Source: Actinomycetes bacterium
GTDB lineage: Bacteria > Actinomycetota > Acidimicrobiia > Acidimicrobiales > SZUA-35
DNA length: 61,408 nucleotides
Assembly (NCBI GenBank): GCA_024276425.1
Contig: JAJRXF010000133.1
Location: 1 to 61,408, forward strand
Direction of reading: 5' to 3'
Shown here in pieces: positions 1 through 61,408 of this stretch. A model generated the notes under the pieces. That model searched no databases and had not been told where the DNA came from. It was given only the letters and a program-made list of their open reading frames with translations. Numbering within the stretch: the stretch's first letter is position 1; each line of letters opens with the position of its first letter. Both the position numbers and the translations under genes were made by a program.

Positions 1-772
1 TAGAGTTCTTGACGTCGAGTAGTCCGAGGAAAACTGGCCCGCGGCTCGTTTCGCCCAACTCGATCCACCGGTCATTGGGATCTGGGTTGCCTGGCATGCT
101 GGAGGCCAGAACCGCCTTGGTCGCCCCCGTTATGCGACAAAGAGTCTCGTTCGCCTCCTCCACCGCGGCGCGGATTGTCGCCGCTCTGGCAGAAACCGCG
201 GCCAAATAGCTCAGATCAAGGGTCCGTTCGTTGGCCGAGGCCAAGGATCTGCGGAAGAAGACCATGACGCTGGCAACCGCGGCCGAAACTGCAGCGAAGT
301 TGACAGCAAGCGTTAACACAAGTTCGGGTTCGAGCCCGACGACTAAGGCACTGACGACAAGCGATGTGTTCGCCAACAGCCAGCCAAACACGGCCATCCC
401 AGCGTGGCGATAGCTGGAGGAGATTACCACCAGCAAGATGAGGAAGAAGCGTTGGTTGCCCTCGATCCCGCCCCCTCCGATGCTCGCGAGCGTGATGGCT
501 GAGCTTCCAAGCAACATCTCCAAGACCACGGACCAATTTGGTAGGCGAACATGATTCCGATAGCGGACTAGACGGAAGGCAAGGAGCGCTCCCACCAGGA
601 CAAAGAGGATAAAGGCTCCGGCCACCGCCCACCAGCGAAAGGCTTGGCTATGGGGCAACGCCAAGCTCCAAAGAGCGACAAAGCCCGGGAGAAGGCCGCG
701 CGCCGTCAGGCCTCGGTGTAGGTCCGCCTCGTTTGCACCGGGCCCACGGTGCTTGTCTGTCGCTGATACCAC
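1..772 (-). CDS. Partial membrane-anchored sensor protein, possible GAF domain
   Basis: An open frame runs from a GTG at 770-772 (V-S-A-T-D-K) to the left window edge without a stop, about 257 codons, so the C-terminus is outside the window. Residues about 35-160 form four or five hydrophobic segments (for example AFILFVLVGALLAFRLV and FFLILLVVISSS), ending in a short basic stretch (FFRRSLASANERT). The soluble part that follows (ARAATIRAAVEEANETLCRITGATKAVL) resembles the start of a GAF-type sensory domain. The usual continuation in such proteins is a histidine kinase or GGDEF output domain, but none is visible here. The frame has strong GC bias at third positions and no competing ORF of quality. 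The family is not identified; a membrane sensor is an inference from architecture. Confidence 0.6.
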   Translation of the reverse strand, partial: MVSATDKHRGPGANEADLHRGLTARGLLPGFVALWSLALPHSQAFRWWAVAGAFILFVLVGALLAFRLVRYRNHVRLPNWSVVLEMLLGSSAITLASIGGGGIEGNQRFFLILLVVISSSYRHAGMAVFGWLLANTSLVVSALVVGLEPELVLTLAVNFAAVSAAVASVMVFFRRSLASANERTLDLSYLAAVSARAATIRAAVEEANETLCRITGATKAVLASSMPGNPDPNDRWIELGETSRGPVFLGLLDVKNS

Positions 773-841
773 AAGGTTGGTATCGGACGTTCAGGTACCT
801 GGCTGGAGAAGTTTTGCGCTCACCCTTTGACCAGTTCGATT

Positions 842-1411
842 CTACGACCGGTGAGGCAAAGGCAGTGCTGGACCAAACGAATCCCACTCGGCTATCCCGC
901 AACCGTTGACGCGATTTATCTGAACGTTGACTTGTTGACCATTGATCTCACCAACGATCAACCCAACGTCGGCACCACCATAGATCTCGGTACAGACTTG
1001 ATCCTCTGGCCGCCCCTCAACCAGGAGCCGCTCAACCGCCTCATCCGCCAAGGCTAGACATGCTTGAGCGGCTGAGCGGCCGGTATCGGGCGTGAACGTG
1101 GCGGTATCACCCAGGCAGCTCAGGGTGTACGCCTGATCCTCATAGTCGGGATGAGTTACCGTAATGCTGAGGGTGGCGATCGGGTAGGGGCCAGCGCCCA
1201 GAGGTTTCGAATCCTCCGACGTCGTGGTCAAATCCTCCGACGTCGTTTCACTAGTCGAGCTGGTCACGCGATCATCTCCAGTATCTCCTCCGGCGGCCAC
1301 CTCGCCAGTCCTAGCACCACACGCGGCCAGGCTCAGGAGGGCAGCGAGGGATAGGCTGAGTGGCAGGATTGGCCAACGAGGGCCCTTGTCGGTCGATTGC
1401 TGATTGTTCAT
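842..1411 (-). CDS. Lipoprotein with subtilisin-inhibitor-like (SSI) domain
   Basis: This 189-residue protein has a lipoprotein signal (hydrophobic stretch then LSLAAC, Cys31), so it is probably anchored on the outer face of the membrane. A Ser/Thr/Glu/Asp linker follows (about 40-70) containing a repeated TTSED unit encoded by a 16-bp direct repeat. The C-terminal 110 residues carry four cysteines in the spacing typical of Streptomyces subtilisin inhibitors: TLSC, AQAC, VCTEIYGG and VNGCGIAEW, with the characteristic V.GEINGQQV strand between the last two. SSI proteins are normally small secreted inhibitors of serine proteases; a lipid-anchored one could shield the cell or tune a surface protease. 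Function as an inhibitor is inferred from the fold pattern. It begins with ATG and is oriented with the downstream minus-strand sensor. Confidence 0.6.
   Translation of the reverse strand: MNNQQSTDKGPRWPILPLSLSLAALLSLAACGARTGEVAAGGDTGDDRVTSSTSETTSEDLTTTSEDSKPLGAGPYPIATLSITVTHPDYEDQAYTLSCLGDTATFTPDTGRSAAQACLALADEAVERLLVEGRPEDQVCTEIYGGADVGLIVGEINGQQVNVQINRVNGCGIAEWDSFGPALPLPHRS
1210..1246. repeat. 16-bp direct repeat with 21-bp period inside lipoprotein linker
   Basis: The unit AATCCTCCGACGTCGT occurs at 1210-1225 and again at 1231-1246. The 21-bp period keeps the frame and duplicates seven linker residues (TTSED-containing) in the SSI-like lipoprotein. Confidence 0.9.
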
Positions 1412-1463
1412 ATTCCGAAGACGAATGTCGGGGGCTCTCTGGTTCCCCAGGGTGAGCTTCCGT

Positions 1464-2903
1464 TCAAAGATTCGGTTCGGCGACGCTAGCCTGCTCGTCC
1501 AAGATCATGGCGACACAGTTGGTTAGTTTCTCGGCGTAGGCCAGATCCAGAAACTCATTTGGCCCATGGGCATTGGACTCAGGACCAAGGACTCCGGTAA
1601 TCACAAACTGAGCTTTGGGGAATTTCTCGCCCAACATGCCCATGAAAGGAATGCTCCCACCCTCACCATAGAGTTGCATGGAGCGACCAAAATTGGCCTG
1701 ACTTGCTCGTTCCAGTGCTCCCCCCAGCCAGGGTCGCAATTCGGGCGCGTTCCAACCTGGGCCACTTCCGCAGTCCGAAAAACTCACTCTGGCCCCGTAG
1801 GGTGGGTTCTCGGTCAGTCGGCGCTTCATTGCAGCCAGAACTTGTTGTTCGTCTGCGGTCGGTGGAACGCGAAGCGACAGCTTGAGTGAGGTCGAAGGCC
1901 GAAGAACATTGCCCGCGTCACTAGTCCCAGGTAGACCATCAGCCCCAGTAATGGACAGGGATGGCTGCCACGTCCGATTCAGCAACATCTCGACCACAGA
2001 GTCACCAACCGGAACCGCTCCAGGGACAAAGGGGATGGATTCAAGAGCCGCCATGCCAAGATCAGATGCCACCGCCGTCATCTCGGCCACTCGGTGCTCG
2101 GGTATCTCCACTGTGGCCCCGGGAATGGTAACCGCCCCGGTTTGCACATCTTCGATTCGGTCCAGCAATTGTCGAATGATGCGGAAGGAGGACGGTACAA
2201 CTCCACCAACATTTCCCGAGTGCAATCCTTCCTCGACGATCTCAACACTCAGCGTTCCATCCGCCAGGCCCCGTAGCGATGTCGTCAACCAGAGAGTGTC
2301 AAAGGTGGCACAACCCGAATCAAGACAGATGACCAAACAAACGTCACCAAGGCGATCCCGAAGCGCATCGACGTGGGCAGGAAGATCGGGACTTCCCGAT
2401 TCTTCGGATGCTTCGATCAACAACACGCAGCGACTGTGGCGGCCACCGTTGTGTTGAACCGCCTGGATGGCAGCCAGGCTGGCAAAAGCGGCGTAGCCGT
2501 CGTCGGCCCCTCCCCGACCATAAAGCCGGTCGCCCTCACGCACCGGTTTCCACGGTCCAAGCCCGTCCCGCCAACCAATCATCTCGGGCTGCTTATCGAG
2601 GTGGCCATAAAGCAGAACGGTGCTATCGGCTGCCGGCTGGTTAAAGGCCTCAACCACAACAACGATAACTGGCGTGCGGCCATCAAGATCATGAACCTCA
2701 ACCGTCATCCCCTCCACTGGACGTTCCTGAAGCCAGGCCACCACATGGTCAATGGCGGCCTGGAGATGACCGTGATCCTCCCAATTGGGGTCGAAGCTAG
2801 GTGAAAGGGCCGGGATCTCGATGTATTGGCTGAGCTGGTCCACCAGTTCTTCGTCCCAGATTCTGGCAATCTGAGCCTGACCGGCGGCGATCTGGTATGT
2901 CAT
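1464..2903 (-). CDS. M20-family metallodipeptidase
   Basis: This 479-residue cytosolic protein is a dinuclear zinc peptidase of the M20 family (dipeptidase/CNDP branch). Visible motifs are LLYGHLDKQPE (metal-binding His and catalytic Asp, near residue 100), GRGGADDGYA (bridging Asp), EASEESGSPD (catalytic and metal Glu), HSGNVGG (dimerisation-lid His) and the C-terminal ESNAHGPNEF histidine. Length matches the family (about 450-480). It probably hydrolyses dipeptides or related amides for amino-acid recovery. The ATG at 2903 is the natural start; the next gene on the same strand ends 15 bp upstream, so the two may be co-transcribed. Substrate cannot be told from sequence. Confidence 0.92.
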   Translation of the reverse strand: MTYQIAAGQAQIARIWDEELVDQLSQYIEIPALSPSFDPNWEDHGHLQAAIDHVVAWLQERPVEGMTVEVHDLDGRTPVIVVVVEAFNQPAADSTVLLYGHLDKQPEMIGWRDGLGPWKPVREGDRLYGRGGADDGYAAFASLAAIQAVQHNGGRHSRCVLLIEASEESGSPDLPAHVDALRDRLGDVCLVICLDSGCATFDTLWLTTSLRGLADGTLSVEIVEEGLHSGNVGGVVPSSFRIIRQLLDRIEDVQTGAVTIPGATVEIPEHRVAEMTAVASDLGMAALESIPFVPGAVPVGDSVVEMLLNRTWQPSLSITGADGLPGTSDAGNVLRPSTSLKLSLRVPPTADEQQVLAAMKRRLTENPPYGARVSFSDCGSGPGWNAPELRPWLGGALERASQANFGRSMQLYGEGGSIPFMGMLGEKFPKAQFVITGVLGPESNAHGPNEFLDLAYAEKLTNCVAMILDEQASVAEPNL

Positions 2904-2918
2904 GAGAACTCCGAAATA

Positions 2919-3395
2919 CTACGGCAACCCACCGCAGGCTTGGAGGGCGAGGAAATACTTCTCATAGAACGTATCAGTGATCTCACCCGACAACAGAACC
3001 TCCAAGCCCTCAGCGTCAAGATTGGCCGTGAGTTCTTGGCCAGCGCATTTCGCCGCCTCAGCTTCAATCCCGGTTGCCGCGAGCTGGCGGACCAGTTCTG
3101 CTTCGACCTCTGCGGTCAGACCACATCCGAACATGGCCCGCAACTGATCGGTTTGGAACGAGGAGAGGGCAGCTTCTCGCTCAAGCTCCACCTCCAAACC
3201 ATCGAGCCCATAAAGCTCCACCAGTTCATCAACAACACAACCGGCCTGGACCTCTGATGCTCCAGGATTGCTCTGCAAAAAGGCTTCATCGGCCTCCTCT
3301 CGTGTGAGACCCGAGGCACAGGCGGCTAGCAAAACGGGAGCGACAAGAGCAATCCGGGGCAGCGCACGTCTCAAAGGAACACCGAACTCATTCAC
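2919..3395 (-). CDS. Lipoprotein with duplicated two-cysteine domain
   Basis: The product (158 residues from GTG at 3395) begins with a lipoprotein signal (IALVAPVLLAAC, lipid Cys26). The GTG lies 3 bp after the stop of the acyl-CoA synthetase gene, so I chose it over upstream starts that would overlap that gene. After the anchor there are two similar alpha-helical units, each with a helix starting at a Cys (QAGCVVDELVELYG and AAKCAGQELTANLD), a GLEV strand or turn, and a closing Cys (MFGCGL and LQACGGL). This suggests an internal duplication with one disulfide per unit. I do not recognise the family. It is likely exported and membrane-anchored, and transcribed with the synthetase upstream. 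Confidence 0.7.
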   Translation of the reverse strand: MNEFGVPLRRALPRIALVAPVLLAACASGLTREEADEAFLQSNPGASEVQAGCVVDELVELYGLDGLEVELEREAALSSFQTDQLRAMFGCGLTAEVEAELVRQLAATGIEAEAAKCAGQELTANLDAEGLEVLLSGEITDTFYEKYFLALQACGGLP

Positions 3396-3397
3396 GC

Positions 3398-4933
3398 CTA
3401 GTTGACCATCTTGTCGCGCCCCTCCCAAAATGGGGCGCGCAGCTTGAACTTCTGGAGTTTGCCCGTGGCGGTTCTGGCCAGTTCATCTCGGAACTCGACC
3501 GAAGTCGGACACTTATAGTGAGTCATTCGATCCCGGCAGTAACGAATGAGTTCGTCTTCAGAGACGTCACTACCCGAGGTCAGCACAACCATGGCCTTGA
3601 CGGTTTCTCCCCATTTGTCGTGTGGTACTCCAATGACTGCGACCTCACTAACCGCGGGATGGGAAAACAACATGTCCTCAACCTCGATGGAACTGACATT
3701 CTCTCCGCCAGAGATGATCACATCCTTCTTTCGGTCCGTAATGGCGTAGTAGCCCTCCTCATCGCAGTATCCGCCGTCACCAGTGTGGAACCAGCCGCCC
3801 TCCATAGCTTCGGCGGTGGCCTCTTCGTTGGCCAAATAAGCCCTCATGATGTGGTTACCCTTGGCCAACAGTTCCCCCGTTGAGCCAAGGTCCATGGTGA
3901 CCCCAATAGCGGGGACTCCAGCCCGACTGAGCTTCTTCGCCCGGTCACTGGAACTCAGCTCGTCCCACTCCTGGCGGCTGCGGTTAATCGTGAGGAGTGG
4001 TGCTGTCTCGGTCAGCCCGTAAATCTGGATGAACTCCCAACCAAGCTTGGTTTCCATCGCCTCAATGGTGGCCGTTGGTGGTGGTGCTCCCGCCACGACC
4101 ATACGAACTTTGCCTTTTCCAGGTATCTCCCCCTCCCAGTCAGCGGCTGCATCCAGAACTGCAGCTACGACCGCTGGAGCTCCGGCCATGATGGTGACCC
4201 CCTCATCTCGAACCCGGCGGAGAATCTCTGCCCCGTCCACCTTGCGCAGGACAACATGTTTCACCCCCATCGCGCTCATGGTGTACAGCAGTCCCCACCC
4301 ATCACAGTGAAACATGGGCAGGGTGTGGAGATAGACATCGCGATCGGTGACGCCAACGTGCCAGCCAAAGGTCACAGCGTTGGTCCAACGAGTCCGATGA
4401 GTTTGTTCAACTCCCTTGGGACGAGCGGTCGTGCCCGAGGTGTAGTTGATTGAGCAGATGGCATCCTCGTCCGGCTCCCAGGCAACCGGAGTTCCAGTTT
4501 TGCCATACCAAACGGCGTCGCTATCGGGACCCATGATCCACTTCTTGTCACAGGTGACAGAGGCAAGGTCATCGGCCAGTTCCGGGTCGACGAGCAGAGC
4601 CTGCGCTTCGCAGTGATCCACGATGTATTGGATCTCCGGAGCGGAGAGCCGAAAGTTGATCGGCACGAAAACTCGGCCGTTGCCACTGATTCCATAGAAC
4701 GACGTTAAAAGACGAGCCGAGTTGTGACTAACCATGGCGATCTTGGCGCCGATGTCAAGTCCCATCTCGTCCATCGCCATCCCCATTTGGCTGCGAAGCT
4801 GTCCGAGTTCGGCATAGCTGATTCGGCCAAGAGATGGAGCAGGCTGATTGGGCTCATCAACAATCGCCACCCGATCTGGGTAAACCGTGACTCCCCGATC
4901 GAGGAAGTCATTGATGGTCATTGGCACCTTCAC
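3398..4933 (-). CDS. Acyl-CoA synthetase (AMP-binding, class I adenylate-forming)
   Basis: This 511-residue enzyme would activate a carboxylic acid with ATP to an acyl-AMP and then a CoA thioester. The P-loop YTSGTTARPKG (about 165-175), YGLTETAP (A5 motif), the WFHTGDGGY hinge region and the C-terminal TATGKLQKFKL catalytic lysine are all present. Best described as a medium- or long-chain fatty-acid or aryl-acid CoA ligase of the FadD type; the substrate is not determined. The GTG start at 4933 is favoured because GGAGG lies 8 bp upstream. An ATG inside that spacer would encode only a two-codon peptide. It is followed by a lipoprotein gene and preceded by an LLM oxidoreductase gene on the same strand. 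Confidence 0.9.
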   Translation of the reverse strand: MKVPMTINDFLDRGVTVYPDRVAIVDEPNQPAPSLGRISYAELGQLRSQMGMAMDEMGLDIGAKIAMVSHNSARLLTSFYGISGNGRVFVPINFRLSAPEIQYIVDHCEAQALLVDPELADDLASVTCDKKWIMGPDSDAVWYGKTGTPVAWEPDEDAICSINYTSGTTARPKGVEQTHRTRWTNAVTFGWHVGVTDRDVYLHTLPMFHCDGWGLLYTMSAMGVKHVVLRKVDGAEILRRVRDEGVTIMAGAPAVVAAVLDAAADWEGEIPGKGKVRMVVAGAPPPTATIEAMETKLGWEFIQIYGLTETAPLLTINRSRQEWDELSSSDRAKKLSRAGVPAIGVTMDLGSTGELLAKGNHIMRAYLANEEATAEAMEGGWFHTGDGGYCDEEGYYAITDRKKDVIISGGENVSSIEVEDMLFSHPAVSEVAVIGVPHDKWGETVKAMVVLTSGSDVSEDELIRYCRDRMTHYKCPTSVEFRDELARTATGKLQKFKLRAPFWEGRDKMVN

Positions 4934-4997
4934 GTCATGTTCCTCCGATTTGTGTTTCTCATGACTTGGGCTAGAAAACTAGCGCAGTGTACGTTGC

Positions 4998-5921
4998 TCA
5001 GTTCTCGAGGGGTTTCACGAGGTCGGCGATCTCATCCAGCTCTTCGGTCCAGGTCGGTGGACCAGTGCGGTCCGGCCGACCGGGTTCTGAACTTGGAACG
5101 ATAACAAACTTGGAAAATCCGACGTCGACGAAGCGGCCAATCACGGTTGGGAGTTCTGACTTCGTTGGCAAGATCTCCGATGGTTTGGCTTCAGGATTTC
5201 TCGCCGCCAGGATGGCGGCAAAGCGCTCGTTCATTTCCTCGCCATCATTACGGTAGGGAATGAGGGCTCCGAAGTGGTCCTCTTCGATCACGCGATCGTT
5301 CTCTTGGGCGATTTGCTCAACAATCAGACGGGCTCTGGAAACCTGAGCCGGAGTACAAAAGGACGGCAGCCAGCCATTGCCGTGCCGACCTACCCGCTTG
5401 AGTTCCAATGGGGAGGCTCCGCCAAGCCAGACCTCAAGCGGGTTCTGGATCGGTCTAGGTCGGATCCCGACATTGTCAATCGAGAACCGCTTGCCGTGGT
5501 GAGTCACCTTGTCCTCGGACCAGAGGCGACGCATAAGCGGCAGCGCCTCGTTGAACCAACCTCCTCGGTCCTTGCGGTCCACTCCAAAGGCCTGGTGTTC
5601 GGCCGAGTTCGCCATGCCCAAACCAAAAGCAGGCAGTACCCGCCCTCCGGATACGCGGTCGAGACTGGCAATAGCCTTGGCCAGAACCACAGGATTCCGA
5701 CCCGGCAGAACCATCACTGACATCCCGACCTTGAGCCGGGTTGTGCGGGCGCAGGCATAGGCCATGCCGATCAAGGGATCGAGGCAATCTCCGGTGATTC
5801 GTTCCGAAAGCCACAACGAGTCGAAGTTGTGGCGCTCCAGCCCATCGACCAGTTCACGAAACCTGTCCTGATCGTTCGTGGATGCCGACGTGCCAAGCCC
5901 GTAGCCGATTCGAATCTTCAT
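4998..5921 (-). CDS. LLM-class, probably F420-dependent, oxidoreductase
   Basis: The 307-residue protein is a luciferase-like (alpha/beta)8 barrel. Typical signatures are the N-terminal MKIRIGYGLG strand, DSLWLSERI, TTRLKVGMSVMVLPGRNPVVLAKAIASLD, and GRVLPAFGLGMANSAEHQAFG. In actinobacteria most such proteins use coenzyme F420 rather than FMN; this is family knowledge, not seen directly. Substrate is unknown. It lies 64 bp upstream of the acyl-CoA synthetase on the same strand and is divergent from the P450 gene (46 bp apart), which suggests a shared divergent promoter and possibly lipid or xenobiotic oxidation. Confidence 0.88.
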   Translation of the reverse strand: MKIRIGYGLGTSASTNDQDRFRELVDGLERHNFDSLWLSERITGDCLDPLIGMAYACARTTRLKVGMSVMVLPGRNPVVLAKAIASLDRVSGGRVLPAFGLGMANSAEHQAFGVDRKDRGGWFNEALPLMRRLWSEDKVTHHGKRFSIDNVGIRPRPIQNPLEVWLGGASPLELKRVGRHGNGWLPSFCTPAQVSRARLIVEQIAQENDRVIEEDHFGALIPYRNDGEEMNERFAAILAARNPEAKPSEILPTKSELPTVIGRFVDVGFSKFVIVPSSEPGRPDRTGPPTWTEELDEIADLVKPLEN

Positions 5922-5967
5922 TCAAACGAACTTAGACCCAAGGCGCGATCTGGGCCAGACTGAACCC

Positions 5968-7305
5968 ATGATCACCTGGGCCTCGACTCGTGTCAACAAC
6001 AACTCCGGTGATGAGTTGCTGGCCCAGATCTTCTTTGATCCCGCCGGATTCCAGGACCCGCTCCCGCTTTACCGTCAGTACCAGGAAGAAGTTGGTACCT
6101 CGATTTCTGGGATAGGAATGGCTGTTCTCAGCCGTTACGACGACTGCAGACAGATCCTCCGAGATTCCAGATTTGGCAACGGAGACAACCAACCCGGAGG
6201 CCCATTTGGCGGAGCGGACCCAGAAGTACTGGCCTACCGCAAGGAAATGGCAGAGCGGAGACGCGGTCGGCCCTTGTCGATGTTGGCCCTTGATCCCCCA
6301 GACCACACCCGCCAACGAAGCCTGGTTAGTCGCGCCTTTACCCCTCGAACCGTTGAGAAGCTTCGGCCCCGCATTCGTCAACTTGTTGACGAACTGTTGG
6401 GCACCATCAGCGCGGACCATGCTGGCCAAGCTGTCGATTTGATGGAGGTTTTGGCTAAGCCCCTTCCGGTAACCGTCATCAGCGAGATGCTTGGGGTCCC
6501 TGGACAGGACTGGTCAGAGATCCGCGATGCAGTAACCGAGGTAGTCGCTGCCCTTGAGCCCTCAGCGACAATTGCGGAACTCAAACGATCTGAGGCGGCC
6601 AATGGACAGCTACTTTCCTACTTCACCGACCTACTCGGACGCAGACGAGCCGAGCCAGCCGATGATTTGTTGAGTGGGCTTCTTGCCGCATCCGATGGCA
6701 CCGACACGCTCTCCGAAGGTGAGATTCTTGCCGTTGCCCTGCTACTTTTCGCCGCCGGAGCCGAGACGACGACCAACCTCATCGGCAACGGAATGAACCT
6801 GTTGCTAAACCATCCCGAACAACTGAGCACCCTTTGGGCCAACCCCGAACTGGTTCCAAGTGCAGTCGAGGAAATGCTGCGCCACGATTCGCCCGTTCAA
6901 CTCGATGGCCGAACGTGCCTAGAGGCAGCGACGACCGTCGGCTTGAGTTTTGAGCCCGGCGACCGGGTAGTGACCCTCCTTGGAGCAGCAAATCATGATC
7001 CCGATCATTTCCAAGATCCCGATTCTTTTCTCATTGATCGATTTGCCAGCCCTGGACTCCTCAGTCCCGATCTGATCAGCCCCGACATACCCAAGGTGCC
7101 CGCTCCAAGCCCAATCATGAGCTTCGCATCGGGAATCCACTACTGCCTGGGAGCCAACCTTGCCCGAGTAGAAGGGGAAGAGGCTTTCCGAGGCCTTATC
7201 CGCCATTTCGATTCCATCGAGTCCGCTGGCGCCCGCGTCTTCCGTGCAAGGCTGACCCTACGAGGTCTGCATAGCTGTCCGGTGGTCGTGCACCCCAGGG
7301 CATAG
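5968..7305 (+). CDS. Cytochrome P450
   Basis: A 445-residue soluble bacterial P450 monooxygenase. The I-helix oxygen-binding motif AGAETTTN is near residue 260, the K-helix ExxR appears as EEMLRHDSP, and the heme-ligand loop reads FASGIHYCLGANLAR with the axial cysteine at residue 393. Length and architecture match class-I actinobacterial CYPs that need a separate ferredoxin and reductase; neither partner is adjacent. It sits between two LLM oxidoreductase genes, the first divergent and the second 100 bp downstream on the same strand, suggesting joint oxidation of an alicyclic or lipid substrate. Substrate not assignable. Confidence 0.95.
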   Translation: MITWASTRVNNNSGDELLAQIFFDPAGFQDPLPLYRQYQEEVGTSISGIGMAVLSRYDDCRQILRDSRFGNGDNQPGGPFGGADPEVLAYRKEMAERRRGRPLSMLALDPPDHTRQRSLVSRAFTPRTVEKLRPRIRQLVDELLGTISADHAGQAVDLMEVLAKPLPVTVISEMLGVPGQDWSEIRDAVTEVVAALEPSATIAELKRSEAANGQLLSYFTDLLGRRRAEPADDLLSGLLAASDGTDTLSEGEILAVALLLFAAGAETTTNLIGNGMNLLLNHPEQLSTLWANPELVPSAVEEMLRHDSPVQLDGRTCLEAATTVGLSFEPGDRVVTLLGAANHDPDHFQDPDSFLIDRFASPGLLSPDLISPDIPKVPAPSPIMSFASGIHYCLGANLARVEGEEAFRGLIRHFDSIESAGARVFRARLTLRGLHSCPVVVHPRA

Positions 7306-7405
7306 CTCGTCTTGGCACGCACTGCCTTCTTGGACCAAGATAACTACCGATCGAAGCAACCACCATGTACACCGAGCCCGCTCCAGCATCAGAATCAGAG
7401 GACCT

Positions 7406-8293
7406 ATGAAATTCGGATTGATGTTTGCCAACACCGGCCCCTTCGCCGAACTCGACGGCCTGGTTAATCTCGCCCAAACCGCTGAATCGGTTGGATTCGA
7501 GTCGCTCTGGACTGTGGAGCACGTGATTTGGCCCACCGACTACGACTCGGTCTATCCCTATGACCCCGGGGGTAAAATGCCGGGCGACTCGACCTCAGCC
7601 ATCCCCGATCCATTGATTTGGCTGGCCTTTGCGGCCGCCAATACCAAAACAATCAAGATTGCGACGGGCATCTTGATTCTACCCGAGCGCAATCCTCTGG
7701 TCCTGGCTAAATCTGTGGCAACGCTGGCCGCCCTGTCCGAGGGCAGGCTGGAGTTGGGCATTGGTGTTGGTTGGCTCAAGGAGGAGTTTGAAGCGCTGGG
7801 CATCCCCTGGCAACAGCGAGGAAAGCGGACGGACGACTATATCGGTGCCATGCGGGCACTGTGGGCTGGAGACAACGCCCACTTCGACGGGGAGTTCGCC
7901 TCCTTCCAGGAGGTGACGTCAAATCCGAAGCCTCCGGGAGGAAGGGTTCCAATCATTATTGGTGGCCACTCAAAGGCGGCTGCTCGCCGTGCCGGCCGCC
8001 TGGGCGATGGGTTCTTCCCCGGTAAGGGCTCGATGAAGGAACTCGCCGAACTCTTTGACGTCATGTCTCAAGCGGCGAGCGACGCCGGGCGTGACCCCAA
8101 GGAAATTGAGATTACGGCTGGCCATCCCGCCATCTTTGGAGCCGATCCGGCTGGTGCCGCCCAAGAGTTGGCTGAAGCGGGTGTTTCCCGCACCATTGTC
8201 CCGGCTTTTGCCCTACTCGGAAAAGAAGGCATGGCGGAAAAGGCGGCCGAAATCAAGGCAACAATTCTCGATCCGGGTAATGCCACCATCTAG
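7406..8293 (+). CDS. LLM-class, probably F420-dependent, oxidoreductase
   Basis: A 295-residue luciferase-like barrel protein starting MKFGLMFANTGPF, with an AGAGGACC ribosome-binding site 4 bp upstream. Family signatures are GFESLWTVEHV (about 31-41), the ATGILILPERNPLVLAKSVATL strand, RLELGIGVGWLKEEFEALG and the phosphate-binding-like IIGGHSKAAARRAGRLGDGFFP. It belongs to a different subgroup from the LLM protein at 4998-5921, having the insertion around residues 50-65. F420 use is likely by family but unproven. It is downstream of the P450 in the same direction and its stop lies only 5 bp from the convergent metallopeptidase gene. Confidence 0.9.
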   Translation: MKFGLMFANTGPFAELDGLVNLAQTAESVGFESLWTVEHVIWPTDYDSVYPYDPGGKMPGDSTSAIPDPLIWLAFAAANTKTIKIATGILILPERNPLVLAKSVATLAALSEGRLELGIGVGWLKEEFEALGIPWQQRGKRTDDYIGAMRALWAGDNAHFDGEFASFQEVTSNPKPPGGRVPIIIGGHSKAAARRAGRLGDGFFPGKGSMKELAELFDVMSQAASDAGRDPKEIEITAGHPAIFGADPAGAAQELAEAGVSRTIVPAFALLGKEGMAEKAAEIKATILDPGNATI

Positions 8294-8298
8294 CAGGC

Positions 8299-9699
8299 TC
8301 AGGAGCAGCCAACGATAACAATCGTGTCTCCGTCTTGATCGACGCTCCGCCGTGACCCTCCGCTGGCCCAGTCCTGGGCTGCGAGTTCGATCTCGGCCAG
8401 GTCTTGGGCGGTGTCGGCCCAGACTTTGATCCGGGTACAGGCTCGATCTCCCTCCAACCAGGTCACATAGTGGTCACCACCCCAGCCCTCTCCGACTTCG
8501 GTACCAAGCCAGTGGCGAAAGCCCAATTCGCCAATGACTCCGTCGTCAACGATCGTGCCGTCCGCGTCCGGAAGAGGCCGCTCATCAACAATGGTCCTGT
8601 CACGGTATTGATCTGGATGAAGAACCTGTTCGCTGCTGGTCGGTGGATTCTCAAAGGCATCATCAATGGCGTCTTCGCCTCCGCGGGCCGCAATGTCTTC
8701 GACCAGTGCCCGGCCATCAACATAGGGCGAGATTTGGGTCAACAGGATGAAACGTGGAAGGGCGAGGTAGGTCTGAAGATCCTCCGGTGACAGTGCGTTG
8801 AATTCCAGATTCGTCAACTCCTCTTGCTCTTGAGCCGAAAGTGAGTTTCGCCATTGGTTTTCGACACGCGAAGCGTTGCCCTCGGTAACGGCGAGCAGTC
8901 CGTAGTCGCTTTCGTCATCAACATCTTCAAATTCTGGTCGCTCAAGGCCGATCCATTGATCGTCGTGGGCATGAGTGAGTTCGTGGACCAATACCAGCTT
9001 CGAGTACAGATTGAATTCTTTGCCTCGAACCACCAAACCCTTGGTATCGGTGTCGTAGTAGCCAACAACTCCGATTTCTAGGGTTGCCCGAATCAGGGCG
9101 ACAAGATCGGCCTCGCGAGGAATGAGGCCGAGTGATCGCAGAACATAACCCGACGCCTCTAAGTCCGTGGCTTCCTCATCAAACAGTTCAAGCAAACGTC
9201 GATCAAACTCCTCGTTCTCTTCCAATTCAATAACCGGAAAGTCTCGAAAGGGGCGGCCGCGCACCGTCTCAACAAACTCTGCCAGCTCACACAAGTCTGT
9301 CGGCACATCTGCTGGGCAGGCCAGATGCTCAACGCTCTTCGGAACCTCGGGTAAGTCAGGTTGGTCTGGGTCACTAGCCCCTTCTGCGTCACTGGCGGAG
9401 TCTTGGCTATCCTCTTGGATTGATCCGTCGGCGCCTGGACCCCCGGATTGATCTGGGGAATCGCCAACAGGCTCCTCCAGGGCAACCGGTTCGGAATCTG
9501 GCCTGTTTCTTCCTTGGAGGATCAGGAACCCGGCAATGACTCCGAGGAATGCGAGCACCACGATGCTGGCAGCCAGGAGCAGTGAACGTCGTCCCGGGCG
9601 CGTCCTCGTGGCGGGCTCGACCGGTACAGGCTGATCCGGCCCAGCACGAGCCGGGAAGGGAGGCGGACCGGTTGGTGGTGGAGTTGGGGGCAGGCTCAC
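8299..9699 (-). CDS. Membrane-anchored HExxH metallopeptidase-like protein
   Basis: The 466-residue product has a Pro-rich cytoplasmic N-terminus (1-40), one transmembrane helix (SLLLAASIVVLAFLGVIAGFLIL, about 42-64), an acidic Ser/Asp/Glu linker (about 70-120), then an extracytoplasmic domain. That domain contains VLVHELTHAHDDQW near residue 240, a HELTH zinc-binding motif, and about 30 residues later AVTEGNAS, a plausible third zinc ligand (gluzincin-like H, H, E). Two C-terminal cysteines (ACTRIK and final VGCS) may form a disulfide. The GTG start at 9699 has an AAAGGTGA site upstream. It is probably a surface peptidase, but the family could include non-catalytic members. It is divergent from the trehalose fusion gene. 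Confidence 0.65.
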   Translation of the reverse strand: MSLPPTPPPTGPPPFPARAGPDQPVPVEPATRTRPGRRSLLLAASIVVLAFLGVIAGFLILQGRNRPDSEPVALEEPVGDSPDQSGGPGADGSIQEDSQDSASDAEGASDPDQPDLPEVPKSVEHLACPADVPTDLCELAEFVETVRGRPFRDFPVIELEENEEFDRRLLELFDEEATDLEASGYVLRSLGLIPREADLVALIRATLEIGVVGYYDTDTKGLVVRGKEFNLYSKLVLVHELTHAHDDQWIGLERPEFEDVDDESDYGLLAVTEGNASRVENQWRNSLSAQEQEELTNLEFNALSPEDLQTYLALPRFILLTQISPYVDGRALVEDIAARGGEDAIDDAFENPPTSSEQVLHPDQYRDRTIVDERPLPDADGTIVDDGVIGELGFRHWLGTEVGEGWGGDHYVTWLEGDRACTRIKVWADTAQDLAEIELAAQDWASGGSRRSVDQDGDTIVIVGCS

Positions 9700-9933
9700 G
9701 AATCACCTTTCGTTCCCGACACGGTAGACGGCAAGCAAATGCACATGTGTTCGCCTCAAGGGTTATCGGCTGATTTGCCACCAGGCTGAGCCCGCTGCTG
9801 CTTTGATTAGGCTGGCTCCCCCGGGTTTCTTTGTGATCTTCGTTTGCACCCCAACCAACAACGACCGAGCGAAGGCGATAAATTGCCACGGTCGGACAAA
9901 CTGACCTACCGTTCCCCGGGAGAGATTCTGATC
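9700..9933. other. Divergent intergenic region before the trehalose fusion gene
   Basis: This 234-bp spacer separates the metallopeptidase gene (minus) from the OtsB-GH15 gene (plus) and must hold both promoters. No confident -35/-10 pair, operator or RNA structure was recognised. An in-frame TTG at 9844 could extend the plus-strand gene by 30 residues, but the ATG at 9934 with GGGAGAG just upstream is preferred. Confidence 0.4.
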
Positions 9934-12465
9934 ATGACCAGCGACAGTCTTGGTGAACTGGGCGAGCGGATCCGGCAGTTGGCCAGAGTTCCGACCCTGC
10001 TCGTCGCCTGCGACTACGACGGTACTGTCGCACCGATCGTCGAGGACCCTATGGACGCCCGTGCGAATAGGGAATCGGTCTCCGCCATGCGTGCATTGGC
10101 GGAACTTGCCAATACCCATGTCACAGTAATTTCTGGTCGGAGCCTTCGGGATCTGGCCGCCCTGTCCCGCTTTCCAGAGGAGATCCGACTGGTCGGAAGC
10201 CATGGGGGGGAGTTCGATTTAGGATTCGCGTCTCAACTGGATCCCGAGGTGGTTGAGCGCCGCCGGCTCCTAACCCAGGAGGTTCAAAAGCTCGGCCAAC
10301 GCTTCGGAGCTCTTGTCGAAGAGAAACCGACTGGCGTCACCTTTCACTTTCGTGGTCTGGATGACAAGCAGAAAACTCTGGCCCGGGATGCGCTGGTGCA
10401 TGGCCCCGCAAGCTGGGATGCGATCCACACTCGCAATGGCCACGAGATCATGGAAATGTCGGTCATCGAAACCAATAAGGGTTGGGCGCTCGACACCATT
10501 CGCTCACAGATCGGGGCGTCGGCCGTTCTGTTCTTTGGTGACGATGTCACCGATGAGGACGGATTCCGTAGCCTGGCTGGGCCCGACATCGGGGTCAAGG
10601 TTGGTGATGGCCTCAGCGCCGCCGCCTACCGTGTCAAGGATCCGGCGATGGTGGCCCAGGTCCTAGCATTGGTGGCGGAGTTGCGAGCCGAGTGGCTTCA
10701 GGGTTCGGGGCTCACTCCAATCGAAGATCACTCCATGCTCTCCGATCTGCGAACGGCGGCCATTGTCAGCCCAGCGGCCCGAGTTACTTGGCTTTGCGCC
10801 CCCCGAATCGATTCGGCCGCCATCTTTGCGGAACTATTGGGTGGAGCGTCTGCGGGACACTTTGCCATCACTGGACCCAACGGGGAAGAAGCCAACGACC
10901 AGCGTTACCTCTCCAACACCATGGTGCTGGAAAGCCACTTCGATCAGTTCATGGTTTCGGACTATCTGGATGTTTCCAGTGGACGCAGTCGAAGACTAGC
11001 TGGCCGATCCGACCTGGTACGGGTTATCGAAGGCGATGGCGATGCTCTGGTCAGCTTCGCCCCTCGGATCGATTTCGGGCGAGTCCCAACCCAGTTGGAG
11101 ATACGAGATGAGGGTATTGCCGTCCGGGGCGGGGCCGACCTCATCGTTCTGCGTTCCCCAGAGGTGGATTGGGAGATCATCTCCGATGGAAATCACCAGA
11201 CCGCAATTGGCCGAGTGAACCTTGATGCTGGGCCCATCGCCTTGGAATTGCGTTGTGGCACGGGCACGCTACGTCCCGATGCCCGGCCCGAACCGGAACG
11301 AAGGGAAGACTCACAACGGTTCTGGCGAAACTGGGTTTCCAAACTCGAGCTTCCGCCCTTAGAACATGAGTTAGTTGCCAGGAGCGCCATCACCCTCAAG
11401 GGGCTTTGCCATGGTCCGACTGGCGCCATTTTGGCGGCCGCCACCACGAGCCTCCCCGAGCACCTTGGCGGCATACGAAACTGGGACTATCGGTACTGCT
11501 GGCTGCGCGACGCCGCTCTGACCGCAACGGCACTGGCCAACCTGAACTCTCATGCCGAAGGTATGGCCTACCTTGACTGGGTGCTCAATATATTGGAGAC
11601 GCGTAGCGACCCCGAGCGGTTAGCTCCGCTCTACAACGTGACTGGACGCCACCTTCCGCCCGAGGCCGAGATCGCCGAACTCCCGGGTTATGGAGGTTCT
11701 CGTCCGGTTCGTGTTGGGAACGCGGCGGATGGTCAGGTTCAACTGGATGTGTTCGGCCCAATTGTTGATCTTGTCCATGTGCTTCTGACCCGGGGAGAAG
11801 CGCTGTCGACAGAGCACTGGAAGCTGGTCGAGGCCATGGTTTTGGCCGTATCACGTCGTTGGCAAGAACCTGATCATGGCATCTGGGAAATCCGTAAACC
11901 TCCACGGCATCATGTTTACTCCAAGGTTATGTGCTGGGTGACGGTCGATCGGGCCATTGCCATTGCCGATCAGTTTCTGGACCGTGAACCAGAGGCTTGG
12001 CTTGAGCTACGGGAGGAGATTGCCGAGGAGATCATCGACAGGGGCTGGAACCCAGATCGTGGCACCTTCACCGCAGCCTATGATGGTGATGATCTCGACG
12101 CGTCAGTCCTGGCCATAGGCATGTGGGGCTTGATCGAGCCCTCCGATGAACGATTCGCCTCAACGGTTGCAGCAGTGGAACGCGAGCTTCGCGACGGGCC
12201 AACCGTCTATCGTTATCACGAGGATGATGGGCTCCCAGGTCGGGAAGGTGGGTTCAATCTCATGACCTCGTGGCTCGTCGACTCGCTTGCGCTTATTGGC
12301 CGCGAGGATGAGGCACTGGAGCTTTTTGGTCAGATGGTCAACCTTGTCGGCAAGACGGGCATGATGGCGGAGGAATACGATCCGACCAGTCAGCGGGCGC
12401 TGGGTAACCTACCTCAGGCCTATAGCCATCTCGGTCTTATCAACAACGCTCGGATCCTTTCCTAA
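9934..12465 (+). CDS. Trehalose-6-phosphate phosphatase / GH15 glucoamylase-trehalase fusion
   Basis: An 843-residue two-enzyme protein. Residues about 1-245 are an OtsB-type HAD phosphatase: CDYDGTVAP (nucleophile Asp), [19 protein letters not shown] and [12 protein letters not shown] (metal-binding Asp pair). After a beta-sandwich linker (about 255-470), residues about 480-843 are a GH15 (alpha/alpha)6 barrel. It contains [16 protein letters not shown] near 511, a catalytic-acid candidate in DHGIWEIR (about 651) and a base candidate in MAEEYDP (about 812). GH15 members from actinobacteria include trehalases and glucoamylases. The fusion could make trehalose from trehalose-6-phosphate and then split it to glucose, or the GH15 half may act on another alpha-glucoside. 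No trehalose-6-phosphate synthase is nearby. The ATG at 9934 fits the OtsB N-terminus. Confidence 0.88.
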
Positions 12466-14420
12466 GCTAGATGATTCTCTGCCGCGCTCTCCCACTCGGC
12501 GAGAAGGTTGGCCGCCCTACGCGTTGCCTTGTCGAGAGCCTCTAGCAGATCCCGCATAGCCGTTTTGTCTTCATACACCGCTGGGTCGGCCAGTTGGGCT
12601 TGGAGACCAGCAACGACCTCATCGGCTCGGGTCACCTGACGTTCCAACCTGGCCAGGAGTTTCTGTCCCTCTTTGCTGGATCGACCTTTGCTGGATCGAC
12701 CTTTGCTGGATCGACTTCTGGCGTTGGCCTCGGCGCGCTTTGTCGCCTTTCGTTGGTCAGACTTCTTCGGACCTGAGGCCGCAACCTTGTTTGCTTTCGA
12801 ACTACTGGAAACGGATGAGCCGGACGGGTTGAGGACTCGTTCCTCCACATCCAGATGCTGGGTCACCTTCCCCTCACGAACCTCAACGAGAGCCTCGGCA
12901 ATGTTGCGAACCAGATACCGGTCATGGCTGACCAACAGAATCGTGCCCGGATAGGCAACGAGGGCATCCTCCAGGACATCACAGCTCTGGATATCTAAGT
13001 GGTTCGTCGGCTCGTCCAGGATCAGCAAGTTGACCGGATTGCACATGACCTCGGCCAAGGCGAGCCTGGTGCGTTCTCCCCCAGAGAGGTCACCAACTCG
13101 ACGGTCCACCGCGTCGCCAGAGAACCCAAACGAGCCAAGAATGGTCCGCAGATTTCGGTTCCCTGCGCCTGCTCCCACCTTATGACGAAACTCGTGCTCT
13201 ACGGTCTTGGACAGGTCCAGAGCATCCACCTGATGCTGGGCGAAGTAGGCAATGTCGACGTTCGCCCCGATTTTGACCGTGCCCTTCTGCGGTTTGAGCT
13301 GGCCCAAGATGGCTTTTAGGACCGTGGACTTTCCCGCCCCATTGGGACCAATCAACGCCAGTTTTTGACCTCGCTCGACCACCAAGTTGGCTTCGGTTAC
13401 CACTGGCGCACCATTGTCGTAGCCGATGGAAGCATCCTCGATTTCAATGACCACTCTGCTGGAGCGTCGTGGCTCAGGAAATCCGAACTTCAGCTTGAGT
13501 TCTTCAACTTGGGGAACTTCGATGGTTTCCAGTTTGGCCAGGGTTTTGATTCGTGATTGAACCTGTCTGGCCTTGGTCGCCTTGTAGCGAAAGCGTTCGA
13601 TGAGCTGCTCGGCGTGGGCAATCTTGCGAGCCTGATTGGCGGCGGCTGCTTCGGCCATACGAATTCGTTCCTCTCGCAGCACAACGAACTCGGCAAAGCC
13701 GCCGACATATTCGACTGCTTCGCGTCGAGCCAGCTCAATTACTCGATCGGCAACGGCATCAATGAAGTCTCGGTCATGGGACACAAACAGGACTGCGCCG
13801 GGGAACGCCTGCAGCTGACCTTCCAGCCACTGAACCGAGTCTACGTCGAGGTGGTTCGTTGGCTCATCAAGCACCAATACGTCTGGTTTCTGGAGAAGAA
13901 GCCGGGCCAGCGAGGCTCGCATTTGCCAGCCCCCAGACATTTCGGCCAAGGGGCGGTCCATGTCCCCGGCGGAGAATCCAAGCCCACCGAGAATCCTCCG
14001 GGCCTCGGCCTCAATCAGGTAGCCGCCAAGCTGTTCGAACTGGCTTTGCAACTGGCCGTAGATTTCCATGACCTCGTCGTGTTCAGCGCCGAGCGCGGTA
14101 CCCATCTGACCTTCGAGTTCTCGAAGCCGGACCTCCAGGTCAAGAATGTGGGCTGCACCCTGAAGGACTTCCTCCAGGACGGAGCCGTTCCATTCATCCA
14201 GGATCTCTTGCGGCAGATAACCAACTCGACAATCTTTTTGCTTCGAGACGCTGCCAGAGTCGTACTCCTGGAGTCCGACGATGATCTCCAGCATCGTGGT
14301 CTTGCCCGCCCCGTTTCCACCAACCAGGGCAATTCTTCGTGTATTCGACAGGCGGAAGGTAACGTCGCGAAAGAGGACTCGAGATCCAAAGGATTTGCTG
14401 AGACCGGCAACCGAAAGCAC
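12462..14420 (-). CDS. ABC-F family ATP-binding protein
   Basis: A 652-residue cytosolic protein with two ABC domains and no membrane segment. Walker A sites are GGNGAGKTT (about 35) and GPNGAGKST (about 355); signatures are EMSGGWQMR and LSGGERTR; Walker B sites [11 protein letters not shown] and [11 protein letters not shown]. An interdomain linker of about 80 residues ([33 protein letters not shown]) has the arm seen in ribosome-acting ABC-F proteins, so it probably modulates translation at the ribosomal E site. The Lys/Ser-rich C-terminal tail contains SSKGR repeats from a 15-bp triplication, then a coiled coil. GTG start at 14420 has no obvious ribosome-binding site. It follows sodX by 18 bp and its stop overlaps the convergent fusion gene by 4 bp. 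Confidence 0.92.
12671..12715. repeat. Perfect 15-bp tandem repeat, three copies
   Basis: The unit CTTTGCTGGATCGAC occurs three times head to tail at 12671-12685, 12686-12700 and 12701-12715. It encodes a repeated SSKGR-type basic pentapeptide in the ABC-F C-terminal linker. The period keeps the reading frame, so copy number can vary without breaking the gene. Confidence 0.95.
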
Positions 14421-14438
14421 TCAGGGAGGCTAACGGGA

Positions 14439-14876
14439 TCAGCGGTCGAGGTTGGTGTCTTTTTGGAGTGAACGCGAGGGCGACGAAAGGCACAGGGTCA
14501 CGACCCCCACCACCCCATCAGCATTTATCGGGCCGAAGTGGCGGCTATCGGATCCGATCTCATGATTGTCGCTCAGGAGGTGGAGTTGGTTTTCGCGGTC
14601 CATTGCCGCCACTCGCTTCAGGATTTCGATCGGTTTGGACGGATGCTTGGCCACAACCAGGTCACCAATGCGGGGAGCACGACTGGGATCGACCAACACA
14701 AACTCTCCGGCTGCCAGTGTAGGAAGCATGCTCTGTCCGTGGACGCGAAACCGCCGTCGACGTTGGGCAAGCCAGGCTGCCCCCTCGCCGAGGGCGGTTC
14801 GTATCACTATTTCACCGGGCTCGAAGGCCTGGGCTAGCGGGGAGGCCCTAGGAGGCGGTGTACCAAGGAACCTCAC
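14439..14876 (-). CDS. sodX: Nickel-type superoxide dismutase maturation protease
   Basis: A signal-peptidase-like serine protease that trims the N-terminal propeptide of nickel superoxide dismutase so that the new N-terminal His can bind nickel. The 145-residue frame has VHGQSMLPTLAAGEFVLVDP with the catalytic serine and EILKRV with the catalytic lysine, and ends with the S26-type H-x-G-P-I-x-x-D-G-V-V-G box. Identification rests on the motifs plus its place directly downstream of sodN. The GTG at 14876 overlaps the sodN 3' end by 29 bp; a later start is possible because the first 15 residues are not clearly conserved. No transmembrane anchor is visible, consistent with a cytosolic SodX. Confidence 0.85.
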   Translation of the reverse strand: MRFLGTPPPRASPLAQAFEPGEIVIRTALGEGAAWLAQRRRRFRVHGQSMLPTLAAGEFVLVDPSRAPRIGDLVVAKHPSKPIEILKRVAAMDRENQLHLLSDNHEIGSDSRHFGPINADGVVGVVTLCLSSPSRSLQKDTNLDR

Positions 14877-15306
14877 GACCCTTGGTGGCCCAGAACATGT
14901 TGTGAATACCTTCGATCATGCTCATGAGTTCTTCGCAGGCCTCAACACTGATTGAGGTTTTGCAGGCCGAGCCTTGCTTGGCGGCGTTCCAGAAGGTGGT
15001 GTGAAGATCAGGGTAGGCCTCAAGATGCTCGGGCTTGAAGTAATCGTGCCACAGGATGCAGAGCTCCCGCTTGACGATATCGGCCTGCTCTTCCTTGATG
15101 GCCACAAAGCGGGAGTAGGTGTTGTGTGCTCCCTCCGCCGACATGTCGAGAGCGACCAATTTCTTGGTCATCGACAAAACGGCTTCTCCAGCGATCCGAG
15201 CACTAGCTGGGTCATAGACGCCACAGGGACCATCACAGTGGGCTTCGGCAACGGGGGCCGGAGACAAGTAGTCAAAGGCGACGAGAAGGCGGGTGGTGAA
15301 AGACAT
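14848..15306 (-). CDS. sodN: Nickel superoxide dismutase
   Basis: Converts superoxide to oxygen and hydrogen peroxide in the cytoplasm as a homohexamer with one nickel per subunit. The nickel hook HCDGPCGVYDP is at residues 23-33, preceded by a 22-residue propeptide ending in VAEA that must be removed to expose His23. The rest is helical as in the family (AEGAHNTYSRFV, LCILWHDYFK, FWNAAKQGSACK); the precursor is 152 residues. ATG at 15306 is chosen over an upstream TTG because AAGGAG sits 7-8 bp before it. It is translationally linked to sodX and divergent from the marR-type gene, 118 bp away. NiSOD genes of actinobacteria are often nickel-regulated; no clear Nur site was identified. Confidence 0.97.
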   Translation of the reverse strand: MSFTTRLLVAFDYLSPAPVAEAHCDGPCGVYDPASARIAGEAVLSMTKKLVALDMSAEGAHNTYSRFVAIKEEQADIVKRELCILWHDYFKPEHLEAYPDLHTTFWNAAKQGSACKTSISVEACEELMSMIEGIHNMFWATKGREVPWYTAS

Positions 15307-15424
15307 GTGCAACTCCTTGAGATGGCGACACGGTACCGAAACGGCCGTTGCTGCAGCGTACCGGTTTGGCGCCCAGACCCTGAAGTTCTGTCCTCATTGG
15401 TTTGAGTTGTACAGTCTTCGCACT

Positions 15425-16000
15425 ATGGCAAGCACCGAATCCTCGCCCCAGAACCCGACGCACCACCGCAGTGGCCCTGCCGACGATTCTTATGTCGACG
15501 ATTTTGAACGTCGCTCAGCCGAGGCCGTCGCCACCCTTGGGACCAGCCTTGATCTAGACACATTCTCCGCGGCCTTCAACCTCTTTCGAGTCTCGGCTCG
15601 CTTTCTTCATGATCTGGAGGTCGAGGTTCATCGCCCCCTTGGGATCTCCCTTGCCGGATTTCGAGTTCTATTCACGGTTTGGGTATTCGACGAGCTGGAA
15701 CCGAGACAGATTGCTGTTCTCTCCGGTGTCAGTCGCGCCGCCGTGTCAGGTGTTGTTAACACCCTAGAGCGAGATGGCCTGGCGGAAAGAAGCCGCGACC
15801 AGACCGACCGCCGACTGGTCACCGTTCGTCTAACCAGGGCAGGATTGGAGCGAGTCAAGGCGGCCTACCGAGACCAAAACCAGCGAGAAGCGAAGCACTT
15901 TGATGTCTTGTCCGCCGATGAGCTCCAGACCTTCAGTCAGATCATGCGCAAACTACTCGCCACCCCGTTAGCGCCTGGGTCTGGCGACGTGGCCGACTGA
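15425..16000 (+). CDS. MarR-family transcriptional regulator
   Basis: A 191-residue winged-helix repressor. The region VLSGVSRAAVSGVVNTLERDGLAERSRDQTDRRLVTVRLTRAG (cut here by function: recognition helix SRAAVSGVVNTLE, wing RSRDQTDRRLVTV) is typical MarR. The N-terminus is a longer polar extension of about 45 residues. The ATG at 15425 is preferred; the open frame continues upstream, but that part lies in the promoter region shared with sodN. The gene is immediately upstream of the phenylacetate genes and in the same direction, so it probably controls them through an aryl-CoA or phenylacetate-derived ligand. This is inference from location. A palindrome at 16025-16042 is a candidate operator. 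Confidence 0.88.
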   Translation: MASTESSPQNPTHHRSGPADDSYVDDFERRSAEAVATLGTSLDLDTFSAAFNLFRVSARFLHDLEVEVHRPLGISLAGFRVLFTVWVFDELEPRQIAVLSGVSRAAVSGVVNTLERDGLAERSRDQTDRRLVTVRLTRAGLERVKAAYRDQNQREAKHFDVLSADELQTFSQIMRKLLATPLAPGSGDVAD

Positions 16001-16024
16001 GAAGCCTAGCCCCAAGAATCAATA

Positions 16025-16042
16025 TCGTTAAGGACTTGACGA
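16025..16042. promoter_or_regulatory. Imperfect 18-bp palindrome and probable promoter upstream of paaK
   Basis: TCGTTAAG-GA-CTTGACGA is an inverted repeat matching in 7 of 8 positions per arm. The right arm contains TTGACG, a good -35, followed 17 bp later by TAGCTT at 16059-16064 as a weak -10. An operator overlapping a promoter about 105 bp before paaK and 25 bp after marR fits MarR-type control of the paa operon. Confidence 0.5.
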
Positions 16043-16145
16043 CTTCTCGCCGGCGCCCTAGCTTGTGAGAAGCGCCACCTCATTGGTTTCTCGCGCCAAA
16101 CCGGGTCACAACGGACCTGCCGCCCACCTAGACGAACGGACAAGC

Positions 16146-17447
16146 ATGATCGAGCCGGGTTTCCACCAGCAACACATCGAGACAATGCCTCGGCCCGAAC
16201 TCGAAGAACTCCAGTTGCAACGACTACAAGCAACGGTGCAAACCTTGCGCGCTCAGGTGCCCTTTATGGCCGACCGACTCGCTGGCGTCGCCGATCCCCA
16301 ATCGTTGGGGGACCTGCAAAGGCTCCCGCTGCTCAAAAAGGCTGACCTTCGGGACAACTACCCATTCGGACTATTCGCGGTCGAGAGAAGCGAACTTGCT
16401 CGCATTCATGCCAGTTCCGGAACTACCGGTAAACCCACGGTGGTTGGATATACCATAGACGACCTGGCGGTCTGGCACGATTGCGTGGCCCGCTGTCTGC
16501 GAGGAGCAGGTATCCAGCCCGGCTGGATGCTCCACAATTCCTACGGCTATGGACTCTTTACTGGAGGCCTTGGCCTTCACGGCGGAGCCGAAGCGGCTGG
16601 CATCAATGTCGTTCCAGTTTCTGGGGGCAACACCGAGCGCCAACTCATGCTCCTCCACGACTTCCAGCCAGAGGCCATCTGCTGCACCCCCTCCTATGCC
16701 CTGACCCTGAGCGAACTATTGGGCGAAGATGCTCGAAACTGTTCGCTTCGAGTTGGAATCCTTGGCGCCGAAGCCTGGACCTTTGAAATGAGAGCGGCCA
16801 TAGAGAAGGGCCTTGGTATCACCGCCGTCAATATCTATGGACTGTCCGAGATTATTGGTCCAGGGGTTGCCTGTGAGACAGCGGACAAACAGGGTCTGGT
16901 GATCATGGAAGACCACTTCCTTCCCGAGATCATAGACCCAGAAACCAATGAGGTTTTGCCCGACGGCGAGGTCGGTGTTTTGGTACTCACAAGTTTGACC
17001 AAGCAGGCGTTTCCGGTTCTTCGGTACTGGACTGGAGACTTGTGTTCGATCACCCGAGAGCCTTCGCCTTGTGGGCGCACTCATGCCAGAATGTCCCCCA
17101 TTGTCGGAAGGGCCGACGACATGCTGGTCATCCGCGGTGTCAACGTCTATCCCAGCCAGGTCGAGCACACCCTGCTCAAGATTGCTGGCCTCAGTCCTCA
17201 CTTTCAACTCGTTGTCTCCCGCGAGGGCACCATGGACACTCTCCACATTCGGGTGGAACGAGATCCTGATGCCGACGGGCCCCAAACTAGCGACGAGGCA
17301 CTTGTGGCCAAAATCCGCGAGGCAATGCGATCTTCACTTGGCATTGGGGTGACCACCAGCATCGAAACCCTCGGCTCGCTCCCCCGGTCCGAGGGTGGCA
17401 AGCTCAGTCGAACAATCGACCAACGGCCCACAGGGAGTTCGCTTTGA
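16146..17447 (+). CDS. paaK: Phenylacetate-CoA ligase
   Basis: Activates phenylacetate with ATP and CoA to phenylacetyl-CoA, the entry step of the aerobic phenylacetate pathway. The 433-residue protein has the PaaK-specific P-loop HASSGTTGKPTVVGYT (about 80-95), the aromatic-pocket region NSYGYGLFTGGLGLHGGAE, YGLSEIIGPG and the RADDMLVIRGVNVYPSQVE hinge characteristic of PaaK. The ATG at 16146 gives the usual family N-terminus (about 430-440 residues); the open frame extends upstream through the promoter and is ignored. It is the first gene of the catabolic operon, 49 bp before paaA. Confidence 0.96.
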   Translation: MIEPGFHQQHIETMPRPELEELQLQRLQATVQTLRAQVPFMADRLAGVADPQSLGDLQRLPLLKKADLRDNYPFGLFAVERSELARIHASSGTTGKPTVVGYTIDDLAVWHDCVARCLRGAGIQPGWMLHNSYGYGLFTGGLGLHGGAEAAGINVVPVSGGNTERQLMLLHDFQPEAICCTPSYALTLSELLGEDARNCSLRVGILGAEAWTFEMRAAIEKGLGITAVNIYGLSEIIGPGVACETADKQGLVIMEDHFLPEIIDPETNEVLPDGEVGVLVLTSLTKQAFPVLRYWTGDLCSITREPSPCGRTHARMSPIVGRADDMLVIRGVNVYPSQVEHTLLKIAGLSPHFQLVVSREGTMDTLHIRVERDPDADGPQTSDEALVAKIREAMRSSLGIGVTTSIETLGSLPRSEGGKLSRTIDQRPTGSSL

Positions 17448-17496
17448 GATCACAAGATGAATCCAGCACCCGGTTGGATGCTTCAAAGGAATCGCC

Positions 17497-18468
17497 ATGC
17501 TAAGAAGCTGGAAAGACCTGGACCACTTCCAAGAGTTCATCGATTCGGGTGGAATTGTCGAACCGGGCGATGACATGCCGGATGAGTACCGCTCCGAGGT
17601 ATTCCGCTTTATCGAGTTTCATGCCAATTCTGAGCTCATGGGTGGCCTGACCGAGCGCGACTGGATCCCAAAGACACCAGGATTGCGGCTGAAGCAGATC
17701 TTCTTGGCCAAAACCCAGGACGAGATAGGACACGCACACCTGCTGTACATGGTGGCAGCCGACATGGGGGTTAAGTCTCGGAACCAGATGATCGAAGAAC
17801 TCTTCGCTGGCAAATCTCGATTCCATAATGTTTTTCATTACCAGGCCGTTACCTGGGCCGACCAGGTCGCGATCGCCTTCTTGGTTGACGCTGCCGCGTT
17901 TGCGAGCCAGCGGGCTGTCTTCGCCCAATGCACCTACGGACCATACAAAAGAGTTCTGAAGCGAATCGTGGCTGAGGAGGGCTTTCACTTGCGACACGGC
18001 GAAGACATGCTGATGAGCCTGGCCGAGGGAAGCCCGATCCAACACCAAATGTTTCAGGAAGCACTGGAACGTTGGTGGTGGCCGGCGGTGCAGCTTTTTG
18101 GCCCCGACTCCGATCCGGCTGATCCGCTGCTGAAATGGAAGATAAAGTCCGAACGCAATGAGGTCCTACGAATGGCCTACATCCAGAAGTTTGTCCCTCT
18201 ACTTCAAGGGTACGGGTTTAAGATTCCCGATGACGAACTGCGCTATGACGAGGCATCCAAGAAATGGCTGACCAGCGAGATCGACTGGGAACCGCTGAAG
18301 GCAACGATGCGCAACGGCGGACCGGACTCGAGACGCAGAATCGCCAACGCATCGGCGAACTGGTCCGAAACGCGTTGGGTTCGAGACGCCCTCGACGCAG
18401 CAGCCGACAACCAATCGAAGAATGCTGCGGCGGACGGGTTGGCCAGATCAGCAGGAACTGCCGCCTAG
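17497..18468 (+). CDS. paaA: 1,2-phenylacetyl-CoA epoxidase, catalytic subunit A
   Basis: Catalytic di-iron subunit of the multicomponent monooxygenase that forms the 1,2-epoxide of phenylacetyl-CoA. The ferritin-like four-helix bundle carries the iron ligands in FIEFHANSELMGG (about 43), TQDEIGHAHLLY (Glu and His near 72-78) and AEEGFHLRHGEDM (about 159-171). Length 323 versus about 310 in E. coli. It forms a complex with PaaC and PaaB and needs electrons from PaaE, which is not present in this cluster. paaD follows after 2 bp, so the two are translationally coupled. Confidence 0.97.
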   Translation: MLRSWKDLDHFQEFIDSGGIVEPGDDMPDEYRSEVFRFIEFHANSELMGGLTERDWIPKTPGLRLKQIFLAKTQDEIGHAHLLYMVAADMGVKSRNQMIEELFAGKSRFHNVFHYQAVTWADQVAIAFLVDAAAFASQRAVFAQCTYGPYKRVLKRIVAEEGFHLRHGEDMLMSLAEGSPIQHQMFQEALERWWWPAVQLFGPDSDPADPLLKWKIKSERNEVLRMAYIQKFVPLLQGYGFKIPDDELRYDEASKKWLTSEIDWEPLKATMRNGGPDSRRRIANASANWSETRWVRDALDAAADNQSKNAAADGLARSAGTAA

Positions 18469-18470
18469 CT

Positions 18471-18980
18471 GTGACCATACCAATCGACCTAGACGATTCG
18501 ACCCCAGCTCCCCCCATGGGTCCAAGCCCACTCCAACACAGGGTTCATAAGGCTCTCGAACAGGTGACTGACCCCGAATACCCCGATATATCCATCGTGG
18601 ATCTTGGCCTAGTCGAACAAGTCACAGCCCAAGAGAACGGCCAGGTTCTTGTTGGCCTAATCCCCACCTTCTCGGGCTGTCCGGCCCTGGCCATGATTGC
18701 CAAGGATGTGCAGACCGCCCTGGGTTCGGTCCCGGGAATTGAATCGGTCGACGTGCGATGGTTAACCAGCCCTGTGTGGTCCACCGACAGAATCACCGCC
18801 TCGGCCAAAGCCCGCCTATCAAGTGACTACACCGTCATCCTGCGACACAAGGATGGAACCCTGCGTTGCCCTGTTTGTGGGAGCAACGCCGTGGCCGACC
18901 AATCAATGGCTGGTCCGACCCGCTGTCGTTCGCTGGCCTGGTGTCCAAGTTGTCGAAACCCAGTAGAGGTGATGCGCTAG
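18471..18980 (+). CDS. paaD: Phenylacetate-CoA oxygenase assembly protein PaaD
   Basis: A MIP18/DUF59-type iron-sulfur maturation factor needed for activity of the PaaABCE epoxidase. The N-terminal DUF59 domain is seen in LEQVTDPEYPDISIVDLGLVEQV and LIPTFSGCPALAMIAKDV (conserved Cys). The C-terminus has the PaaD-specific metal-binding cysteines CPVCGSN and CPSCRNPVEV. GTG at 18471, right after the paaA stop, is chosen because it starts a compact 169-residue protein; an internal ATG at 18516 is an alternative. The position between paaA and paaB is unusual, since the common order is paaABCDE. Confidence 0.93.
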   Translation: MTIPIDLDDSTPAPPMGPSPLQHRVHKALEQVTDPEYPDISIVDLGLVEQVTAQENGQVLVGLIPTFSGCPALAMIAKDVQTALGSVPGIESVDVRWLTSPVWSTDRITASAKARLSSDYTVILRHKDGTLRCPVCGSNAVADQSMAGPTRCRSLAWCPSCRNPVEVMR

Positions 18981-19058
18981 TGCGACACCTTGTTTATTGC
19001 AGCGTTATCGCAGCCCAGCATCTCACCGTAGGGCCGCCAGATGGAAGGACCAGGTCGT

Positions 19059-19355
19059 ATGAGAACTTATGAGGTATTTCTCAAGCGAGCAGGCAAGGAA
19101 GAGTTTCGCCATGCTGGTGCCCTGGACGCGCCCGATGACGACATGGCCAGATTATTGGCACGAGAGAGCTACGTTCGGCGGGGCGAGGGATCGCTGATGT
19201 GGCTGGTCGCTCGGGCCAACATTGTCGAAGGTGACTCAGACTTTCTCGAACCAAACTTTGACAAGCCCCACCGCCACAATGATGGGTCAAACATTGCGGC
19301 ACGGCGAAAACGCCAGCGGTCCGCTGCCTCAGCAGATACAGAGCCCTCAGCATGA
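19059..19355 (+). CDS. paaB: 1,2-phenylacetyl-CoA epoxidase, subunit B
   Basis: Small 98-residue structural subunit of the epoxidase, proposed to bridge PaaAC heterodimers. The start MRTYEVFLKRAGKEEFRHAGALDAPDDDMARLLARESYVRR is the usual PaaB N-terminus (family motif W/Y-E-V-F-x-R; A-x-D-x-x-x-A). The ATG at 19059 has GGAAGGACCAGG upstream; an ATG at 19041 would add six residues and remove that site. The gene overlaps paaC by 4 bp (ATGA), showing tight coupling, while a 78-bp gap separates it from paaD. Confidence 0.95.
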   Translation: MRTYEVFLKRAGKEEFRHAGALDAPDDDMARLLARESYVRRGEGSLMWLVARANIVEGDSDFLEPNFDKPHRHNDGSNIAARRKRQRSAASADTEPSA

Positions 19356-20104
19356 CCAGTGAACTAAGCCCCGCAGCGGCCGACTATCTGCTTGCCTTCG
19401 CTGATGACGAGCACATGATTGGCGCTCGTCATACCGCCTGGATCGGCATGGGGCCCTTCCTCGAAGAAGACCTGGCGTTTTGTTCCATCGCTCAGGATGA
19501 ACTCGGCCATGCCGTCGCGCTGTATGAGTTCCTTACCGACGATGTCGACCGGTTCGCCCTGCTCCGAAAGCCACAAGAGTATCGATCCTGTGCATTCGCG
19601 GAGTTGGAATGTGGCGATTGGGTGGATGCTTTAGTCCGACACTGGCTCTATGACCGGGCCGAGCAACTTCGGTGGGAAGCTCTATCGGGGTCGGCCAACC
19701 AAAGTATTTCCGAGGTGGCGGTTCGAGCCGAGCGCGAAGAGTCCTTTCATCGTGCTCATGCCGAGTCCTTCATGAGCCGAATCTCCGCCTCGAACGACAC
19801 TTCATCGATCTCAAAGCTCAGTGAGGCTATTGTCCGTTTATTGCCGGTTGCCCAAGGAATCTGGCAGCCCTCCGATCGAGAAGAAGAGGCCATCAGAGAG
19901 GGGTTTGCCACTGCTTCTTCGGCCTCGATGGCTCAGAGTTGGAACTCAATGATTCAGGAAGATCTCCTTCGCTGGGGCCTTGATATCGATGTCTCGAGTT
20001 CCACTGGGGCGTTGGGGAGCCGAACCGAACGAAGCCAGGGTTTCGAGAGACTCTTGGCCTCCCTCCAGGAGGTCATCAATATCGACCCGGCCACCGCTTG
20101 GTAA
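19352..20104 (+). CDS. paaC: 1,2-phenylacetyl-CoA epoxidase, structural subunit C
   Basis: Ferritin-like partner of PaaA without a functional iron centre in characterised members; it stabilises PaaA and helps bind substrate. The 250-residue sequence has AQDELGHAVALYEFL and EREESFHRAHAESFM, the positions equivalent to the di-iron motifs, and HWLYDRAEQLRWEAL typical of PaaC. It begins inside the paaB stop (ATGA overlap). A 72-bp gap follows to the DUF3237 gene. Confidence 0.95.
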   Translation: MTSELSPAAADYLLAFADDEHMIGARHTAWIGMGPFLEEDLAFCSIAQDELGHAVALYEFLTDDVDRFALLRKPQEYRSCAFAELECGDWVDALVRHWLYDRAEQLRWEALSGSANQSISEVAVRAEREESFHRAHAESFMSRISASNDTSSISKLSEAIVRLLPVAQGIWQPSDREEEAIREGFATASSASMAQSWNSMIQEDLLRWGLDIDVSSSTGALGSRTERSQGFERLLASLQEVINIDPATAW

Positions 20105-20176
20105 GCGGAGGACCTGATAGCAAGACAAAGAGTTACCACAAGCCCAAATATCTCCAACAACACGAAAGAACATCTC

Positions 20177-20569
20177 ATGGCAACACTGACCGAATTCTGC
20201 AAAATTTCCGCCAAACTCAGTTTCGCTCCCATTGGCAAGCTTGCCGGCGGCATGCGAGTTGATCTCGCCTTCACCGGCACCGCAACCTCGACCCATTGGG
20301 AGGGCGAACGCCCAGTCTCAGGCATTGACTACGTCACCGTTCGAAAAGACGGCTCGACCGAGCTCAACATCCGTGGCCAGATTGGCTCAGGCAAAGACGT
20401 TATTGCCTACACCGCTGTTGGGCGTGGCGATCAGGACGGTGCACGCGAACTATTCCTTTTCGAAACCGCAGTTGAGGAGATGGCCTGGCTCAACAATGCC
20501 GTCGGGGTTGCCCTGGGCTCCGCCGACGGGGACGCGCTGGAACTCACCGTCTATATCGCCACCACATAG
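20177..20569 (+). CDS. DUF3237-like small protein in the phenylacetate cluster
   Basis: This 130-residue soluble protein resembles the DUF3237 beta-barrel family: an N-terminal strand with KISAKLSFAPIGKLAGGMRVDLAFTG, GIDYVTVRKDGSTELNIRG in the centre, and FETAVEEMAWLNNAVGVALG near the end, the last being the most family-like. There is no signal peptide or catalytic motif I can name. It is transcribed between paaC and the paaG-like gene, with its stop 2 bp before the next ATG. This suggests a role in handling a pathway intermediate or assisting the isomerase; that role is inference only. Confidence 0.65.
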   Translation: MATLTEFCKISAKLSFAPIGKLAGGMRVDLAFTGTATSTHWEGERPVSGIDYVTVRKDGSTELNIRGQIGSGKDVIAYTAVGRGDQDGARELFLFETAVEEMAWLNNAVGVALGSADGDALELTVYIATT

Positions 20570-20571
20570 CA

Positions 20572-21369
20572 ATGCCCGAATCAAGCGTAATTCTCCACGT
20601 CGAAAACGCGTTGGCGGACATCACCCTCAACCGTCCTACGGTCATGAACAGCCTCGACGAGGAGATGGTCGAGCGATTCCACGATGTTCTCGATCGCATC
20701 CAGAATCATATTGAGGACAACGGCCGAGTAAGGGCCGTTGTGATCACGGGGAACGGTCGGGCCTTCTCCGCCGGTCGCGATTTGTCTGAGGCGTCTCCGT
20801 TGGAGGAGGATGCGCAGGCCATCCTCGCCAATGTGTTCAATCCACTCATCGCCCGAATCCGCTCAATCCCCGTACCAACGATCGCGGCTGTCAATGGTGC
20901 GGCCCTGGGAGTTGGGTTTGGCATTGCCATGGCCTGTGACATCGTCATCGCTAGTGACAAGGCCAAACTGGGCTCGCCCTTTGCCAGTATCGGCTGCGTA
21001 CTCGATTCGGGGGGGCATCGTGCGATGGTCGAACGAATCGGCCCCCATCGAACCCTAGACCTCATCTACACGTCTAGACTTTTGAATGGCCGTCAGGCGG
21101 CGGAAATGGGGCTCGTCAACCGTTCGGTGCCAGCAGAAGACCTTCTATCGCTAGTCAGAGAGCAAGCCTCAACTATCGCTTTAGGTCCGACTGCAGCCTT
21201 TGCCGCGTCCAAACGAATTGTCCAGTCAATCCTCGATGAAGGGTTGGACTTCTCGACCTCGCTGGCCGCGGAGGCGGCGGCCCAAGGTTCCTTGGCCGGA
21301 CAGAACGACTATGTTGAAGGGATCCAGGCGTTCATGGACAAGCGAAAACCTGAGTTTAGGGGCTACTAG
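20572..21369 (+). CDS. paaG: Enoyl-CoA hydratase/isomerase, probable epoxyphenylacetyl-CoA isomerase
   Basis: A 265-residue crotonase-fold enzyme. Oxyanion-hole segments are NGRAFSAGRDLSE (about 62-74) and AAVNGAALGVGFGIAMACDIVIAS (about 104-127). The segment ASIGCVLDSGGHRAMVERIG has an Asp (LDSGG) at the site where PaaG-type isomerases carry their catalytic acid, and lacks the Glu typical of simple hydratases (PGAGGTQ). I therefore favour PaaG, which converts the ring epoxide to oxepin-CoA, over PaaF. Context supports this. The stop overlaps the convergent GGDEF-EAL gene by 14 bp. Confidence 0.82.
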   Translation: MPESSVILHVENALADITLNRPTVMNSLDEEMVERFHDVLDRIQNHIEDNGRVRAVVITGNGRAFSAGRDLSEASPLEEDAQAILANVFNPLIARIRSIPVPTIAAVNGAALGVGFGIAMACDIVIASDKAKLGSPFASIGCVLDSGGHRAMVERIGPHRTLDLIYTSRLLNGRQAAEMGLVNRSVPAEDLLSLVREQASTIALGPTAAFAASKRIVQSILDEGLDFSTSLAAEAAAQGSLAGQNDYVEGIQAFMDKRKPEFRGY

Positions 21370-23965
21370 GGACGGGGGTGGAACTCTGACTCCGCGAGAC
21401 TGGCCTGGTTGTTGGGTCAAAGGCCGCCATTGCTTGGGCATCCATTGGGCGAGAAAAGTGGAATCCTTGAGCAATGTCGATTTCCGCCCTGCGGACCATG
21501 TTTAGACACTCTTCGCTCTCCACTCCCCCGATCACCAACTCAAAGCCCAGCTTGGCCGTCAGGGCCTGAATAGCCACCAGGCCGCCAGCAATAGTGCGAT
21601 CCCAGTCGGCGTCATCAACAAGTTCGGGATCGAAGAAGTGACGGTCAAGCTTGACACCGTCGATGTCCAGATGGGTTAGATCCCCAAGCCTGGTCGAGTC
21701 GCGGCCGAACTGATCGATCACGATTCGGACCCCCAGTTCTCGCAAGGCGGCCATGGTTCGGCGAGACCGCTCACGATCGTTATAGATTGTTGATTCCTCC
21801 CGTTCAAGAGTAAGACGGTGAGGCTCTAGTCCAGTCCGATCAAGCAGCCGAGCCACCCGATCGACGAAGAGTGGATCGCGGTAGTGCTGTTCGCTGGTGT
21901 TGACACTCAAACACCAATCCTCACAGCCATCCGGTCCACCGTCATTTTGCCAAGAAACCAACTGGCTGGCCGCCGACTCGATGCACCATTCATCGATCGC
22001 TTCCAGCAGACCTAGCTTGTCGGCAAGGGGGAGAAATTCTACCGGGTTGACCAGTCCTCTGGTTGGGTGATTCCAGCGGACCAGAGCTTCAATTCCAACA
22101 ACTGCGTGTTTGGAGCCAGGACCAACCCGCAGGATCGGTTGATAGTGGACAACGAGTTCACCCTCATCCACGGCCTTGCGAAGGGCAAGCTCATGAGCTG
22201 CCCGGTTGGCCGAAGCAGATGCGATGGAATCGTCATGGCGAACAAAGTCCGTACTTGGATCCGACTTTGCTAGATACATGGCCTGATCAGCACGACGGAG
22301 AAGATCCTCAGCCGTTCCGTCACTGGCTAAAACAAACCCGATTGATGCTCGCACCTCGTGCTCGACTCCCAAGATCGTTGTTGGTCGATTTAATGCTGTT
22401 GAGTAGCGGCGAGCAGCGGCTTCTGCACCGCCTTGAGGGTTGACTCCACGGCAGAGGATGACGAACTCGTCCCCACCGAGACGGGCTACCGTGTCTTCCT
22501 GACGGCAAGTATTTCGTAGTCGTTCAGCCACCTCGATGAGCAATCGGTCACCAACCTCATGACCATAGGTGTCATTCACCAGCTTGAATTTGTCTAGATC
22601 AACGAACATAACGACAAGTGACTCGCCGCTGGATCTTGAGGTTTCGATGGACTCATTCAGCTTCTTCAGCAAGTTGGCCCGATTTGGCAGTCCTGTCAAC
22701 TCGTCGTAGAGAGCCTTGCGGTGAAGTTCGACCCTGGTGCGGCGCTCCTCGGAGATATCTTCAATTTGAATGAGCACCCTCGGAGACCCAGAATCGGTCG
22801 ACAAGATACTGATCGATTCACGGACCCAAACTGCAGCACCATTCCGGTCCCGGTAGCGACGCTCGCTCTGGCCAGCATCTGCGCTCCCAGACAAAACCTC
22901 TTTGATGAGTGCTCCAACATCGACACGTTCAGCCTGATCGACCAGATCGAGGAACTCCACTTCAGTTAGTTCTTCATCCAGGTAGCCAAGCAGCCGGGCG
23001 AACCGTGGATTCATGAGGTCAATCTTGCCCTCAGCATCGAGCTCAACCACCCCGATGGGAGCATGGGTAAAACTAGCCTCGAAGCGTTCAACGATAGTCT
23101 GACGCACTCGCTCTGCTCGCTCTTTGGCAATTGCTAGTCGATCGAAGCGGCGAATGAATTGGTGAACGAGAACGCCAGCGGCCAGCGAGGCAAGAACCCC
23201 AGCAAGTGTCAAAAACAGAACCTGGTCGGAGCCAACAGTCCGGGTGGTGGCGTAGTCCTCGGCTTTACCCCGAATGATCACTCTACCCTCCCGACCCAGC
23301 ATCTCGATCTCACGTACTGCCAATAGATCCGAAGCATTCTCAGCGTGGTAGTACTGCTGTCCATGTTCGACAAACCCACTTGGAACCGAGGAAAGGGGAA
23401 GGGGCTCCACCATGCCGATCAGGTCCAGTTCCAAGTTTGGTTGGGCCTCGTTTTCAAAAACGTCGAGATCCAAGACCAAAGTCACCGATGCCGACTCACC
23501 GGTTGAGAAGACCCGATAGGTCGCCATACCCGCCCACTGGCCGTCCTGGATCTGGTTCAGTCCAGACGTAACCACTGGCAGACTGCGACTGGGCTCAAGA
23601 CCATCGGGCAAGATCAGATCGCGGCCAGCTTGACCCTGTAAGCCAATCGCTTTGACCAACGGGCTCCGAGAGAACGCTCCCAGGGAGTCCGCCACCTCAC
23701 CCAAACTCTCGCTGTCATGGGCTAGAACTTCATCAATCAAAGCCTCGACACGGTCAGACTCACGAAGGATCCGACTGACTTCACTATCGCTGGACCGGGC
23801 GAATCCGTCGTAGGCGGACTCTTGGGCCGCTCTTTCCTCCTGGGCTAGGAGTTCCGACCGGCCCATGGCCGCGTTGAACGTCAGTATGAACCCACCGGCT
23901 ACGATTCCCGCCGGTAGAAGACGCAACACGCTTGCCCTTCGCACCCCATCCCAGTCGGCCTGCAA
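21356..23965 (-). CDS. Membrane GGDEF-EAL protein with CHASE-like sensor and PAS domain, degenerate EAL
   Basis: An 869-residue c-di-GMP signalling protein. Transmembrane helices near 13-32 and 240-262 enclose an extracytoplasmic CHASE-like domain (about 33-235). A PAS domain (about 295-420; THAPIGVVELDAEGKIDLMNPRFARLLGY) precedes GGDEF (about 435-590) with intact RLGGDEF near 497. The EAL domain (about 610-860) has IEALVRW near 626 but shows changes at metal or catalytic positions: the DDFG motif reads IDQFG and the EGVE motif reads GGVE. Diguanylate cyclase activity looks possible; phosphodiesterase activity looks weak or absent. The 5' end is uncertain: TTG at 23965 or GTG at 23944. Convergent with the paa operon. 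Confidence 0.9.
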   Translation of the reverse strand: MQADWDGVRRASVLRLLPAGIVAGGFILTFNAAMGRSELLAQEERAAQESAYDGFARSSDSEVSRILRESDRVEALIDEVLAHDSESLGEVADSLGAFSRSPLVKAIGLQGQAGRDLILPDGLEPSRSLPVVTSGLNQIQDGQWAGMATYRVFSTGESASVTLVLDLDVFENEAQPNLELDLIGMVEPLPLSSVPSGFVEHGQQYYHAENASDLLAVREIEMLGREGRVIIRGKAEDYATTRTVGSDQVLFLTLAGVLASLAAGVLVHQFIRRFDRLAIAKERAERVRQTIVERFEASFTHAPIGVVELDAEGKIDLMNPRFARLLGYLDEELTEVEFLDLVDQAERVDVGALIKEVLSGSADAGQSERRYRDRNGAAVWVRESISILSTDSGSPRVLIQIEDISEERRTRVELHRKALYDELTGLPNRANLLKKLNESIETSRSSGESLVVMFVDLDKFKLVNDTYGHEVGDRLLIEVAERLRNTCRQEDTVARLGGDEFVILCRGVNPQGGAEAAARRYSTALNRPTTILGVEHEVRASIGFVLASDGTAEDLLRRADQAMYLAKSDPSTDFVRHDDSIASASANRAAHELALRKAVDEGELVVHYQPILRVGPGSKHAVVGIEALVRWNHPTRGLVNPVEFLPLADKLGLLEAIDEWCIESAASQLVSWQNDGGPDGCEDWCLSVNTSEQHYRDPLFVDRVARLLDRTGLEPHRLTLEREESTIYNDRERSRRTMAALRELGVRIVIDQFGRDSTRLGDLTHLDIDGVKLDRHFFDPELVDDADWDRTIAGGLVAIQALTAKLGFELVIGGVESEECLNMVRRAEIDIAQGFHFSRPMDAQAMAAFDPTTRPVSRSQSSTPVPSSP

Positions 23966-24059
23966 TGGAACGCTAGAAGGTTGGGCGTACGAATTGAGCC
24001 TAACGGCCTAGCCATCAAGGCTACCAGCCCAAAGCCGCCTGCCGGACCGTGAACTACTG

Positions 24060-24869
24060 CTAGTCGATCGAAATCTCTTCGCTGAAATCTTGGCCAAGGT
24101 AAGCGGCGATGACGTCATCGTTAGACTGAATCTCTTTTGGCAACCCGGTTCCGATTGGTCGGCCAAAATCGACGACCAGAATACGGTCTGCGATATCCAT
24201 GACCAAACCCATGTCGTGCTCAACCAGAATCATGGAAATCCCAAGTTCTTCTCGAATGTCGAGAATAAAGCGTGCCATGTCCTCGGTCTCTTCCAAGTTC
24301 ATCCCCGCCACCGGCTCGTCCAACAGCAGCAACTCGGGGTCCATGGCCAGTGCTCGACCAAGTTCAACCCTCTTTTGAATGCCATAGGGAAGAAGGGCGA
24401 CCGGATGCTTTCGCCACTCGTTGATTTCGAGAAAGTCGATGATGTCCTCGACTCGCTCCCGATTCTCCATCTCTTCCTTCTTGGCCGGTCCGAACCATGC
24501 CATGCCGGTTAGCCAGTTGTTCTTCATTCGAATATGACGGCCAGTCAAAATGTTGTCGATAACCGTCATCTGACCAAACAAGGCGATGTTTTGGAAGGTT
24601 CGAGCGATTCCGAGGCGGGCGATTGCGTCGGGTCGTTCTCCCATGATCGACTTGCCCTTCCAGCGAATGTCGCCTTCTTGGGGACGATAGACCTGGCTGA
24701 TGCTGTTAAAGATCGAGGTTTTGCCCGCTCCATTTGGACCAATGACGGCGAACAATTCACCCTCGGTGACATGGAAGCCAACACCGTTAATGGCGGTGAC
24801 TCCGCCAAAGCGAAGGGTGATGTCTTCGACTTCGATAATCTTGGAGGTTCCGGTCTCGTTCGAACTCAT
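24060..24869 (-). CDS. livG: Branched-chain amino-acid-type ABC transporter, ATP-binding protein LivG
   Basis: A 269-residue ABC ATPase driving a Liv/HAAT-family importer. Walker A GPNGAGKTS (about 42), signature region LPYGIQKRVELGRAL and Walker B LLLLDEPVAGMN are present, with the LivG hallmark ITLRFGGVTAINGV near the N-terminus and the MVVLVEHDMGLVMDIADRI-like C-terminal H-loop region. The ATG at 24869 overlaps the livF stop (ATGA), so it is translationally coupled and last in the operon. Substrate may not be an amino acid; see the fadD context. Confidence 0.93.
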   Translation of the reverse strand: MSSNETGTSKIIEVEDITLRFGGVTAINGVGFHVTEGELFAVIGPNGAGKTSIFNSISQVYRPQEGDIRWKGKSIMGERPDAIARLGIARTFQNIALFGQMTVIDNILTGRHIRMKNNWLTGMAWFGPAKKEEMENRERVEDIIDFLEINEWRKHPVALLPYGIQKRVELGRALAMDPELLLLDEPVAGMNLEETEDMARFILDIREELGISMILVEHDMGLVMDIADRILVVDFGRPIGTGLPKEIQSNDDVIAAYLGQDFSEEISID

Positions 24870-25657
24870 GATGCCCACTTCTTGCGGCGCTTGTAGTGTT
24901 TGACGTCACGGAACGATTTGCGTTCCCCGGACTCGTCGCCGTGAAGACCGAGATAGAACTCCTTGACATCATCGTCGGCCAGGAGCTTTTGCCCCTCACC
25001 ATCCATAACGATTTTTCCGTTTTCCATGATGTAACCAAAGTCGGCGATGGACAGCGCCATCATGGCGTTCTGCTCGATCAACAGGATCGAGGTTCCCTCA
25101 CTATTGATCAGGCTGATCACGTCCCGAACCTGTTGGACCAGCAAGGGGGCCAAACCTAAGGAGGGCTCATCCAAAATCATGAGTTTTGGTTCGGCCATCA
25201 TGGCTCGGCCAATGGCGAGCATTTGCTGTTCGCCGCCGGACATATAGCCCGCCAGCTGCTTGCGACGTTCTAGCAGGCGTGGGAACAGCTCCATCACCCG
25301 GTCGTAGTTCCTTTTTGCTCCATCCTTGTTGGTGAATGCTCCAGTGGCCAGATTCTCATCGACGGTCAGCTCACCGAAGCAGCGTCGACCCTCCATGACT
25401 TGGGAGATTCCGGCGCGCACGATGGATGAGGGCTTCATGTGAGTGATGTCTTGACCGTTCCACATGATGGTGCCCTTGGTGGACTTACCTTCATGGTTGT
25501 CAAGCAGTCCGGTGGTCGCCCGAGCTGTTGTTGTCTTGCCGGCGCCGTTGGATCCGAGAAGCGCCACGACGCTGCCGTCAGGGACCTCGATAGAAAGGCC
25601 GCGCAACACGAGGGCGACCTCGTTATACACCACCTCAAGGTTGCTGATTTCAAGCAC
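24866..25657 (-). CDS. livF: Branched-chain amino-acid-type ABC transporter, ATP-binding protein LivF
   Basis: A 263-residue partner ATPase of LivG. It has VLEISNLEVVYNEVALVLRGLS at the N-terminus, Walker A GSNGAGKTT, signature MSGGEQQMLAIGRAMM and Walker B LMILDEPSLGLAP. The GTG at 25657 matches the usual LivF start and has GGGAG and AGGA upstream; an in-frame TTG at 25708 would add 17 unlikely residues. The C-terminus is longer than usual (VKEFYLGLHGDESGERKSFRDVKHYKRRKKW), with a basic tail. It is 134 bp downstream of the substrate-binding-protein gene, with a stem-loop in the gap. Confidence 0.92.
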   Translation of the reverse strand: MLEISNLEVVYNEVALVLRGLSIEVPDGSVVALLGSNGAGKTTTARATTGLLDNHEGKSTKGTIMWNGQDITHMKPSSIVRAGISQVMEGRRCFGELTVDENLATGAFTNKDGAKRNYDRVMELFPRLLERRKQLAGYMSGGEQQMLAIGRAMMAEPKLMILDEPSLGLAPLLVQQVRDVISLINSEGTSILLIEQNAMMALSIADFGYIMENGKIVMDGEGQKLLADDDVKEFYLGLHGDESGERKSFRDVKHYKRRKKWAS

Positions 25658-25754
25658 TGTCCTGGGCTCCCAACTGGCTGGTTTTGGAACGAATCTGAGA
25701 GAAGTCAACCTTGGATCGAGGGTGGATACCTCCGACCCAAGGTTGACCAGGGAC

Positions 25755-25772
25755 TACATCAGGCGATGTAGC
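25755..25772 (-). terminator. Stem-loop between livK and livF
   Basis: CTACATC-AGGC-GATGTAG is a perfect 7-bp hairpin located 20-37 bp after the livK stop. There is no U-tract, so it is more likely a leaky attenuator or a 3'-end stabiliser that keeps the binding-protein mRNA more abundant than the downstream ATPase message. Interpretation is inferred. Confidence 0.45.
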
Positions 25773-25791
25773 TCAACAACGCAACGATGCC

Positions 25792-27198
25792 CTAGATGCA
25801 GGGACCATCAAAGACGTAGTCGGCCACGATCTCCGAGACAAAGGGGCCCTTCTCAATGAAGAGGCCAGTGGAGCCGGTACCGGAACTCACGGGCTGGATG
25901 TCGAACGCGGTGGCATCGGCATCGAACATGTAGCTCTCACGGACGACCGAATCGTTGTAGCTTCCGGCCCAGCTCTGGTTTGGTCCGAGGCCCTTGAAGT
26001 CAACGGTGACTTCCTGGGAAGCAGCCACGATGCCAGCGCGCGTCATGTCGCCGTTAGCAGCAGCCTGCTCCAACACGGTCTGAACCATCAGGCCTTCCAT
26101 CCAACCAATGGCATACACGTCAGACAGGTTGTTGTCTGGGCGAAGCTCGGTGAAGGCAGCAACGAGATCCTGCATGCCTTCGGAGTCGTTTCCGTTCCAG
26201 GGAACGGTGTAGCCCGACTGCCACCAGTACTGGTCGAAAGACTCAGCCAAGTCTCCACCAAGGTGGGCCAGGTAGTTGAATGACGGCTGGTTGCCAGACC
26301 ACTGGGCTTCAAATCCCTGGGCCACAGCGTTGCCGAAGATGTCGGCGGTCTCACCTGGGGTGAGTGTGGTCCAAACGATGTTGGCACCGGAGTTGACGAG
26401 TTGGGTCACGACCGCCGTGCGATCGTCACCAGCGACTTCACCCTCGGCCGCATAGACCACCTCAATGTCAAGGAGTTCAGCAGCCAGGGCAGCACCGGCA
26501 AATCCGTCAGCGCCGTACTCGCCCGGACGGGAAAGAATAGCCAACTTGGGAGTGTCACCATTCTCGGTAACCAGGTCGGCCAAGAAGGAAATACCGTTCA
26601 TGCTTTCGATGCAATAGTTGGTTCCCTTCTCCAAGATGTTGGGACCAATGTCCGGGTCAGCCCACAACGAAGCCCAGCTCAGCGGAATGACCAGAATGTC
26701 ATCGTCTTTGGCATCCTCCGCGATGGCGGCGGTGATCGGGGAACCGGTGTTCTCCGAAATCATGGCCACGCCTTCGTCGGATTCGGCCGCAAGCGTGAGA
26801 TAGTTTTCGATGCCCTTGTCGGTGGCATAGCCACTATCAAGTACCACCATTTCGACCTGGCGGCCGGCGATGCCACCATTGGCGTTAACGACCTCCCAGT
26901 ACACGGTTTGGCCTTCGACGATTTCGGCCACCAGTGAGGCGAACGGGCCAGAAAGGTCGGCGTTGAGACCAACCTTGATGGTGTCATCAGTGACACCAAA
27001 GTCGGTGGCGATCTCGGCGGCCGGTTCTTCTGCCTCCGCTGGAGCGGCCGTTGTGGTCGTTTCCTCCTCTGCCGTAGCTTCGGTGGTTGCTGAAGATTCT
27101 GATTCTCCAGCCGCACCATCATCGGTTTCACTGCTACCGCAGGCACTGGCCACGAGACCTAGTGCCATGAATAGCGCAAGCAAACGCTTGAATTTCAC
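25792..27198 (-). CDS. livK: ABC transporter substrate-binding lipoprotein (Liv/HAAT family)
   Basis: A 468-residue extracytoplasmic binding protein anchored by a lipobox (LVASACGSS, Cys20) followed by an acidic Glu/Ala/Thr linker to about residue 65. The domain then reads IKVGLNADLSGPFASLVAEIVEGQTVYWEVVNANGGIAGRQVEMVVLD, the standard peripl_BP_6 opening. GTG start at 27198 is backed by GGAGGAATCCT directly upstream. It is between livM and livF in the operon. A binding protein this long (usual 380-430) with an acidic linker is common in Actinomycetota. The ligand is unknown; the neighbouring CoA ligase suggests an acid rather than leucine. Confidence 0.93.
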   Translation of the reverse strand: MKFKRLLALFMALGLVASACGSSETDDGAAGESESSATTEATAEEETTTTAAPAEAEEPAAEIATDFGVTDDTIKVGLNADLSGPFASLVAEIVEGQTVYWEVVNANGGIAGRQVEMVVLDSGYATDKGIENYLTLAAESDEGVAMISENTGSPITAAIAEDAKDDDILVIPLSWASLWADPDIGPNILEKGTNYCIESMNGISFLADLVTENGDTPKLAILSRPGEYGADGFAGAALAAELLDIEVVYAAEGEVAGDDRTAVVTQLVNSGANIVWTTLTPGETADIFGNAVAQGFEAQWSGNQPSFNYLAHLGGDLAESFDQYWWQSGYTVPWNGNDSEGMQDLVAAFTELRPDNNLSDVYAIGWMEGLMVQTVLEQAAANGDMTRAGIVAASQEVTVDFKGLGPNQSWAGSYNDSVVRESYMFDADATAFDIQPVSSGTGSTGLFIEKGPFVSEIVADYVFDGPCI

Positions 27199-27223
27199 AG
27201 GATTCCTCCCCTTGTGTTTCGTT

Positions 27224-27236
27224 CACCCGACGGGTG
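27224..27236 (-). promoter_or_regulatory. 13-bp palindrome in the livK leader
   Basis: CACCCG-A-CGGGTG at 27224-27236 is a perfect interrupted palindrome 26 bp upstream of the livK start. It could be a DNA operator for an internal promoter or a short RNA hairpin. No further evidence. Confidence 0.3.
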
Positions 27237-27316
27237 CCGGGTTAGCGATCTTTACTAGAATTGTGTTTCTTCTTGAGACCTCAGATCCCAAGGTTCCTGA
27301 ATGTGTAGCCCATCTA

Positions 27317-28624
27317 TCAGTAACTGAAGGGCCATCCCTTCCAATAGTTTCGAATCTTCACCCAAATGCCAAACAGGCCGTGGGGTTCAAAGATGAGGAA
27401 AATGACAATGAGAACGCCATAAATTACCGGGTTCCACAAGAAGACACTCATTGGCCAGCCTGGCGCGGTCGGCGAGGTAGAAACCGGCCCGAAATCTCCA
27501 GGCCCCGATGTCAACATGATGTTGGCCAGATCGCCTATGACCCCACCAGAATCAAGGTTGCCGCTTAGCCAATTGGTCAGCTTCTCTACCGCCTTGGGTA
27601 GAAGCTCCACAAACAGTGTTCCCATCATGGTGCCTGCAATGGTCCCGGCCCCGCCAATGAGCAGAATGGCAACGAATTCGACCGAGAGCAAAAGGCTGAA
27701 GTCGACCGGCGAAACACGGCCTTGGTAGGAGGCCCACAATGCCCCGCCGATTCCGGCGTAGAACGAACTGATGGCAAAGCCGACCCGCTTGTAGTGTTGT
27801 TCGGGAACACCCATGACTTCGGCGGCGACATCTCTGTCTCGAATAGCTTGCAACGCCCGACCAGTGCGGGTCCGGACCAGGTTCTTGGCAAAAGCCATCA
27901 TCACCAACAAGATGGCGAATAGGAAGAAAAATTGTTTCTGTTCTTCGGTGAGATAGATCAGCCCGAGCCATTTGCCGTCCTCGTTCATGTCGATGAAGGG
28001 CACTTCTTCTTTCCAGATTCGGATGTCGAGCTTGGGCCACTTGCGACCAGACTCATAGTCACCGGCGTACTCGGGCAACATTCGGGCAATATGGAGGCCA
28101 ATGAAGACCAGCCCAACCGTGACGATGGCGAGATAGAGCCCACGTACCTTCACCGCAGCCGGAGATACCAAAATTCCCACCAGCGCGGCGAACACTCCAG
28201 CGAGTGGTAACCAGATCCAGATCGGAAGACCAAGACCGCATTCCCCCGCCTTGTCGAGCAGGCCAATGTTGTCGGCAAAAGGCACACAAGCTTTGACCCC
28301 ACCATCGCCCTTACCTCCGAGTGTGACCGCACTGTAGGCGCCAACTCCCATGAAGAAGGCGTGGCCAAGCGACACCTGACCGGTCACCCCGGTCAAGATA
28401 TTGAAGCCGAGGGCGGCAATGGCGAAGGGCAGGACAAGGGTGAGGGGGTTTAGCCATGTCTGGCCAAAGAGCCAGGTAGGGATCCAGCCCGCCGCCCCGT
28501 TACCCAGCACCATAAGAACGATGAAAATGAGAAAGAGGCCAGCCGCCCCCTTCTGGAAGTAGGTAGGGAAGATGGCAGAATCTTGCTCGTAGGAGGTCCG
28601 CAGATGTGGTCGACCAAAACTCAT
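27317..28624 (-). CDS. livM: Branched-chain amino-acid-type ABC transporter permease LivM
   Basis: A 435-residue integral-membrane permease with about ten hydrophobic segments, including PFAIAALGFNILTGVTGQVSLGHAFFMGVGAYSA, the LivM hallmark, and MGVPEQHYKRVGFAISSFYAGIGGALWASYQG. Residues about 150-215 form a longer extracytoplasmic loop than usual (ARMLPEYAGDYESGRKWPKLDIRIWKEE region). The ATG at 28624 lies 4 bp after the livH stop and uses a GGAGGG site inside livH, so I rejected the upstream extension. Forms the channel with LivH. Confidence 0.93.
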   Translation of the reverse strand: MSFGRPHLRTSYEQDSAIFPTYFQKGAAGLFLIFIVLMVLGNGAAGWIPTWLFGQTWLNPLTLVLPFAIAALGFNILTGVTGQVSLGHAFFMGVGAYSAVTLGGKGDGGVKACVPFADNIGLLDKAGECGLGLPIWIWLPLAGVFAALVGILVSPAAVKVRGLYLAIVTVGLVFIGLHIARMLPEYAGDYESGRKWPKLDIRIWKEEVPFIDMNEDGKWLGLIYLTEEQKQFFFLFAILLVMMAFAKNLVRTRTGRALQAIRDRDVAAEVMGVPEQHYKRVGFAISSFYAGIGGALWASYQGRVSPVDFSLLLSVEFVAILLIGGAGTIAGTMMGTLFVELLPKAVEKLTNWLSGNLDSGGVIGDLANIMLTSGPGDFGPVSTSPTAPGWPMSVFLWNPVIYGVLIVIFLIFEPHGLFGIWVKIRNYWKGWPFSY

Positions 28625-28628
28625 GAAC

Positions 28629-29639
28629 TCAGACCCTCCGGATTTCTTCGGAACCAAACAGGCCATAAGGCCTGACGAGCAACACAATCAGCATGACAAT
28701 GTAGGGGACAATGGTCGAATAGCCAGCGCCAAGGACACTGGTCCACTGGGCCAAATACTGGCCGGCAAAAACCTCGGCGCTGGCAATGAGCAATCCTCCA
28801 TAGAGGGCACCGGGAATCGAGTCCAGGCCACCGAGGATAATCACGGGCAGAACCCGGAAGGCTAACACGGGGTGGATCTCCTGGCTGACTGTTCCCTGAG
28901 GGGGGAACGGTCCCATGCCGTAGAAGATTGCTCCCACTGCCACCAGTGCGGCGCCCAATCCCCAGGCAATGGAAAAAACTCGTCCAACGTTGATTCCCTG
29001 GGCCTGGGCAGCCTCTTGGTCAAAGGCCACGGCCCGCATGGCCACGCCAAATCGGGAGCGGAAAAACAAGTTGATGCTGAGGAAACATAGGACCGCTGCC
29101 ACCATGGCCCCAACATAGGACTTGGGGATGCCAGCCCCCAGGAACTCCCATTGTTCCAGCCCCCAAGGTATTTGCAGTGACCTGGCCGTTAGGGAGGTTG
29201 CGTCACGGTTGAAGGGCCCAAGCGCAGTCTCGATGCCGAGCGTAATCACGGCCATCGAGAAGAGAGGCTGGCCAATCATCGGCCGAATGGCGATGCGTTC
29301 CAACACCATGCCCAAGATGGCGGCAATGATCAAGGCCAGTACCAGGTTTATCAGCCAGCGAGGAATGCTCGGAGTGGTTCCGATTTCGGGCGCTAGTGGA
29401 TTGCTGAAGGGTAGGAATGGCAGGCCAGCGTCATTGACCAGGATGGACATGAACAAGGCGCCGGCCATGGCGATGCCACCAGCAGCAAAGTTCAGTACCT
29501 GTGTGCCCTTAAAGACGATCACAAAGCCAATGCCCATGACTGCATAAATTGACCCCAAAGCAAGGCCCTTGATCAGCGTCTGCAGGAAGGTCGGAAAGAA
29601 GCCGGTCGACTCCTGAGCTAGGAGGAGGACGTCAATCAT
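28629..29639 (-). CDS. livH: Branched-chain amino-acid-type ABC transporter permease LivH
   Basis: A 336-residue membrane permease with eight or so helices. Typical segments are LALGSIYAVMGIGFVIVFKGTQVLNFAAGGIAMAGA near the N-terminus and MRAVAFDQEAAQAQGINVGRVFSIAWGLGAALVAVGA in the cytoplasmic coupling region. Its ATG overlaps the stop of the upstream acyl-CoA synthetase by one base (TAATG type), so the two are one transcript. Partners with LivM, LivG, LivF and the lipoprotein LivK. Confidence 0.93.
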   Translation of the reverse strand: MIDVLLLAQESTGFFPTFLQTLIKGLALGSIYAVMGIGFVIVFKGTQVLNFAAGGIAMAGALFMSILVNDAGLPFLPFSNPLAPEIGTTPSIPRWLINLVLALIIAAILGMVLERIAIRPMIGQPLFSMAVITLGIETALGPFNRDATSLTARSLQIPWGLEQWEFLGAGIPKSYVGAMVAAVLCFLSINLFFRSRFGVAMRAVAFDQEAAQAQGINVGRVFSIAWGLGAALVAVGAIFYGMGPFPPQGTVSQEIHPVLAFRVLPVIILGGLDSIPGALYGGLLIASAEVFAGQYLAQWTSVLGAGYSTIVPYIVMLIVLLVRPYGLFGSEEIRRV

Positions 29640-31513
29640 TAATACATTTCCTCCACTAGATCCCGGAAGGCATCCTCGACAGCAGATCGTTTCAGTTTCT
29701 GGGTTGCCGTGAGCTCGCCATCCTCATGGTCCAACTCCTTGGGGATCATACGGAACTTCTTGACCCCCTCAACTCGTGCGAACTTCTCGTTCGTTCGTTC
29801 TACCTCAGCCTCAATCAAAGCAATGACCTCGGGCTTTTCACTCAAGTCTCGGTAGGTGGTGTAGGAGAGATTCTCTCTGGTTGCCCAGTTCCCGACGGTT
29901 TCCAATTCGATGGCAATGAGAGCCGTGAGGTATTTGCGTCGATCCCCGATGACCATGGCCTCATTAATGAACGGACTGGACTTCAGGGAGCTTTCGATTT
30001 CCGAGGGTGAGATATTCTTGCCGCCTGCGGTGATGATGATGTGCTTGATCCGGTCGACGATCTTGATGTGGGTATCATCGACCCACTCGCCAACGTCACC
30101 GGTCATGAGCCAGCCGTCCTCGGTGAAGGTCTCAGCAGTTTTGTCTGGTTTGCCCCAATAGCCAGCGAAGACTCCGGGATGTTTGGTCTGGATCTCGCCG
30201 GTCTCAGTATCAATCCGAACGGACTCCTTGATGCTGGGATAGGCCTCACCAACGGTGCCAAGTCGGTTGCGCCCGACCATGTTTAGGGTCGCAACCGCCG
30301 TGTTTTCGGTCATTCCATACAGTTCGTATACGTCAACACCAATTCCGAGGAAGAACTCGAGCAGTTCAGGGGCAATTGGGGCGGCCCCGGTTCCCGCCCA
30401 GCGAGTCTTGCCAAGACCCAGACGCTCGCGCATGGCTCGGAAGACGAACACATACCCTAACCAATAGGCTAAGCGGGCGGTCAGTGGCCAGCCTCCGGCA
30501 GCTTCGGCTCGTTTGTGCCCAATCCAGCGAGCCAAATTCATCGACGGCTTGAACAGCAGGCGCTTGAAGGGGCTTGCGTCCTGACCCTTGATCATGATGG
30601 TGGCGTGCATCTTTTCCCAGATGCGGGGTACACCAAAGAACAGGGTGGGCTGGATCTCGCGAAGATTGGTACTGATGGTGTCGATACTTTCGGCAAAATT
30701 GAGAACCACGCCAAAACCCACCATGTGCCAGGTCGAGAAAATGCGCTCAGCCACATGACAAAGAGGGAGAAAGGTCAGGACGGAGTCCTTCGTGTTGGGG
30801 ATATGGCCTCGGATTCGCTCAGGGGTTCCACCAATGATCTCGATGCTGAAGTCGGCGTTGGCGTTGTTAAGCATCGCCCCCTTTGGCGGCCCCGTCGTTC
30901 CCGAGGTATAGACCAGCGTCATCACATCGTCGGGGCCGGCATTGGCCATTCTGGCCTCGACCTCACCAGGGTTGGCCTGGCGGTATTCGCGGCCCAAAGC
31001 GAGGAAGTCCTGCCAGTCCATCAAACGCTCATCAACCTGCCGGCGGATACCTCGTGGCTCGATGTAGATGATCTTGCGCACGCTGGGGTAGGCGGCGGCG
31101 GGGAGATCTAACACCTTGTCGGCTTGTTCTTGATCCTCGGCCAGATGGATGCACGCCCCCGAGTCGTTCAGGGTGTATTCGACTTCGGCGTGGGGGTTTG
31201 TCGGGTACAACCCAACAGTGATGCCGCGAACGGCCACTGTGGCCAGGTCCATGATCACCCACTCGGGGCGATCTTCTGAGTGAATCGTCACGCGATCCCC
31301 GACTTCAACCCCAAGGGCCAGAAGGCCGTTGGCAGCCTCCATGACCATGTCCCAGGTTTTCTCCCAGGTCCACTCGCGCCAGACACCAAGTTCCTTGTCT
31401 CGCATGGCTACCTGAGTTGGAGCCTTTGTGGCCCACTCCTGAGCGCGTTGGGCCACGGTCCGATAACCCGAACCGGAGGATTGTGCAATTGGCTTCTCAG
31501 TTACGACAGCCAT
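29639..31513 (-). CDS. Long-chain acyl-CoA synthetase (FadD15-like AMP-dependent ligase)
   Basis: A 624-residue class-I adenylate-forming enzyme of the long-chain type. Motifs are VYTSGTTGPPKGAM (P-loop, about 215), FLPLCHVAERIFS, YELYGMTENTAVATLN and GWLMTGDVGEWVDDTHIKIVDRIKHIIITAGGKNISPSEIE, matching the FadD15/FAA branch. It makes acyl-CoA from a fatty or other bulky carboxylic acid. GGGGAG lies 4 bp before the ATG. It is the first gene of the fadD-livHMKFG operon, which argues that the importer and ligase act in sequence on one acid, a vectorial uptake-and-activation module; that link is inference. Confidence 0.93.
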   Translation of the reverse strand: MAVVTEKPIAQSSGSGYRTVAQRAQEWATKAPTQVAMRDKELGVWREWTWEKTWDMVMEAANGLLALGVEVGDRVTIHSEDRPEWVIMDLATVAVRGITVGLYPTNPHAEVEYTLNDSGACIHLAEDQEQADKVLDLPAAAYPSVRKIIYIEPRGIRRQVDERLMDWQDFLALGREYRQANPGEVEARMANAGPDDVMTLVYTSGTTGPPKGAMLNNANADFSIEIIGGTPERIRGHIPNTKDSVLTFLPLCHVAERIFSTWHMVGFGVVLNFAESIDTISTNLREIQPTLFFGVPRIWEKMHATIMIKGQDASPFKRLLFKPSMNLARWIGHKRAEAAGGWPLTARLAYWLGYVFVFRAMRERLGLGKTRWAGTGAAPIAPELLEFFLGIGVDVYELYGMTENTAVATLNMVGRNRLGTVGEAYPSIKESVRIDTETGEIQTKHPGVFAGYWGKPDKTAETFTEDGWLMTGDVGEWVDDTHIKIVDRIKHIIITAGGKNISPSEIESSLKSSPFINEAMVIGDRRKYLTALIAIELETVGNWATRENLSYTTYRDLSEKPEVIALIEAEVERTNEKFARVEGVKKFRMIPKELDHEDGELTATQKLKRSAVEDAFRDLVEEMY

Positions 31514-31670
31514 GGTCTCCCCTACTCATGCTCTCCCCTACTCATCTGGTGACGCCCGGCACACTACCCCGGACGAGCAGGCAGACTAGGCCGGGTCGGT
31601 GACACAATCAAGACGGAAACCAAAAAGGTCGTGCATCCGATCATCAAGCCCTTGACGATATTGGAAAGAA

Positions 31671-31686
31671 CCGGCTTTTGTGCCGG
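31671..31686 (-). terminator. Possible intrinsic terminator after the 2-hydroxyacid dehydrogenase gene
   Basis: CCGGC-TTTTGT-GCCGG forms a 5-bp GC stem. On the minus strand it is followed by a T-rich tail (TTCTTTCC), 25 bp beyond the dehydrogenase stop at 31711. It lies in the 197-bp gap before the fadD-liv operon, where a terminator is expected. The stem is short, so confidence is moderate. Confidence 0.45.
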
Positions 31687-31710
31687 AAATCGACTAAGGA
31701 ATGTTACTTC

Positions 31711-32652
31711 TCAGTAACCCGCATCGATACTGACCAAACCCTCAAGAGGCAACCCCCGAGCAAAGAGCGAGACATTGTCTGCGACGTGTTTCGCCAGGAG
31801 AGGAACACCCATTTCCGGCGTGTTGGCGATATGTGGCGTAATGATGACTCTTGGCTCGCTCCACAAAACATGATCGCTGGGCAGTGGTTCTGGATCCGTG
31901 ACATCAAGGGCAGCGCCACCAATCTGGTTAGCCCGCAAAGCGCGAAGCAAAGCTCCCGTTTGAACGTGTCCACCCCGGGCCACATTGACTAGCCACCCAT
32001 GGCTTTGCATGGCTTCCAACTCTGGCGCCCCAATCACACCACGGGTTTCCTCAGTCAAAGCCAAGGCCAAGACGACTAGGTCGGCTCCGGCAATCCCTTC
32101 GATCCGGTGCTCAAGGGCCAGGGTTCGGTGAGCACCCTCAAGCGGATCCGCTCGCCGACGGATGACCGTGACCTGACAGTCAAAGGGAACCAATAGTTTG
32201 ATGAGTTCCTGAGTAATACCGCCGGCACCAAAAATGGTGACCTTGCCTCCCAGCAAATTGTGCCCCTCTGGTGCCTCCCACGTACGAGCCCGGACATAGG
32301 TACTTAATCCTCGTAGGCCAGCCAAGCCCAGAGTCAGGACGTGTTCAGCCACTGGCCTGGCGTAGACCCCCTTGGCACATGTCCAGGTCAGGCTTGGATC
32401 GAGGTATTGCACAAAGGGTTCGATCCCGGCATAGGGAAGGCTGACCCATCGCAATTTCGGGCATCGAGCTAGGACTTCGGGCATAGCCGAGGCGGCATGA
32501 GCGTCCGCCCAAACCAATCCCTCCGCCTCCTCCATCGGTGCCAGTTGCCCACCCCCGGCAAGCACTGCTTCTTCCAGTGATTCGAACCGTCCGGAGCGAG
32601 GTTGAACCGCGATCCTTGGCTGGCTCTGGGAATTCACGAGTGAACCAGCCAT
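31711..32652 (-). CDS. D-isomer-specific 2-hydroxyacid dehydrogenase
   Basis: A 313-residue NAD(P)-dependent dehydrogenase that would reduce a 2-keto acid to a D-2-hydroxy acid or the reverse. The Rossmann loop is GAGGITQEL (about 145-153), with only a partial GxGxxG. Catalytic elements are VNVARGGHVQ (Arg), ALDVTDPEPLP (Glu) and IITPHIANTP (His). ATG at 32652 directly abuts the stop of the cystathionine gamma-synthase-like gene, indicating co-transcription. It may recycle the 2-ketobutyrate released by transsulfuration; that is inferred from position. Confidence 0.88.
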   Translation of the reverse strand: MAGSLVNSQSQPRIAVQPRSGRFESLEEAVLAGGGQLAPMEEAEGLVWADAHAASAMPEVLARCPKLRWVSLPYAGIEPFVQYLDPSLTWTCAKGVYARPVAEHVLTLGLAGLRGLSTYVRARTWEAPEGHNLLGGKVTIFGAGGITQELIKLLVPFDCQVTVIRRRADPLEGAHRTLALEHRIEGIAGADLVVLALALTEETRGVIGAPELEAMQSHGWLVNVARGGHVQTGALLRALRANQIGGAALDVTDPEPLPSDHVLWSEPRVIITPHIANTPEMGVPLLAKHVADNVSLFARGLPLEGLVSIDAGY

Positions 32653-33831
32653 TTACAGACCAGAGCGAAGGGCTTGGACCAGGTCGGCCAGAAGATCTGC
32701 CTCGTCTTCTATCCCAACCGACAATCGAACGAGGTCATCGGGAACTTCCAGGGGCGACCCTTCGGCCGAGGCGTGAGTCATCACTCCCGGATGCTCGATG
32801 AGCGACTCGACCGCTCCGAGCGATTCAGCCAAGGTAAATAACTCGGTTGCTTCAATGATACGAATCGCAGCATCTCGCCCACCAGCGGCACGAAAGCTCA
32901 CCATTCCACCAAATCCTGACATCTGCCTGGCGGCGACCTCGTGCCCAGGGTGCCCCTCAAGCCCAGGATAGAGCACCGTGGCGACCGCGTCGTTAGAGCC
33001 AAGCAAGTCAACAACGGCAGCCGCATTGGAAAGGTGGCGATCCATTCGAACGGCTAAGGTCTTGGCCCCTCGCAGGGTGAGGTACACATCCCAGGGGCCC
33101 CGTACGGCCCCAACAGCATTCTTAATGAAGCGAAGGTGACCATCAATCTCGGCGTCGTTGGTAGCGACAAATCCGCCAATGGTATCGCTGTGTCCACCCA
33201 GATATTTGGTGGTGGAATGCACCACGATGTCGGCACCATGATTGAGCGGCTGTTGAAGGTAAGGGGTGGCAAATGTGTTGTCCGCCACCAGCAGCGCTCC
33301 ATGGCTGTGAGCAATCTTGGCAATGGCGGCAATGTCGAAAATGTTCAGCAGGGGGTTGGTTGGCGTTTCCAGCCAAACCAGTTTGGTGTTCTTGGGCCAG
33401 TTCGCTTCCAACTCCTGCGGATCGACTAGATCGTGAGCCGACCAGCCAACACCAACCGGGCCAAATACCTTGGAGATCAACCGAAACGTACCTCCATAGG
33501 CGTCGTTGCCCATAACCACATGATCCCCGGGTTTCAACAGCCGAAGAATGGCGTCCTCCGCAGCCAGGCCCGAAGCGAAGTCGACACCAAAGGCCGCCTC
33601 CTCCAGCGAAGCGAAGGCCCGTTCCAGTGCGGTGCGTGTTGGGTTTCCGGTGCGGGCATATTCATACCCGGAGTGTTTGCCAACGGCCTCTTGGGCAAAA
33701 GTCGAGGTCTGGAATACCGGAACGGTGACCGCCCCCGTCATCGGCTCTGGGTCTTGGCCAACATGGATGGCCCGGGTAGAAAAGCCAAACGATCGTTTTG
33801 GCTCGTGCAGGGTGGAGGAATCTTCTGTCAT
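32653..33831 (-). CDS. Cystathionine gamma-synthase / gamma-lyase (PLP)
   Basis: A 392-residue Cys/Met-metabolism PLP enzyme. Motifs are YEYARTGNPTRTALERAFASLE (substrate and PLP-phosphate region, about 56-77), FASGLAAEDAI and STTKYLGGHSD with the Schiff-base lysine at residue 209. It either condenses an activated homoserine with cysteine (synthase) or cleaves cystathionine to cysteine and 2-ketobutyrate (lyase); sequence alone does not decide. The cystathionine beta-synthase gene 90 bp upstream on the same strand favours the lyase direction, that is reverse transsulfuration. Confidence 0.92.
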   Translation of the reverse strand: MTEDSSTLHEPKRSFGFSTRAIHVGQDPEPMTGAVTVPVFQTSTFAQEAVGKHSGYEYARTGNPTRTALERAFASLEEAAFGVDFASGLAAEDAILRLLKPGDHVVMGNDAYGGTFRLISKVFGPVGVGWSAHDLVDPQELEANWPKNTKLVWLETPTNPLLNIFDIAAIAKIAHSHGALLVADNTFATPYLQQPLNHGADIVVHSTTKYLGGHSDTIGGFVATNDAEIDGHLRFIKNAVGAVRGPWDVYLTLRGAKTLAVRMDRHLSNAAAVVDLLGSNDAVATVLYPGLEGHPGHEVAARQMSGFGGMVSFRAAGGRDAAIRIIEATELFTLAESLGAVESLIEHPGVMTHASAEGSPLEVPDDLVRLSVGIEDEADLLADLVQALRSGL

Positions 33832-33921
33832 TGGCGTGTGCTTTCGGGGATTTCGCGGATCGACTTTCAGGGATGACTTGCAAGGGGTGCTTAGGCGAGA
33901 ACCGTGCTCGCGGCCCGGCGG

Positions 33922-35295
33922 CTAGGCCACCGGGGCCTGGGATGACAAGAACGAAAGCACATCGGCTCGGGCCAACACGGTCCGCGGCCTACCCCCATCA
34001 AGAACGAGAAGAGCTGACGCCAGATCCAGCAGACGCACAGCCATTTCGATGGGTTCGCCAATGCCAATTGTCGGGAGTCGGGGACTCATGACCTCTTCGA
34101 CCGAGCGGTCCAGGACCCCCCCATCATTGAAGGCCGCCTCCATAATACGAAGCTCATCAATGGAACCCATAACCTCGGCCGCGGCCAGGGGCATCTCGTT
34201 CTTGGCCACCGGAAGCTGAGAAACATCGTGGGTGCGCATCATGGCCACCACGCTTCGAACCGAGTCGCTCGGTCGGGCATAAACGAGAGGGGGGATGTCT
34301 CCGTCTCGTTGGGCCAACGCATCACGAACGATGGGCCCCGGTGCACTGAGGAAACCAAACCGACCCATCCATTCATCGTTGAACACCGTTGACAGATAGC
34401 CCCGTCCCGAATCAGGGGTAAGAACAACAACCAGGTCGTCCTTGGACAGGTCCTTGGCTACCTCAAAGGCGGCGTAAACCGCGGTTCCCCCGGATCCGCC
34501 AATGAGAATGCCTTCTTTTTCGGTGATTGTGCGGGCCATCATGAAGGAATCCAGGTCGGACACAGCAACGACATGGTCCACCACCGAGGGGTCATAGGTA
34601 GTTGGCCAAAAGTCCTCACCAACTCCCTCGACCAGGTATGGCCGACCGGAGCCACCCGAGTACACCGACTGGTCCGGATCGCCAACGATCATCTGAATAT
34701 TCGGGTTCTTTTCCTTGAGGTAACGGCCTACACCACTAATGGTGCCACCGGTTCCGGCACCACAAACGAAGTGGGTGATCGTGCCCTCGGTTTGTCGCCA
34801 AATTTCAGGCCCGGTGGTGTCGTAGTGGGCCTGGGGATTCCAGGAATTGTCATACTGGTTCGGTCGAAAGGCGTTGGGGGTTTCCTGGACCAGCCGCTCG
34901 GCCGTCGAGTAGTAGGAGGTTGGGTCCTCGGGAGCAACGGCCACGGGACAAACGATTACTTCGGCTCCATAGGCTCGGAGTAGGTCAACCTTCTCTACCC
35001 CAACTTTGTCCGTCACCACAAAGATGCAGTCATAACCTCGCTGGGCGGCAACGATGGCCAGACCAACCCCAGTGTTGCCGGACGTAGGCTCGATGATCGT
35101 GCCTCCCGGCTTGAGCAGGCCATCACGCTCGGCGGCATCGATCATGGCCAGCGCGGCCCGGTCCTTGGATGAACCCCCAGGGTTGTAGGTCTCATACTTG
35201 ATGGCGATGGGGCACTCGATCCCCTTGGTGGTTTGACGCAGACGAACCATCGGTGTGTTTCCGATAAGGTCCAGAACCGAGTCGGCGATCTCCAT
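33922..35295 (-). CDS. Cystathionine beta-synthase with C-terminal CBS domain pair
   Basis: A 457-residue PLP enzyme making cystathionine from serine and homocysteine. The fold-type-II core has IGNTPMVRLR at the start, the PLP lysine in GGSSKDRAA (Lys44), EPTSGNTGVGLA (substrate loop) and GAGTGGTISGVGRYLKE (phosphate loop). Residues about 330-457 form two CBS motifs (ARPSDSVRSVVAMMRTHDVSQLP and MSPRLPTIGIGEPIEMAVRLL), which in such enzymes bind an adenosyl regulator. The ATG at 35295 has AAAGGA 8 bp upstream and the family's expected N-terminus. No heme-binding N-terminus, as usual for bacteria. Confidence 0.94.
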   Translation of the reverse strand: MEIADSVLDLIGNTPMVRLRQTTKGIECPIAIKYETYNPGGSSKDRAALAMIDAAERDGLLKPGGTIIEPTSGNTGVGLAIVAAQRGYDCIFVVTDKVGVEKVDLLRAYGAEVIVCPVAVAPEDPTSYYSTAERLVQETPNAFRPNQYDNSWNPQAHYDTTGPEIWRQTEGTITHFVCGAGTGGTISGVGRYLKEKNPNIQMIVGDPDQSVYSGGSGRPYLVEGVGEDFWPTTYDPSVVDHVVAVSDLDSFMMARTITEKEGILIGGSGGTAVYAAFEVAKDLSKDDLVVVLTPDSGRGYLSTVFNDEWMGRFGFLSAPGPIVRDALAQRDGDIPPLVYARPSDSVRSVVAMMRTHDVSQLPVAKNEMPLAAAEVMGSIDELRIMEAAFNDGGVLDRSVEEVMSPRLPTIGIGEPIEMAVRLLDLASALLVLDGGRPRTVLARADVLSFLSSQAPVA

Positions 35296-35363
35296 GAACG
35301 GAGTCCTTTCGATTGGTGGCACCAACGAACTTAACATCAGGACCACCAAAGCACAGCGAACCT

Positions 35364-38057
35364 TCAGCTAACCACTGGCACCATTCCCGAGGGGGTCCCA
35401 GCGTCGCTAGTGTCTGCCAGATCAAGAATCTGCTCGGATGGCTCAGAACCAAGATCCACCGCCTCGGCGATCCGGTAGCGCCCCGATGGGTCCTGGACCA
35501 GCCAGAGCATCCCATGGCGTCGTTCAGGCCGACGGGTACCAACCAACTGTCCCGCCGCGTTGTAGAGCCGTCGCTCGGGGTGATCGACCGTGATTGCCAG
35601 GGTGACCGGTGACTCTTGGTTTACGGCTGTGACCTTGTGAAGAACCGGGCCGTCACCGGCTATGCTGAGGCCAGCGGCGCGTAAACGGTGGTTGTGATTC
35701 TCCAGTTCGGCAAACAGGGGCGTATCAGTGACAAAAACCGTTTCGAGTTCAGCTTCGCCGGGATTTGACTGAAACGCGAACTCCGAGCGGAGAAGGCCGC
35801 TGACGATCCGTCGCCACTGAGGAACAACGACCTCGTCAGCGAAGGTAGCCGAAAGAGGGCGGCCAATGGGAAGCATCTCGCGCCATTGGGTCCGCGATCC
35901 AGACCCCCGCTTGCCCAGGCCGCCAATGGTGGAACCTTGCTCCTCAGGTTCAGAGTCGACCTGGCCCCGGTGCAGTTCTGGTTCCTGGCCGAGTTCAAGC
36001 AGCAGATCAATGGGACTGGGCACAATGCCCGGCATCCGAGCACCGATCGAACTACGAATGGGCGAGCCATCACCGACAAGACGTTGCCCAAGGACGACAG
36101 GGCGAAGAAGCCAGGTGCCAATAAGCATCTCGACAATGACAGCCGCAGCAACCGCAACCCCGAGCCGACGGGTGACAGCGAGGTCTCCGACAATAAAGCC
36201 AAGGCCACAAAGCGCAGTGATGCCCAAGCCGAACATGGCCGCTCGACCCTCGCGGTGCAGGGCGCTGGTTACCAACTCACTGCGCTGTTCAGCCGACATC
36301 GAGTCCGAAAGGACGCTTCGAAGTCCAGCGGTGATCCGACGGACAAACCCGATCTCAAAGAGTCCGACCCCGACCCCCAGAACCAAGGCGGCCACCTGAA
36401 GTTCTGAACCGCCGACATCACCTGCAACAATTCGGTAGACGCCCAGAGCGGCGGCCAAGCCCAAGAAGCGCATGGCCACGGTCGCGGCGGCCATTGCCAG
36501 GTCACCGACAAGTACAAGAATGGCCAATCCACCGGACACCGAAAGCAGGACCACCAGTATCCAAAGTTGACTCGTTGCGCTCGTAACGATGGCCGCAGCG
36601 TCAACGGGAGCTCCGCTAAGGGCAACGTCAAAGGCTGTTCCCCCAGACGCGGCAAGGGTGTCGACCAGCACCTCGGCGGCCTCGGAACGGGCAGTGACCA
36701 TGGGGGTGACGATGGCAATGATGGCATCATCGTCGACGAAGACAGCAGAATCGCTGGGGCCAACCCGTTCTCCCCCGGCGAAGCGCCCAACCGAGGTTTG
36801 CACCCAGCCAACGGTCCCAAGCTCGGAAACCGACACTGCCCACTCGCTCAAGACGTCCTCTGGAACGGTGGCCGGGAGTTCAGCAAGTATGGCCGAAGTC
36901 GGATCGCCGCCCAGTTCGATCAGTTGTTCGGAGACCCTTCGTGAGGAGACCCCAGGAGCCAGGGCCGACTCATCAAGCAGTTCGCCGGTCGGCACACGAA
37001 TAGCCAGAAGCCCAAGACCAAGGAGGAAGAGGGCGAATCCTCCGAGAACCGCAATAGGAAAGTCACGCCCATCGGGAACCTCGGAGCTAAAGATCCCGTC
37101 ATCCTTGGTTGGCACACGTTCGAAGGTTGAAAGCAGAGCGGGCAAAGCACCGAGGGTGATGATGGCAGCCACAACACCGCCGGCAGCCACCACGGAGGCG
37201 GTTGCCCGACCGGGCCCAACCACTTCGAGAATGAGTGCGGTTGCAATGAGTCCGCCGAAAAGTAGACCGGTTTCGGGGAGCAAGTGTCGGACCGAGTTGC
37301 CAATGGCTTCGGCTTGATCGGCGCCAATCGGATTCTTGAACCATTCCAAAAGGCGCAACGTGAGCACCGTGGAGACCAAAATCGCCACCAGAACAGCCGG
37401 GACAGCGGTAGTGGCCATCGTGCCGTCAAACCGGCCAGCGACCTGCGCACCAACGAGGCCGCCGAGAAGAGTGGACAGTCCGACGGTTCCACCGGCCGCG
37501 GCCCCGAAGCGTCCGCCAAAAGCCACCGCGACCAGCACCGTTAGGAGCACAACCACGGGCACGACGGCGATCACGGTCCCACGATTGAGCCGATTCAGAA
37601 GATCCTGGTCAGCGACCACGCGTCCCCCGATTGCTACGTTGGCATCGGGGAGGGTGGTGGCGACGACACTACGAACAGCCGCTACGACCTCGGGTCCGGC
37701 ACTCGGATCGAGAGAAATGTGGAGAGCAATGCGGCCCGATGGCGCCATTTCGGCCACAACCGCCTCCACCCCCGGAAGGTCCCGCAACGAGGGCATGACC
37801 ATTCGCTCAACTGCCGGATCGGCCGTCTCGACCCCGGAGATCAGCAGAGCCACATCAGGAAGTTCACCGGGGTCCAAATCGATTGGAGTGAAGGTCTGAG
37901 CGAGCAGCGGCCGGGGAGCGCCAATGGATGCCAGCGCCGAACCGGCCAGGAGCAATAGGAGAACCGACGCCAGCAATAGTGTGACAAAGCGACGGAAAAA
38001 GGCAGAGGTCGACAAAAAGATCGATCGACGCGGTGCAAATTTTGGAGAAGGTGACAC
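35364..38057 (-). CDS. RND/MMPL-type membrane transporter
   Basis: An 897-residue protein with about twelve transmembrane helices in two blocks of six, each led by an isolated helix (about 20-45 and 320-345) and a large extracytoplasmic loop. Helices such as TVIAVVPVVVLLTVLVAVAFGG and the RFLGLAAALGVYRIVAG block carry the small-residue pattern of MMPL/RND transporters. A cytoplasmic C-terminal domain of about 200 residues ends in HKVTAVNQESPVTLAITVDHPERR, an unusual beta-rich extension resembling an NTF2- or SnoaL-like scaffold. GTG start with AGAGG 8 bp upstream. Likely exports or flips a lipid; substrate unknown. The CBS gene follows on the same strand. Confidence 0.78.
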   Translation of the reverse strand: MSPSPKFAPRRSIFLSTSAFFRRFVTLLLASVLLLLLAGSALASIGAPRPLLAQTFTPIDLDPGELPDVALLISGVETADPAVERMVMPSLRDLPGVEAVVAEMAPSGRIALHISLDPSAGPEVVAAVRSVVATTLPDANVAIGGRVVADQDLLNRLNRGTVIAVVPVVVLLTVLVAVAFGGRFGAAAGGTVGLSTLLGGLVGAQVAGRFDGTMATTAVPAVLVAILVSTVLTLRLLEWFKNPIGADQAEAIGNSVRHLLPETGLLFGGLIATALILEVVGPGRATASVVAAGGVVAAIITLGALPALLSTFERVPTKDDGIFSSEVPDGRDFPIAVLGGFALFLLGLGLLAIRVPTGELLDESALAPGVSSRRVSEQLIELGGDPTSAILAELPATVPEDVLSEWAVSVSELGTVGWVQTSVGRFAGGERVGPSDSAVFVDDDAIIAIVTPMVTARSEAAEVLVDTLAASGGTAFDVALSGAPVDAAAIVTSATSQLWILVVLLSVSGGLAILVLVGDLAMAAATVAMRFLGLAAALGVYRIVAGDVGGSELQVAALVLGVGVGLFEIGFVRRITAGLRSVLSDSMSAEQRSELVTSALHREGRAAMFGLGITALCGLGFIVGDLAVTRRLGVAVAAAVIVEMLIGTWLLRPVVLGQRLVGDGSPIRSSIGARMPGIVPSPIDLLLELGQEPELHRGQVDSEPEEQGSTIGGLGKRGSGSRTQWREMLPIGRPLSATFADEVVVPQWRRIVSGLLRSEFAFQSNPGEAELETVFVTDTPLFAELENHNHRLRAAGLSIAGDGPVLHKVTAVNQESPVTLAITVDHPERRLYNAAGQLVGTRRPERRHGMLWLVQDPSGRYRIAEAVDLGSEPSEQILDLADTSDAGTPSGMVPVVS

Positions 38058-38212
38058 GAGGCAAACCTCTGGCTACCAACTCCGCCCGCTGGGTAGTGTA
38101 GCCGACACCGAGCGTGAGAAGAAAGCATTGTTTCACATTCTGTGGTTGCTTCACCACCAATAAGTCGCGTCCAACGGCTCTAGACTGGGGAAACGGCGAC
38201 GAAAGGGCTGCC

Positions 38213-38827
38213 ATGTCAGAACTATTAGATGGATTAATGAGTCAACTTGGATCGGGTGGAGTGGCACAAATTGCCAGTGCCCTCGGAGTTGACGAGAGCA
38301 AAGCCAGCGGAGCGATTGGAATGGCACTGCCAGCCCTGCTCGGTGGACTGGCGAAGAACACCCAGCAGCCGGAGGGCGCTCAGTCATTGTCGAAGGCCCT
38401 CGATTCCCATGATGGATCAATCTTTTCCGATATCACAAGTGCAATAAGCGGTGGAGACGGCTCCAAGATCCTTGGCCACGTACTCGGATCCAAGCAACCA
38501 TCGGTCGAGCAAAACCTCGCTGGTCAGTCCGGTCTTGATGTGGGTGCAATCTCCAAGCTATTGCCAATGTTGGCTCCGCTAGTTATGGGTTACCTGTCCA
38601 AACAGAAACAAGACAGTGGCCTTGATGCTGGAGCGCTTGGTTCCATGCTGAACCGCGAGAATCAGGCAGCTCAACAGAAATCACCCGGCCTTGGGGGCCT
38701 GGCATCAATCCTTGATGCCGACGGCGACGGCTCGATCATGGACGACGTGATGGACATGGCCAAGGGTGGAGGCGGACAATCCAAGGGTGGCCTCGGTGGC
38801 CTTTTGGCCAAGATTCTCGGCCGTTAA
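38213..38827 (+). CDS. DUF937 (YidB-like) protein
   Basis: A 204-residue soluble protein of Gly/Ala/Leu-rich helices. The N-terminal half reads LMSQLGSGGVAQIASALGVDESKASGAIGMALPALLGGLAKN, the DUF937 signature. The C-terminal half has ILDADGDGSIMDDVMDMAKG, an EF-hand-like DxDxDG segment, and ends in a Gly-rich tail. ATG at 38213 with GAAAGGG upstream; the frame extends upstream without a better start. Function of the family is unknown. A divergent 155-bp spacer separates it from the RND transporter. Confidence 0.85.
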   Translation: MSELLDGLMSQLGSGGVAQIASALGVDESKASGAIGMALPALLGGLAKNTQQPEGAQSLSKALDSHDGSIFSDITSAISGGDGSKILGHVLGSKQPSVEQNLAGQSGLDVGAISKLLPMLAPLVMGYLSKQKQDSGLDAGALGSMLNRENQAAQQKSPGLGGLASILDADGDGSIMDDVMDMAKGGGGQSKGGLGGLLAKILGR

Positions 38828-38852
38828 CGAAACGCGGTTGTAACCTCGGCCG

Positions 38853-39260
38853 GTGCTTTCACCGACCATAGACACAATCCGCCTGTTTCTTCACATCCTG
38901 TCCGCCGCCATCTGGGTCGGCGGACAGTTTGCGTTAGCGGGCATCATTCCCGGCCTTCGTCACCTGGGGCCAGAAGCAACCAAGATCGCAGCCGAGGGCT
39001 TCGCCAGGGTGGCCTGGCCCGCCTTCGTTGTCGCCGTTGTCACCGGCATTTGGGGAACCTCTGATCTCGAAGCCGACACCTCAGGGGCCTACCTTGCGGT
39101 ACTTGGCATCAAACTCCTACTAGTGGTGGCCGCCGGCGGTTCCGCCGGGGTCCATGCCATCTCCTCTAGCAAGCCGATCAAGGCAATAACTGGAGCCCTG
39201 GGCGGGGTGTTTGGCATTGCTATTGTCTTCCTCGGCGTCTTGCTCGGCACCCACGGCTAA
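38853..39260 (+). CDS. CopD-like four-helix membrane protein
   Basis: A 135-residue protein with four predicted transmembrane helices: IRLFLHILSAAIWVGGQFALAG, FVVAVVTGIW, YLAVLGIKLLLVVAAGGSAG and ALGGVFGIAIVFLGVLLG. The LHILSAAIWVGG opening is typical of CopD and related heme- or copper-associated membrane proteins. The His in helix 1 and the one in AGVHAISS (helix 3) could be metal or heme ligands. GTG start, 25 bp after the DUF937 gene, so likely co-transcribed. A specific copper role is not shown. Confidence 0.75.
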   Translation: MLSPTIDTIRLFLHILSAAIWVGGQFALAGIIPGLRHLGPEATKIAAEGFARVAWPAFVVAVVTGIWGTSDLEADTSGAYLAVLGIKLLLVVAAGGSAGVHAISSSKPIKAITGALGGVFGIAIVFLGVLLGTHG

Positions 39261-39531
39261 CCCGAGAGCATCAGACCAATGAACCAGATATACCCGATAG
39301 GCAAAAGTTGGAGCCAACGACGTGGCTATGCACCGAAGGGCAGCGGTGAGCGTTCCGCAACGGCCATCCAGATGTTCTTAACCTCGTTGATCATCTGATC
39401 GATGACCCAGCATCTGCTGGTTGGGCTCGCGTTCTCGACCTCGTTGAGCCGACCAACTAGGGTCACCCTCACGGTCTGATTTCTCTTGCTGGGCTCCACG
39501 ATCAGCACCCTGACACCGATGGGAGGTCACT
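39261..39531. other. Intergenic region with one doubtful small minus-strand ORF
   Basis: This 271-bp gap contains a 60-codon minus-strand frame (39326-39508, GTG start, ending ERSPLPFGA) with GC-rich third positions, but no convincing ribosome-binding site. Its start lies only 23 bp from the divergent dioxygenase gene. I could not decide whether it is real. The plus strand ends with a strong GGGAGG site before 39532. Nothing else recognised. Confidence 0.25.
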
Positions 39532-40752
39532 ATGCCCGCACAAGTTCCGCCAGCCCAATCTCTGCCAACCCAAGCTCCCAAGCCGCTCACTCCGGACTTC
39601 TATCACTATCGTGCTGCACCACTCGAAAAGGTCGAACTAGACGGGTCTTGGGTCCACCTTCGTTGGCCGGACGGAACTACTCTCAGATGTTTTGATGCAT
39701 GGCTGACCGAGAACAGTCCGAATCGGGGCTTCGATCCGGTTTCTCGCGAGTCGGTTCTGGATCCCAAAGATGTCGAGGCAGGCAGTGGACTGGCGAGAGC
39801 GTGGCGGACCCAAGAGGGGTTACTAGAATTGGAATGGACGGATGGGCAGCGAGAGCAACTCCATCCCGGCTGGTTGCGTCATGTGGCCGACAATCAGCAC
39901 CGACCAGATTCATTCTTGCCAGCCGAGGTGGGCTGGGACAGCGGCACCTTGCCCGAACCACCGACCACGGACGGTTCACGGGTCTTGGAAAACGACGAAA
40001 TCTTGCTGGGGTGGCTACAGGACCTGGTGCGCTTTGGCCTAGCTCGCCTCCGGGGAGTACCAGCACATCATGACTTTCTCGAACAACTCATCTCCAAGGT
40101 TGGGCCGATCCGGGCCACCAACTTTGGTTCGATGTTCACAGTCGAGGCCAAAGTTGACCGCGACTCGACTGCCTACACCGGCCTGAACCTTGGGCAACAC
40201 ACCGACCTCCCCACCCGAGAAACGCCGCCAGGATTTCAGTTTCTTCATTGTTTGGAGAACACAGTGACTGGAGGATGGTCCCGAATGACTGATGGGGCGA
40301 CACTGGTGGCCGAACTACAGCGCAACCATCCCCAGGACTACGAGGCCCTCACCACGTTGCGGTGGGTGTTCTTTAACCGATCACCGACCTGTGATCATCG
40401 TTGGAGCGGACCCCTCATCGACCATGGAGGGCCTGACCAGCCCCTCACCATTCGAGCTTTCTACCCAGTGCGGGCCTTCCCCGATATGAAACCCAAGGAC
40501 GTCCCCCGGGCCTATGCCGCCATGGCGGTCTTGTCCAAGTTGGCCCACAGCGACCGATTCCAAATACGCTTTGCCTTTACACCCGGAGACATTGTCGGAT
40601 TCGATAACCGCCGGGTTCTTCATGGGCGCGACGCCTTTCAACCCTCCGACGGGTCACGGGCGCTACGCGGCACCTACATGGATCACGATGACCTGTACTC
40701 GACCCTGCGAGTTCTCACGCGAAAGGCCGAATCCGGTCCATTGGAGGACTAA
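39532..40752 (+). CDS. Gamma-butyrobetaine dioxygenase-like 2-oxoglutarate/Fe(II) oxygenase
   Basis: A 406-residue oxygenase. The N-terminal region (about 30-130) is the DUF971-like domain of gamma-butyrobetaine and trimethyllysine hydroxylases (VHLRWPDGTTLRCFDAWLTENSP; LELEWTDGQREQLHPGWLRHVA). The catalytic TauD-type barrel follows, with iron ligands in LGQHTDLPTRE (His223, Asp225) and DNRRVLHGRDAF (His364), and a 2-oxoglutarate arginine probably in RALRGTYMD. The likely reaction is hydroxylation of gamma-butyrobetaine to carnitine or of a related quaternary amine. Start is set by GGGAGGTCACT before the ATG. No carnitine genes are adjacent, so the substrate is uncertain. Confidence 0.87.
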   Translation: MPAQVPPAQSLPTQAPKPLTPDFYHYRAAPLEKVELDGSWVHLRWPDGTTLRCFDAWLTENSPNRGFDPVSRESVLDPKDVEAGSGLARAWRTQEGLLELEWTDGQREQLHPGWLRHVADNQHRPDSFLPAEVGWDSGTLPEPPTTDGSRVLENDEILLGWLQDLVRFGLARLRGVPAHHDFLEQLISKVGPIRATNFGSMFTVEAKVDRDSTAYTGLNLGQHTDLPTRETPPGFQFLHCLENTVTGGWSRMTDGATLVAELQRNHPQDYEALTTLRWVFFNRSPTCDHRWSGPLIDHGGPDQPLTIRAFYPVRAFPDMKPKDVPRAYAAMAVLSKLAHSDRFQIRFAFTPGDIVGFDNRRVLHGRDAFQPSDGSRALRGTYMDHDDLYSTLRVLTRKAESGPLED

Positions 40753-40762
40753 CTTCCCAATT

Positions 40763-40788
40763 GGTCCTACATCCGGGTCCTACATCGT
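40763..40788. repeat. 13-bp tandem duplication overlapping the carboxylesterase stop
   Basis: GGTCCTACATC occurs at 40763-40773 and again at 40776-40786 with a 13-bp period. The second copy covers the stop codon and last residues of the minus-strand esterase gene (stop at 40780-40782), so the duplication may have set or displaced its 3' end. Confidence 0.85.
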
Positions 40789-42567
40789 GATGTCATCTTG
40801 AGTTGCACTCAAGTTCGGCTCTCGCACATCAATGGTCTCCGGCAGAGCGGTCAGGGAAGTGAGGTAGCCAATCCGTCGGCGCATCAAATCAAGACCGGGC
40901 TGCTTGGGAACCGGTTGTGCGGCAGAATCGGGCCGGTCAAACACCATCTGGACCGGGCTGTCAACACCGAAACTCGGCCAGGCTTCTCGTCCCGGGAAGT
41001 CCGGATTGTGAGTGGCGGCGAAGGCAAACCAACGATCTCCCATTTCCCTGGTTAGGAGATGCCCATCGGGTGCTGCTGGCACCAGAGGTAACGAGGTGTC
41101 AAAAACGTAGAGGACCTCAGCGGCGTGGAATGCCCCAACCGTTTGATCTGGTAAGGGTGGAACCGCTTGAAAGTAGTAGCGGAAGGTGTTGTGGCCCGCT
41201 TCGGCGTGCATGCGGCTGGCATGATCGACATGAACCCCGAACATGTGGTCTCGACAGTGCTCGGCCACCGCGACTGGGTCGTTGTTGGCTATGCCGGGGT
41301 AAGCGGCCATGATTTGCTCAGCCGCCTCCCGGGACCCATAGGAGTGCTCGAAGGTTTGGCCAATTTCCTCCGGGGTGAGCCCACCTTCTGGTATTGGACC
41401 AAACTCGGCCCCCGCCGGGTGCATGACGTTGGTGAAGAGGGAACCCTCGTCGGAGTTGTAACCGATCATCAGGGGCACCGGGGCCTGGTTCTGATTCGAG
41501 AAGGCAGTCATTGGTGTAGTCGGCAGGATCGACCCATCGACGGCCGGATAGAAGTGACGGCCAGCCTCAGGGTCAGCCCGGTAGTAGTCGTAGAGGTCCT
41601 CGGCCGCCAACTGGCGCATCCGAGCGATCTGACCCGGTTCATTGCCAACGATCGATGAGCAGAAATCGCTACCCGCTTGCTCCGCCGATTTGAGATCGAG
41701 CACGGGCTGGCGAAGATGCAGCCAGCGTCCGCTGTCGGAAGGGCTCTGAGCAATAGCGGCGTGAAAGAGGCCACGAGCCCGAGGTGAGGTCATCAGGTTC
41801 AATACGGCCTCTCCCCCAGCGGACTGCCCAAAGATGGTGATTTGGTTCGGATCTCCACCAAAGTTGACAATATTGTCCCGGACCCAGCTCAGCGCAGCAA
41901 TCTGGTCCATCAGCCCATAGTTGCCCGACAAGTTTTGCTCTGACTCGGTGGCCAATTCGGGATGAGCGAGGAATCCTAGAAGCCCGAGCCGGTAGTTGAT
42001 GGTAACCACCACACAACCACGGGTAGGCAAGGCATTGCTGACGTAGAGCAGTTCGCTCCCAGATCCATCGGTGTGGTCGCCTCCATGAATCCACACCATG
42101 ACCGGAAGGCCGGTTGCCCCCGCCGGAGCCCGAATCCCCAGGGTCAAACAGTCTTCGTCCATCTTTTTTGGTACGGCCTTGAGCATCCCGGCGAGGGCCT
42201 TCTGCTTCGTCTTTGGTAGACCGAGTCCACGAACGAGGGCCCCGAAAAACTCATCAATCCCTTGGGCCCGCTGGTGAGCTATAGGCCCTGGTTTGGTGCA
42301 AATAGCGGGGGCCGATCGTTTGGCAGGAGGTTTCGGTGGACGCCAGCGGAGTTCACCCACCGGAGGTGCGGCGTAGGGAATACCGGCGAAGTAGTTGATT
42401 CTTCCCTTGTCGATTGTCTTGCCGACAACGGGTCCTTGGGCAGTTTCTACCCTCGGGCCTGATCGGATCTTTCGATCAGCCGACCTGGCTGAGATTGTTT
42501 GAGCCAATCGATCGAAAAACCGTGACTGGGCCTTGGTGAACCGTCCCGGTGTCTGCTTGTGTCCCAC
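40780..42567 (-). CDS. Type-B carboxylesterase/lipase
   Basis: A 595-residue alpha/beta hydrolase of the cholinesterase/para-nitrobenzyl-esterase family. NYFAGIPYAAPPVGELRWRPP is the family N-terminal signature; FGQSAGGEAVLNL holds the nucleophilic Ser near residue 247; the Glu is probably in GYNSDEGSLF and the His in FHAAEVLYVF. Extra N-terminal residues (about 1-50) are polar, without a signal peptide, so the enzyme is probably cytosolic. GTG start at 42567 is supported by GAGGAGG 8 bp upstream. It would hydrolyse carboxyl esters; the substrate is not assignable. Confidence 0.92.
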   Translation of the reverse strand: MGHKQTPGRFTKAQSRFFDRLAQTISARSADRKIRSGPRVETAQGPVVGKTIDKGRINYFAGIPYAAPPVGELRWRPPKPPAKRSAPAICTKPGPIAHQRAQGIDEFFGALVRGLGLPKTKQKALAGMLKAVPKKMDEDCLTLGIRAPAGATGLPVMVWIHGGDHTDGSGSELLYVSNALPTRGCVVVTINYRLGLLGFLAHPELATESEQNLSGNYGLMDQIAALSWVRDNIVNFGGDPNQITIFGQSAGGEAVLNLMTSPRARGLFHAAIAQSPSDSGRWLHLRQPVLDLKSAEQAGSDFCSSIVGNEPGQIARMRQLAAEDLYDYYRADPEAGRHFYPAVDGSILPTTPMTAFSNQNQAPVPLMIGYNSDEGSLFTNVMHPAGAEFGPIPEGGLTPEEIGQTFEHSYGSREAAEQIMAAYPGIANNDPVAVAEHCRDHMFGVHVDHASRMHAEAGHNTFRYYFQAVPPLPDQTVGAFHAAEVLYVFDTSLPLVPAAPDGHLLTREMGDRWFAFAATHNPDFPGREAWPSFGVDSPVQMVFDRPDSAAQPVPKQPGLDLMRRRIGYLTSLTALPETIDVREPNLSATQDDITM

Positions 42568-42684
42568 AGCTTGTCCTCCTCGACCAAGTCATCTTGTCAC
42601 GCCTGGCTCCTGGGGTCCATGCCTCCTGGGGTCTACAGCGGCGGACGAATGGCCCAGAACACTGGAGGGTCATGACCCGAGGGG

Positions 42685-42987
42685 CTAAATTCGACAGCTA
42701 TCCGGCGCGTCGTGATAGACCACGGCAATGAGCTTGTGGCCAAACATTTTCTTCTTGGTCACAAGCTGCACCACATTGGCCTGTTTCACAATCATTGGGG
42801 CCAACAACACCATTATGTCGTCCTTGTGGACTCGGCGGTAGCCGGAAGTTTTCTTGCCCTTCAGGTAGGTATCGACCGACACCTCTTCAACCCCACCTCA
42901 ACCAATTTTCGGAATCCAATCAACAGCAATTGTCCCGCCCTTCTTGCGAACGAGTTCCATTGCCTGGTCAGAAATGTCTACCTGCAT
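42685..42987 (-). CDS. HesB/IscA-like small protein with in-frame UGA, candidate selenoprotein
   Basis: From ATG at 42985-42987, preceded by AAGGTGA at 5-6 bp, the frame reads MQVDISDQAMELVRKKGG, TIAVDWIPKIG, then TGA (42898-42900, codon 30). It continues in the same frame as GGVEEVSVDTYLKGKK, TSGYRRVHKDDIMVLLAP and on to TAG, 100 codons in total. The opening matches HesB/IscA proteins (I-T/S-D-x-A followed by a hydrophobic strand). The UGA replaces the cysteine of the family's S/T-G-C-S-G motif (here I-G-U-G-G). A SECIS-like hairpin starts at the UGA. HesB-like selenoproteins are known from bacterial surveys. Read without recoding, only the 65-residue tail from a GTG is seen. No selA, selB, selC or selD is in the window. 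Alternative: a simple nonsense mutation. Confidence 0.7.
42863..42898 (-). promoter_or_regulatory. SECIS-like stem-loop immediately 3' of the in-frame UGA
   Basis: On the minus strand, AGGUGGG (beginning with the A of UGA) pairs with CCUACCU, 7 bp including one G-U. GUUGA then pairs with UCGAU, 5 bp with two G-U, with a single bulged A between the stems. The apical loop is AGAGGUGUCGG (42876-42886), with GGU at +15 to +17 after the UGA. Bacterial SECIS elements have this form: a stem directly after the UGA and a G/GU-containing loop roughly 16-37 nt downstream. Folding was done by eye. Confidence 0.6.
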
Positions 42988-43075
42988 GACTTTCACCTTA
43001 GTTTCTTGGGTTCAGCTTCAGTTTCTCGGGTGCAGTTTCCTGGCAAATCCGGAGGTGACGGCCACGTCCGGCGGC

Positions 43076-43672
43076 TCAGGGTCGGTACTGCTCGCAAATC
43101 GAAACAATGGTGCCGTTGTCAAAGGTCAGCCACACCAATGGTGGACCGAGGTAATCGCCAGTCTCCACATAGAGTTGAAAGTCGCCGGGGGAACGAGCTA
43201 CGAGGGTGGGGCCACCTTCGGAGACCAACAAGGCGACCGAAGCATCGGGGGCAACCGCTGCGGTCCGACGGAGGGCATTTTGGTTCTCGATGAGGTAATC
43301 GTTGGGTGGGCCCTCACTGTCTGGAAATCGTTCGTCCCAAAGGGCGTCGGCCTCAGGCCCGGTGAGCCATTGCACCACGTCGAATTCTGGCGAATCGTCG
43401 ACGTAGCTGAGCACGAAGGCAGGATAGGTACCGGACACCTCATCAAAGGCGGCGGGGCTGACCAGGCCCGGATCGCCACAAACTACAGGCCGCGAGGACA
43501 GTTGAGCAGTGGTTGGGACCGAAGAAGTCTGGGAGGGGGGCGAAGCGGGAGCAACCGATACCGAGGAGGTTTGCGAACCGCCGGTCGCGGAGGTTTCGTT
43601 GGTCGCCACCAAGGAGCAGCCAGCGCCCAACAAGACCATCACCAGTGGTGCTGCCAGTTGATGTCTGCCCAT
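43076..43672 (-). CDS. Hypothetical lipoprotein
   Basis: A 198-residue protein from the ATG at 43672, with a classic short lipoprotein signal (LAAPLVMVLLGAGC, lipid Cys19) and a Ser/Thr/Pro-rich linker to about residue 65. The folded part (VVCGDPGLVSPAAFDEVSGTYPAFVLSYVDDSPEFDVVQWL ... VSICEQYRP) has two cysteines near its ends that may pair. The upstream in-frame extension is basic and lacks any signal, so it is not used. Family not recognised. It precedes the candidate selenoprotein by 88 bp on the same strand. Confidence 0.65.
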   Translation of the reverse strand: MGRHQLAAPLVMVLLGAGCSLVATNETSATGGSQTSSVSVAPASPPSQTSSVPTTAQLSSRPVVCGDPGLVSPAAFDEVSGTYPAFVLSYVDDSPEFDVVQWLTGPEADALWDERFPDSEGPPNDYLIENQNALRRTAAVAPDASVALLVSEGGPTLVARSPGDFQLYVETGDYLGPPLVWLTFDNGTIVSICEQYRP

Positions 43673-43682
43673 TGGGACGAGC

Positions 43683-44200
43683 TTAGCTGCGCCGGGAGTC
43701 TGGTTGTGACTCCCATCGCGACTCGGGTGCTGGTCGAGGTTTCTGGAGCGGCCAGCCGCGCTCGCTCGGCCCAACTCTCTTGAGGTACTCAAGCCGCTCA
43801 AGCGCCTCAGCCAAAGTCGCAATGGCGCCAGCGGGAACCCACCAACAAACCGTGGCCGCTTCAACGGTGCTGCTCATCCACTCTCGACGTCGGCGAAAAT
43901 AGTCCACATGGCCGCTCTTCATCACAAAGTTATGCAGTGTCTCCAGACTCTCCCAAATCGAATAGTTGACAATGACGTTGGGGTCATCGAAGCCTGGAAC
44001 CTCGATATTGCTGGAACCTCGATATTGGAAGAGGCCCCGCCCTCCTGATCTTTCAAACGCCAAACAAACCCAGGCGCCGACTCGGCCAGCTCATTGATGG
44101 GGGCTAGGGCGGCCAGGAACTCCGCTGATTGGGGGCTGTCTAACGGTTGAAGAAGTCGGGACAGATTCAGTTCGGCAAGATGCCAGTCACTCTCGATCAC
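43683..44200 (-). pseudogene. DUF3291 protein gene split by a 17-bp tandem duplication
   Basis: Two overlapping frames together encode one DUF3291-family protein. The first reads WHLAELNLSRLLQPLD...PGFVWRLKDQEGGASSNIEVP, the second SSNIEVPGFDDPNVIVNYSIWESLETLHNFV...RRREWMSSTVEAATVCWWVPAG. They are separated by a perfect 17-bp tandem duplication at 43994-44010/44011-44027. Deleting one copy restores a single 166-codon frame from GTG at 44200 to the stop at 43683, which argues the break is recent. As it stands, translation ends at 43922. DUF3291 proteins are small ABM-like proteins of unknown function. Programmed slippage, or copy-number phase variation, is an alternative. Confidence 0.85.
43994..44027. 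repeat. Perfect 17-bp tandem duplication
   Basis: CTGGAACCTCGATATTG is present twice head to tail (43994-44010 and 44011-44027). The period is not a multiple of three and shifts the DUF3291 frame. Confidence 0.97.
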
Positions 44201-44284
44201 ACCGATGGCACTAGCCAATAGGCCTCAGATTCGACCTCACCTCCATCTCTGGGTCCAAAACGTCGGTCCGGTACACTCCTGGCC

Positions 44285-45733
44285 GTGACCGAATCACTTC
44301 CTTGTCTTATCCAGGGCGGCATGGGCATCGGCGTGTCCAATTGGACATTAGCCAAGACTGTTTCCCAATTGGGTCAGATGGGCGTTATCTCTGGGGTCGC
44401 CCTCGATGTCGTCCTATCTCGACGCCTGGAAATGGGGGACCTCGATGGCAGTTCTCGTCGGGCGCTATCCCATTTCCCAGACCAGGAAATGGCTCAGCGA
44501 ATTCTTGACCTCTACTACGTCGAAGGCGGCAAGGGGGAAAACGACCGGTTCATTCAACGACCAATGATGTCCCACCGGCCCTCCCAGGCGGTCAACGAAC
44601 TCATTGTGGCCGCCTGCTTTGTCGAGGTTTGGCTGGCCAAAGAGGACCACGACGGGGTGGTGGGGGTGAATTTCTTAGAGAAGGTGCAATCACCCAATTT
44701 GGCATCCATCTACGGGGTGATGCTGGCCGGGGTTGATTTCATATTGATGGGGGCTGGCATTCCCAGCGCCATCCCGGGGATCATGGATCACTTCTCCCGA
44801 GGCGAGCCTGCCAACCTACGACTCGACGTCAAGGGTGCTACACGCGAAGACAACTTCGTCATGACCTTTGACCCAGCCCAGTTCTGGGGTGAGGAGGAGG
44901 GGGCGGCCCTTCGCACAATGCCCCGACCAAAGTTTCTGGCCATTATTTCCTCAGAAGTTCTGGCCAAGCGTTTGGCCACCAAGGCTTCCGGGTTTGTCGA
45001 CGGCTTCATCGTTGAGGGCCCAACCGCTGGCGGCCACAACGCTCCCCCGCGGGGCAAGATGCAGATCAGTGAGAAGGGCGAGCCAATCTATGGGGACCGG
45101 GACGTTCCGAAACTGGAAAAGATTGTCGACATTGGTCGACCGTTCTGGCTAGCGGGCAGCTACGCCTCGGCCGAGGGGTTGGCCAAAGCTCAGAGCCTGG
45201 GTGCGGTCGGCATCCAGGTAGGCACCGCCTTTGCCTATTGTGAGGAATCCGGATTCGCCCCCGAGATCAAAGAGCGGGTTCTTGCCCTGTCGGCCGCTGG
45301 TGAAGCCAAAATTAAGACCGATGCCCGGGTCTCCCCCACTGGGTTCCCCTTCAAAGTTGTCCAGATCGAGGAAACCTTGTCGAACCCAAAGCTTTATCTG
45401 GCCCGTGAGAGAGTGTGTGACCTTGGCTACTTGCGCCACGCCTACAAGCGTGAGAATGGCCGAATTGGCTGGCGTTGCGCGTCCGAGCCCATCGATGACT
45501 ACCTCAAGAAGGGCGGAGACGTTGAGGACACCGTTGGTCGGGGTTGTGTGTGCAATGCATTGGCCTCAGCCATTGGAATGCCCCAGGTGCAGGTCAACGG
45601 CGAGGTCGAAAATCGGCTGGTTACTTCCGGTGACGATGTGGCCCTCATTTCGCGGTTCATTCCCGAAGGCAAATCCAGCTATAGCGCGGTTGATGTCGTG
45701 CGCTCCATCGTCGGGGAGTCGACCGAAGCCTAG
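44285..45733 (+). CDS. Nitronate monooxygenase family flavoprotein
   Basis: A 482-residue FMN-binding TIM-barrel protein of the 2-nitropropane dioxygenase family. Features are the N-terminal IQGGMGIGVSNWTLAKTVSQLG, the FIVEGPTAGGHNAPPRGK loop (the conserved EGxxAGGH flavin/active-site segment) and WLAGSYASAEGLAKAQSLGAVGIQVGTAFAY (phosphate-binding GxxGxQxGTxF). It is about 100-150 residues longer than classical enzymes. The extra C-terminal domain (about 370-482) has cysteines in RVCDLGYL, WRCASEP and GRGCVCNAL that may bind metal. Probably oxidises alkyl nitronates such as propionate-3-nitronate or acts as another flavin oxidoreductase. GTG start; an MFS gene follows after 21 bp. Confidence 0.85.
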   Translation: MTESLPCLIQGGMGIGVSNWTLAKTVSQLGQMGVISGVALDVVLSRRLEMGDLDGSSRRALSHFPDQEMAQRILDLYYVEGGKGENDRFIQRPMMSHRPSQAVNELIVAACFVEVWLAKEDHDGVVGVNFLEKVQSPNLASIYGVMLAGVDFILMGAGIPSAIPGIMDHFSRGEPANLRLDVKGATREDNFVMTFDPAQFWGEEEGAALRTMPRPKFLAIISSEVLAKRLATKASGFVDGFIVEGPTAGGHNAPPRGKMQISEKGEPIYGDRDVPKLEKIVDIGRPFWLAGSYASAEGLAKAQSLGAVGIQVGTAFAYCEESGFAPEIKERVLALSAAGEAKIKTDARVSPTGFPFKVVQIEETLSNPKLYLARERVCDLGYLRHAYKRENGRIGWRCASEPIDDYLKKGGDVEDTVGRGCVCNALASAIGMPQVQVNGEVENRLVTSGDDVALISRFIPEGKSSYSAVDVVRSIVGESTEA

Positions 45734-45754
45734 GCCAGCGGCAATAGATCAGTC

Positions 45755-46978
45755 ATGACGACCACGGTTCTTCCCAACTCCTACCGGCGTCTACTTGCCG
45801 CTTCAACCCTTTCCAATCTCAGTGACGGCATTCGCCTAGCCGCCTTTCCCTTGCTGGCCCGCAGCCTCACCGCCAGCCCCCTTCTCATTGGTTTGGTCTT
45901 TGTCGCCGGTCTCATTCCCGGGCCGGTCTTCGGACTGTCGGCTGGCTGGTTGAGTGACCGAGTCGAGCGCCGTAGTTTGGCTCGGAGGGTCAATACCGGT
46001 CGGGCTATGTTGTTAGGTGGCCTGGCATTGCTGATCATGACCGAGCGAGCCACCTTGGGGTTGGTCATCGTGGCTGCATTCGTCTTGGGAACAAGCGAGG
46101 TGCTAGCCGACAACACGATAGGAACGTTGATCCCCTCGGTAGTTCCCACCCACCAGTTGGAGCGGGCCAATGCTTCCATGGTGGCATCGGAGATCATTGG
46201 CAACGAGTTCGTCGGGCCAGCGTTGGGGGCACTGCTGTTCAGTCTCGGAATGTTCGTGCCCTTCGCCAGCAATGCCGGGTTGCTTGCCATGTCAGTGCTG
46301 CTGTTGGCTGGGCTGCCACTCCTTCGGCCATCGACCGAGGAGACTCACGACAACCGGATCGACGATGGCCGAATCAGAGATGGGCTGGTGTTCCTGAGAG
46401 GCTCAGAGTCCCTACGTGGCCTGACCGTGGCCTCGGCCATGCTTATCGCCATCGACGGGGCATGGTTTGCTCTGCTCATTGTCTTGTCCAGCGATGTTCT
46501 CGGGCTACCCCCATCAGCATTCGGCTTACTATTGGCCAGCGGAGCCCTGGGCGGTTTGGCCGGAGCCGCGCTGGCCGACCGATTCCTGGTCTCGTTGGGA
46601 TCTGATGGTTGGCGGCGTCTGGTGGTCGGGGTGTTTGTCTCCATGGGACTTCCCCTTATCGGCCTTGGGCTGGCCCCCTCGATCTGGCTGAGTGTGCTTA
46701 GCCTAGTGTTGTCCAGCGGAGCCTTCGCCTGGTGGAACACCTATGCCGCGACCCTTCGCCAGCGCGCCACCCCCGATCATCTGCTGGGCCGAGTTACCGG
46801 CGCCTACAAGTCCATCGTGCTAAGCGCTGCGGTGGCTGGCACCCTTGTCGGCTCATTGGTAGCGGAGCAGTTTGGAATCCGGTTCAGCCTGGTTGGGGCG
46901 GGCATTCTTGCCCTCGCCGCCACACCAGTTCTGGTGAGATGGCCAGCGGACCCCGACGCGACCAGTAGCCAACCATGA
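45755..46978 (+). CDS. MFS transporter
   Basis: A 407-residue major facilitator with twelve hydrophobic helices. The loop-2/3 motif appears as GPVFGLSAGWLSDRVERRSLARRVNTGRAML (about 50-80) and the repeat-half counterpart as ALGGLAGAALADRFLVSLG (about 260-280). The pattern resembles MFS_3/enterobactin-exporter-like drug or siderophore exporters. Twenty-one bp behind the nitronate monooxygenase gene, so they may form a two-gene operon; a functional link is only suggested. Its stop is 6 bp from the convergent surface-protein gene. Confidence 0.9.
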   Translation: MTTTVLPNSYRRLLAASTLSNLSDGIRLAAFPLLARSLTASPLLIGLVFVAGLIPGPVFGLSAGWLSDRVERRSLARRVNTGRAMLLGGLALLIMTERATLGLVIVAAFVLGTSEVLADNTIGTLIPSVVPTHQLERANASMVASEIIGNEFVGPALGALLFSLGMFVPFASNAGLLAMSVLLLAGLPLLRPSTEETHDNRIDDGRIRDGLVFLRGSESLRGLTVASAMLIAIDGAWFALLIVLSSDVLGLPPSAFGLLLASGALGGLAGAALADRFLVSLGSDGWRRLVVGVFVSMGLPLIGLGLAPSIWLSVLSLVLSSGAFAWWNTYAATLRQRATPDHLLGRVTGAYKSIVLSAAVAGTLVGSLVAEQFGIRFSLVGAGILALAATPVLVRWPADPDATSSQP

Positions 46979-46984
46979 GAGTGC

Positions 46985-49900
46985 TCAGGACAGTCGGCGG
47001 CGGTGACCGCGACCGACACTCACCAGCATCGATCCGCCGAGCAGGAGGAGGAAGCCGACCAGGGGCACAGCCAGGTTTGAGCCGGTGTAGGCCAGGTCGG
47101 GTTGAGATTCCACCGTCACCGAGGCCATGTCAACGTTGTTCGCTTGGTACACCTCGCTCCGCCCGAGAACCAGGCCCTGAACCTGGACGCTGTTAGTCAC
47201 GGTCGCTCCGGCTGCGATGATCTTGGTCTGAATGACCAGCGGTGGTGCTGATTGCCCGGCCGCCAACACCATCGGATTACCGCACGAGAGGCTGTCCTGG
47301 CCAGTGGTTGCCTGGTTCGTTTCACAACTCCAGCCTGCTCCGGTGGCACCTACAAACTCCAAACCAGCAGGTAAGGGATCATCAACCAGCACCCCGGGTA
47401 GCGGTGTGGTGGAGTTGTTTGTCGCCAGGACTGACCAGGTAGCGGGCTCACCAATGCGACTGCCCGACGCGGTGATGACCAGATCCTTAGTCACCGCCAA
47501 GTCGATCTTGTCACTTATGAGACCAGCGTCAATGTCTGCTACGGAGCCGACGCAGTCCACCAAGCTGACACCCAGTGGCCCCATACAAGCGGCAGTCTCG
47601 ATTCGAAGGACGGCACTGGCCATGCTCACCCAGTCGATGTCGGAATCGACGGCGGAATCCTCACCCTGGAGGGGCATGGTCAGGGCAAGGCCATCTGGCG
47701 CCGTGACGGCCACCGAGTACTCTCCGGTCCGCAACCCCTCGAAGCGGTAGTCCCCGTTGGTGTCACTCAGGGTGCTGGCCACGGGTTGACCCAAGGAGTC
47801 AAGCAGTAACATCACCACCTGAGCCCGAACGGTTTCGGTCGCTCCCCGTACACCGTCGCTGTTGGCGTCGTCCCAAACTCGGCCAGAAATAGCGCCTAAG
47901 GTCTCACCAAGGTCGACATCGGTCAGCCCCTCCAGTGGCACCACCACGGACAGGTCGTTCCGTGTACTTGACCCGTACCCCTCCGGTTGGGTCTCAGCCA
48001 CCTGGTAAGTACCAGCCACCAAGTCGGTGAACTGGTAAAAGCCCATCGAGTCCGTGATGGTCTCGGCCAGAACTGTGCCGGATACGTCACGAAGAACGAT
48101 CTTCACCCCCTCAAGCCGTCCAACTTCTGAACCTTCTCGGGTTCCACTCTGGTCCTCATCCAGCCACACCACTCCGGACAGCGTGGTGCCCACTTCGGCG
48201 AAGTTGTAGGCCGTGGCGTTCTCCCCTGGCCCAAGGATGATGTCGGTTACTGTGTCGCCCACCGGGTCGAGGACCCCGCCAGCCGATCCGATCGTGTCCA
48301 CCCCATCGTTGAATCCCGCGGGCTGAGTCTCAGCCACCTCATAGGTGCCCGCTACCAGACCATCAAAGCTCCAGGCCCCGTCTGAACCGGTCGTGGTGAT
48401 AGCCACCACCGCATTGCCATAGTCGTCGATTCCGCTCAGGGACACATCAACCCCGTCAATGGGCCAATCGTTGCCGTCTTGGATCCCGTTGTTGTCGATG
48501 TCGAAAAACACTCGGCCCTCTACCGAACTGGCAAGAGCAGTGGCGTAGGCATCATCGCTGGCGCGTATATCGGCAAGTTGGGTGCCATCGGCCAAGGCTT
48601 CCGGGGTGGCGGTAGCTGTGGCGGTGTTGTAGTGAAGCTGACCGAACAGGGGCGCGGCCAACGAAGCCGAACACTCCTGGGCGCCGCCGGGTGGGATCGG
48701 ACCTCCCGGACAGACAATGGCGCTGCCCGCCACAGTGTCGTCGGCCACGCTGAGAGTGTCCACCACCACGTTGCCGGTGTTGGTCACCTCAAAGGTGACG
48801 ATCATGGTTGAACCAAGATTGACCGTTGCCCCCGGGGCCGTCGGGGCATCATCACCGTTGATGCGCTTGACCAATGAGATCTCGGGGTTGGGATAGAAGA
48901 CACCCTGGTCGACATCGGTCATGGTGAAGTTGGCTGGCAGTGTGAACGACGCCTGCCCATTTGTTGGATCACCATCGGAATCAACGGTGGGATCGAGCCC
49001 GACCCCTTGACGGGTGAAATGGGGCTGACCCAAACCGGAAGGGGCAGGGAGTCCGAAGGTGATGGTGTATGAGCCGGAGGCAATGTTGGCGAATCGATAG
49101 CGACCATCGGCTGCGGTTTGGCTGGTGGCCGACACCGGGTTTCCGTCACTGTCGGTACCGACCAAATCGACCCTTACCCCCTCGATGGGGCCGTCTTGTT
49201 GGTCGCGGATGCCGTCGCCGTCGACATCAATCCACACAAGATCACCAACGGAGGAGGCAACAATGGTTGCGGGGGCGGTTACCGGTCCGACCAACTCGAC
49301 CAGGCCACCGGCACGAGCCGAGACACTGTTGAGGTACACGTCACCGGCGCTGTTGGCCGTAGGCAACATGGTGATGTCAACAATGATCTGGGAGCCAGCA
49401 CCAAATGCCCCCGGCCGCCGAACTCGCACCCCGGTTACATCGGATGGGGTCTGGGGGCAAGAAGCGGAGGAACCCGAGCCCAACACAACCGAACCAGCGG
49501 CCGCCTGGTCACACCATAAGGTCGACCCGCCAGCCAGGTTCGAGACATCGTTGGGGTCAGGATCAACCACCGGAGCCGAGGTGTACAACACTTCAACCGT
49601 TGGTCCGCCCAGTTGGACGCTGGCCGAAACAAACTCCAGTCCACCCGAGTAGTTGGTTGTACCCTGACCATTGACCGGGAGCACGTCGATCATGTCTGGT
49701 GATGTTGGCCCCGGGGAGGTGTCGAAGTTGGCCAGGTTGATTTGCCACCGCAAAAGGTCCGGGTTGGATTCGCCCGGAAGGTTGATCTCGACCTGGGGAG
49801 TCAAGGCTCGCTTGTCCAGGGAAACCCCAGCCGGCTGAGTCACCTGAACCGAAGCGGACGCGGTTCTTTTGGAGATGTCGGAGGGATCACCCTGAGCAGT

Positions 49901-52378
49901 CACAGCCGCCCGGTTGGTTTTAACCTCCGAAGTTGACAGGGGGGAGATTCGCACGGTGTAGGTGATCGGCGACACAACCTCATTCACCGGCATCGGGCCC
50001 AGATCCCAAAGCACATAGGTTTCTCCGGCACCACAGGCGATGGCTGAGTCCGGGGGCGAGGATGGCTCAACCCTGGTCGGGCTCGGGCTCGAACTGAGGA
50101 AAACCTCACCCGACGGAAGGCAATCTTCGATCTTGAGCGGGACCGAGACCGAGAAATCGACCGCGGCGGTGATGGTCGGGCTGAGGCGGAAGTCGACAAT
50201 GTCGCCTCCGGTCACAGCGGGCGTTGTGGTCACCCAGGTGCCCGAATCCGGATCCTGAACTTCCTTGGCCAGTCGCGCCACCGCGGTACCAACCCGCACC
50301 CGGTCTCCTCGGGCCCCGACATTGGTAGCTGGTACATAGCTGGAGGTGGTCCATGCTCGGGGGGAGGCCAGCATTTCGCTCATGGTCAGCGACCCCGCCT
50401 CCACTTTGCCACTAGCGAAATTTGGGATGATGGTGTCCACGGCCAAGCCATCGGCAGCCCGTAACCCAATCGCCACCCACACCCACGTTCCGGCACCAGT
50501 TTGGTGGGGCGGCACGGTGAAGCTAACCCGTACTTGGGATACCCCGGTGTAGATACCCTGGCTGGCTTTGCCCGGGTCGTTGCCTGGAACTAAGGCCGGA
50601 TCGCTTGACCAGCCTCCGGGTGAGTCGGCGTCGGTGCATGTAGTCCCGGCGCCCCCGGCTCCGTTTCCGTATTCGATGGACAGGGTAGGGAGTTGGAGGG
50701 GGTTGGTCACCGAGGCGTATTGGCCGTCATAGGCCCGGCCATGAATCCAGACCGGTTCTCCGTTAGAGGGGAGACCCTGGGCTCGGGCCACCGACGAGGC
50801 TGGATAGTTGGCTGCGGCCAGGTTCACTAGGGCCGGATCCCAGCTATCGCAGGCCAAGAAAGTGACATCTTGCTGGGTGGCGGCGTTGCGAGCCGAGAAA
50901 TGCAGTAGGGACAGGATCGGCTGGCCCGGGTAGATTTGGGCTTCTCCAGTTTGGGTTCCGGTGCTTCCTGGAGGTCCTTCCCATACGGACCAGCCCGGGC
51001 TGAACTCGACCGGTGGAACATTGCCAACGGCGTTGCCAATTCCTCCATACCAGACGTCAAAGGATCCCCGGGTTGAGGCTACGCTCCGGCTGCTGCGATA
51101 GTCGTTGAAGGCTTCTTGGGCCGAGGGGTCGTTGACCACTCCATCGATTCCCACCGGGTCGAAGTCGCTGTAGCGGTTATCCCAGTCCAGGGTCCAGGTC
51201 GATCCGAGACTGTCGACAACTCCCAGGTCGATAACGGTCTCAACCGGGATTTGCACATAGATGGACCAGCTGTACACATAGCCGCGGTTGGCTGGAAGGG
51301 TTCGACCCGCTGGTCGGTAGGCCTGGCTTGGGACCGTGTAGGCCGAGGAGTCCATGCCGGTGATCGACACCGAGACCGGGGTGCCGGGCCCACCGGGCTG
51401 GGCACAATCGGTGGTGCCGGACTGGCGAACGCCGGTTGCTGCTGTTGCAGGGCCGCCGATCCGAGGGTAGGGCTGGGCCCAGGACAATGCGCGGCAACGC
51501 ACTAGGATGGCCCCATACTTTTGGGCCGCGTTAGCTCCAGCGGCCACATAGTCGGGGTCGCTGAGGACTCCCGGGCCGTACAGGGACGCGGGGGTGAGGT
51601 CGTCGGTGAACGTCACAGGCATCTGGAGCGGAGTGGTTCCCTTGCCTCCGGCTGGGGCAGCTATCAGCATGGGAATGATATAGCCGAAACACGATCGACC
51701 GCTGCCATCGGCGCATGTTCGGATCCCCTGGTTGGAGAAGTACCCGGCGTTCTCAACCTCGGAGGCGGAGTTTTTCGACAAATCGAACTGTGCTCGGGCT
51801 GAAACGCGGGTGCTGAGGGGGGCGGAGACGGCCGGGGTGACGACATCGGCCGATACCACCGAAGCAATTGTTGGATCCAGGTCGGTGCCGTTGGGCACCT
51901 CGGACCGGACCTTGGCCACAACAGGGTAGGTGAAGGTGGAGAATGCCGTTCGTGGTCCAATGTTGCAGACGAGGGTTTGGGTTGGGAGCGAAGTCCACGA
52001 TGTCATCGTGATGGGCAGCACTGGTCCGGGCAGGGTGGCGGGGGTCAGGGACGAGCCGGTAACGCAGTACGGGGGAATGGCCCCAAGTTCGACCCCTCGG
52101 GGCAAGGGAAGGGTGAAGGTGACATCACTGCCGGGGGCGTCGTTCACACTGACTTCAACCTGGTAGGTGATGTTGTCATTGGTACGAACAATCCCGTTGT
52201 TGGGGCCCGAGTCGAGGCCAGGTCCATCGGAGGCGTCGAAGGTTGGGGTGCCGTCGTCCTGGTCGAGCACAATTTCCAGTGACTCCCCTACCGCGGTGGC
52301 AGATGTGGTCGACACTGTGACCGTACTGAAAAACAGCAAGGCCATCAGGATTCGCAGCCATGTCAGTTTGCTTGGCAT
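46985..52378 (-). CDS. Giant surface protein with DUF11, SdrD-B repeats and LAYTG sortase signal
   Basis: About 1,797 residues from the ATG at 52378 (eight more if GTG at 52402 is used). A signal peptide (WLRILMALLFFSTVTVSTTSATA) precedes about 1,000 residues of beta-rich adhesin-like sequence with DUF11-type repeats (for example VTFTLPLPRGVELG; NRAAVTAQGDPSD). Four SdrD-B/Cna-B-like calcium-binding domains follow (about 1085-1600), each opening with WIDVDGDG, FFDIDNNG, WLDEDQSG or WDDANSDG. A final DUF11 unit leads to LAYTG, a hydrophobic helix and a basic tail (GRGHRRRLS), a class-E-type sortase signal. The protein is probably covalently wall-linked and used in adhesion or aggregation. No sortase gene is in the window. 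Confidence 0.92.
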   Translation of the reverse strand: MPSKLTWLRILMALLFFSTVTVSTTSATAVGESLEIVLDQDDGTPTFDASDGPGLDSGPNNGIVRTNDNITYQVEVSVNDAPGSDVTFTLPLPRGVELGAIPPYCVTGSSLTPATLPGPVLPITMTSWTSLPTQTLVCNIGPRTAFSTFTYPVVAKVRSEVPNGTDLDPTIASVVSADVVTPAVSAPLSTRVSARAQFDLSKNSASEVENAGYFSNQGIRTCADGSGRSCFGYIIPMLIAAPAGGKGTTPLQMPVTFTDDLTPASLYGPGVLSDPDYVAAGANAAQKYGAILVRCRALSWAQPYPRIGGPATAATGVRQSGTTDCAQPGGPGTPVSVSITGMDSSAYTVPSQAYRPAGRTLPANRGYVYSWSIYVQIPVETVIDLGVVDSLGSTWTLDWDNRYSDFDPVGIDGVVNDPSAQEAFNDYRSSRSVASTRGSFDVWYGGIGNAVGNVPPVEFSPGWSVWEGPPGSTGTQTGEAQIYPGQPILSLLHFSARNAATQQDVTFLACDSWDPALVNLAAANYPASSVARAQGLPSNGEPVWIHGRAYDGQYASVTNPLQLPTLSIEYGNGAGGAGTTCTDADSPGGWSSDPALVPGNDPGKASQGIYTGVSQVRVSFTVPPHQTGAGTWVWVAIGLRAADGLAVDTIIPNFASGKVEAGSLTMSEMLASPRAWTTSSYVPATNVGARGDRVRVGTAVARLAKEVQDPDSGTWVTTTPAVTGGDIVDFRLSPTITAAVDFSVSVPLKIEDCLPSGEVFLSSSPSPTRVEPSSPPDSAIACGAGETYVLWDLGPMPVNEVVSPITYTVRISPLSTSEVKTNRAAVTAQGDPSDISKRTASASVQVTQPAGVSLDKRALTPQVEINLPGESNPDLLRWQINLANFDTSPGPTSPDMIDVLPVNGQGTTNYSGGLEFVSASVQLGGPTVEVLYTSAPVVDPDPNDVSNLAGGSTLWCDQAAAGSVVLGSGSSASCPQTPSDVTGVRVRRPGAFGAGSQIIVDITMLPTANSAGDVYLNSVSARAGGLVELVGPVTAPATIVASSVGDLVWIDVDGDGIRDQQDGPIEGVRVDLVGTDSDGNPVSATSQTAADGRYRFANIASGSYTITFGLPAPSGLGQPHFTRQGVGLDPTVDSDGDPTNGQASFTLPANFTMTDVDQGVFYPNPEISLVKRINGDDAPTAPGATVNLGSTMIVTFEVTNTGNVVVDTLSVADDTVAGSAIVCPGGPIPPGGAQECSASLAAPLFGQLHYNTATATATPEALADGTQLADIRASDDAYATALASSVEGRVFFDIDNNGIQDGNDWPIDGVDVSLSGIDDYGNAVVAITTTGSDGAWSFDGLVAGTYEVAETQPAGFNDGVDTIGSAGGVLDPVGDTVTDIILGPGENATAYNFAEVGTTLSGVVWLDEDQSGTREGSEVGRLEGVKIVLRDVSGTVLAETITDSMGFYQFTDLVAGTYQVAETQPEGYGSSTRNDLSVVVPLEGLTDVDLGETLGAISGRVWDDANSDGVRGATETVRAQVVMLLLDSLGQPVASTLSDTNGDYRFEGLRTGEYSVAVTAPDGLALTMPLQGEDSAVDSDIDWVSMASAVLRIETAACMGPLGVSLVDCVGSVADIDAGLISDKIDLAVTKDLVITASGSRIGEPATWSVLATNNSTTPLPGVLVDDPLPAGLEFVGATGAGWSCETNQATTGQDSLSCGNPMVLAAGQSAPPLVIQTKIIAAGATVTNSVQVQGLVLGRSEVYQANNVDMASVTVESQPDLAYTGSNLAVPLVGFLLLLGGSMLVSVGRGHRRRLS

Positions 52379-52610
52379 TTCGGCTCGGTTCGTTGATCCC
52401 ACACGCCGGGATTTGGCGATCTTTGAACCAGTCGGTCATCGCGGGGGCCAAGCAACCACTGGGCCAACCAACGGGCCGCGAAGCCCAGGCTCGGTCGTTG
52501 TTGGCTAGGCCAAATGGCCCAGACCATTGGGTCCGCCAACCCAGGGGCTGCGACGGACGGCGCTCAACCGAGCAGAGGGGTCACGCCATGGTGTAACCCG
52601 GTGAGCGTGA
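52379..52610. other. GC-rich leader upstream of the surface-protein gene
   Basis: This 232-bp gap lies upstream of the giant minus-strand gene and downstream of the PCD-VOC gene. It contains several GGCC- and CCCA/TGGG-rich segments that could fold (for example GGGCCAACC and GGTTGGCCC-type complements around 52455-52545). No known riboswitch consensus, ORF with coding character, or clear promoter could be recognised. Confidence 0.35.
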
Positions 52611-53300
52611 TCAGTCTCGGTCCTGCCAGGTGCAAATGCAGGCCTCATTCCCCTCGGCGTCGGCCAGAATCCAAAACGCTCTGGCTCGCTTATCCGAAAC
52701 CAAGATGCCACCAGCAGCAAGGGCGTCGTCAATACGCCCATCCGCCTGGTCGTCGGCAACCGTGATGTCTAGGTGGATGCGGTTTCTCTGGGGTCGCGGC
52801 TCGTCCATTTGTTGGAACCAGATGCTGGGACCAATCCGACGGGGATCAACCAGAGCGTCGGTCGACGTTGTTGTTGTTGGCGAAACCGGCTCGTAGCCCA
52901 AGACTGCAGCCCAGAACGGCCAGATAACATCAATCTCCATGGCATCAATGGCGATCTCCACCCGGCTAATGGGCAACGCTTCCGCTCGAAGTCCAGAACT
53001 CATAGCTAGTTGAGAGATTTCGCTCGCCAACTCCAGATCGAGATCGGTCAGCCCGCCAGCGGCATGGGTCATGAGAGCCACAAAGACTCGATCGGGATAA
53101 CGGAGGTCAATATCGGGGTGATGGTTGGCACGATTGGCAGCCCTGGCTACTTCCAGCGCGAAGGAGGCCGCTCCGTCGAAGGAGCCTGCTCGAAACTGGG
53201 ATTCGATTCTGCCGAGTAGGTATCGCCAGTCATCAAGACTCTCCCTAGCAAAGCGTTGGGCAGTAACTATTTGGGGATTGTCTTGAGCGGAGTCAGCCAT
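52611..53300 (-). CDS. Pterin-4a-carbinolamine dehydratase-like / VOC-domain fusion
   Basis: A 229-residue soluble protein in two parts. Residues 1-100 resemble pterin-4a-carbinolamine dehydratase: W-R-Y near 25, then the active-site motif NHHPDIDLRYPDRVFVALMTH (His60-His61-Pro-Asp) and AGGLTDLDLELA. Residues about 110-229 form a glyoxalase/VOC unit (AIDAMEIDVIWPFWAAVLGYEPV; RIHLDITVADDQADGRIDDALAAGG; WILADAEGNEACICTWQ). Such fusions occur in Actinomycetota; the reaction is not established. The PCD half could recycle a pterin or act as a scaffold. ATG start; the ACT-domain gene lies 21 bp upstream on the same strand. Confidence 0.82.
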   Translation of the reverse strand: MADSAQDNPQIVTAQRFARESLDDWRYLLGRIESQFRAGSFDGAASFALEVARAANRANHHPDIDLRYPDRVFVALMTHAAGGLTDLDLELASEISQLAMSSGLRAEALPISRVEIAIDAMEIDVIWPFWAAVLGYEPVSPTTTTSTDALVDPRRIGPSIWFQQMDEPRPQRNRIHLDITVADDQADGRIDDALAAGGILVSDKRARAFWILADAEGNEACICTWQDRD

Positions 53301-53321
53301 CGACTGACCCTAACCCAGGGT

Positions 53322-53753
53322 TCACATCGAGGTTCCAGGCCCAAGCGATTCCAAACAAGCAATGGCATCGGCTACCTGTTCAATGGGAACCAAGATGTGA
53401 TCGTGAAAATAGCCAGCGAGCACGTTGCAGGAGATTCCGGCCTCCCCGAGCGCTGACGAGACGGCCGCAGTTAGACCAACCGCGTTCAGCGAGCTGTGGA
53501 TCTCCAGCGTTAGCCAGCCAGCGATAAAGCCACCACTCCAACCTCGAGCTTGTGCCATCTGCTCAGAGACAATGGCCGTAACTCCCTCAGCCTCCTGGAC
53601 CAGGCCCTCAATGCCGTCACCCAAGGCCAGGGTTTGGCCGAGCTCTCGCTCAACGGTGACAACCGCAAACCGCCCCGGCCGTCGCGAAACTTGGAGGTCA
53701 CCAAGCATGACCGCCAGGTCGGTTTCACCAGTTGGGGACGGCTCTGAACTCAT
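53322..53753 (-). CDS. ACT-domain protein
   Basis: A 143-residue protein from the ATG at 53753. Two ACT-like units are visible: SRRPGRFAVVTVERELGQ...AIVSEQMAQARGW (about 20-70) and LTLEIHSSLNAVGLTAAVSSALGEAGISCNVLAGYFHDHILVP (about 80-125). The second is the typical small-ligand-sensing beta-alpha-beta-beta fold of the DUF-type ACT family found in actinobacteria. No enzyme domain is attached, so it is probably an amino-acid or small-molecule sensor, function unknown. Co-oriented with the PCD-VOC gene 21 bp downstream; divergent from the HAD gene. Confidence 0.8.
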   Translation of the reverse strand: MSSEPSPTGETDLAVMLGDLQVSRRPGRFAVVTVERELGQTLALGDGIEGLVQEAEGVTAIVSEQMAQARGWSGGFIAGWLTLEIHSSLNAVGLTAAVSSALGEAGISCNVLAGYFHDHILVPIEQVADAIACLESLGPGTSM

Positions 53754-53892
53754 GGCCTGCACCATAGGAGGGCCGGGCCAGAGAAGTCGGGAACCGGTAG
53801 GCAGCTTTCCCCTAAACAAACGCCGTGCGATCACCTAGAGTGACCAAAGACCGCACAAGGGAGTTCGGTCGAAAAGTGATCGGAGGAATGCC

Positions 53893-54537
53893 GTGGCCGT
53901 AGCCGTCCCCGTCTCTGAGCCCCAGATGGCACCCGAATGTGTGCTCTTCGATCTAGATGGAGTCATTCGCCACTTTGATGGTCGTGAGCTCACTAAGATC
54001 GAACAGTCGCATGGACTTGAGCCCGGCACAATCCTTCGTGCCGCCTTTGAACCCCGCCTGCTCCAGCCCACAATCACGGGAGAGATCACGCGTTCGGAGT
54101 GGACCACCCGAGTTGGCCTGGCAATTGGCAATCCAGACGCGGCAACCGCATGGCAGGCAGAACCAGGCTTTGTCAACGATGCGGTCATCAGCATTGTTCG
54201 CCAACTCCGTGAGCGGTCAACCACCGTGGCTATTTTGACCAACGGCACTTCAGCAACCAAAGACGAACTGGCGAGTCTGGAGATCCTCGACGAATTCGAC
54301 ATGGTCTTCAATTCGGCCGCTATCGGACTGGCCAAACCCGACCCGCTGATCTTTCAGCATGCTTGTGACGAGCTTGGCCTGCCAACGCGGGAGGTCTTCT
54401 TTGTCGATGACTCACCCAAGAATGTGGCCGCCGCCATAGAGGTCGGCCTTAGCGGATGCTTGTTTGTTTGTGCCACCGACCTTCGAGCCCATTTGAGTTC
54501 CGTCGGTGCTCTCCCAACTATGAGAGTCCTTACCTGA
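53893..54537 (+). CDS. HAD-superfamily hydrolase
   Basis: A 214-residue haloacid-dehalogenase-type phosphatase. Motif I is VLFDLDGVIRHFDG (nucleophile Asp near 19-21), motif II AILTNGTSATKDEL, motif III lysine in GLAKPDPLIFQHA and motif IV FFVDDSPKNVAAA. A small alpha-helical cap (about 30-95) marks subfamily IA, similar to epoxide-hydrolase N-terminal-like or YihX phosphatases. GTG start with GGAGGA 5 bp upstream. The last 8 bp overlap the convergent acyltransferase gene. Substrate unknown. Confidence 0.9.
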   Translation: MAVAVPVSEPQMAPECVLFDLDGVIRHFDGRELTKIEQSHGLEPGTILRAAFEPRLLQPTITGEITRSEWTTRVGLAIGNPDAATAWQAEPGFVNDAVISIVRQLRERSTTVAILTNGTSATKDELASLEILDEFDMVFNSAAIGLAKPDPLIFQHACDELGLPTREVFFVDDSPKNVAAAIEVGLSGCLFVCATDLRAHLSSVGALPTMRVLT

Positions 54538-55300
54538 GTTCTGGCACGTCTGATTTCATGCTGGAAAGTTCGTTCGCGATCATTTCCCGAACCTGATCCC
54601 GCAGGGCTGGGACATCCTCAACCGTCAGCCCGTTGGTGCTTACCGGTTTGAGAACGCGAACTTCGGCGGTGGAGTCGCCAAAACGCCAGTCGTTCTTGCG
54701 TAGGGCCGACCTAGTTCCGTGTACCGCCAGAGGCAAGATCGGAACTCCGGCATCGACTGCCATCCGAAAAGCTCCCTTCTTGAACTGTCCCAACTCACCC
54801 GTCTTTGAGCGTGATCCCTCCGGGAAGATCATGACCGATACGTGCTTTTGCAACCGATCATGACACTGGCGAATGGCCTCGGCCGAACTGGCCCTGTCGC
54901 CGCGAGACAACGGGATGTCACCGGCCAACCTCATCATCCATCCCAGAACAGGGATTTTGAAGAAGGTGTCCTTTGATAGCCATTTCATTTCCATCGGGAT
55001 ATGAGAGATCAACAAGATGTCCACAAAACTCTCATGGTTGGCCACCACTACATAGGGGCGGCGCGGGTCATCGGGAACCTGGCCGGTCAGGGTGAACTTC
55101 CAAAGCGGATTGGTTTTCTGGTGGACAACAACCAGCTTGCGGAATAGGTAGCCAGCGGCGTAGCGGCCCGAATCAAAGGGAGCGGTGATCAGCCGGACGA
55201 TCGCCACCATCGGAAGCCAAACAACGACGGATAGGCCTAGAACAGCCCAGCTCCACACGCTGATTATGGATCGGCCCAGTCTTGATCGCATGGGAGCCAT
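54530..55300 (-). CDS. 1-acyl-sn-glycerol-3-phosphate acyltransferase (PlsC-like)
   Basis: A 256-residue membrane-associated acyltransferase that acylates lysophosphatidic acid to phosphatidic acid. One N-terminal transmembrane helix (SVWSWAVLGLSVVVWLPMVAIVRLI) precedes the catalytic HxxxxD motif as NHESFVDI, the substrate loop as FPEGSRSKTGEL and motif IV as VPILPLAVHGT. The chosen ATG at 55300 matches the family N-terminus; the frame extends upstream into the next gene and is not credible there. Lies 20 bp downstream of the methyltransferase gene on the same strand. Confidence 0.92.
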   Translation of the reverse strand: MAPMRSRLGRSIISVWSWAVLGLSVVVWLPMVAIVRLITAPFDSGRYAAGYLFRKLVVVHQKTNPLWKFTLTGQVPDDPRRPYVVVANHESFVDILLISHIPMEMKWLSKDTFFKIPVLGWMMRLAGDIPLSRGDRASSAEAIRQCHDRLQKHVSVMIFPEGSRSKTGELGQFKKGAFRMAVDAGVPILPLAVHGTRSALRKNDWRFGDSTAEVRVLKPVSTNGLTVEDVPALRDQVREMIANELSSMKSDVPELR

Positions 55301-55320
55301 TGTAGGAACCGGGCCAGCAT

Positions 55321-56346
55321 CTAGGAACCCGGCTCGGCGCCCTCGCGTTCGATGGTTAGCGGATCGCGAAATTCTCCCAGAAAGGTAGAACCGACAATGT
55401 CTATCGCTGCCTTGGTTGACCTCTGGAGCGTCTCCTCGTCTTCGGCCACACTTCGTACCCGCCAGGTGACAAGGCCTCGGCCCGGATTCATTTGGATGTG
55501 TGCCCGAATGCACTGCCCGGCCTCAACCAAGAAGCCGGAGCCAAGGGGGTAATACATGGGCTCGATGGTCACCCGATCCCCCTTCGATCCTTTCTCATGG
55601 CTCGGCGTGCTCGTGGCTGCCTCAACCAGGTTGAGCCGCAGGTAGGCCAACAAGCCGGTCAAATGTGCATCTTTGTCCATCCTCAAATCGACGGAGAAGG
55701 ACACCGCCGACGACGACCGCGAAGGCAACGTGATTCCTAACTGGTTGGGCCCAAGCAGCCAAGCTGTCGATCCCGGCAAGGCAAACGGAGTGTTATTGGC
55801 CGATCGAAGAAAAGGTGAAAAGTCAAAGCCTGTTTGCTGAGTTGACCATAGTTTGACTGGATCGCTTTCGGTCGGGACGCCCGCGGGGGCGACCAACACA
55901 TCAATCGAGGACGGTAGAACTCTCGCTTCAGGTTTGAGAATTCCCCGCTCGAGATAGTCACGAACCACCTTGGACAGCGACAGTTCGAGCATTCCTCCGC
56001 TGACCCTGCTCATCACCAATACGTCGCCAGGTTCGGCCAACTGCAGATCGGTTGGCCGGATCTGGTGAAGCTCCACCCGATCAAGTATCCCGTTGATCCT
56101 TAGCGTTTCCCTGGCCAACTCAATAATGGGACCAGCATCGGTTGCGATGACCTTGCCCGCTCCGGCTTCGAGAGCCAGCAGGGACAACAAGCCGGTTCCA
56201 CAACCGGGATTAACAACCGTGTCTCCCGGTCGCACCGAGCGGGCTAGCGCCCGACGATAGGCTCCAACGAGTGCCTCATTGTGGATTAGGGAACCGTGCT
56301 CCAGTAGCTCGCGGTGAGTCACACCAGCGAAGGTACTTGGCGCCAT
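55321..56346 (-). CDS. PRMT-like SAM-dependent methyltransferase
   Basis: A 341-residue protein resembling protein-arginine methyltransferases. It has THRELLEHGSLIHNEALVGAYRRAL like the PRMT pre-motif, motif I VVNPGCGTGLLSLLALEAGAGKVIATDAG (about 42-70) and a beta-barrel C-terminal half. Where PRMTs have the double-Glu loop (S-E-W-M-G...Y-E), this protein reads MSRVSGGMLEL, so the first catalytic Glu is replaced by Arg. This suggests methylation of a different, non-guanidine substrate, or loss of activity. An extra loop (about 180-230) contains SANNTPFALPGSTAWLLG. Thirty bp downstream of the PLP-enzyme gene. Confidence 0.75.
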   Translation of the reverse strand: MAPSTFAGVTHRELLEHGSLIHNEALVGAYRRALARSVRPGDTVVNPGCGTGLLSLLALEAGAGKVIATDAGPIIELARETLRINGILDRVELHQIRPTDLQLAEPGDVLVMSRVSGGMLELSLSKVVRDYLERGILKPEARVLPSSIDVLVAPAGVPTESDPVKLWSTQQTGFDFSPFLRSANNTPFALPGSTAWLLGPNQLGITLPSRSSSAVSFSVDLRMDKDAHLTGLLAYLRLNLVEAATSTPSHEKGSKGDRVTIEPMYYPLGSGFLVEAGQCIRAHIQMNPGRGLVTWRVRSVAEDEETLQRSTKAAIDIVGSTFLGEFRDPLTIEREGAEPGS

Positions 56347-56376
56347 TAACCAGGCGTTGCAACAAGCTTGGCGCCA

Positions 56377-57423
56377 CTAAGAAACTCTCATGTCTACGGC
56401 CGCCTGGATCCGGTCTGAATAGCCAAAAAGCCCAGTGATTCCTCCCGTGTGCCAGAAGGTGACACCGGCCCCGAGTATGCCACGATCACCCTCCAGATAG
56501 TCCAGCAGACCGGTCAGGGCCTTGCCGGTGTAAACCGGATCGCAGATAACCGCATCGCTACCAATAAGTGACTGGATACTTTCCCAAGTCTGGCTCGATG
56601 GGAGCCCATAGCCTTCGCCGACGAAACGGTGATCGAGAACGACCCGGTCGGCCCAGTCGGTCGCTTTCAGTCCCAGCAACCCGGCCAGTTCCTGGCATAG
56701 TCTGATGATGGTGTCCCTCAGATCGGTGTGGCTGACGCTGATGCCAATGACCTTCGTGCTGAGCCCGGCCATGGCTAAACCGACAAGGAGGCCCGCCTGA
56801 GTGCCCGCACTGCCACAGGCGACGACGATGGTGTCAATCGGGCCAGCTGATTGCTCTTGTTGGGCAAATTCGAGTGCGGCCCGGACATAGCCAAGGGCTC
56901 CAATGGCGCTCGAACCCCCCACCGGTATGAGATAGGGCTGCTCTCCCCGACTGCGAGCCAACGAGGCCACCAGGTCAATGATGTAGGCATCGGTGGGCTT
57001 TTCTGACTTGAAGCGAGTGATGCTGGCCCCGCATAGTCGATCCAAGGAAACGTTGGCTCCCTCGTCGTAGAACACCGAAGAGACCGGGACAGACTCGACC
57101 AAGGCCAGGTAACAATCCATACCGACACGCTTAGAGCAAACCGCGGTCATGGCCGCATGGTTGGACTGCACTCCTCCGCCCGAGACAACGCTCTGGTGGC
57201 CCTTTGCTTTTGCATCAGCTAGCAGGTACTCCAACTTGCGAGCCTTGTTGCCACCGGCACCAACGCCGGTCAGGTCGTCCCGCTTGATGTAAACCTCGAA
57301 ATGGTGCCGCTCGGACATCCCATCAAGCCGGTAGAAGGGGGTAACGCTAGGCAGGAGGGGCAGGCGAGGCAGGGCATCGAGCCGCGCAAGTGGATCAGAG
57401 TCAGAGCTTACGTCGCAGTTCAC
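56377..57423 (-). CDS. PLP-dependent D-cysteine desulfhydrase / ACC-deaminase family enzyme
   Basis: A 348-residue fold-type-II PLP enzyme. VYIKRDDLTGVGAGGNKARKLEYLLADA contains the Schiff-base lysine (GGNK), followed by VVSGGGVQSNHAAMTAV, the substrate-carboxylate loop of ACC deaminase and D-cysteine desulfhydrase, and ACGSAGTQAGLLVGLA for the PLP phosphate. Likely deaminates D-cysteine or another small amino acid to a keto acid and ammonia. The GTG at 57423 gives the family's usual length; the frame continues upstream by over 100 codons without homology-like sequence and through the decayed region. First gene of a minus-strand series with the methyltransferase and PlsC. Confidence 0.88.
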   Translation of the reverse strand: MNCDVSSDSDPLARLDALPRLPLLPSVTPFYRLDGMSERHHFEVYIKRDDLTGVGAGGNKARKLEYLLADAKAKGHQSVVSGGGVQSNHAAMTAVCSKRVGMDCYLALVESVPVSSVFYDEGANVSLDRLCGASITRFKSEKPTDAYIIDLVASLARSRGEQPYLIPVGGSSAIGALGYVRAALEFAQQEQSAGPIDTIVVACGSAGTQAGLLVGLAMAGLSTKVIGISVSHTDLRDTIIRLCQELAGLLGLKATDWADRVVLDHRFVGEGYGLPSSQTWESIQSLIGSDAVICDPVYTGKALTGLLDYLEGDRGILGAGVTFWHTGGITGLFGYSDRIQAAVDMRVS

Positions 57424-57639
57424 CTCCCAGAGAATACGGGCACTGGGTCCGGGGATGCCATCTGGGCGGCGCCATCTGAGGATCTGCGTCTGAGGATCTG
57501 CGTCTGGTATCCCAAGCTGGCATCGTGCACGCCACAGGCTTGACCAACAGCCAGGCTCCGGGCGCATTGACCGAGGGCTTTCATGCCCAGCAACAAGAGA
57601 CGCTGGCAACGCTGCCAGACTCGTTGGCATCGTTTCCCA
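57424..57639. other. Decayed intergenic sequence with a 14-bp tandem duplication
   Basis: No intact gene. CTGAGGATCTGCGT is duplicated at 57476-57489 and 57490-57503. If one copy is removed, the plus strand reads through from PSEDLR to LVSQAGIVHATGLTNSQAPG and on to about 57650, suggesting a broken coding sequence. I do not recognise its family. Confidence 0.5.
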
Positions 57640-57959
57640 CCAAATGGTCAAAGATGCCTGGACAACAGTTGATGAGGAGTTTGGGTTGGACATTGGCCTC
57701 ATCTTGTCTGAACTGGCCGGTGTCCGAGCCATTGATACCCTCGACCAGCCGAGCCCTGGCCCGAGCCCGATGACTTGGCGCCGCTGTTCCGGTTCCGCCA
57801 GCCACCGTTACTGCCGATGATGTAGATCACGGAAAGCCGCACCCCGAACCGCTTTTGGCCGGAGCAGCCGCCCTTGGTGTCTCGGCCACCGATTGTGTGG
57901 TGTTTGAAGACAGTGAGAGTGGCGCACAGGCTGGCCCCCGCGCCGGTGTCTGCGCCTGA
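57640..57959 (+). pseudogene. Remnant of a HAD-family phosphatase gene
   Basis: Pieces of a beta-phosphoglucomutase-like HAD protein lie in two frames. DAWTTVDEEFGLDIGLILSELAGVRAIDTL (from 57653) resembles the helical cap. After a shift of frame comes STSRALARAR, a stop (57771-57773), then LGAAVPVPPATVTADDVDHGKPHPEPLLAGAAALGVSATDCVVFEDSESGAQAG (motifs III and IV) and a premature stop at 57957-57959. The N-terminal DxDG motif and about 40 residues of the middle are missing. Several independent lesions mean a decayed gene rather than recoding. It lies between the divergent PLP-enzyme and thiolase genes. Confidence 0.7.
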
Positions 57960-57999
57960 GTTGGTCTGCAACTGGGCGCCCCCAGTAAGGTCGGCCATT

Positions 58000-59478
58000 A
58001 TGGACCCCCGCACCCCCGTCCTTGTTGGTGTCTCCCAACTCGGCCAACGTCCAGAGGATCCCTGCGAGGCGGTAGAACCGCTGGAGCTGATGCACCAGGT
58101 GCTGAGCAACGCCATCACCAATGACGCTGGAGCGCCTCGGCTTGGATCCGAGTTGGGCGCCATTGCCGTGGTCGCTGGGGCCTGGAGCTACTCCAACCCG
58201 GCGCGCCTCCTCGCTAATCGGCTGGGCGCAAACCGAGCGTTAACCATCCTGAGCCACGCTGGCGGCAACACTCCCCAAGCCTTGGTGAACGCCATGGCCG
58301 GCCGCATTCAGGCGGGGCAGTTGGATTCGGTGGCCATTGTCGGGGGCGAAACAATCTGGTCTCGCCGACGCCAACGTCGAACTAACTCGGTGGTGCCCCG
58401 AACCAAACAACGCGACAGCCAACCAGATGAACGCTTCCAGGACGAGTTGTCCATGTCCACCGAGTTCGAAACCGAACGAGGTATGGAGGCGCCAATCAAC
58501 TACTACCCCCTGTTCGAGTCGGCTATTCGGGCCAAGAACAACGAGACCTTCGAACAACACCGGCTCCGGCTGGGCCACATGTGGGCCAGGTTCAACTCGG
58601 TGGCGGTGACCAACCCCTATGCCTGGACGCGAACTCCCCTCACTGCCAACCTGATCACCACACCCAGTCCTACCAATCGCATGGTTGGCTTTCCCTACAC
58701 CAAGGCTATGAACTCCAACTGGGACCTTGACCAGGCTGCGGCCCTAGTCTTGTGCTCGGTCGCCACCGCCGACCGCATCGGCATTGCCCGCGACCGTTGG
58801 GTGTTTCCCCTCGCCGGAACCGATGCCAACGACACCTACGCCGTATCCGAACGGCGAGATCTGCATTCCTCCCCCGCTATCGCGGAGGCAGGGCTGATGC
58901 TACAAGAACTCAGTGGCCAGCCCCCGGCCGAGGCGACGCACATCGATGTGTACTCGTGTTTTCCGTCCGCGGTGCAGGTCGCAGCCACCGAGTTGGGACT
59001 GGATCAGGAAACTCAACTGACCGTCACTGGTGGTCTGACCTTTGCTGGCGGTCCACTCAATAACTATGTCACCCATTCCATCGCCACCATGGTTGGGCTC
59101 CTCCGAGGCGAATCGGGGAGCACCGGCTTGATCACCGCCAATGGTGGCTATTTGACCAAACACTCTTTGGGCATGTACGCATCTACCCCACCCTCGAGAG
59201 CCTTCGGTCACGCCAACGTCCAGGACAGGGTCGACCCTTACCCCACAACCCGCACCGACACCGGCTATCGGGGATCGGCAACCATTGAGGCCTACACCGT
59301 CATGCACGACCAGGATGGACCCATAGAAGCCCTGGCTGCACTGCGAACCCCTCATGGAGCGCGCACCTGGGGGCGGTCGGACAATGGCGCCACCGTGATA
59401 GCCCTTCTTGACGATGAGGGCGTTGGCCGGTCAGTGAACCTTGGAGGGTCCGGCCATTTCACTCTGACCGAAGACTAA
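58000..59478 (+). CDS. Thiolase-family protein (acetyl-CoA acetyltransferase-like, SCP2-type)
   Basis: A 492-residue thiolase-fold protein starting MDPRTPVLVGVSQLGQRPEDP. The region equivalent to the nucleophile loop reads LSHAGGNTPQALVNAMAGRIQAG, with no Cys where biosynthetic and degradative thiolases have C-x-S-G. The C-terminal half has HIDVYSCFPSAVQVAATELG and TVTGGLTFAGGPLNNYVTHSIATMVGLLR, typical of the actinobacterial SCP2-thiolase-like group. It may be a retro-Claisen-type or non-classical thiolase, or an aldolase-associated subunit. The ATG at 58000 is chosen by family length; the upstream frame runs through the HAD remnant. Confidence 0.85.
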   Translation: MDPRTPVLVGVSQLGQRPEDPCEAVEPLELMHQVLSNAITNDAGAPRLGSELGAIAVVAGAWSYSNPARLLANRLGANRALTILSHAGGNTPQALVNAMAGRIQAGQLDSVAIVGGETIWSRRRQRRTNSVVPRTKQRDSQPDERFQDELSMSTEFETERGMEAPINYYPLFESAIRAKNNETFEQHRLRLGHMWARFNSVAVTNPYAWTRTPLTANLITTPSPTNRMVGFPYTKAMNSNWDLDQAAALVLCSVATADRIGIARDRWVFPLAGTDANDTYAVSERRDLHSSPAIAEAGLMLQELSGQPPAEATHIDVYSCFPSAVQVAATELGLDQETQLTVTGGLTFAGGPLNNYVTHSIATMVGLLRGESGSTGLITANGGYLTKHSLGMYASTPPSRAFGHANVQDRVDPYPTTRTDTGYRGSATIEAYTVMHDQDGPIEALAALRTPHGARTWGRSDNGATVIALLDDEGVGRSVNLGGSGHFTLTED

Positions 59479-59561
59479 CCGCCAGGCGGAGGGGCGGAAC
59501 TGGCTCGGCCCTAGCCAATCCGAGAAGCTACTTAGGGCGTAACGAATTCTGCCGATGGAAG

Positions 59562-59574
59562 GGGAATCATTCCC
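59562..59574. promoter_or_regulatory. 13-bp palindrome before the FN3 secreted-protein gene
   Basis: GGGAAT-C-ATTCCC is a perfect interrupted palindrome ending 17 bp before the GTG start at 59592. It is well placed to be an operator or a hairpin hiding the ribosome-binding site. No other support. Confidence 0.35.
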
Positions 59575-59591
59575 GACCGATAGGTATCTCG

Positions 59592-61408
59592 GTGCGCCGA
59601 TCCGCCCTCGTGATGTTCATACTCCTTGCCACCGGCCTTGCCTTTGTGGCCTCATCTCGGCCAGCAACGGCCGAGCTTTCCCCAACGGCCGAGCCGACAT
59701 GGGGGGTCGAGGGGGTCATGTATTCGGAGTCCAACAACTTCCAGGCCCCAGTTTGGGCCATCGAACAAATCGGCAACGTCATTTATGTTGGCGGCAAGTT
59801 CAATACCGTTACTTCTGGTCCTGGTGGCCGGTCCTACGCCCGCCCTGCTTTGGCTGCCTTTAATGCTGCTGACGGTAGCTGGATCCCAACCTTCCTTCCC
59901 GATGTCCAAGGCGGCAGCGTCTTCGCTCTGGCCGCATCGCCTGACGGCTCTCGGCTTTTCCTGGCGGGAGATTTCACCTCCATTGGTGGAGAGGCGAACA
60001 CCGCTGGTCTGGCCGCCGTCGATCCCGCGACCGGTGCGGTGGACCCAACATGGCGAGCCAGTCTGGAACGTCCGTGGTCAACCCGGAATGCAGTGGGGCG
60101 AGCCATCGACATCCAGAATGGCTATCTCTACGTTGGAGGAACCTTCTCCCACATCCGCAGCGGGTCCAGCTACCAGGTTCATTCCCGGGTCGGCCGAGTG
60201 GACCTCGCCACCGGGGCCCCCGATCTTGCCTTTGATCCCATTGTGTCCGGGGGTGGGGTATGGGATATCGACCCCAGCCCCGACGGGAGTCGACTGTATG
60301 TGGCCGGGTTCTTTTCCAGTGTCAACGGTGACGCCGTTTACGGCGATCGATTCGCTGCTGTTCAGACTGCCAATGGCGACCTGGTGCCCGGGGTACAACC
60401 CTTCACCCCAAACCTTGATCTAACTGGCAAGCAGTACGCCGTGGTCGCTACCGACACCAAGGTTTTCGTCGCTGGCGAAGAACACATGCTCCAGGTGCTC
60501 GATGCCCAGACGCTCGGGCGAGTCCAGGTCTATTTCACCGGCACACCAAGCTTCATCAATCAATGGCCTCTGTCTGGGGGCGGCGACTATCAGACTTTGG
60601 AACGGGTTGGGAATCGAGTCTATGCCGGTTGTCATTGCTGGAGCTATCACCTGGAGCCAGACACCGGTGGGCAGCTCTTCCCTACCCTGCAAGCCCCCAG
60701 CGGAAACTGGACACCGATCAACTCGGTCGTGGCCTACGAAGCCGAAACTGGCAACCACGTGAGTTCCTTCACCACCGACTTGTCCGGGGTCGCCGGGACC
60801 TGGGCCATTCTCGGATCACCCGACGATTGCCTGTGGGTCGGTGGCCAGATGACTCAATCCGGAGGAGAGCGGATTGGCAACATGGCACGCTTCTGCGCCA
60901 ACGGAAATCAGAACGATTCGGTCCGACCCTCCACCCCGATCGGGTTGCGGGACGATAATGGCGGCGCAGGGGCGGTGGCCCTTCGATGGACTGCTTCGAC
61001 CGACAATGTGGCCGTCACCGGCTATGAAATCTTCCGCTCCACCGACGGCACCCTCGGCCCCAGCATTGCCACCACCTCGGTCACAGACCCCTCAGGGGGA
61101 ACCCAATTCACCGACTCCGGGCTTGTAGCAGGGACCAGCTACACCTACGCCGTAAAGGCCTTTGATGCTGTGGGCAACCTTAGCTGGCGATCGAACCTGC
61201 TCACCCTGCTACCCGGGACAGCAGCCGACCTTCAACGGCCCAGTACACCCAAGCGTCTGACCTTGGCCAATCCAGATGCCTCAACGTTGCTGTTGAGCTG
61301 GCTGGATTCGACCGACAATGTGGCCGTCACCGGCTATGAAATCTTCCGCTCCACCGACGGCACCCTCGGCCCCAGCATCGCCACCACAACCACCCCCACC
61401 TACACCGA
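59592..61408 (+). CDS. Secreted beta-propeller-like protein with fibronectin type III repeats (3' partial)
   Basis: The frame runs from GTG (M-R-R-S-A-L-V-M-F-I-L-L) to the right window edge, over 605 codons without a stop. The N-terminus is a signal peptide ending near SSRPATA. Residues about 30-450 show repeated delta-60/kelch-like units such as IGNVIYVGGKFNTVTSG, SRLFLAGDFTSIGGEAN, GYLYVGGTFSHIRSG and SRLYVAGFFSSVNGD, suggesting a beta-propeller. From about residue 455 come fibronectin type III domains: TGYEIFRSTDGTLGPS occurs in two consecutive units 104 residues apart. Probably an extracellular adhesin or polymer-binding protein; any C-terminal anchor is outside the window. Confidence 0.85.
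   Translation, partial: MRRSALVMFILLATGLAFVASSRPATAELSPTAEPTWGVEGVMYSESNNFQAPVWAIEQIGNVIYVGGKFNTVTSGPGGRSYARPALAAFNAADGSWIPTFLPDVQGGSVFALAASPDGSRLFLAGDFTSIGGEANTAGLAAVDPATGAVDPTWRASLERPWSTRNAVGRAIDIQNGYLYVGGTFSHIRSGSSYQVHSRVGRVDLATGAPDLAFDPIVSGGGVWDIDPSPDGSRLYVAGFFSSVNGDAVYGDRFAAVQTANGDLVPGVQPFTPNLDLTGKQYAVVATDTKVFVAGEEHMLQVLDAQTLGRVQVYFTGTPSFINQWPLSGGGDYQTLERVGNRVYAGCHCWSYHLEPDTGGQLFPTLQAPSGNWTPINSVVAYEAETGNHVSSFTTDLSGVAGTWAILGSPDDCLWVGGQMTQSGGERIGNMARFCANGNQNDSVRPSTPIGLRDDNGGAGAVALRWTASTDNVAVTGYEIFRSTDGTLGPSIATTSVTDPSGGTQFTDSGLVAGTSYTYAVKAFDAVGNLSWRSNLLTLLPGTAADLQRPSTPKRLTLANPDASTLLLSWLDSTDNVAVTGYEIFRSTDGTLGPSIATTTTPTYT
60995..61387. repeat. Near-identical 81-bp direct repeats in consecutive FN3 domains
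   Basis: The 81 bp at 60995-61075 recur at 61307-61387 with one mismatch (ATT versus ATC), spaced 312 bp (104 codons). Sequence between the copies is much less similar, so the repeat covers only the central part of each FN3 domain. Confidence 0.93.

Follow-up and report, generated by a model that had tools for sequence, protein, structure and literature searches.

We analyzed a DNA stretch of 61,408 nucleotides (hereafter, the window), which is contig C115 of the source genome (3.95 Mb, a draft assembly in 203 contigs). Its minus strand carries a gene of 100 codons with a UGA at codon 30 as the sole break; the features of this gene are listed in Table 1. Translation from position 42987 to 42685 with TGA taken as selenocysteine (Sec, U) yielded MQVDISDQAMELVRKKGGTIAVDWIPKIGUGGVEEVSVDTYLKGKKTSGYRRVHKDDIMVLLAPMIVKQANVVQLVTKKKMFGHKLIAVVYHDAPDSCRI, followed by TAG. 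An earlier note, made from the letters of the window, had described the same frame with the UGA at the same place and, in addition, coding-like third positions on both sides of it. Our retranslation agreed with the frame, whereas the statement about third positions was only partly true, as GC3 rose from 0.46 in the part before the UGA to 0.70 in the part that follows. The same-strand neighbors are a carboxylesterase gene downstream and, upstream, a gene for a protein without a Pfam match. Elsewhere in the window, a minus-strand DUF3291 gene is split into ORFs 43922–44218 and 43683–44063 by a frameshift that results from a 17-bp tandem duplication (CTGGAACCTCGATATTG twice) at positions 43994–44027; this is either genuine damage to the gene or an artifact of assembly.

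Table 1. Features of the candidate selenoprotein gene, in window coordinates
Feature	Position	Strand	Evidence
Selenoprotein gene (predicted)	42685..42987	minus	100 codons and TAG, Sec at codon 30; 37 aligned homologues, NF041239 match with E 1.2e-9, purifying selection 5΄ and 3΄ of the UGA
In-frame UGA, predicted Sec30	42898..42900	minus	UGA in 41/47 homologues, Cys in the other 6
Ribosome-binding-site-like AAGGTGA	42993..42999	minus	Seen in the sequence, about 6 bases 5΄ of the ATG
Putative SECIS hairpin GGUGUC-GGUC-GAUACC	42868..42883	minus	Near-invariant synonymous codons, two compensatory pairs, missing from Cys members
C-terminal D-S-C-R-I, including the conserved Cys98 that may partner Sec30	42688..42702	minus	Late Cys in 44/47 homologues

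The sequence of the window by itself is weak evidence for a recoded frame, because it contains 91 frames of this layout, each at least 100 codons long and interrupted by a single TGA, four of which also have an ATG and an SD-like motif. We therefore rely on homologues. Among 99 related genomes searched, 38 contained a homologue (one match being a short fragment), and most of these genomes were labeled as Acidimicrobiales. The 37 homologues that were read had UGA at the codon-30 position in 35 cases and TGT (Cys) in two (G005 and G015). A sample of 396 genomes from the phylum contained the gene in 12 and contributed ten new homologues, six with UGA and four with Cys. In total, 41 of the 47 actinobacterial homologues had UGA and six had Cys at this position; homologues do extend across the UGA, with UGA or Cys aligned to it, which was one of the checks set by the earlier note. 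Homologues were also sought on plasmids and on viral contigs, and none were found. In each of the eight homologue pairs tested, the proportion of synonymous differences was higher than that of nonsynonymous differences, both 5΄ and 3΄ of the UGA. At the level of sequence, the homologue comparison settles the matter and confirms that the gene at 42685–42987 is real.

These homologues also bear on two readings in which the UGA is not recoded. If the UGA were a true stop codon, the first 29 codons would give a peptide of their own, and another gene would start from the GTG at 42882. An ORF under translation table 11 does exist at 42685–42882; however, the Cys homologues read through this site without a break, purifying selection acts on both sides of the UGA, and a SECIS-like hairpin lies just 3΄ of it, so that we consider this reading highly improbable. 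Even less credit can be given to a sequencing error or a pseudogene: although the window comes from a single draft assembly, the same UGA occurs in 40 other genomes of several families. Reading of the UGA as Trp was likewise rejected, since UGA-free homologues have Cys at the site and never Trp. Because the same UGA and the same RNA hairpin are kept in 41 actinobacterial genomes, the UGA at codon 30 of the window gene is almost certainly read as selenocysteine.

The source genome encodes the full set of selenocysteine machinery, consistent with the earlier proposal that this organism makes selenoproteins: tRNA-Sec (selC) scored 65.7 bits, where the cut-off is 47, SelB scored above its cut-off, and SelA and SelD were matched with E-values of 2.8e-118 and 1.1e-113. 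Furthermore, selA was present in 40 of the 41 genomes with the UGA gene (the assembly of the remaining one is 80 percent complete) and in two of the six genomes with the Cys gene, being missing from the other four (Fisher's exact test, P = 4e-4, uncorrected for phylogeny). G005 and G015, which carry Cys, are two of the three genomes without a selA match in the window's own family. In the homologue tree, whose deep branches are weak, at least three changes between Sec and Cys were required. The recoding proposed in the earlier note is thus borne out by the UGA and Cys homologues, by the downstream hairpin and by the machinery. The selD gene of the source genome (contig C2:16019–16936, minus strand) itself has an in-frame UGA in HGAGUGCK, followed by a hairpin with GGUC in the loop, as read from its letters and as in the window gene. 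Because of this UGA, selD is likely a selenoprotein gene, and it is very likely that the source genome has at least one selenoprotein gene besides that of the window.

We further examined the hairpin downstream of the UGA. Its loop, GGUC, lies 20 nt from the UGA and is closed by GGUGUC/GAYACC (GACACC, or GAUACC in the window), and an outer A-U pair between positions 42884 and 42867 brings the stem to 7 bp. In the model of bacterial SECIS elements (PMC13188914), a hairpin follows the UGA at a distance of 16–37 nt and has a G near the start of its loop, and the window element, with its 7-bp stem, 4-nt loop and 20-nt spacing, fits this model. In the 35 UGA relatives, the commonest residue at each position from +5 to +10 (counted in codons from the UGA) is always encoded by the same codon, apart from two isolated cases that include the GAT of the window itself, whereas the neighboring codons vary. 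The six UGA genes from the phylum sample kept GAGGTGTCGGTCGACACC identical in every letter, and the hairpin codons exhibited little or no synonymous change in the eight tested pairs. Two compensatory stem changes were found, from G-C to C-G in L072 and from U-A to G-C in L074. By contrast, the hairpin was lost in the Cys members, including both Cys genes of the related genomes, and the peptide at this site drifts among them (EVSVST, EAAIDT, EVAIDT and EIAFDT, compared with EVSVDT in UGA members).

The folding energy of the 7-bp hairpin was –7.8 kcal/mol. One of its pairs in the window copy is a G-U wobble, and a G-A mismatch occurs in the stem of three of the 35 aligned copies. In addition, the best predicted fold of the window copy with the hairpin was 1.4 kcal/mol less stable than an alternative fold; the assignment is therefore carried by the comparative evidence. 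We conclude from this evidence that the hairpin represents a bacterial SECIS element, because its synonymous sites hardly vary among UGA genes, whereas those of Cys genes have drifted. The protein motif EVSVDT, which varies among Cys members, may also owe its fixation to this element. The frozen hairpin may be an example of how an RNA element shapes the sequence of a protein.

The earlier note had assigned the protein to the HesB/IscA proteins, with the UGA at their conserved cysteine. The PF01521 profile did not match the window protein, and among the 37 aligned members it gave one weak match (E 0.026); the sole Pfam match of the window protein, Rap_GAP (E 0.1), was taken as chance. A sequence search of the PDB with the family profile also gave no match. 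We then modeled the protein with AlphaFold using a 37-row alignment (pLDDT 87, pTM 0.77). The eight top-ranking chains in a Foldseek search of this model all belonged to A-type carriers or closely related proteins, and VIA-align gave Z scores of 9.7 for SufA, 9.3 for IscA and 8.2 for DsrR, compared with at most 2.2 for unrelated chains. When the family was aligned by hhalign with 30 A-type carriers of the same lineage, residue 30 fell on Cys35 of the carriers, that is, on the first IscA cysteine (E 6e-4, with a probability of only 28 percent). In the absence of a PF01521 match, the link to HesB/IscA rests on the predicted fold and a weak profile alignment, both of which agree with the earlier assignment, and the window protein very probably has the HesB/IscA fold.

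The earlier note had also remarked that only one late Cys is present and that the C-terminal IscA pair is lacking. This is the case: Cys98 stands alone, and the three homologues out of 47 that lack a late Cys are L071 and two C-terminally extended members, L063 and L064 (genomes G006 and G016). The extensions of the latter two are acidic and Ala-rich and comprise ~40 residues. Each of the 31 genomes searched also encoded an ordinary A-type carrier. No conserved operon partner was found in 27 neighborhoods. An aldo/keto reductase gene adjoins the gene in six of these (L082, L084, L087, L090, L092 and L093), head-to-head in five, and is not seen in the window. With modest confidence, we favor a Sec/Cys protein with a redox or metal-binding role over a standard Fe-S scaffold, and it is probable that Sec30 and Cys98 act together in such a role.

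Of these two roles, we favor the redox pair first, at roughly even odds, in which a selenenylsulphide couple of Sec30 and Cys98 would reduce a small molecule or a protein partner and carry no cluster. The retention of the late Cys in 44 of 47 homologues and the loss of the Cys-X-Cys of A-type carriers agree with this role, as does the view that most uncharacterized selenoproteins are redox proteins (PMC13188914). However, three homologues have no late Cys, and C98 falls in the low-confidence tail of the model, so that no contact between Sec30 and C98 can be claimed. A less likely but plausible second choice is that two subunits use Sec30 and Cys98 to bind iron, another metal or a cluster, which would make the protein a selenium version of an A-type carrier. 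The predicted IscA/SufA fold and the location of Sec on the first ligand position are in line with this idea, but the protein lacks the second cysteine of the C-terminal pair and the same genomes already have an ordinary three-cysteine carrier.

Taken together, we propose that the product of the window gene is a single-domain selenoprotein of the IscA/HesB fold that arises by SECIS-driven recoding and in which Sec30 and Cys98 have a redox or metal role, and we assign a probability of roughly 0.78 to this explanation as a whole. SelB bound to the downstream GGUC hairpin would bring Sec-tRNA to the UGA, and translation would continue past it, presumably with insertion of Sec, to give the 100-residue protein. 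Sec30 would occupy the site of the first cluster-binding cysteine of A-type Fe-S carriers, and their C-terminal Cys-X-Cys would be replaced by the one conserved Cys98. The two residues would most likely function jointly, either in redox chemistry through a selenenylsulphide or by providing two ligands for a metal at the interface of a dimer. It is about as probable as its opposite that this is an actinobacterial lineage of IscA/HesB-fold selenoproteins with a near-invariant SECIS in which Sec and one Cys are left of the three cluster ligands, and whose redox or metal function has no described counterpart among A-type carriers.

These results would add a well-supported selenoprotein lineage for Acidimicrobiales and other actinobacteria; a literature search on this subject found no paper that, judged by title, dealt with this lineage. 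Ordinary gene callers would truncate such UGA-containing genes. The Sec and Cys versions of the gene provide a natural set for testing what selenium adds, and the predicted fold would tie the unexplained CC/Se group (NF041239) to IscA/HesB.

Finally, we compared the family with known systems. The nearest named family of the window protein was NCBIfam NF041239, which it matched over profile positions 1–75 of 91 with 38.1 bits, below the curated cut-off of 40; all 37 aligned homologues matched this profile (best E 1.7e-10). NF041239 is the CC/Se motif family, a predicted selenoprotein family (Moorella thermoacetica) with the motif CxxU (PMC13188914); its representative is WP_265736915.1. The further selenium papers that were searched did not mention Moorella. 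In contrast to CxxU as tabulated there, the window protein has K27 three residues before Sec, and no aligned member has Cys at that position. Because it lies 1.9 bits under the cut-off and lacks CxxU, we describe the window protein as a variant near NF041239 rather than as a member. In the known HesB-like selenoproteins (TIGR01911), Sec takes the place of the first HesB cysteine, and the window family would share with them both this position and an IscA-like fold. However, their motif is UxGP (PMC13188914), whereas the clade of the window protein mostly has GUGG, GUSG or GUGK, and none of the 37 members matched TIGR01911 at E-values up to 5. By sequence comparison, the family is thus nearest to NF041239 and not to TIGR01911.

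The A-type Fe-S carriers IscA, SufA and ErpA (PF01521) share the predicted fold, and their first cysteine corresponds in position to Sec30; they have one early Cys and a C-terminal Cys-X-Cys, whereas the window protein has Sec30 and Cys98 only. DsrR (2k4z), an IscA-like protein of a sulphur oxidizer, has the same fold as that predicted for the window protein (Z 8.2) and is not known to have cluster-binding cysteines. Unlike in DsrR, the first cysteine position in the window protein would be occupied by Sec.
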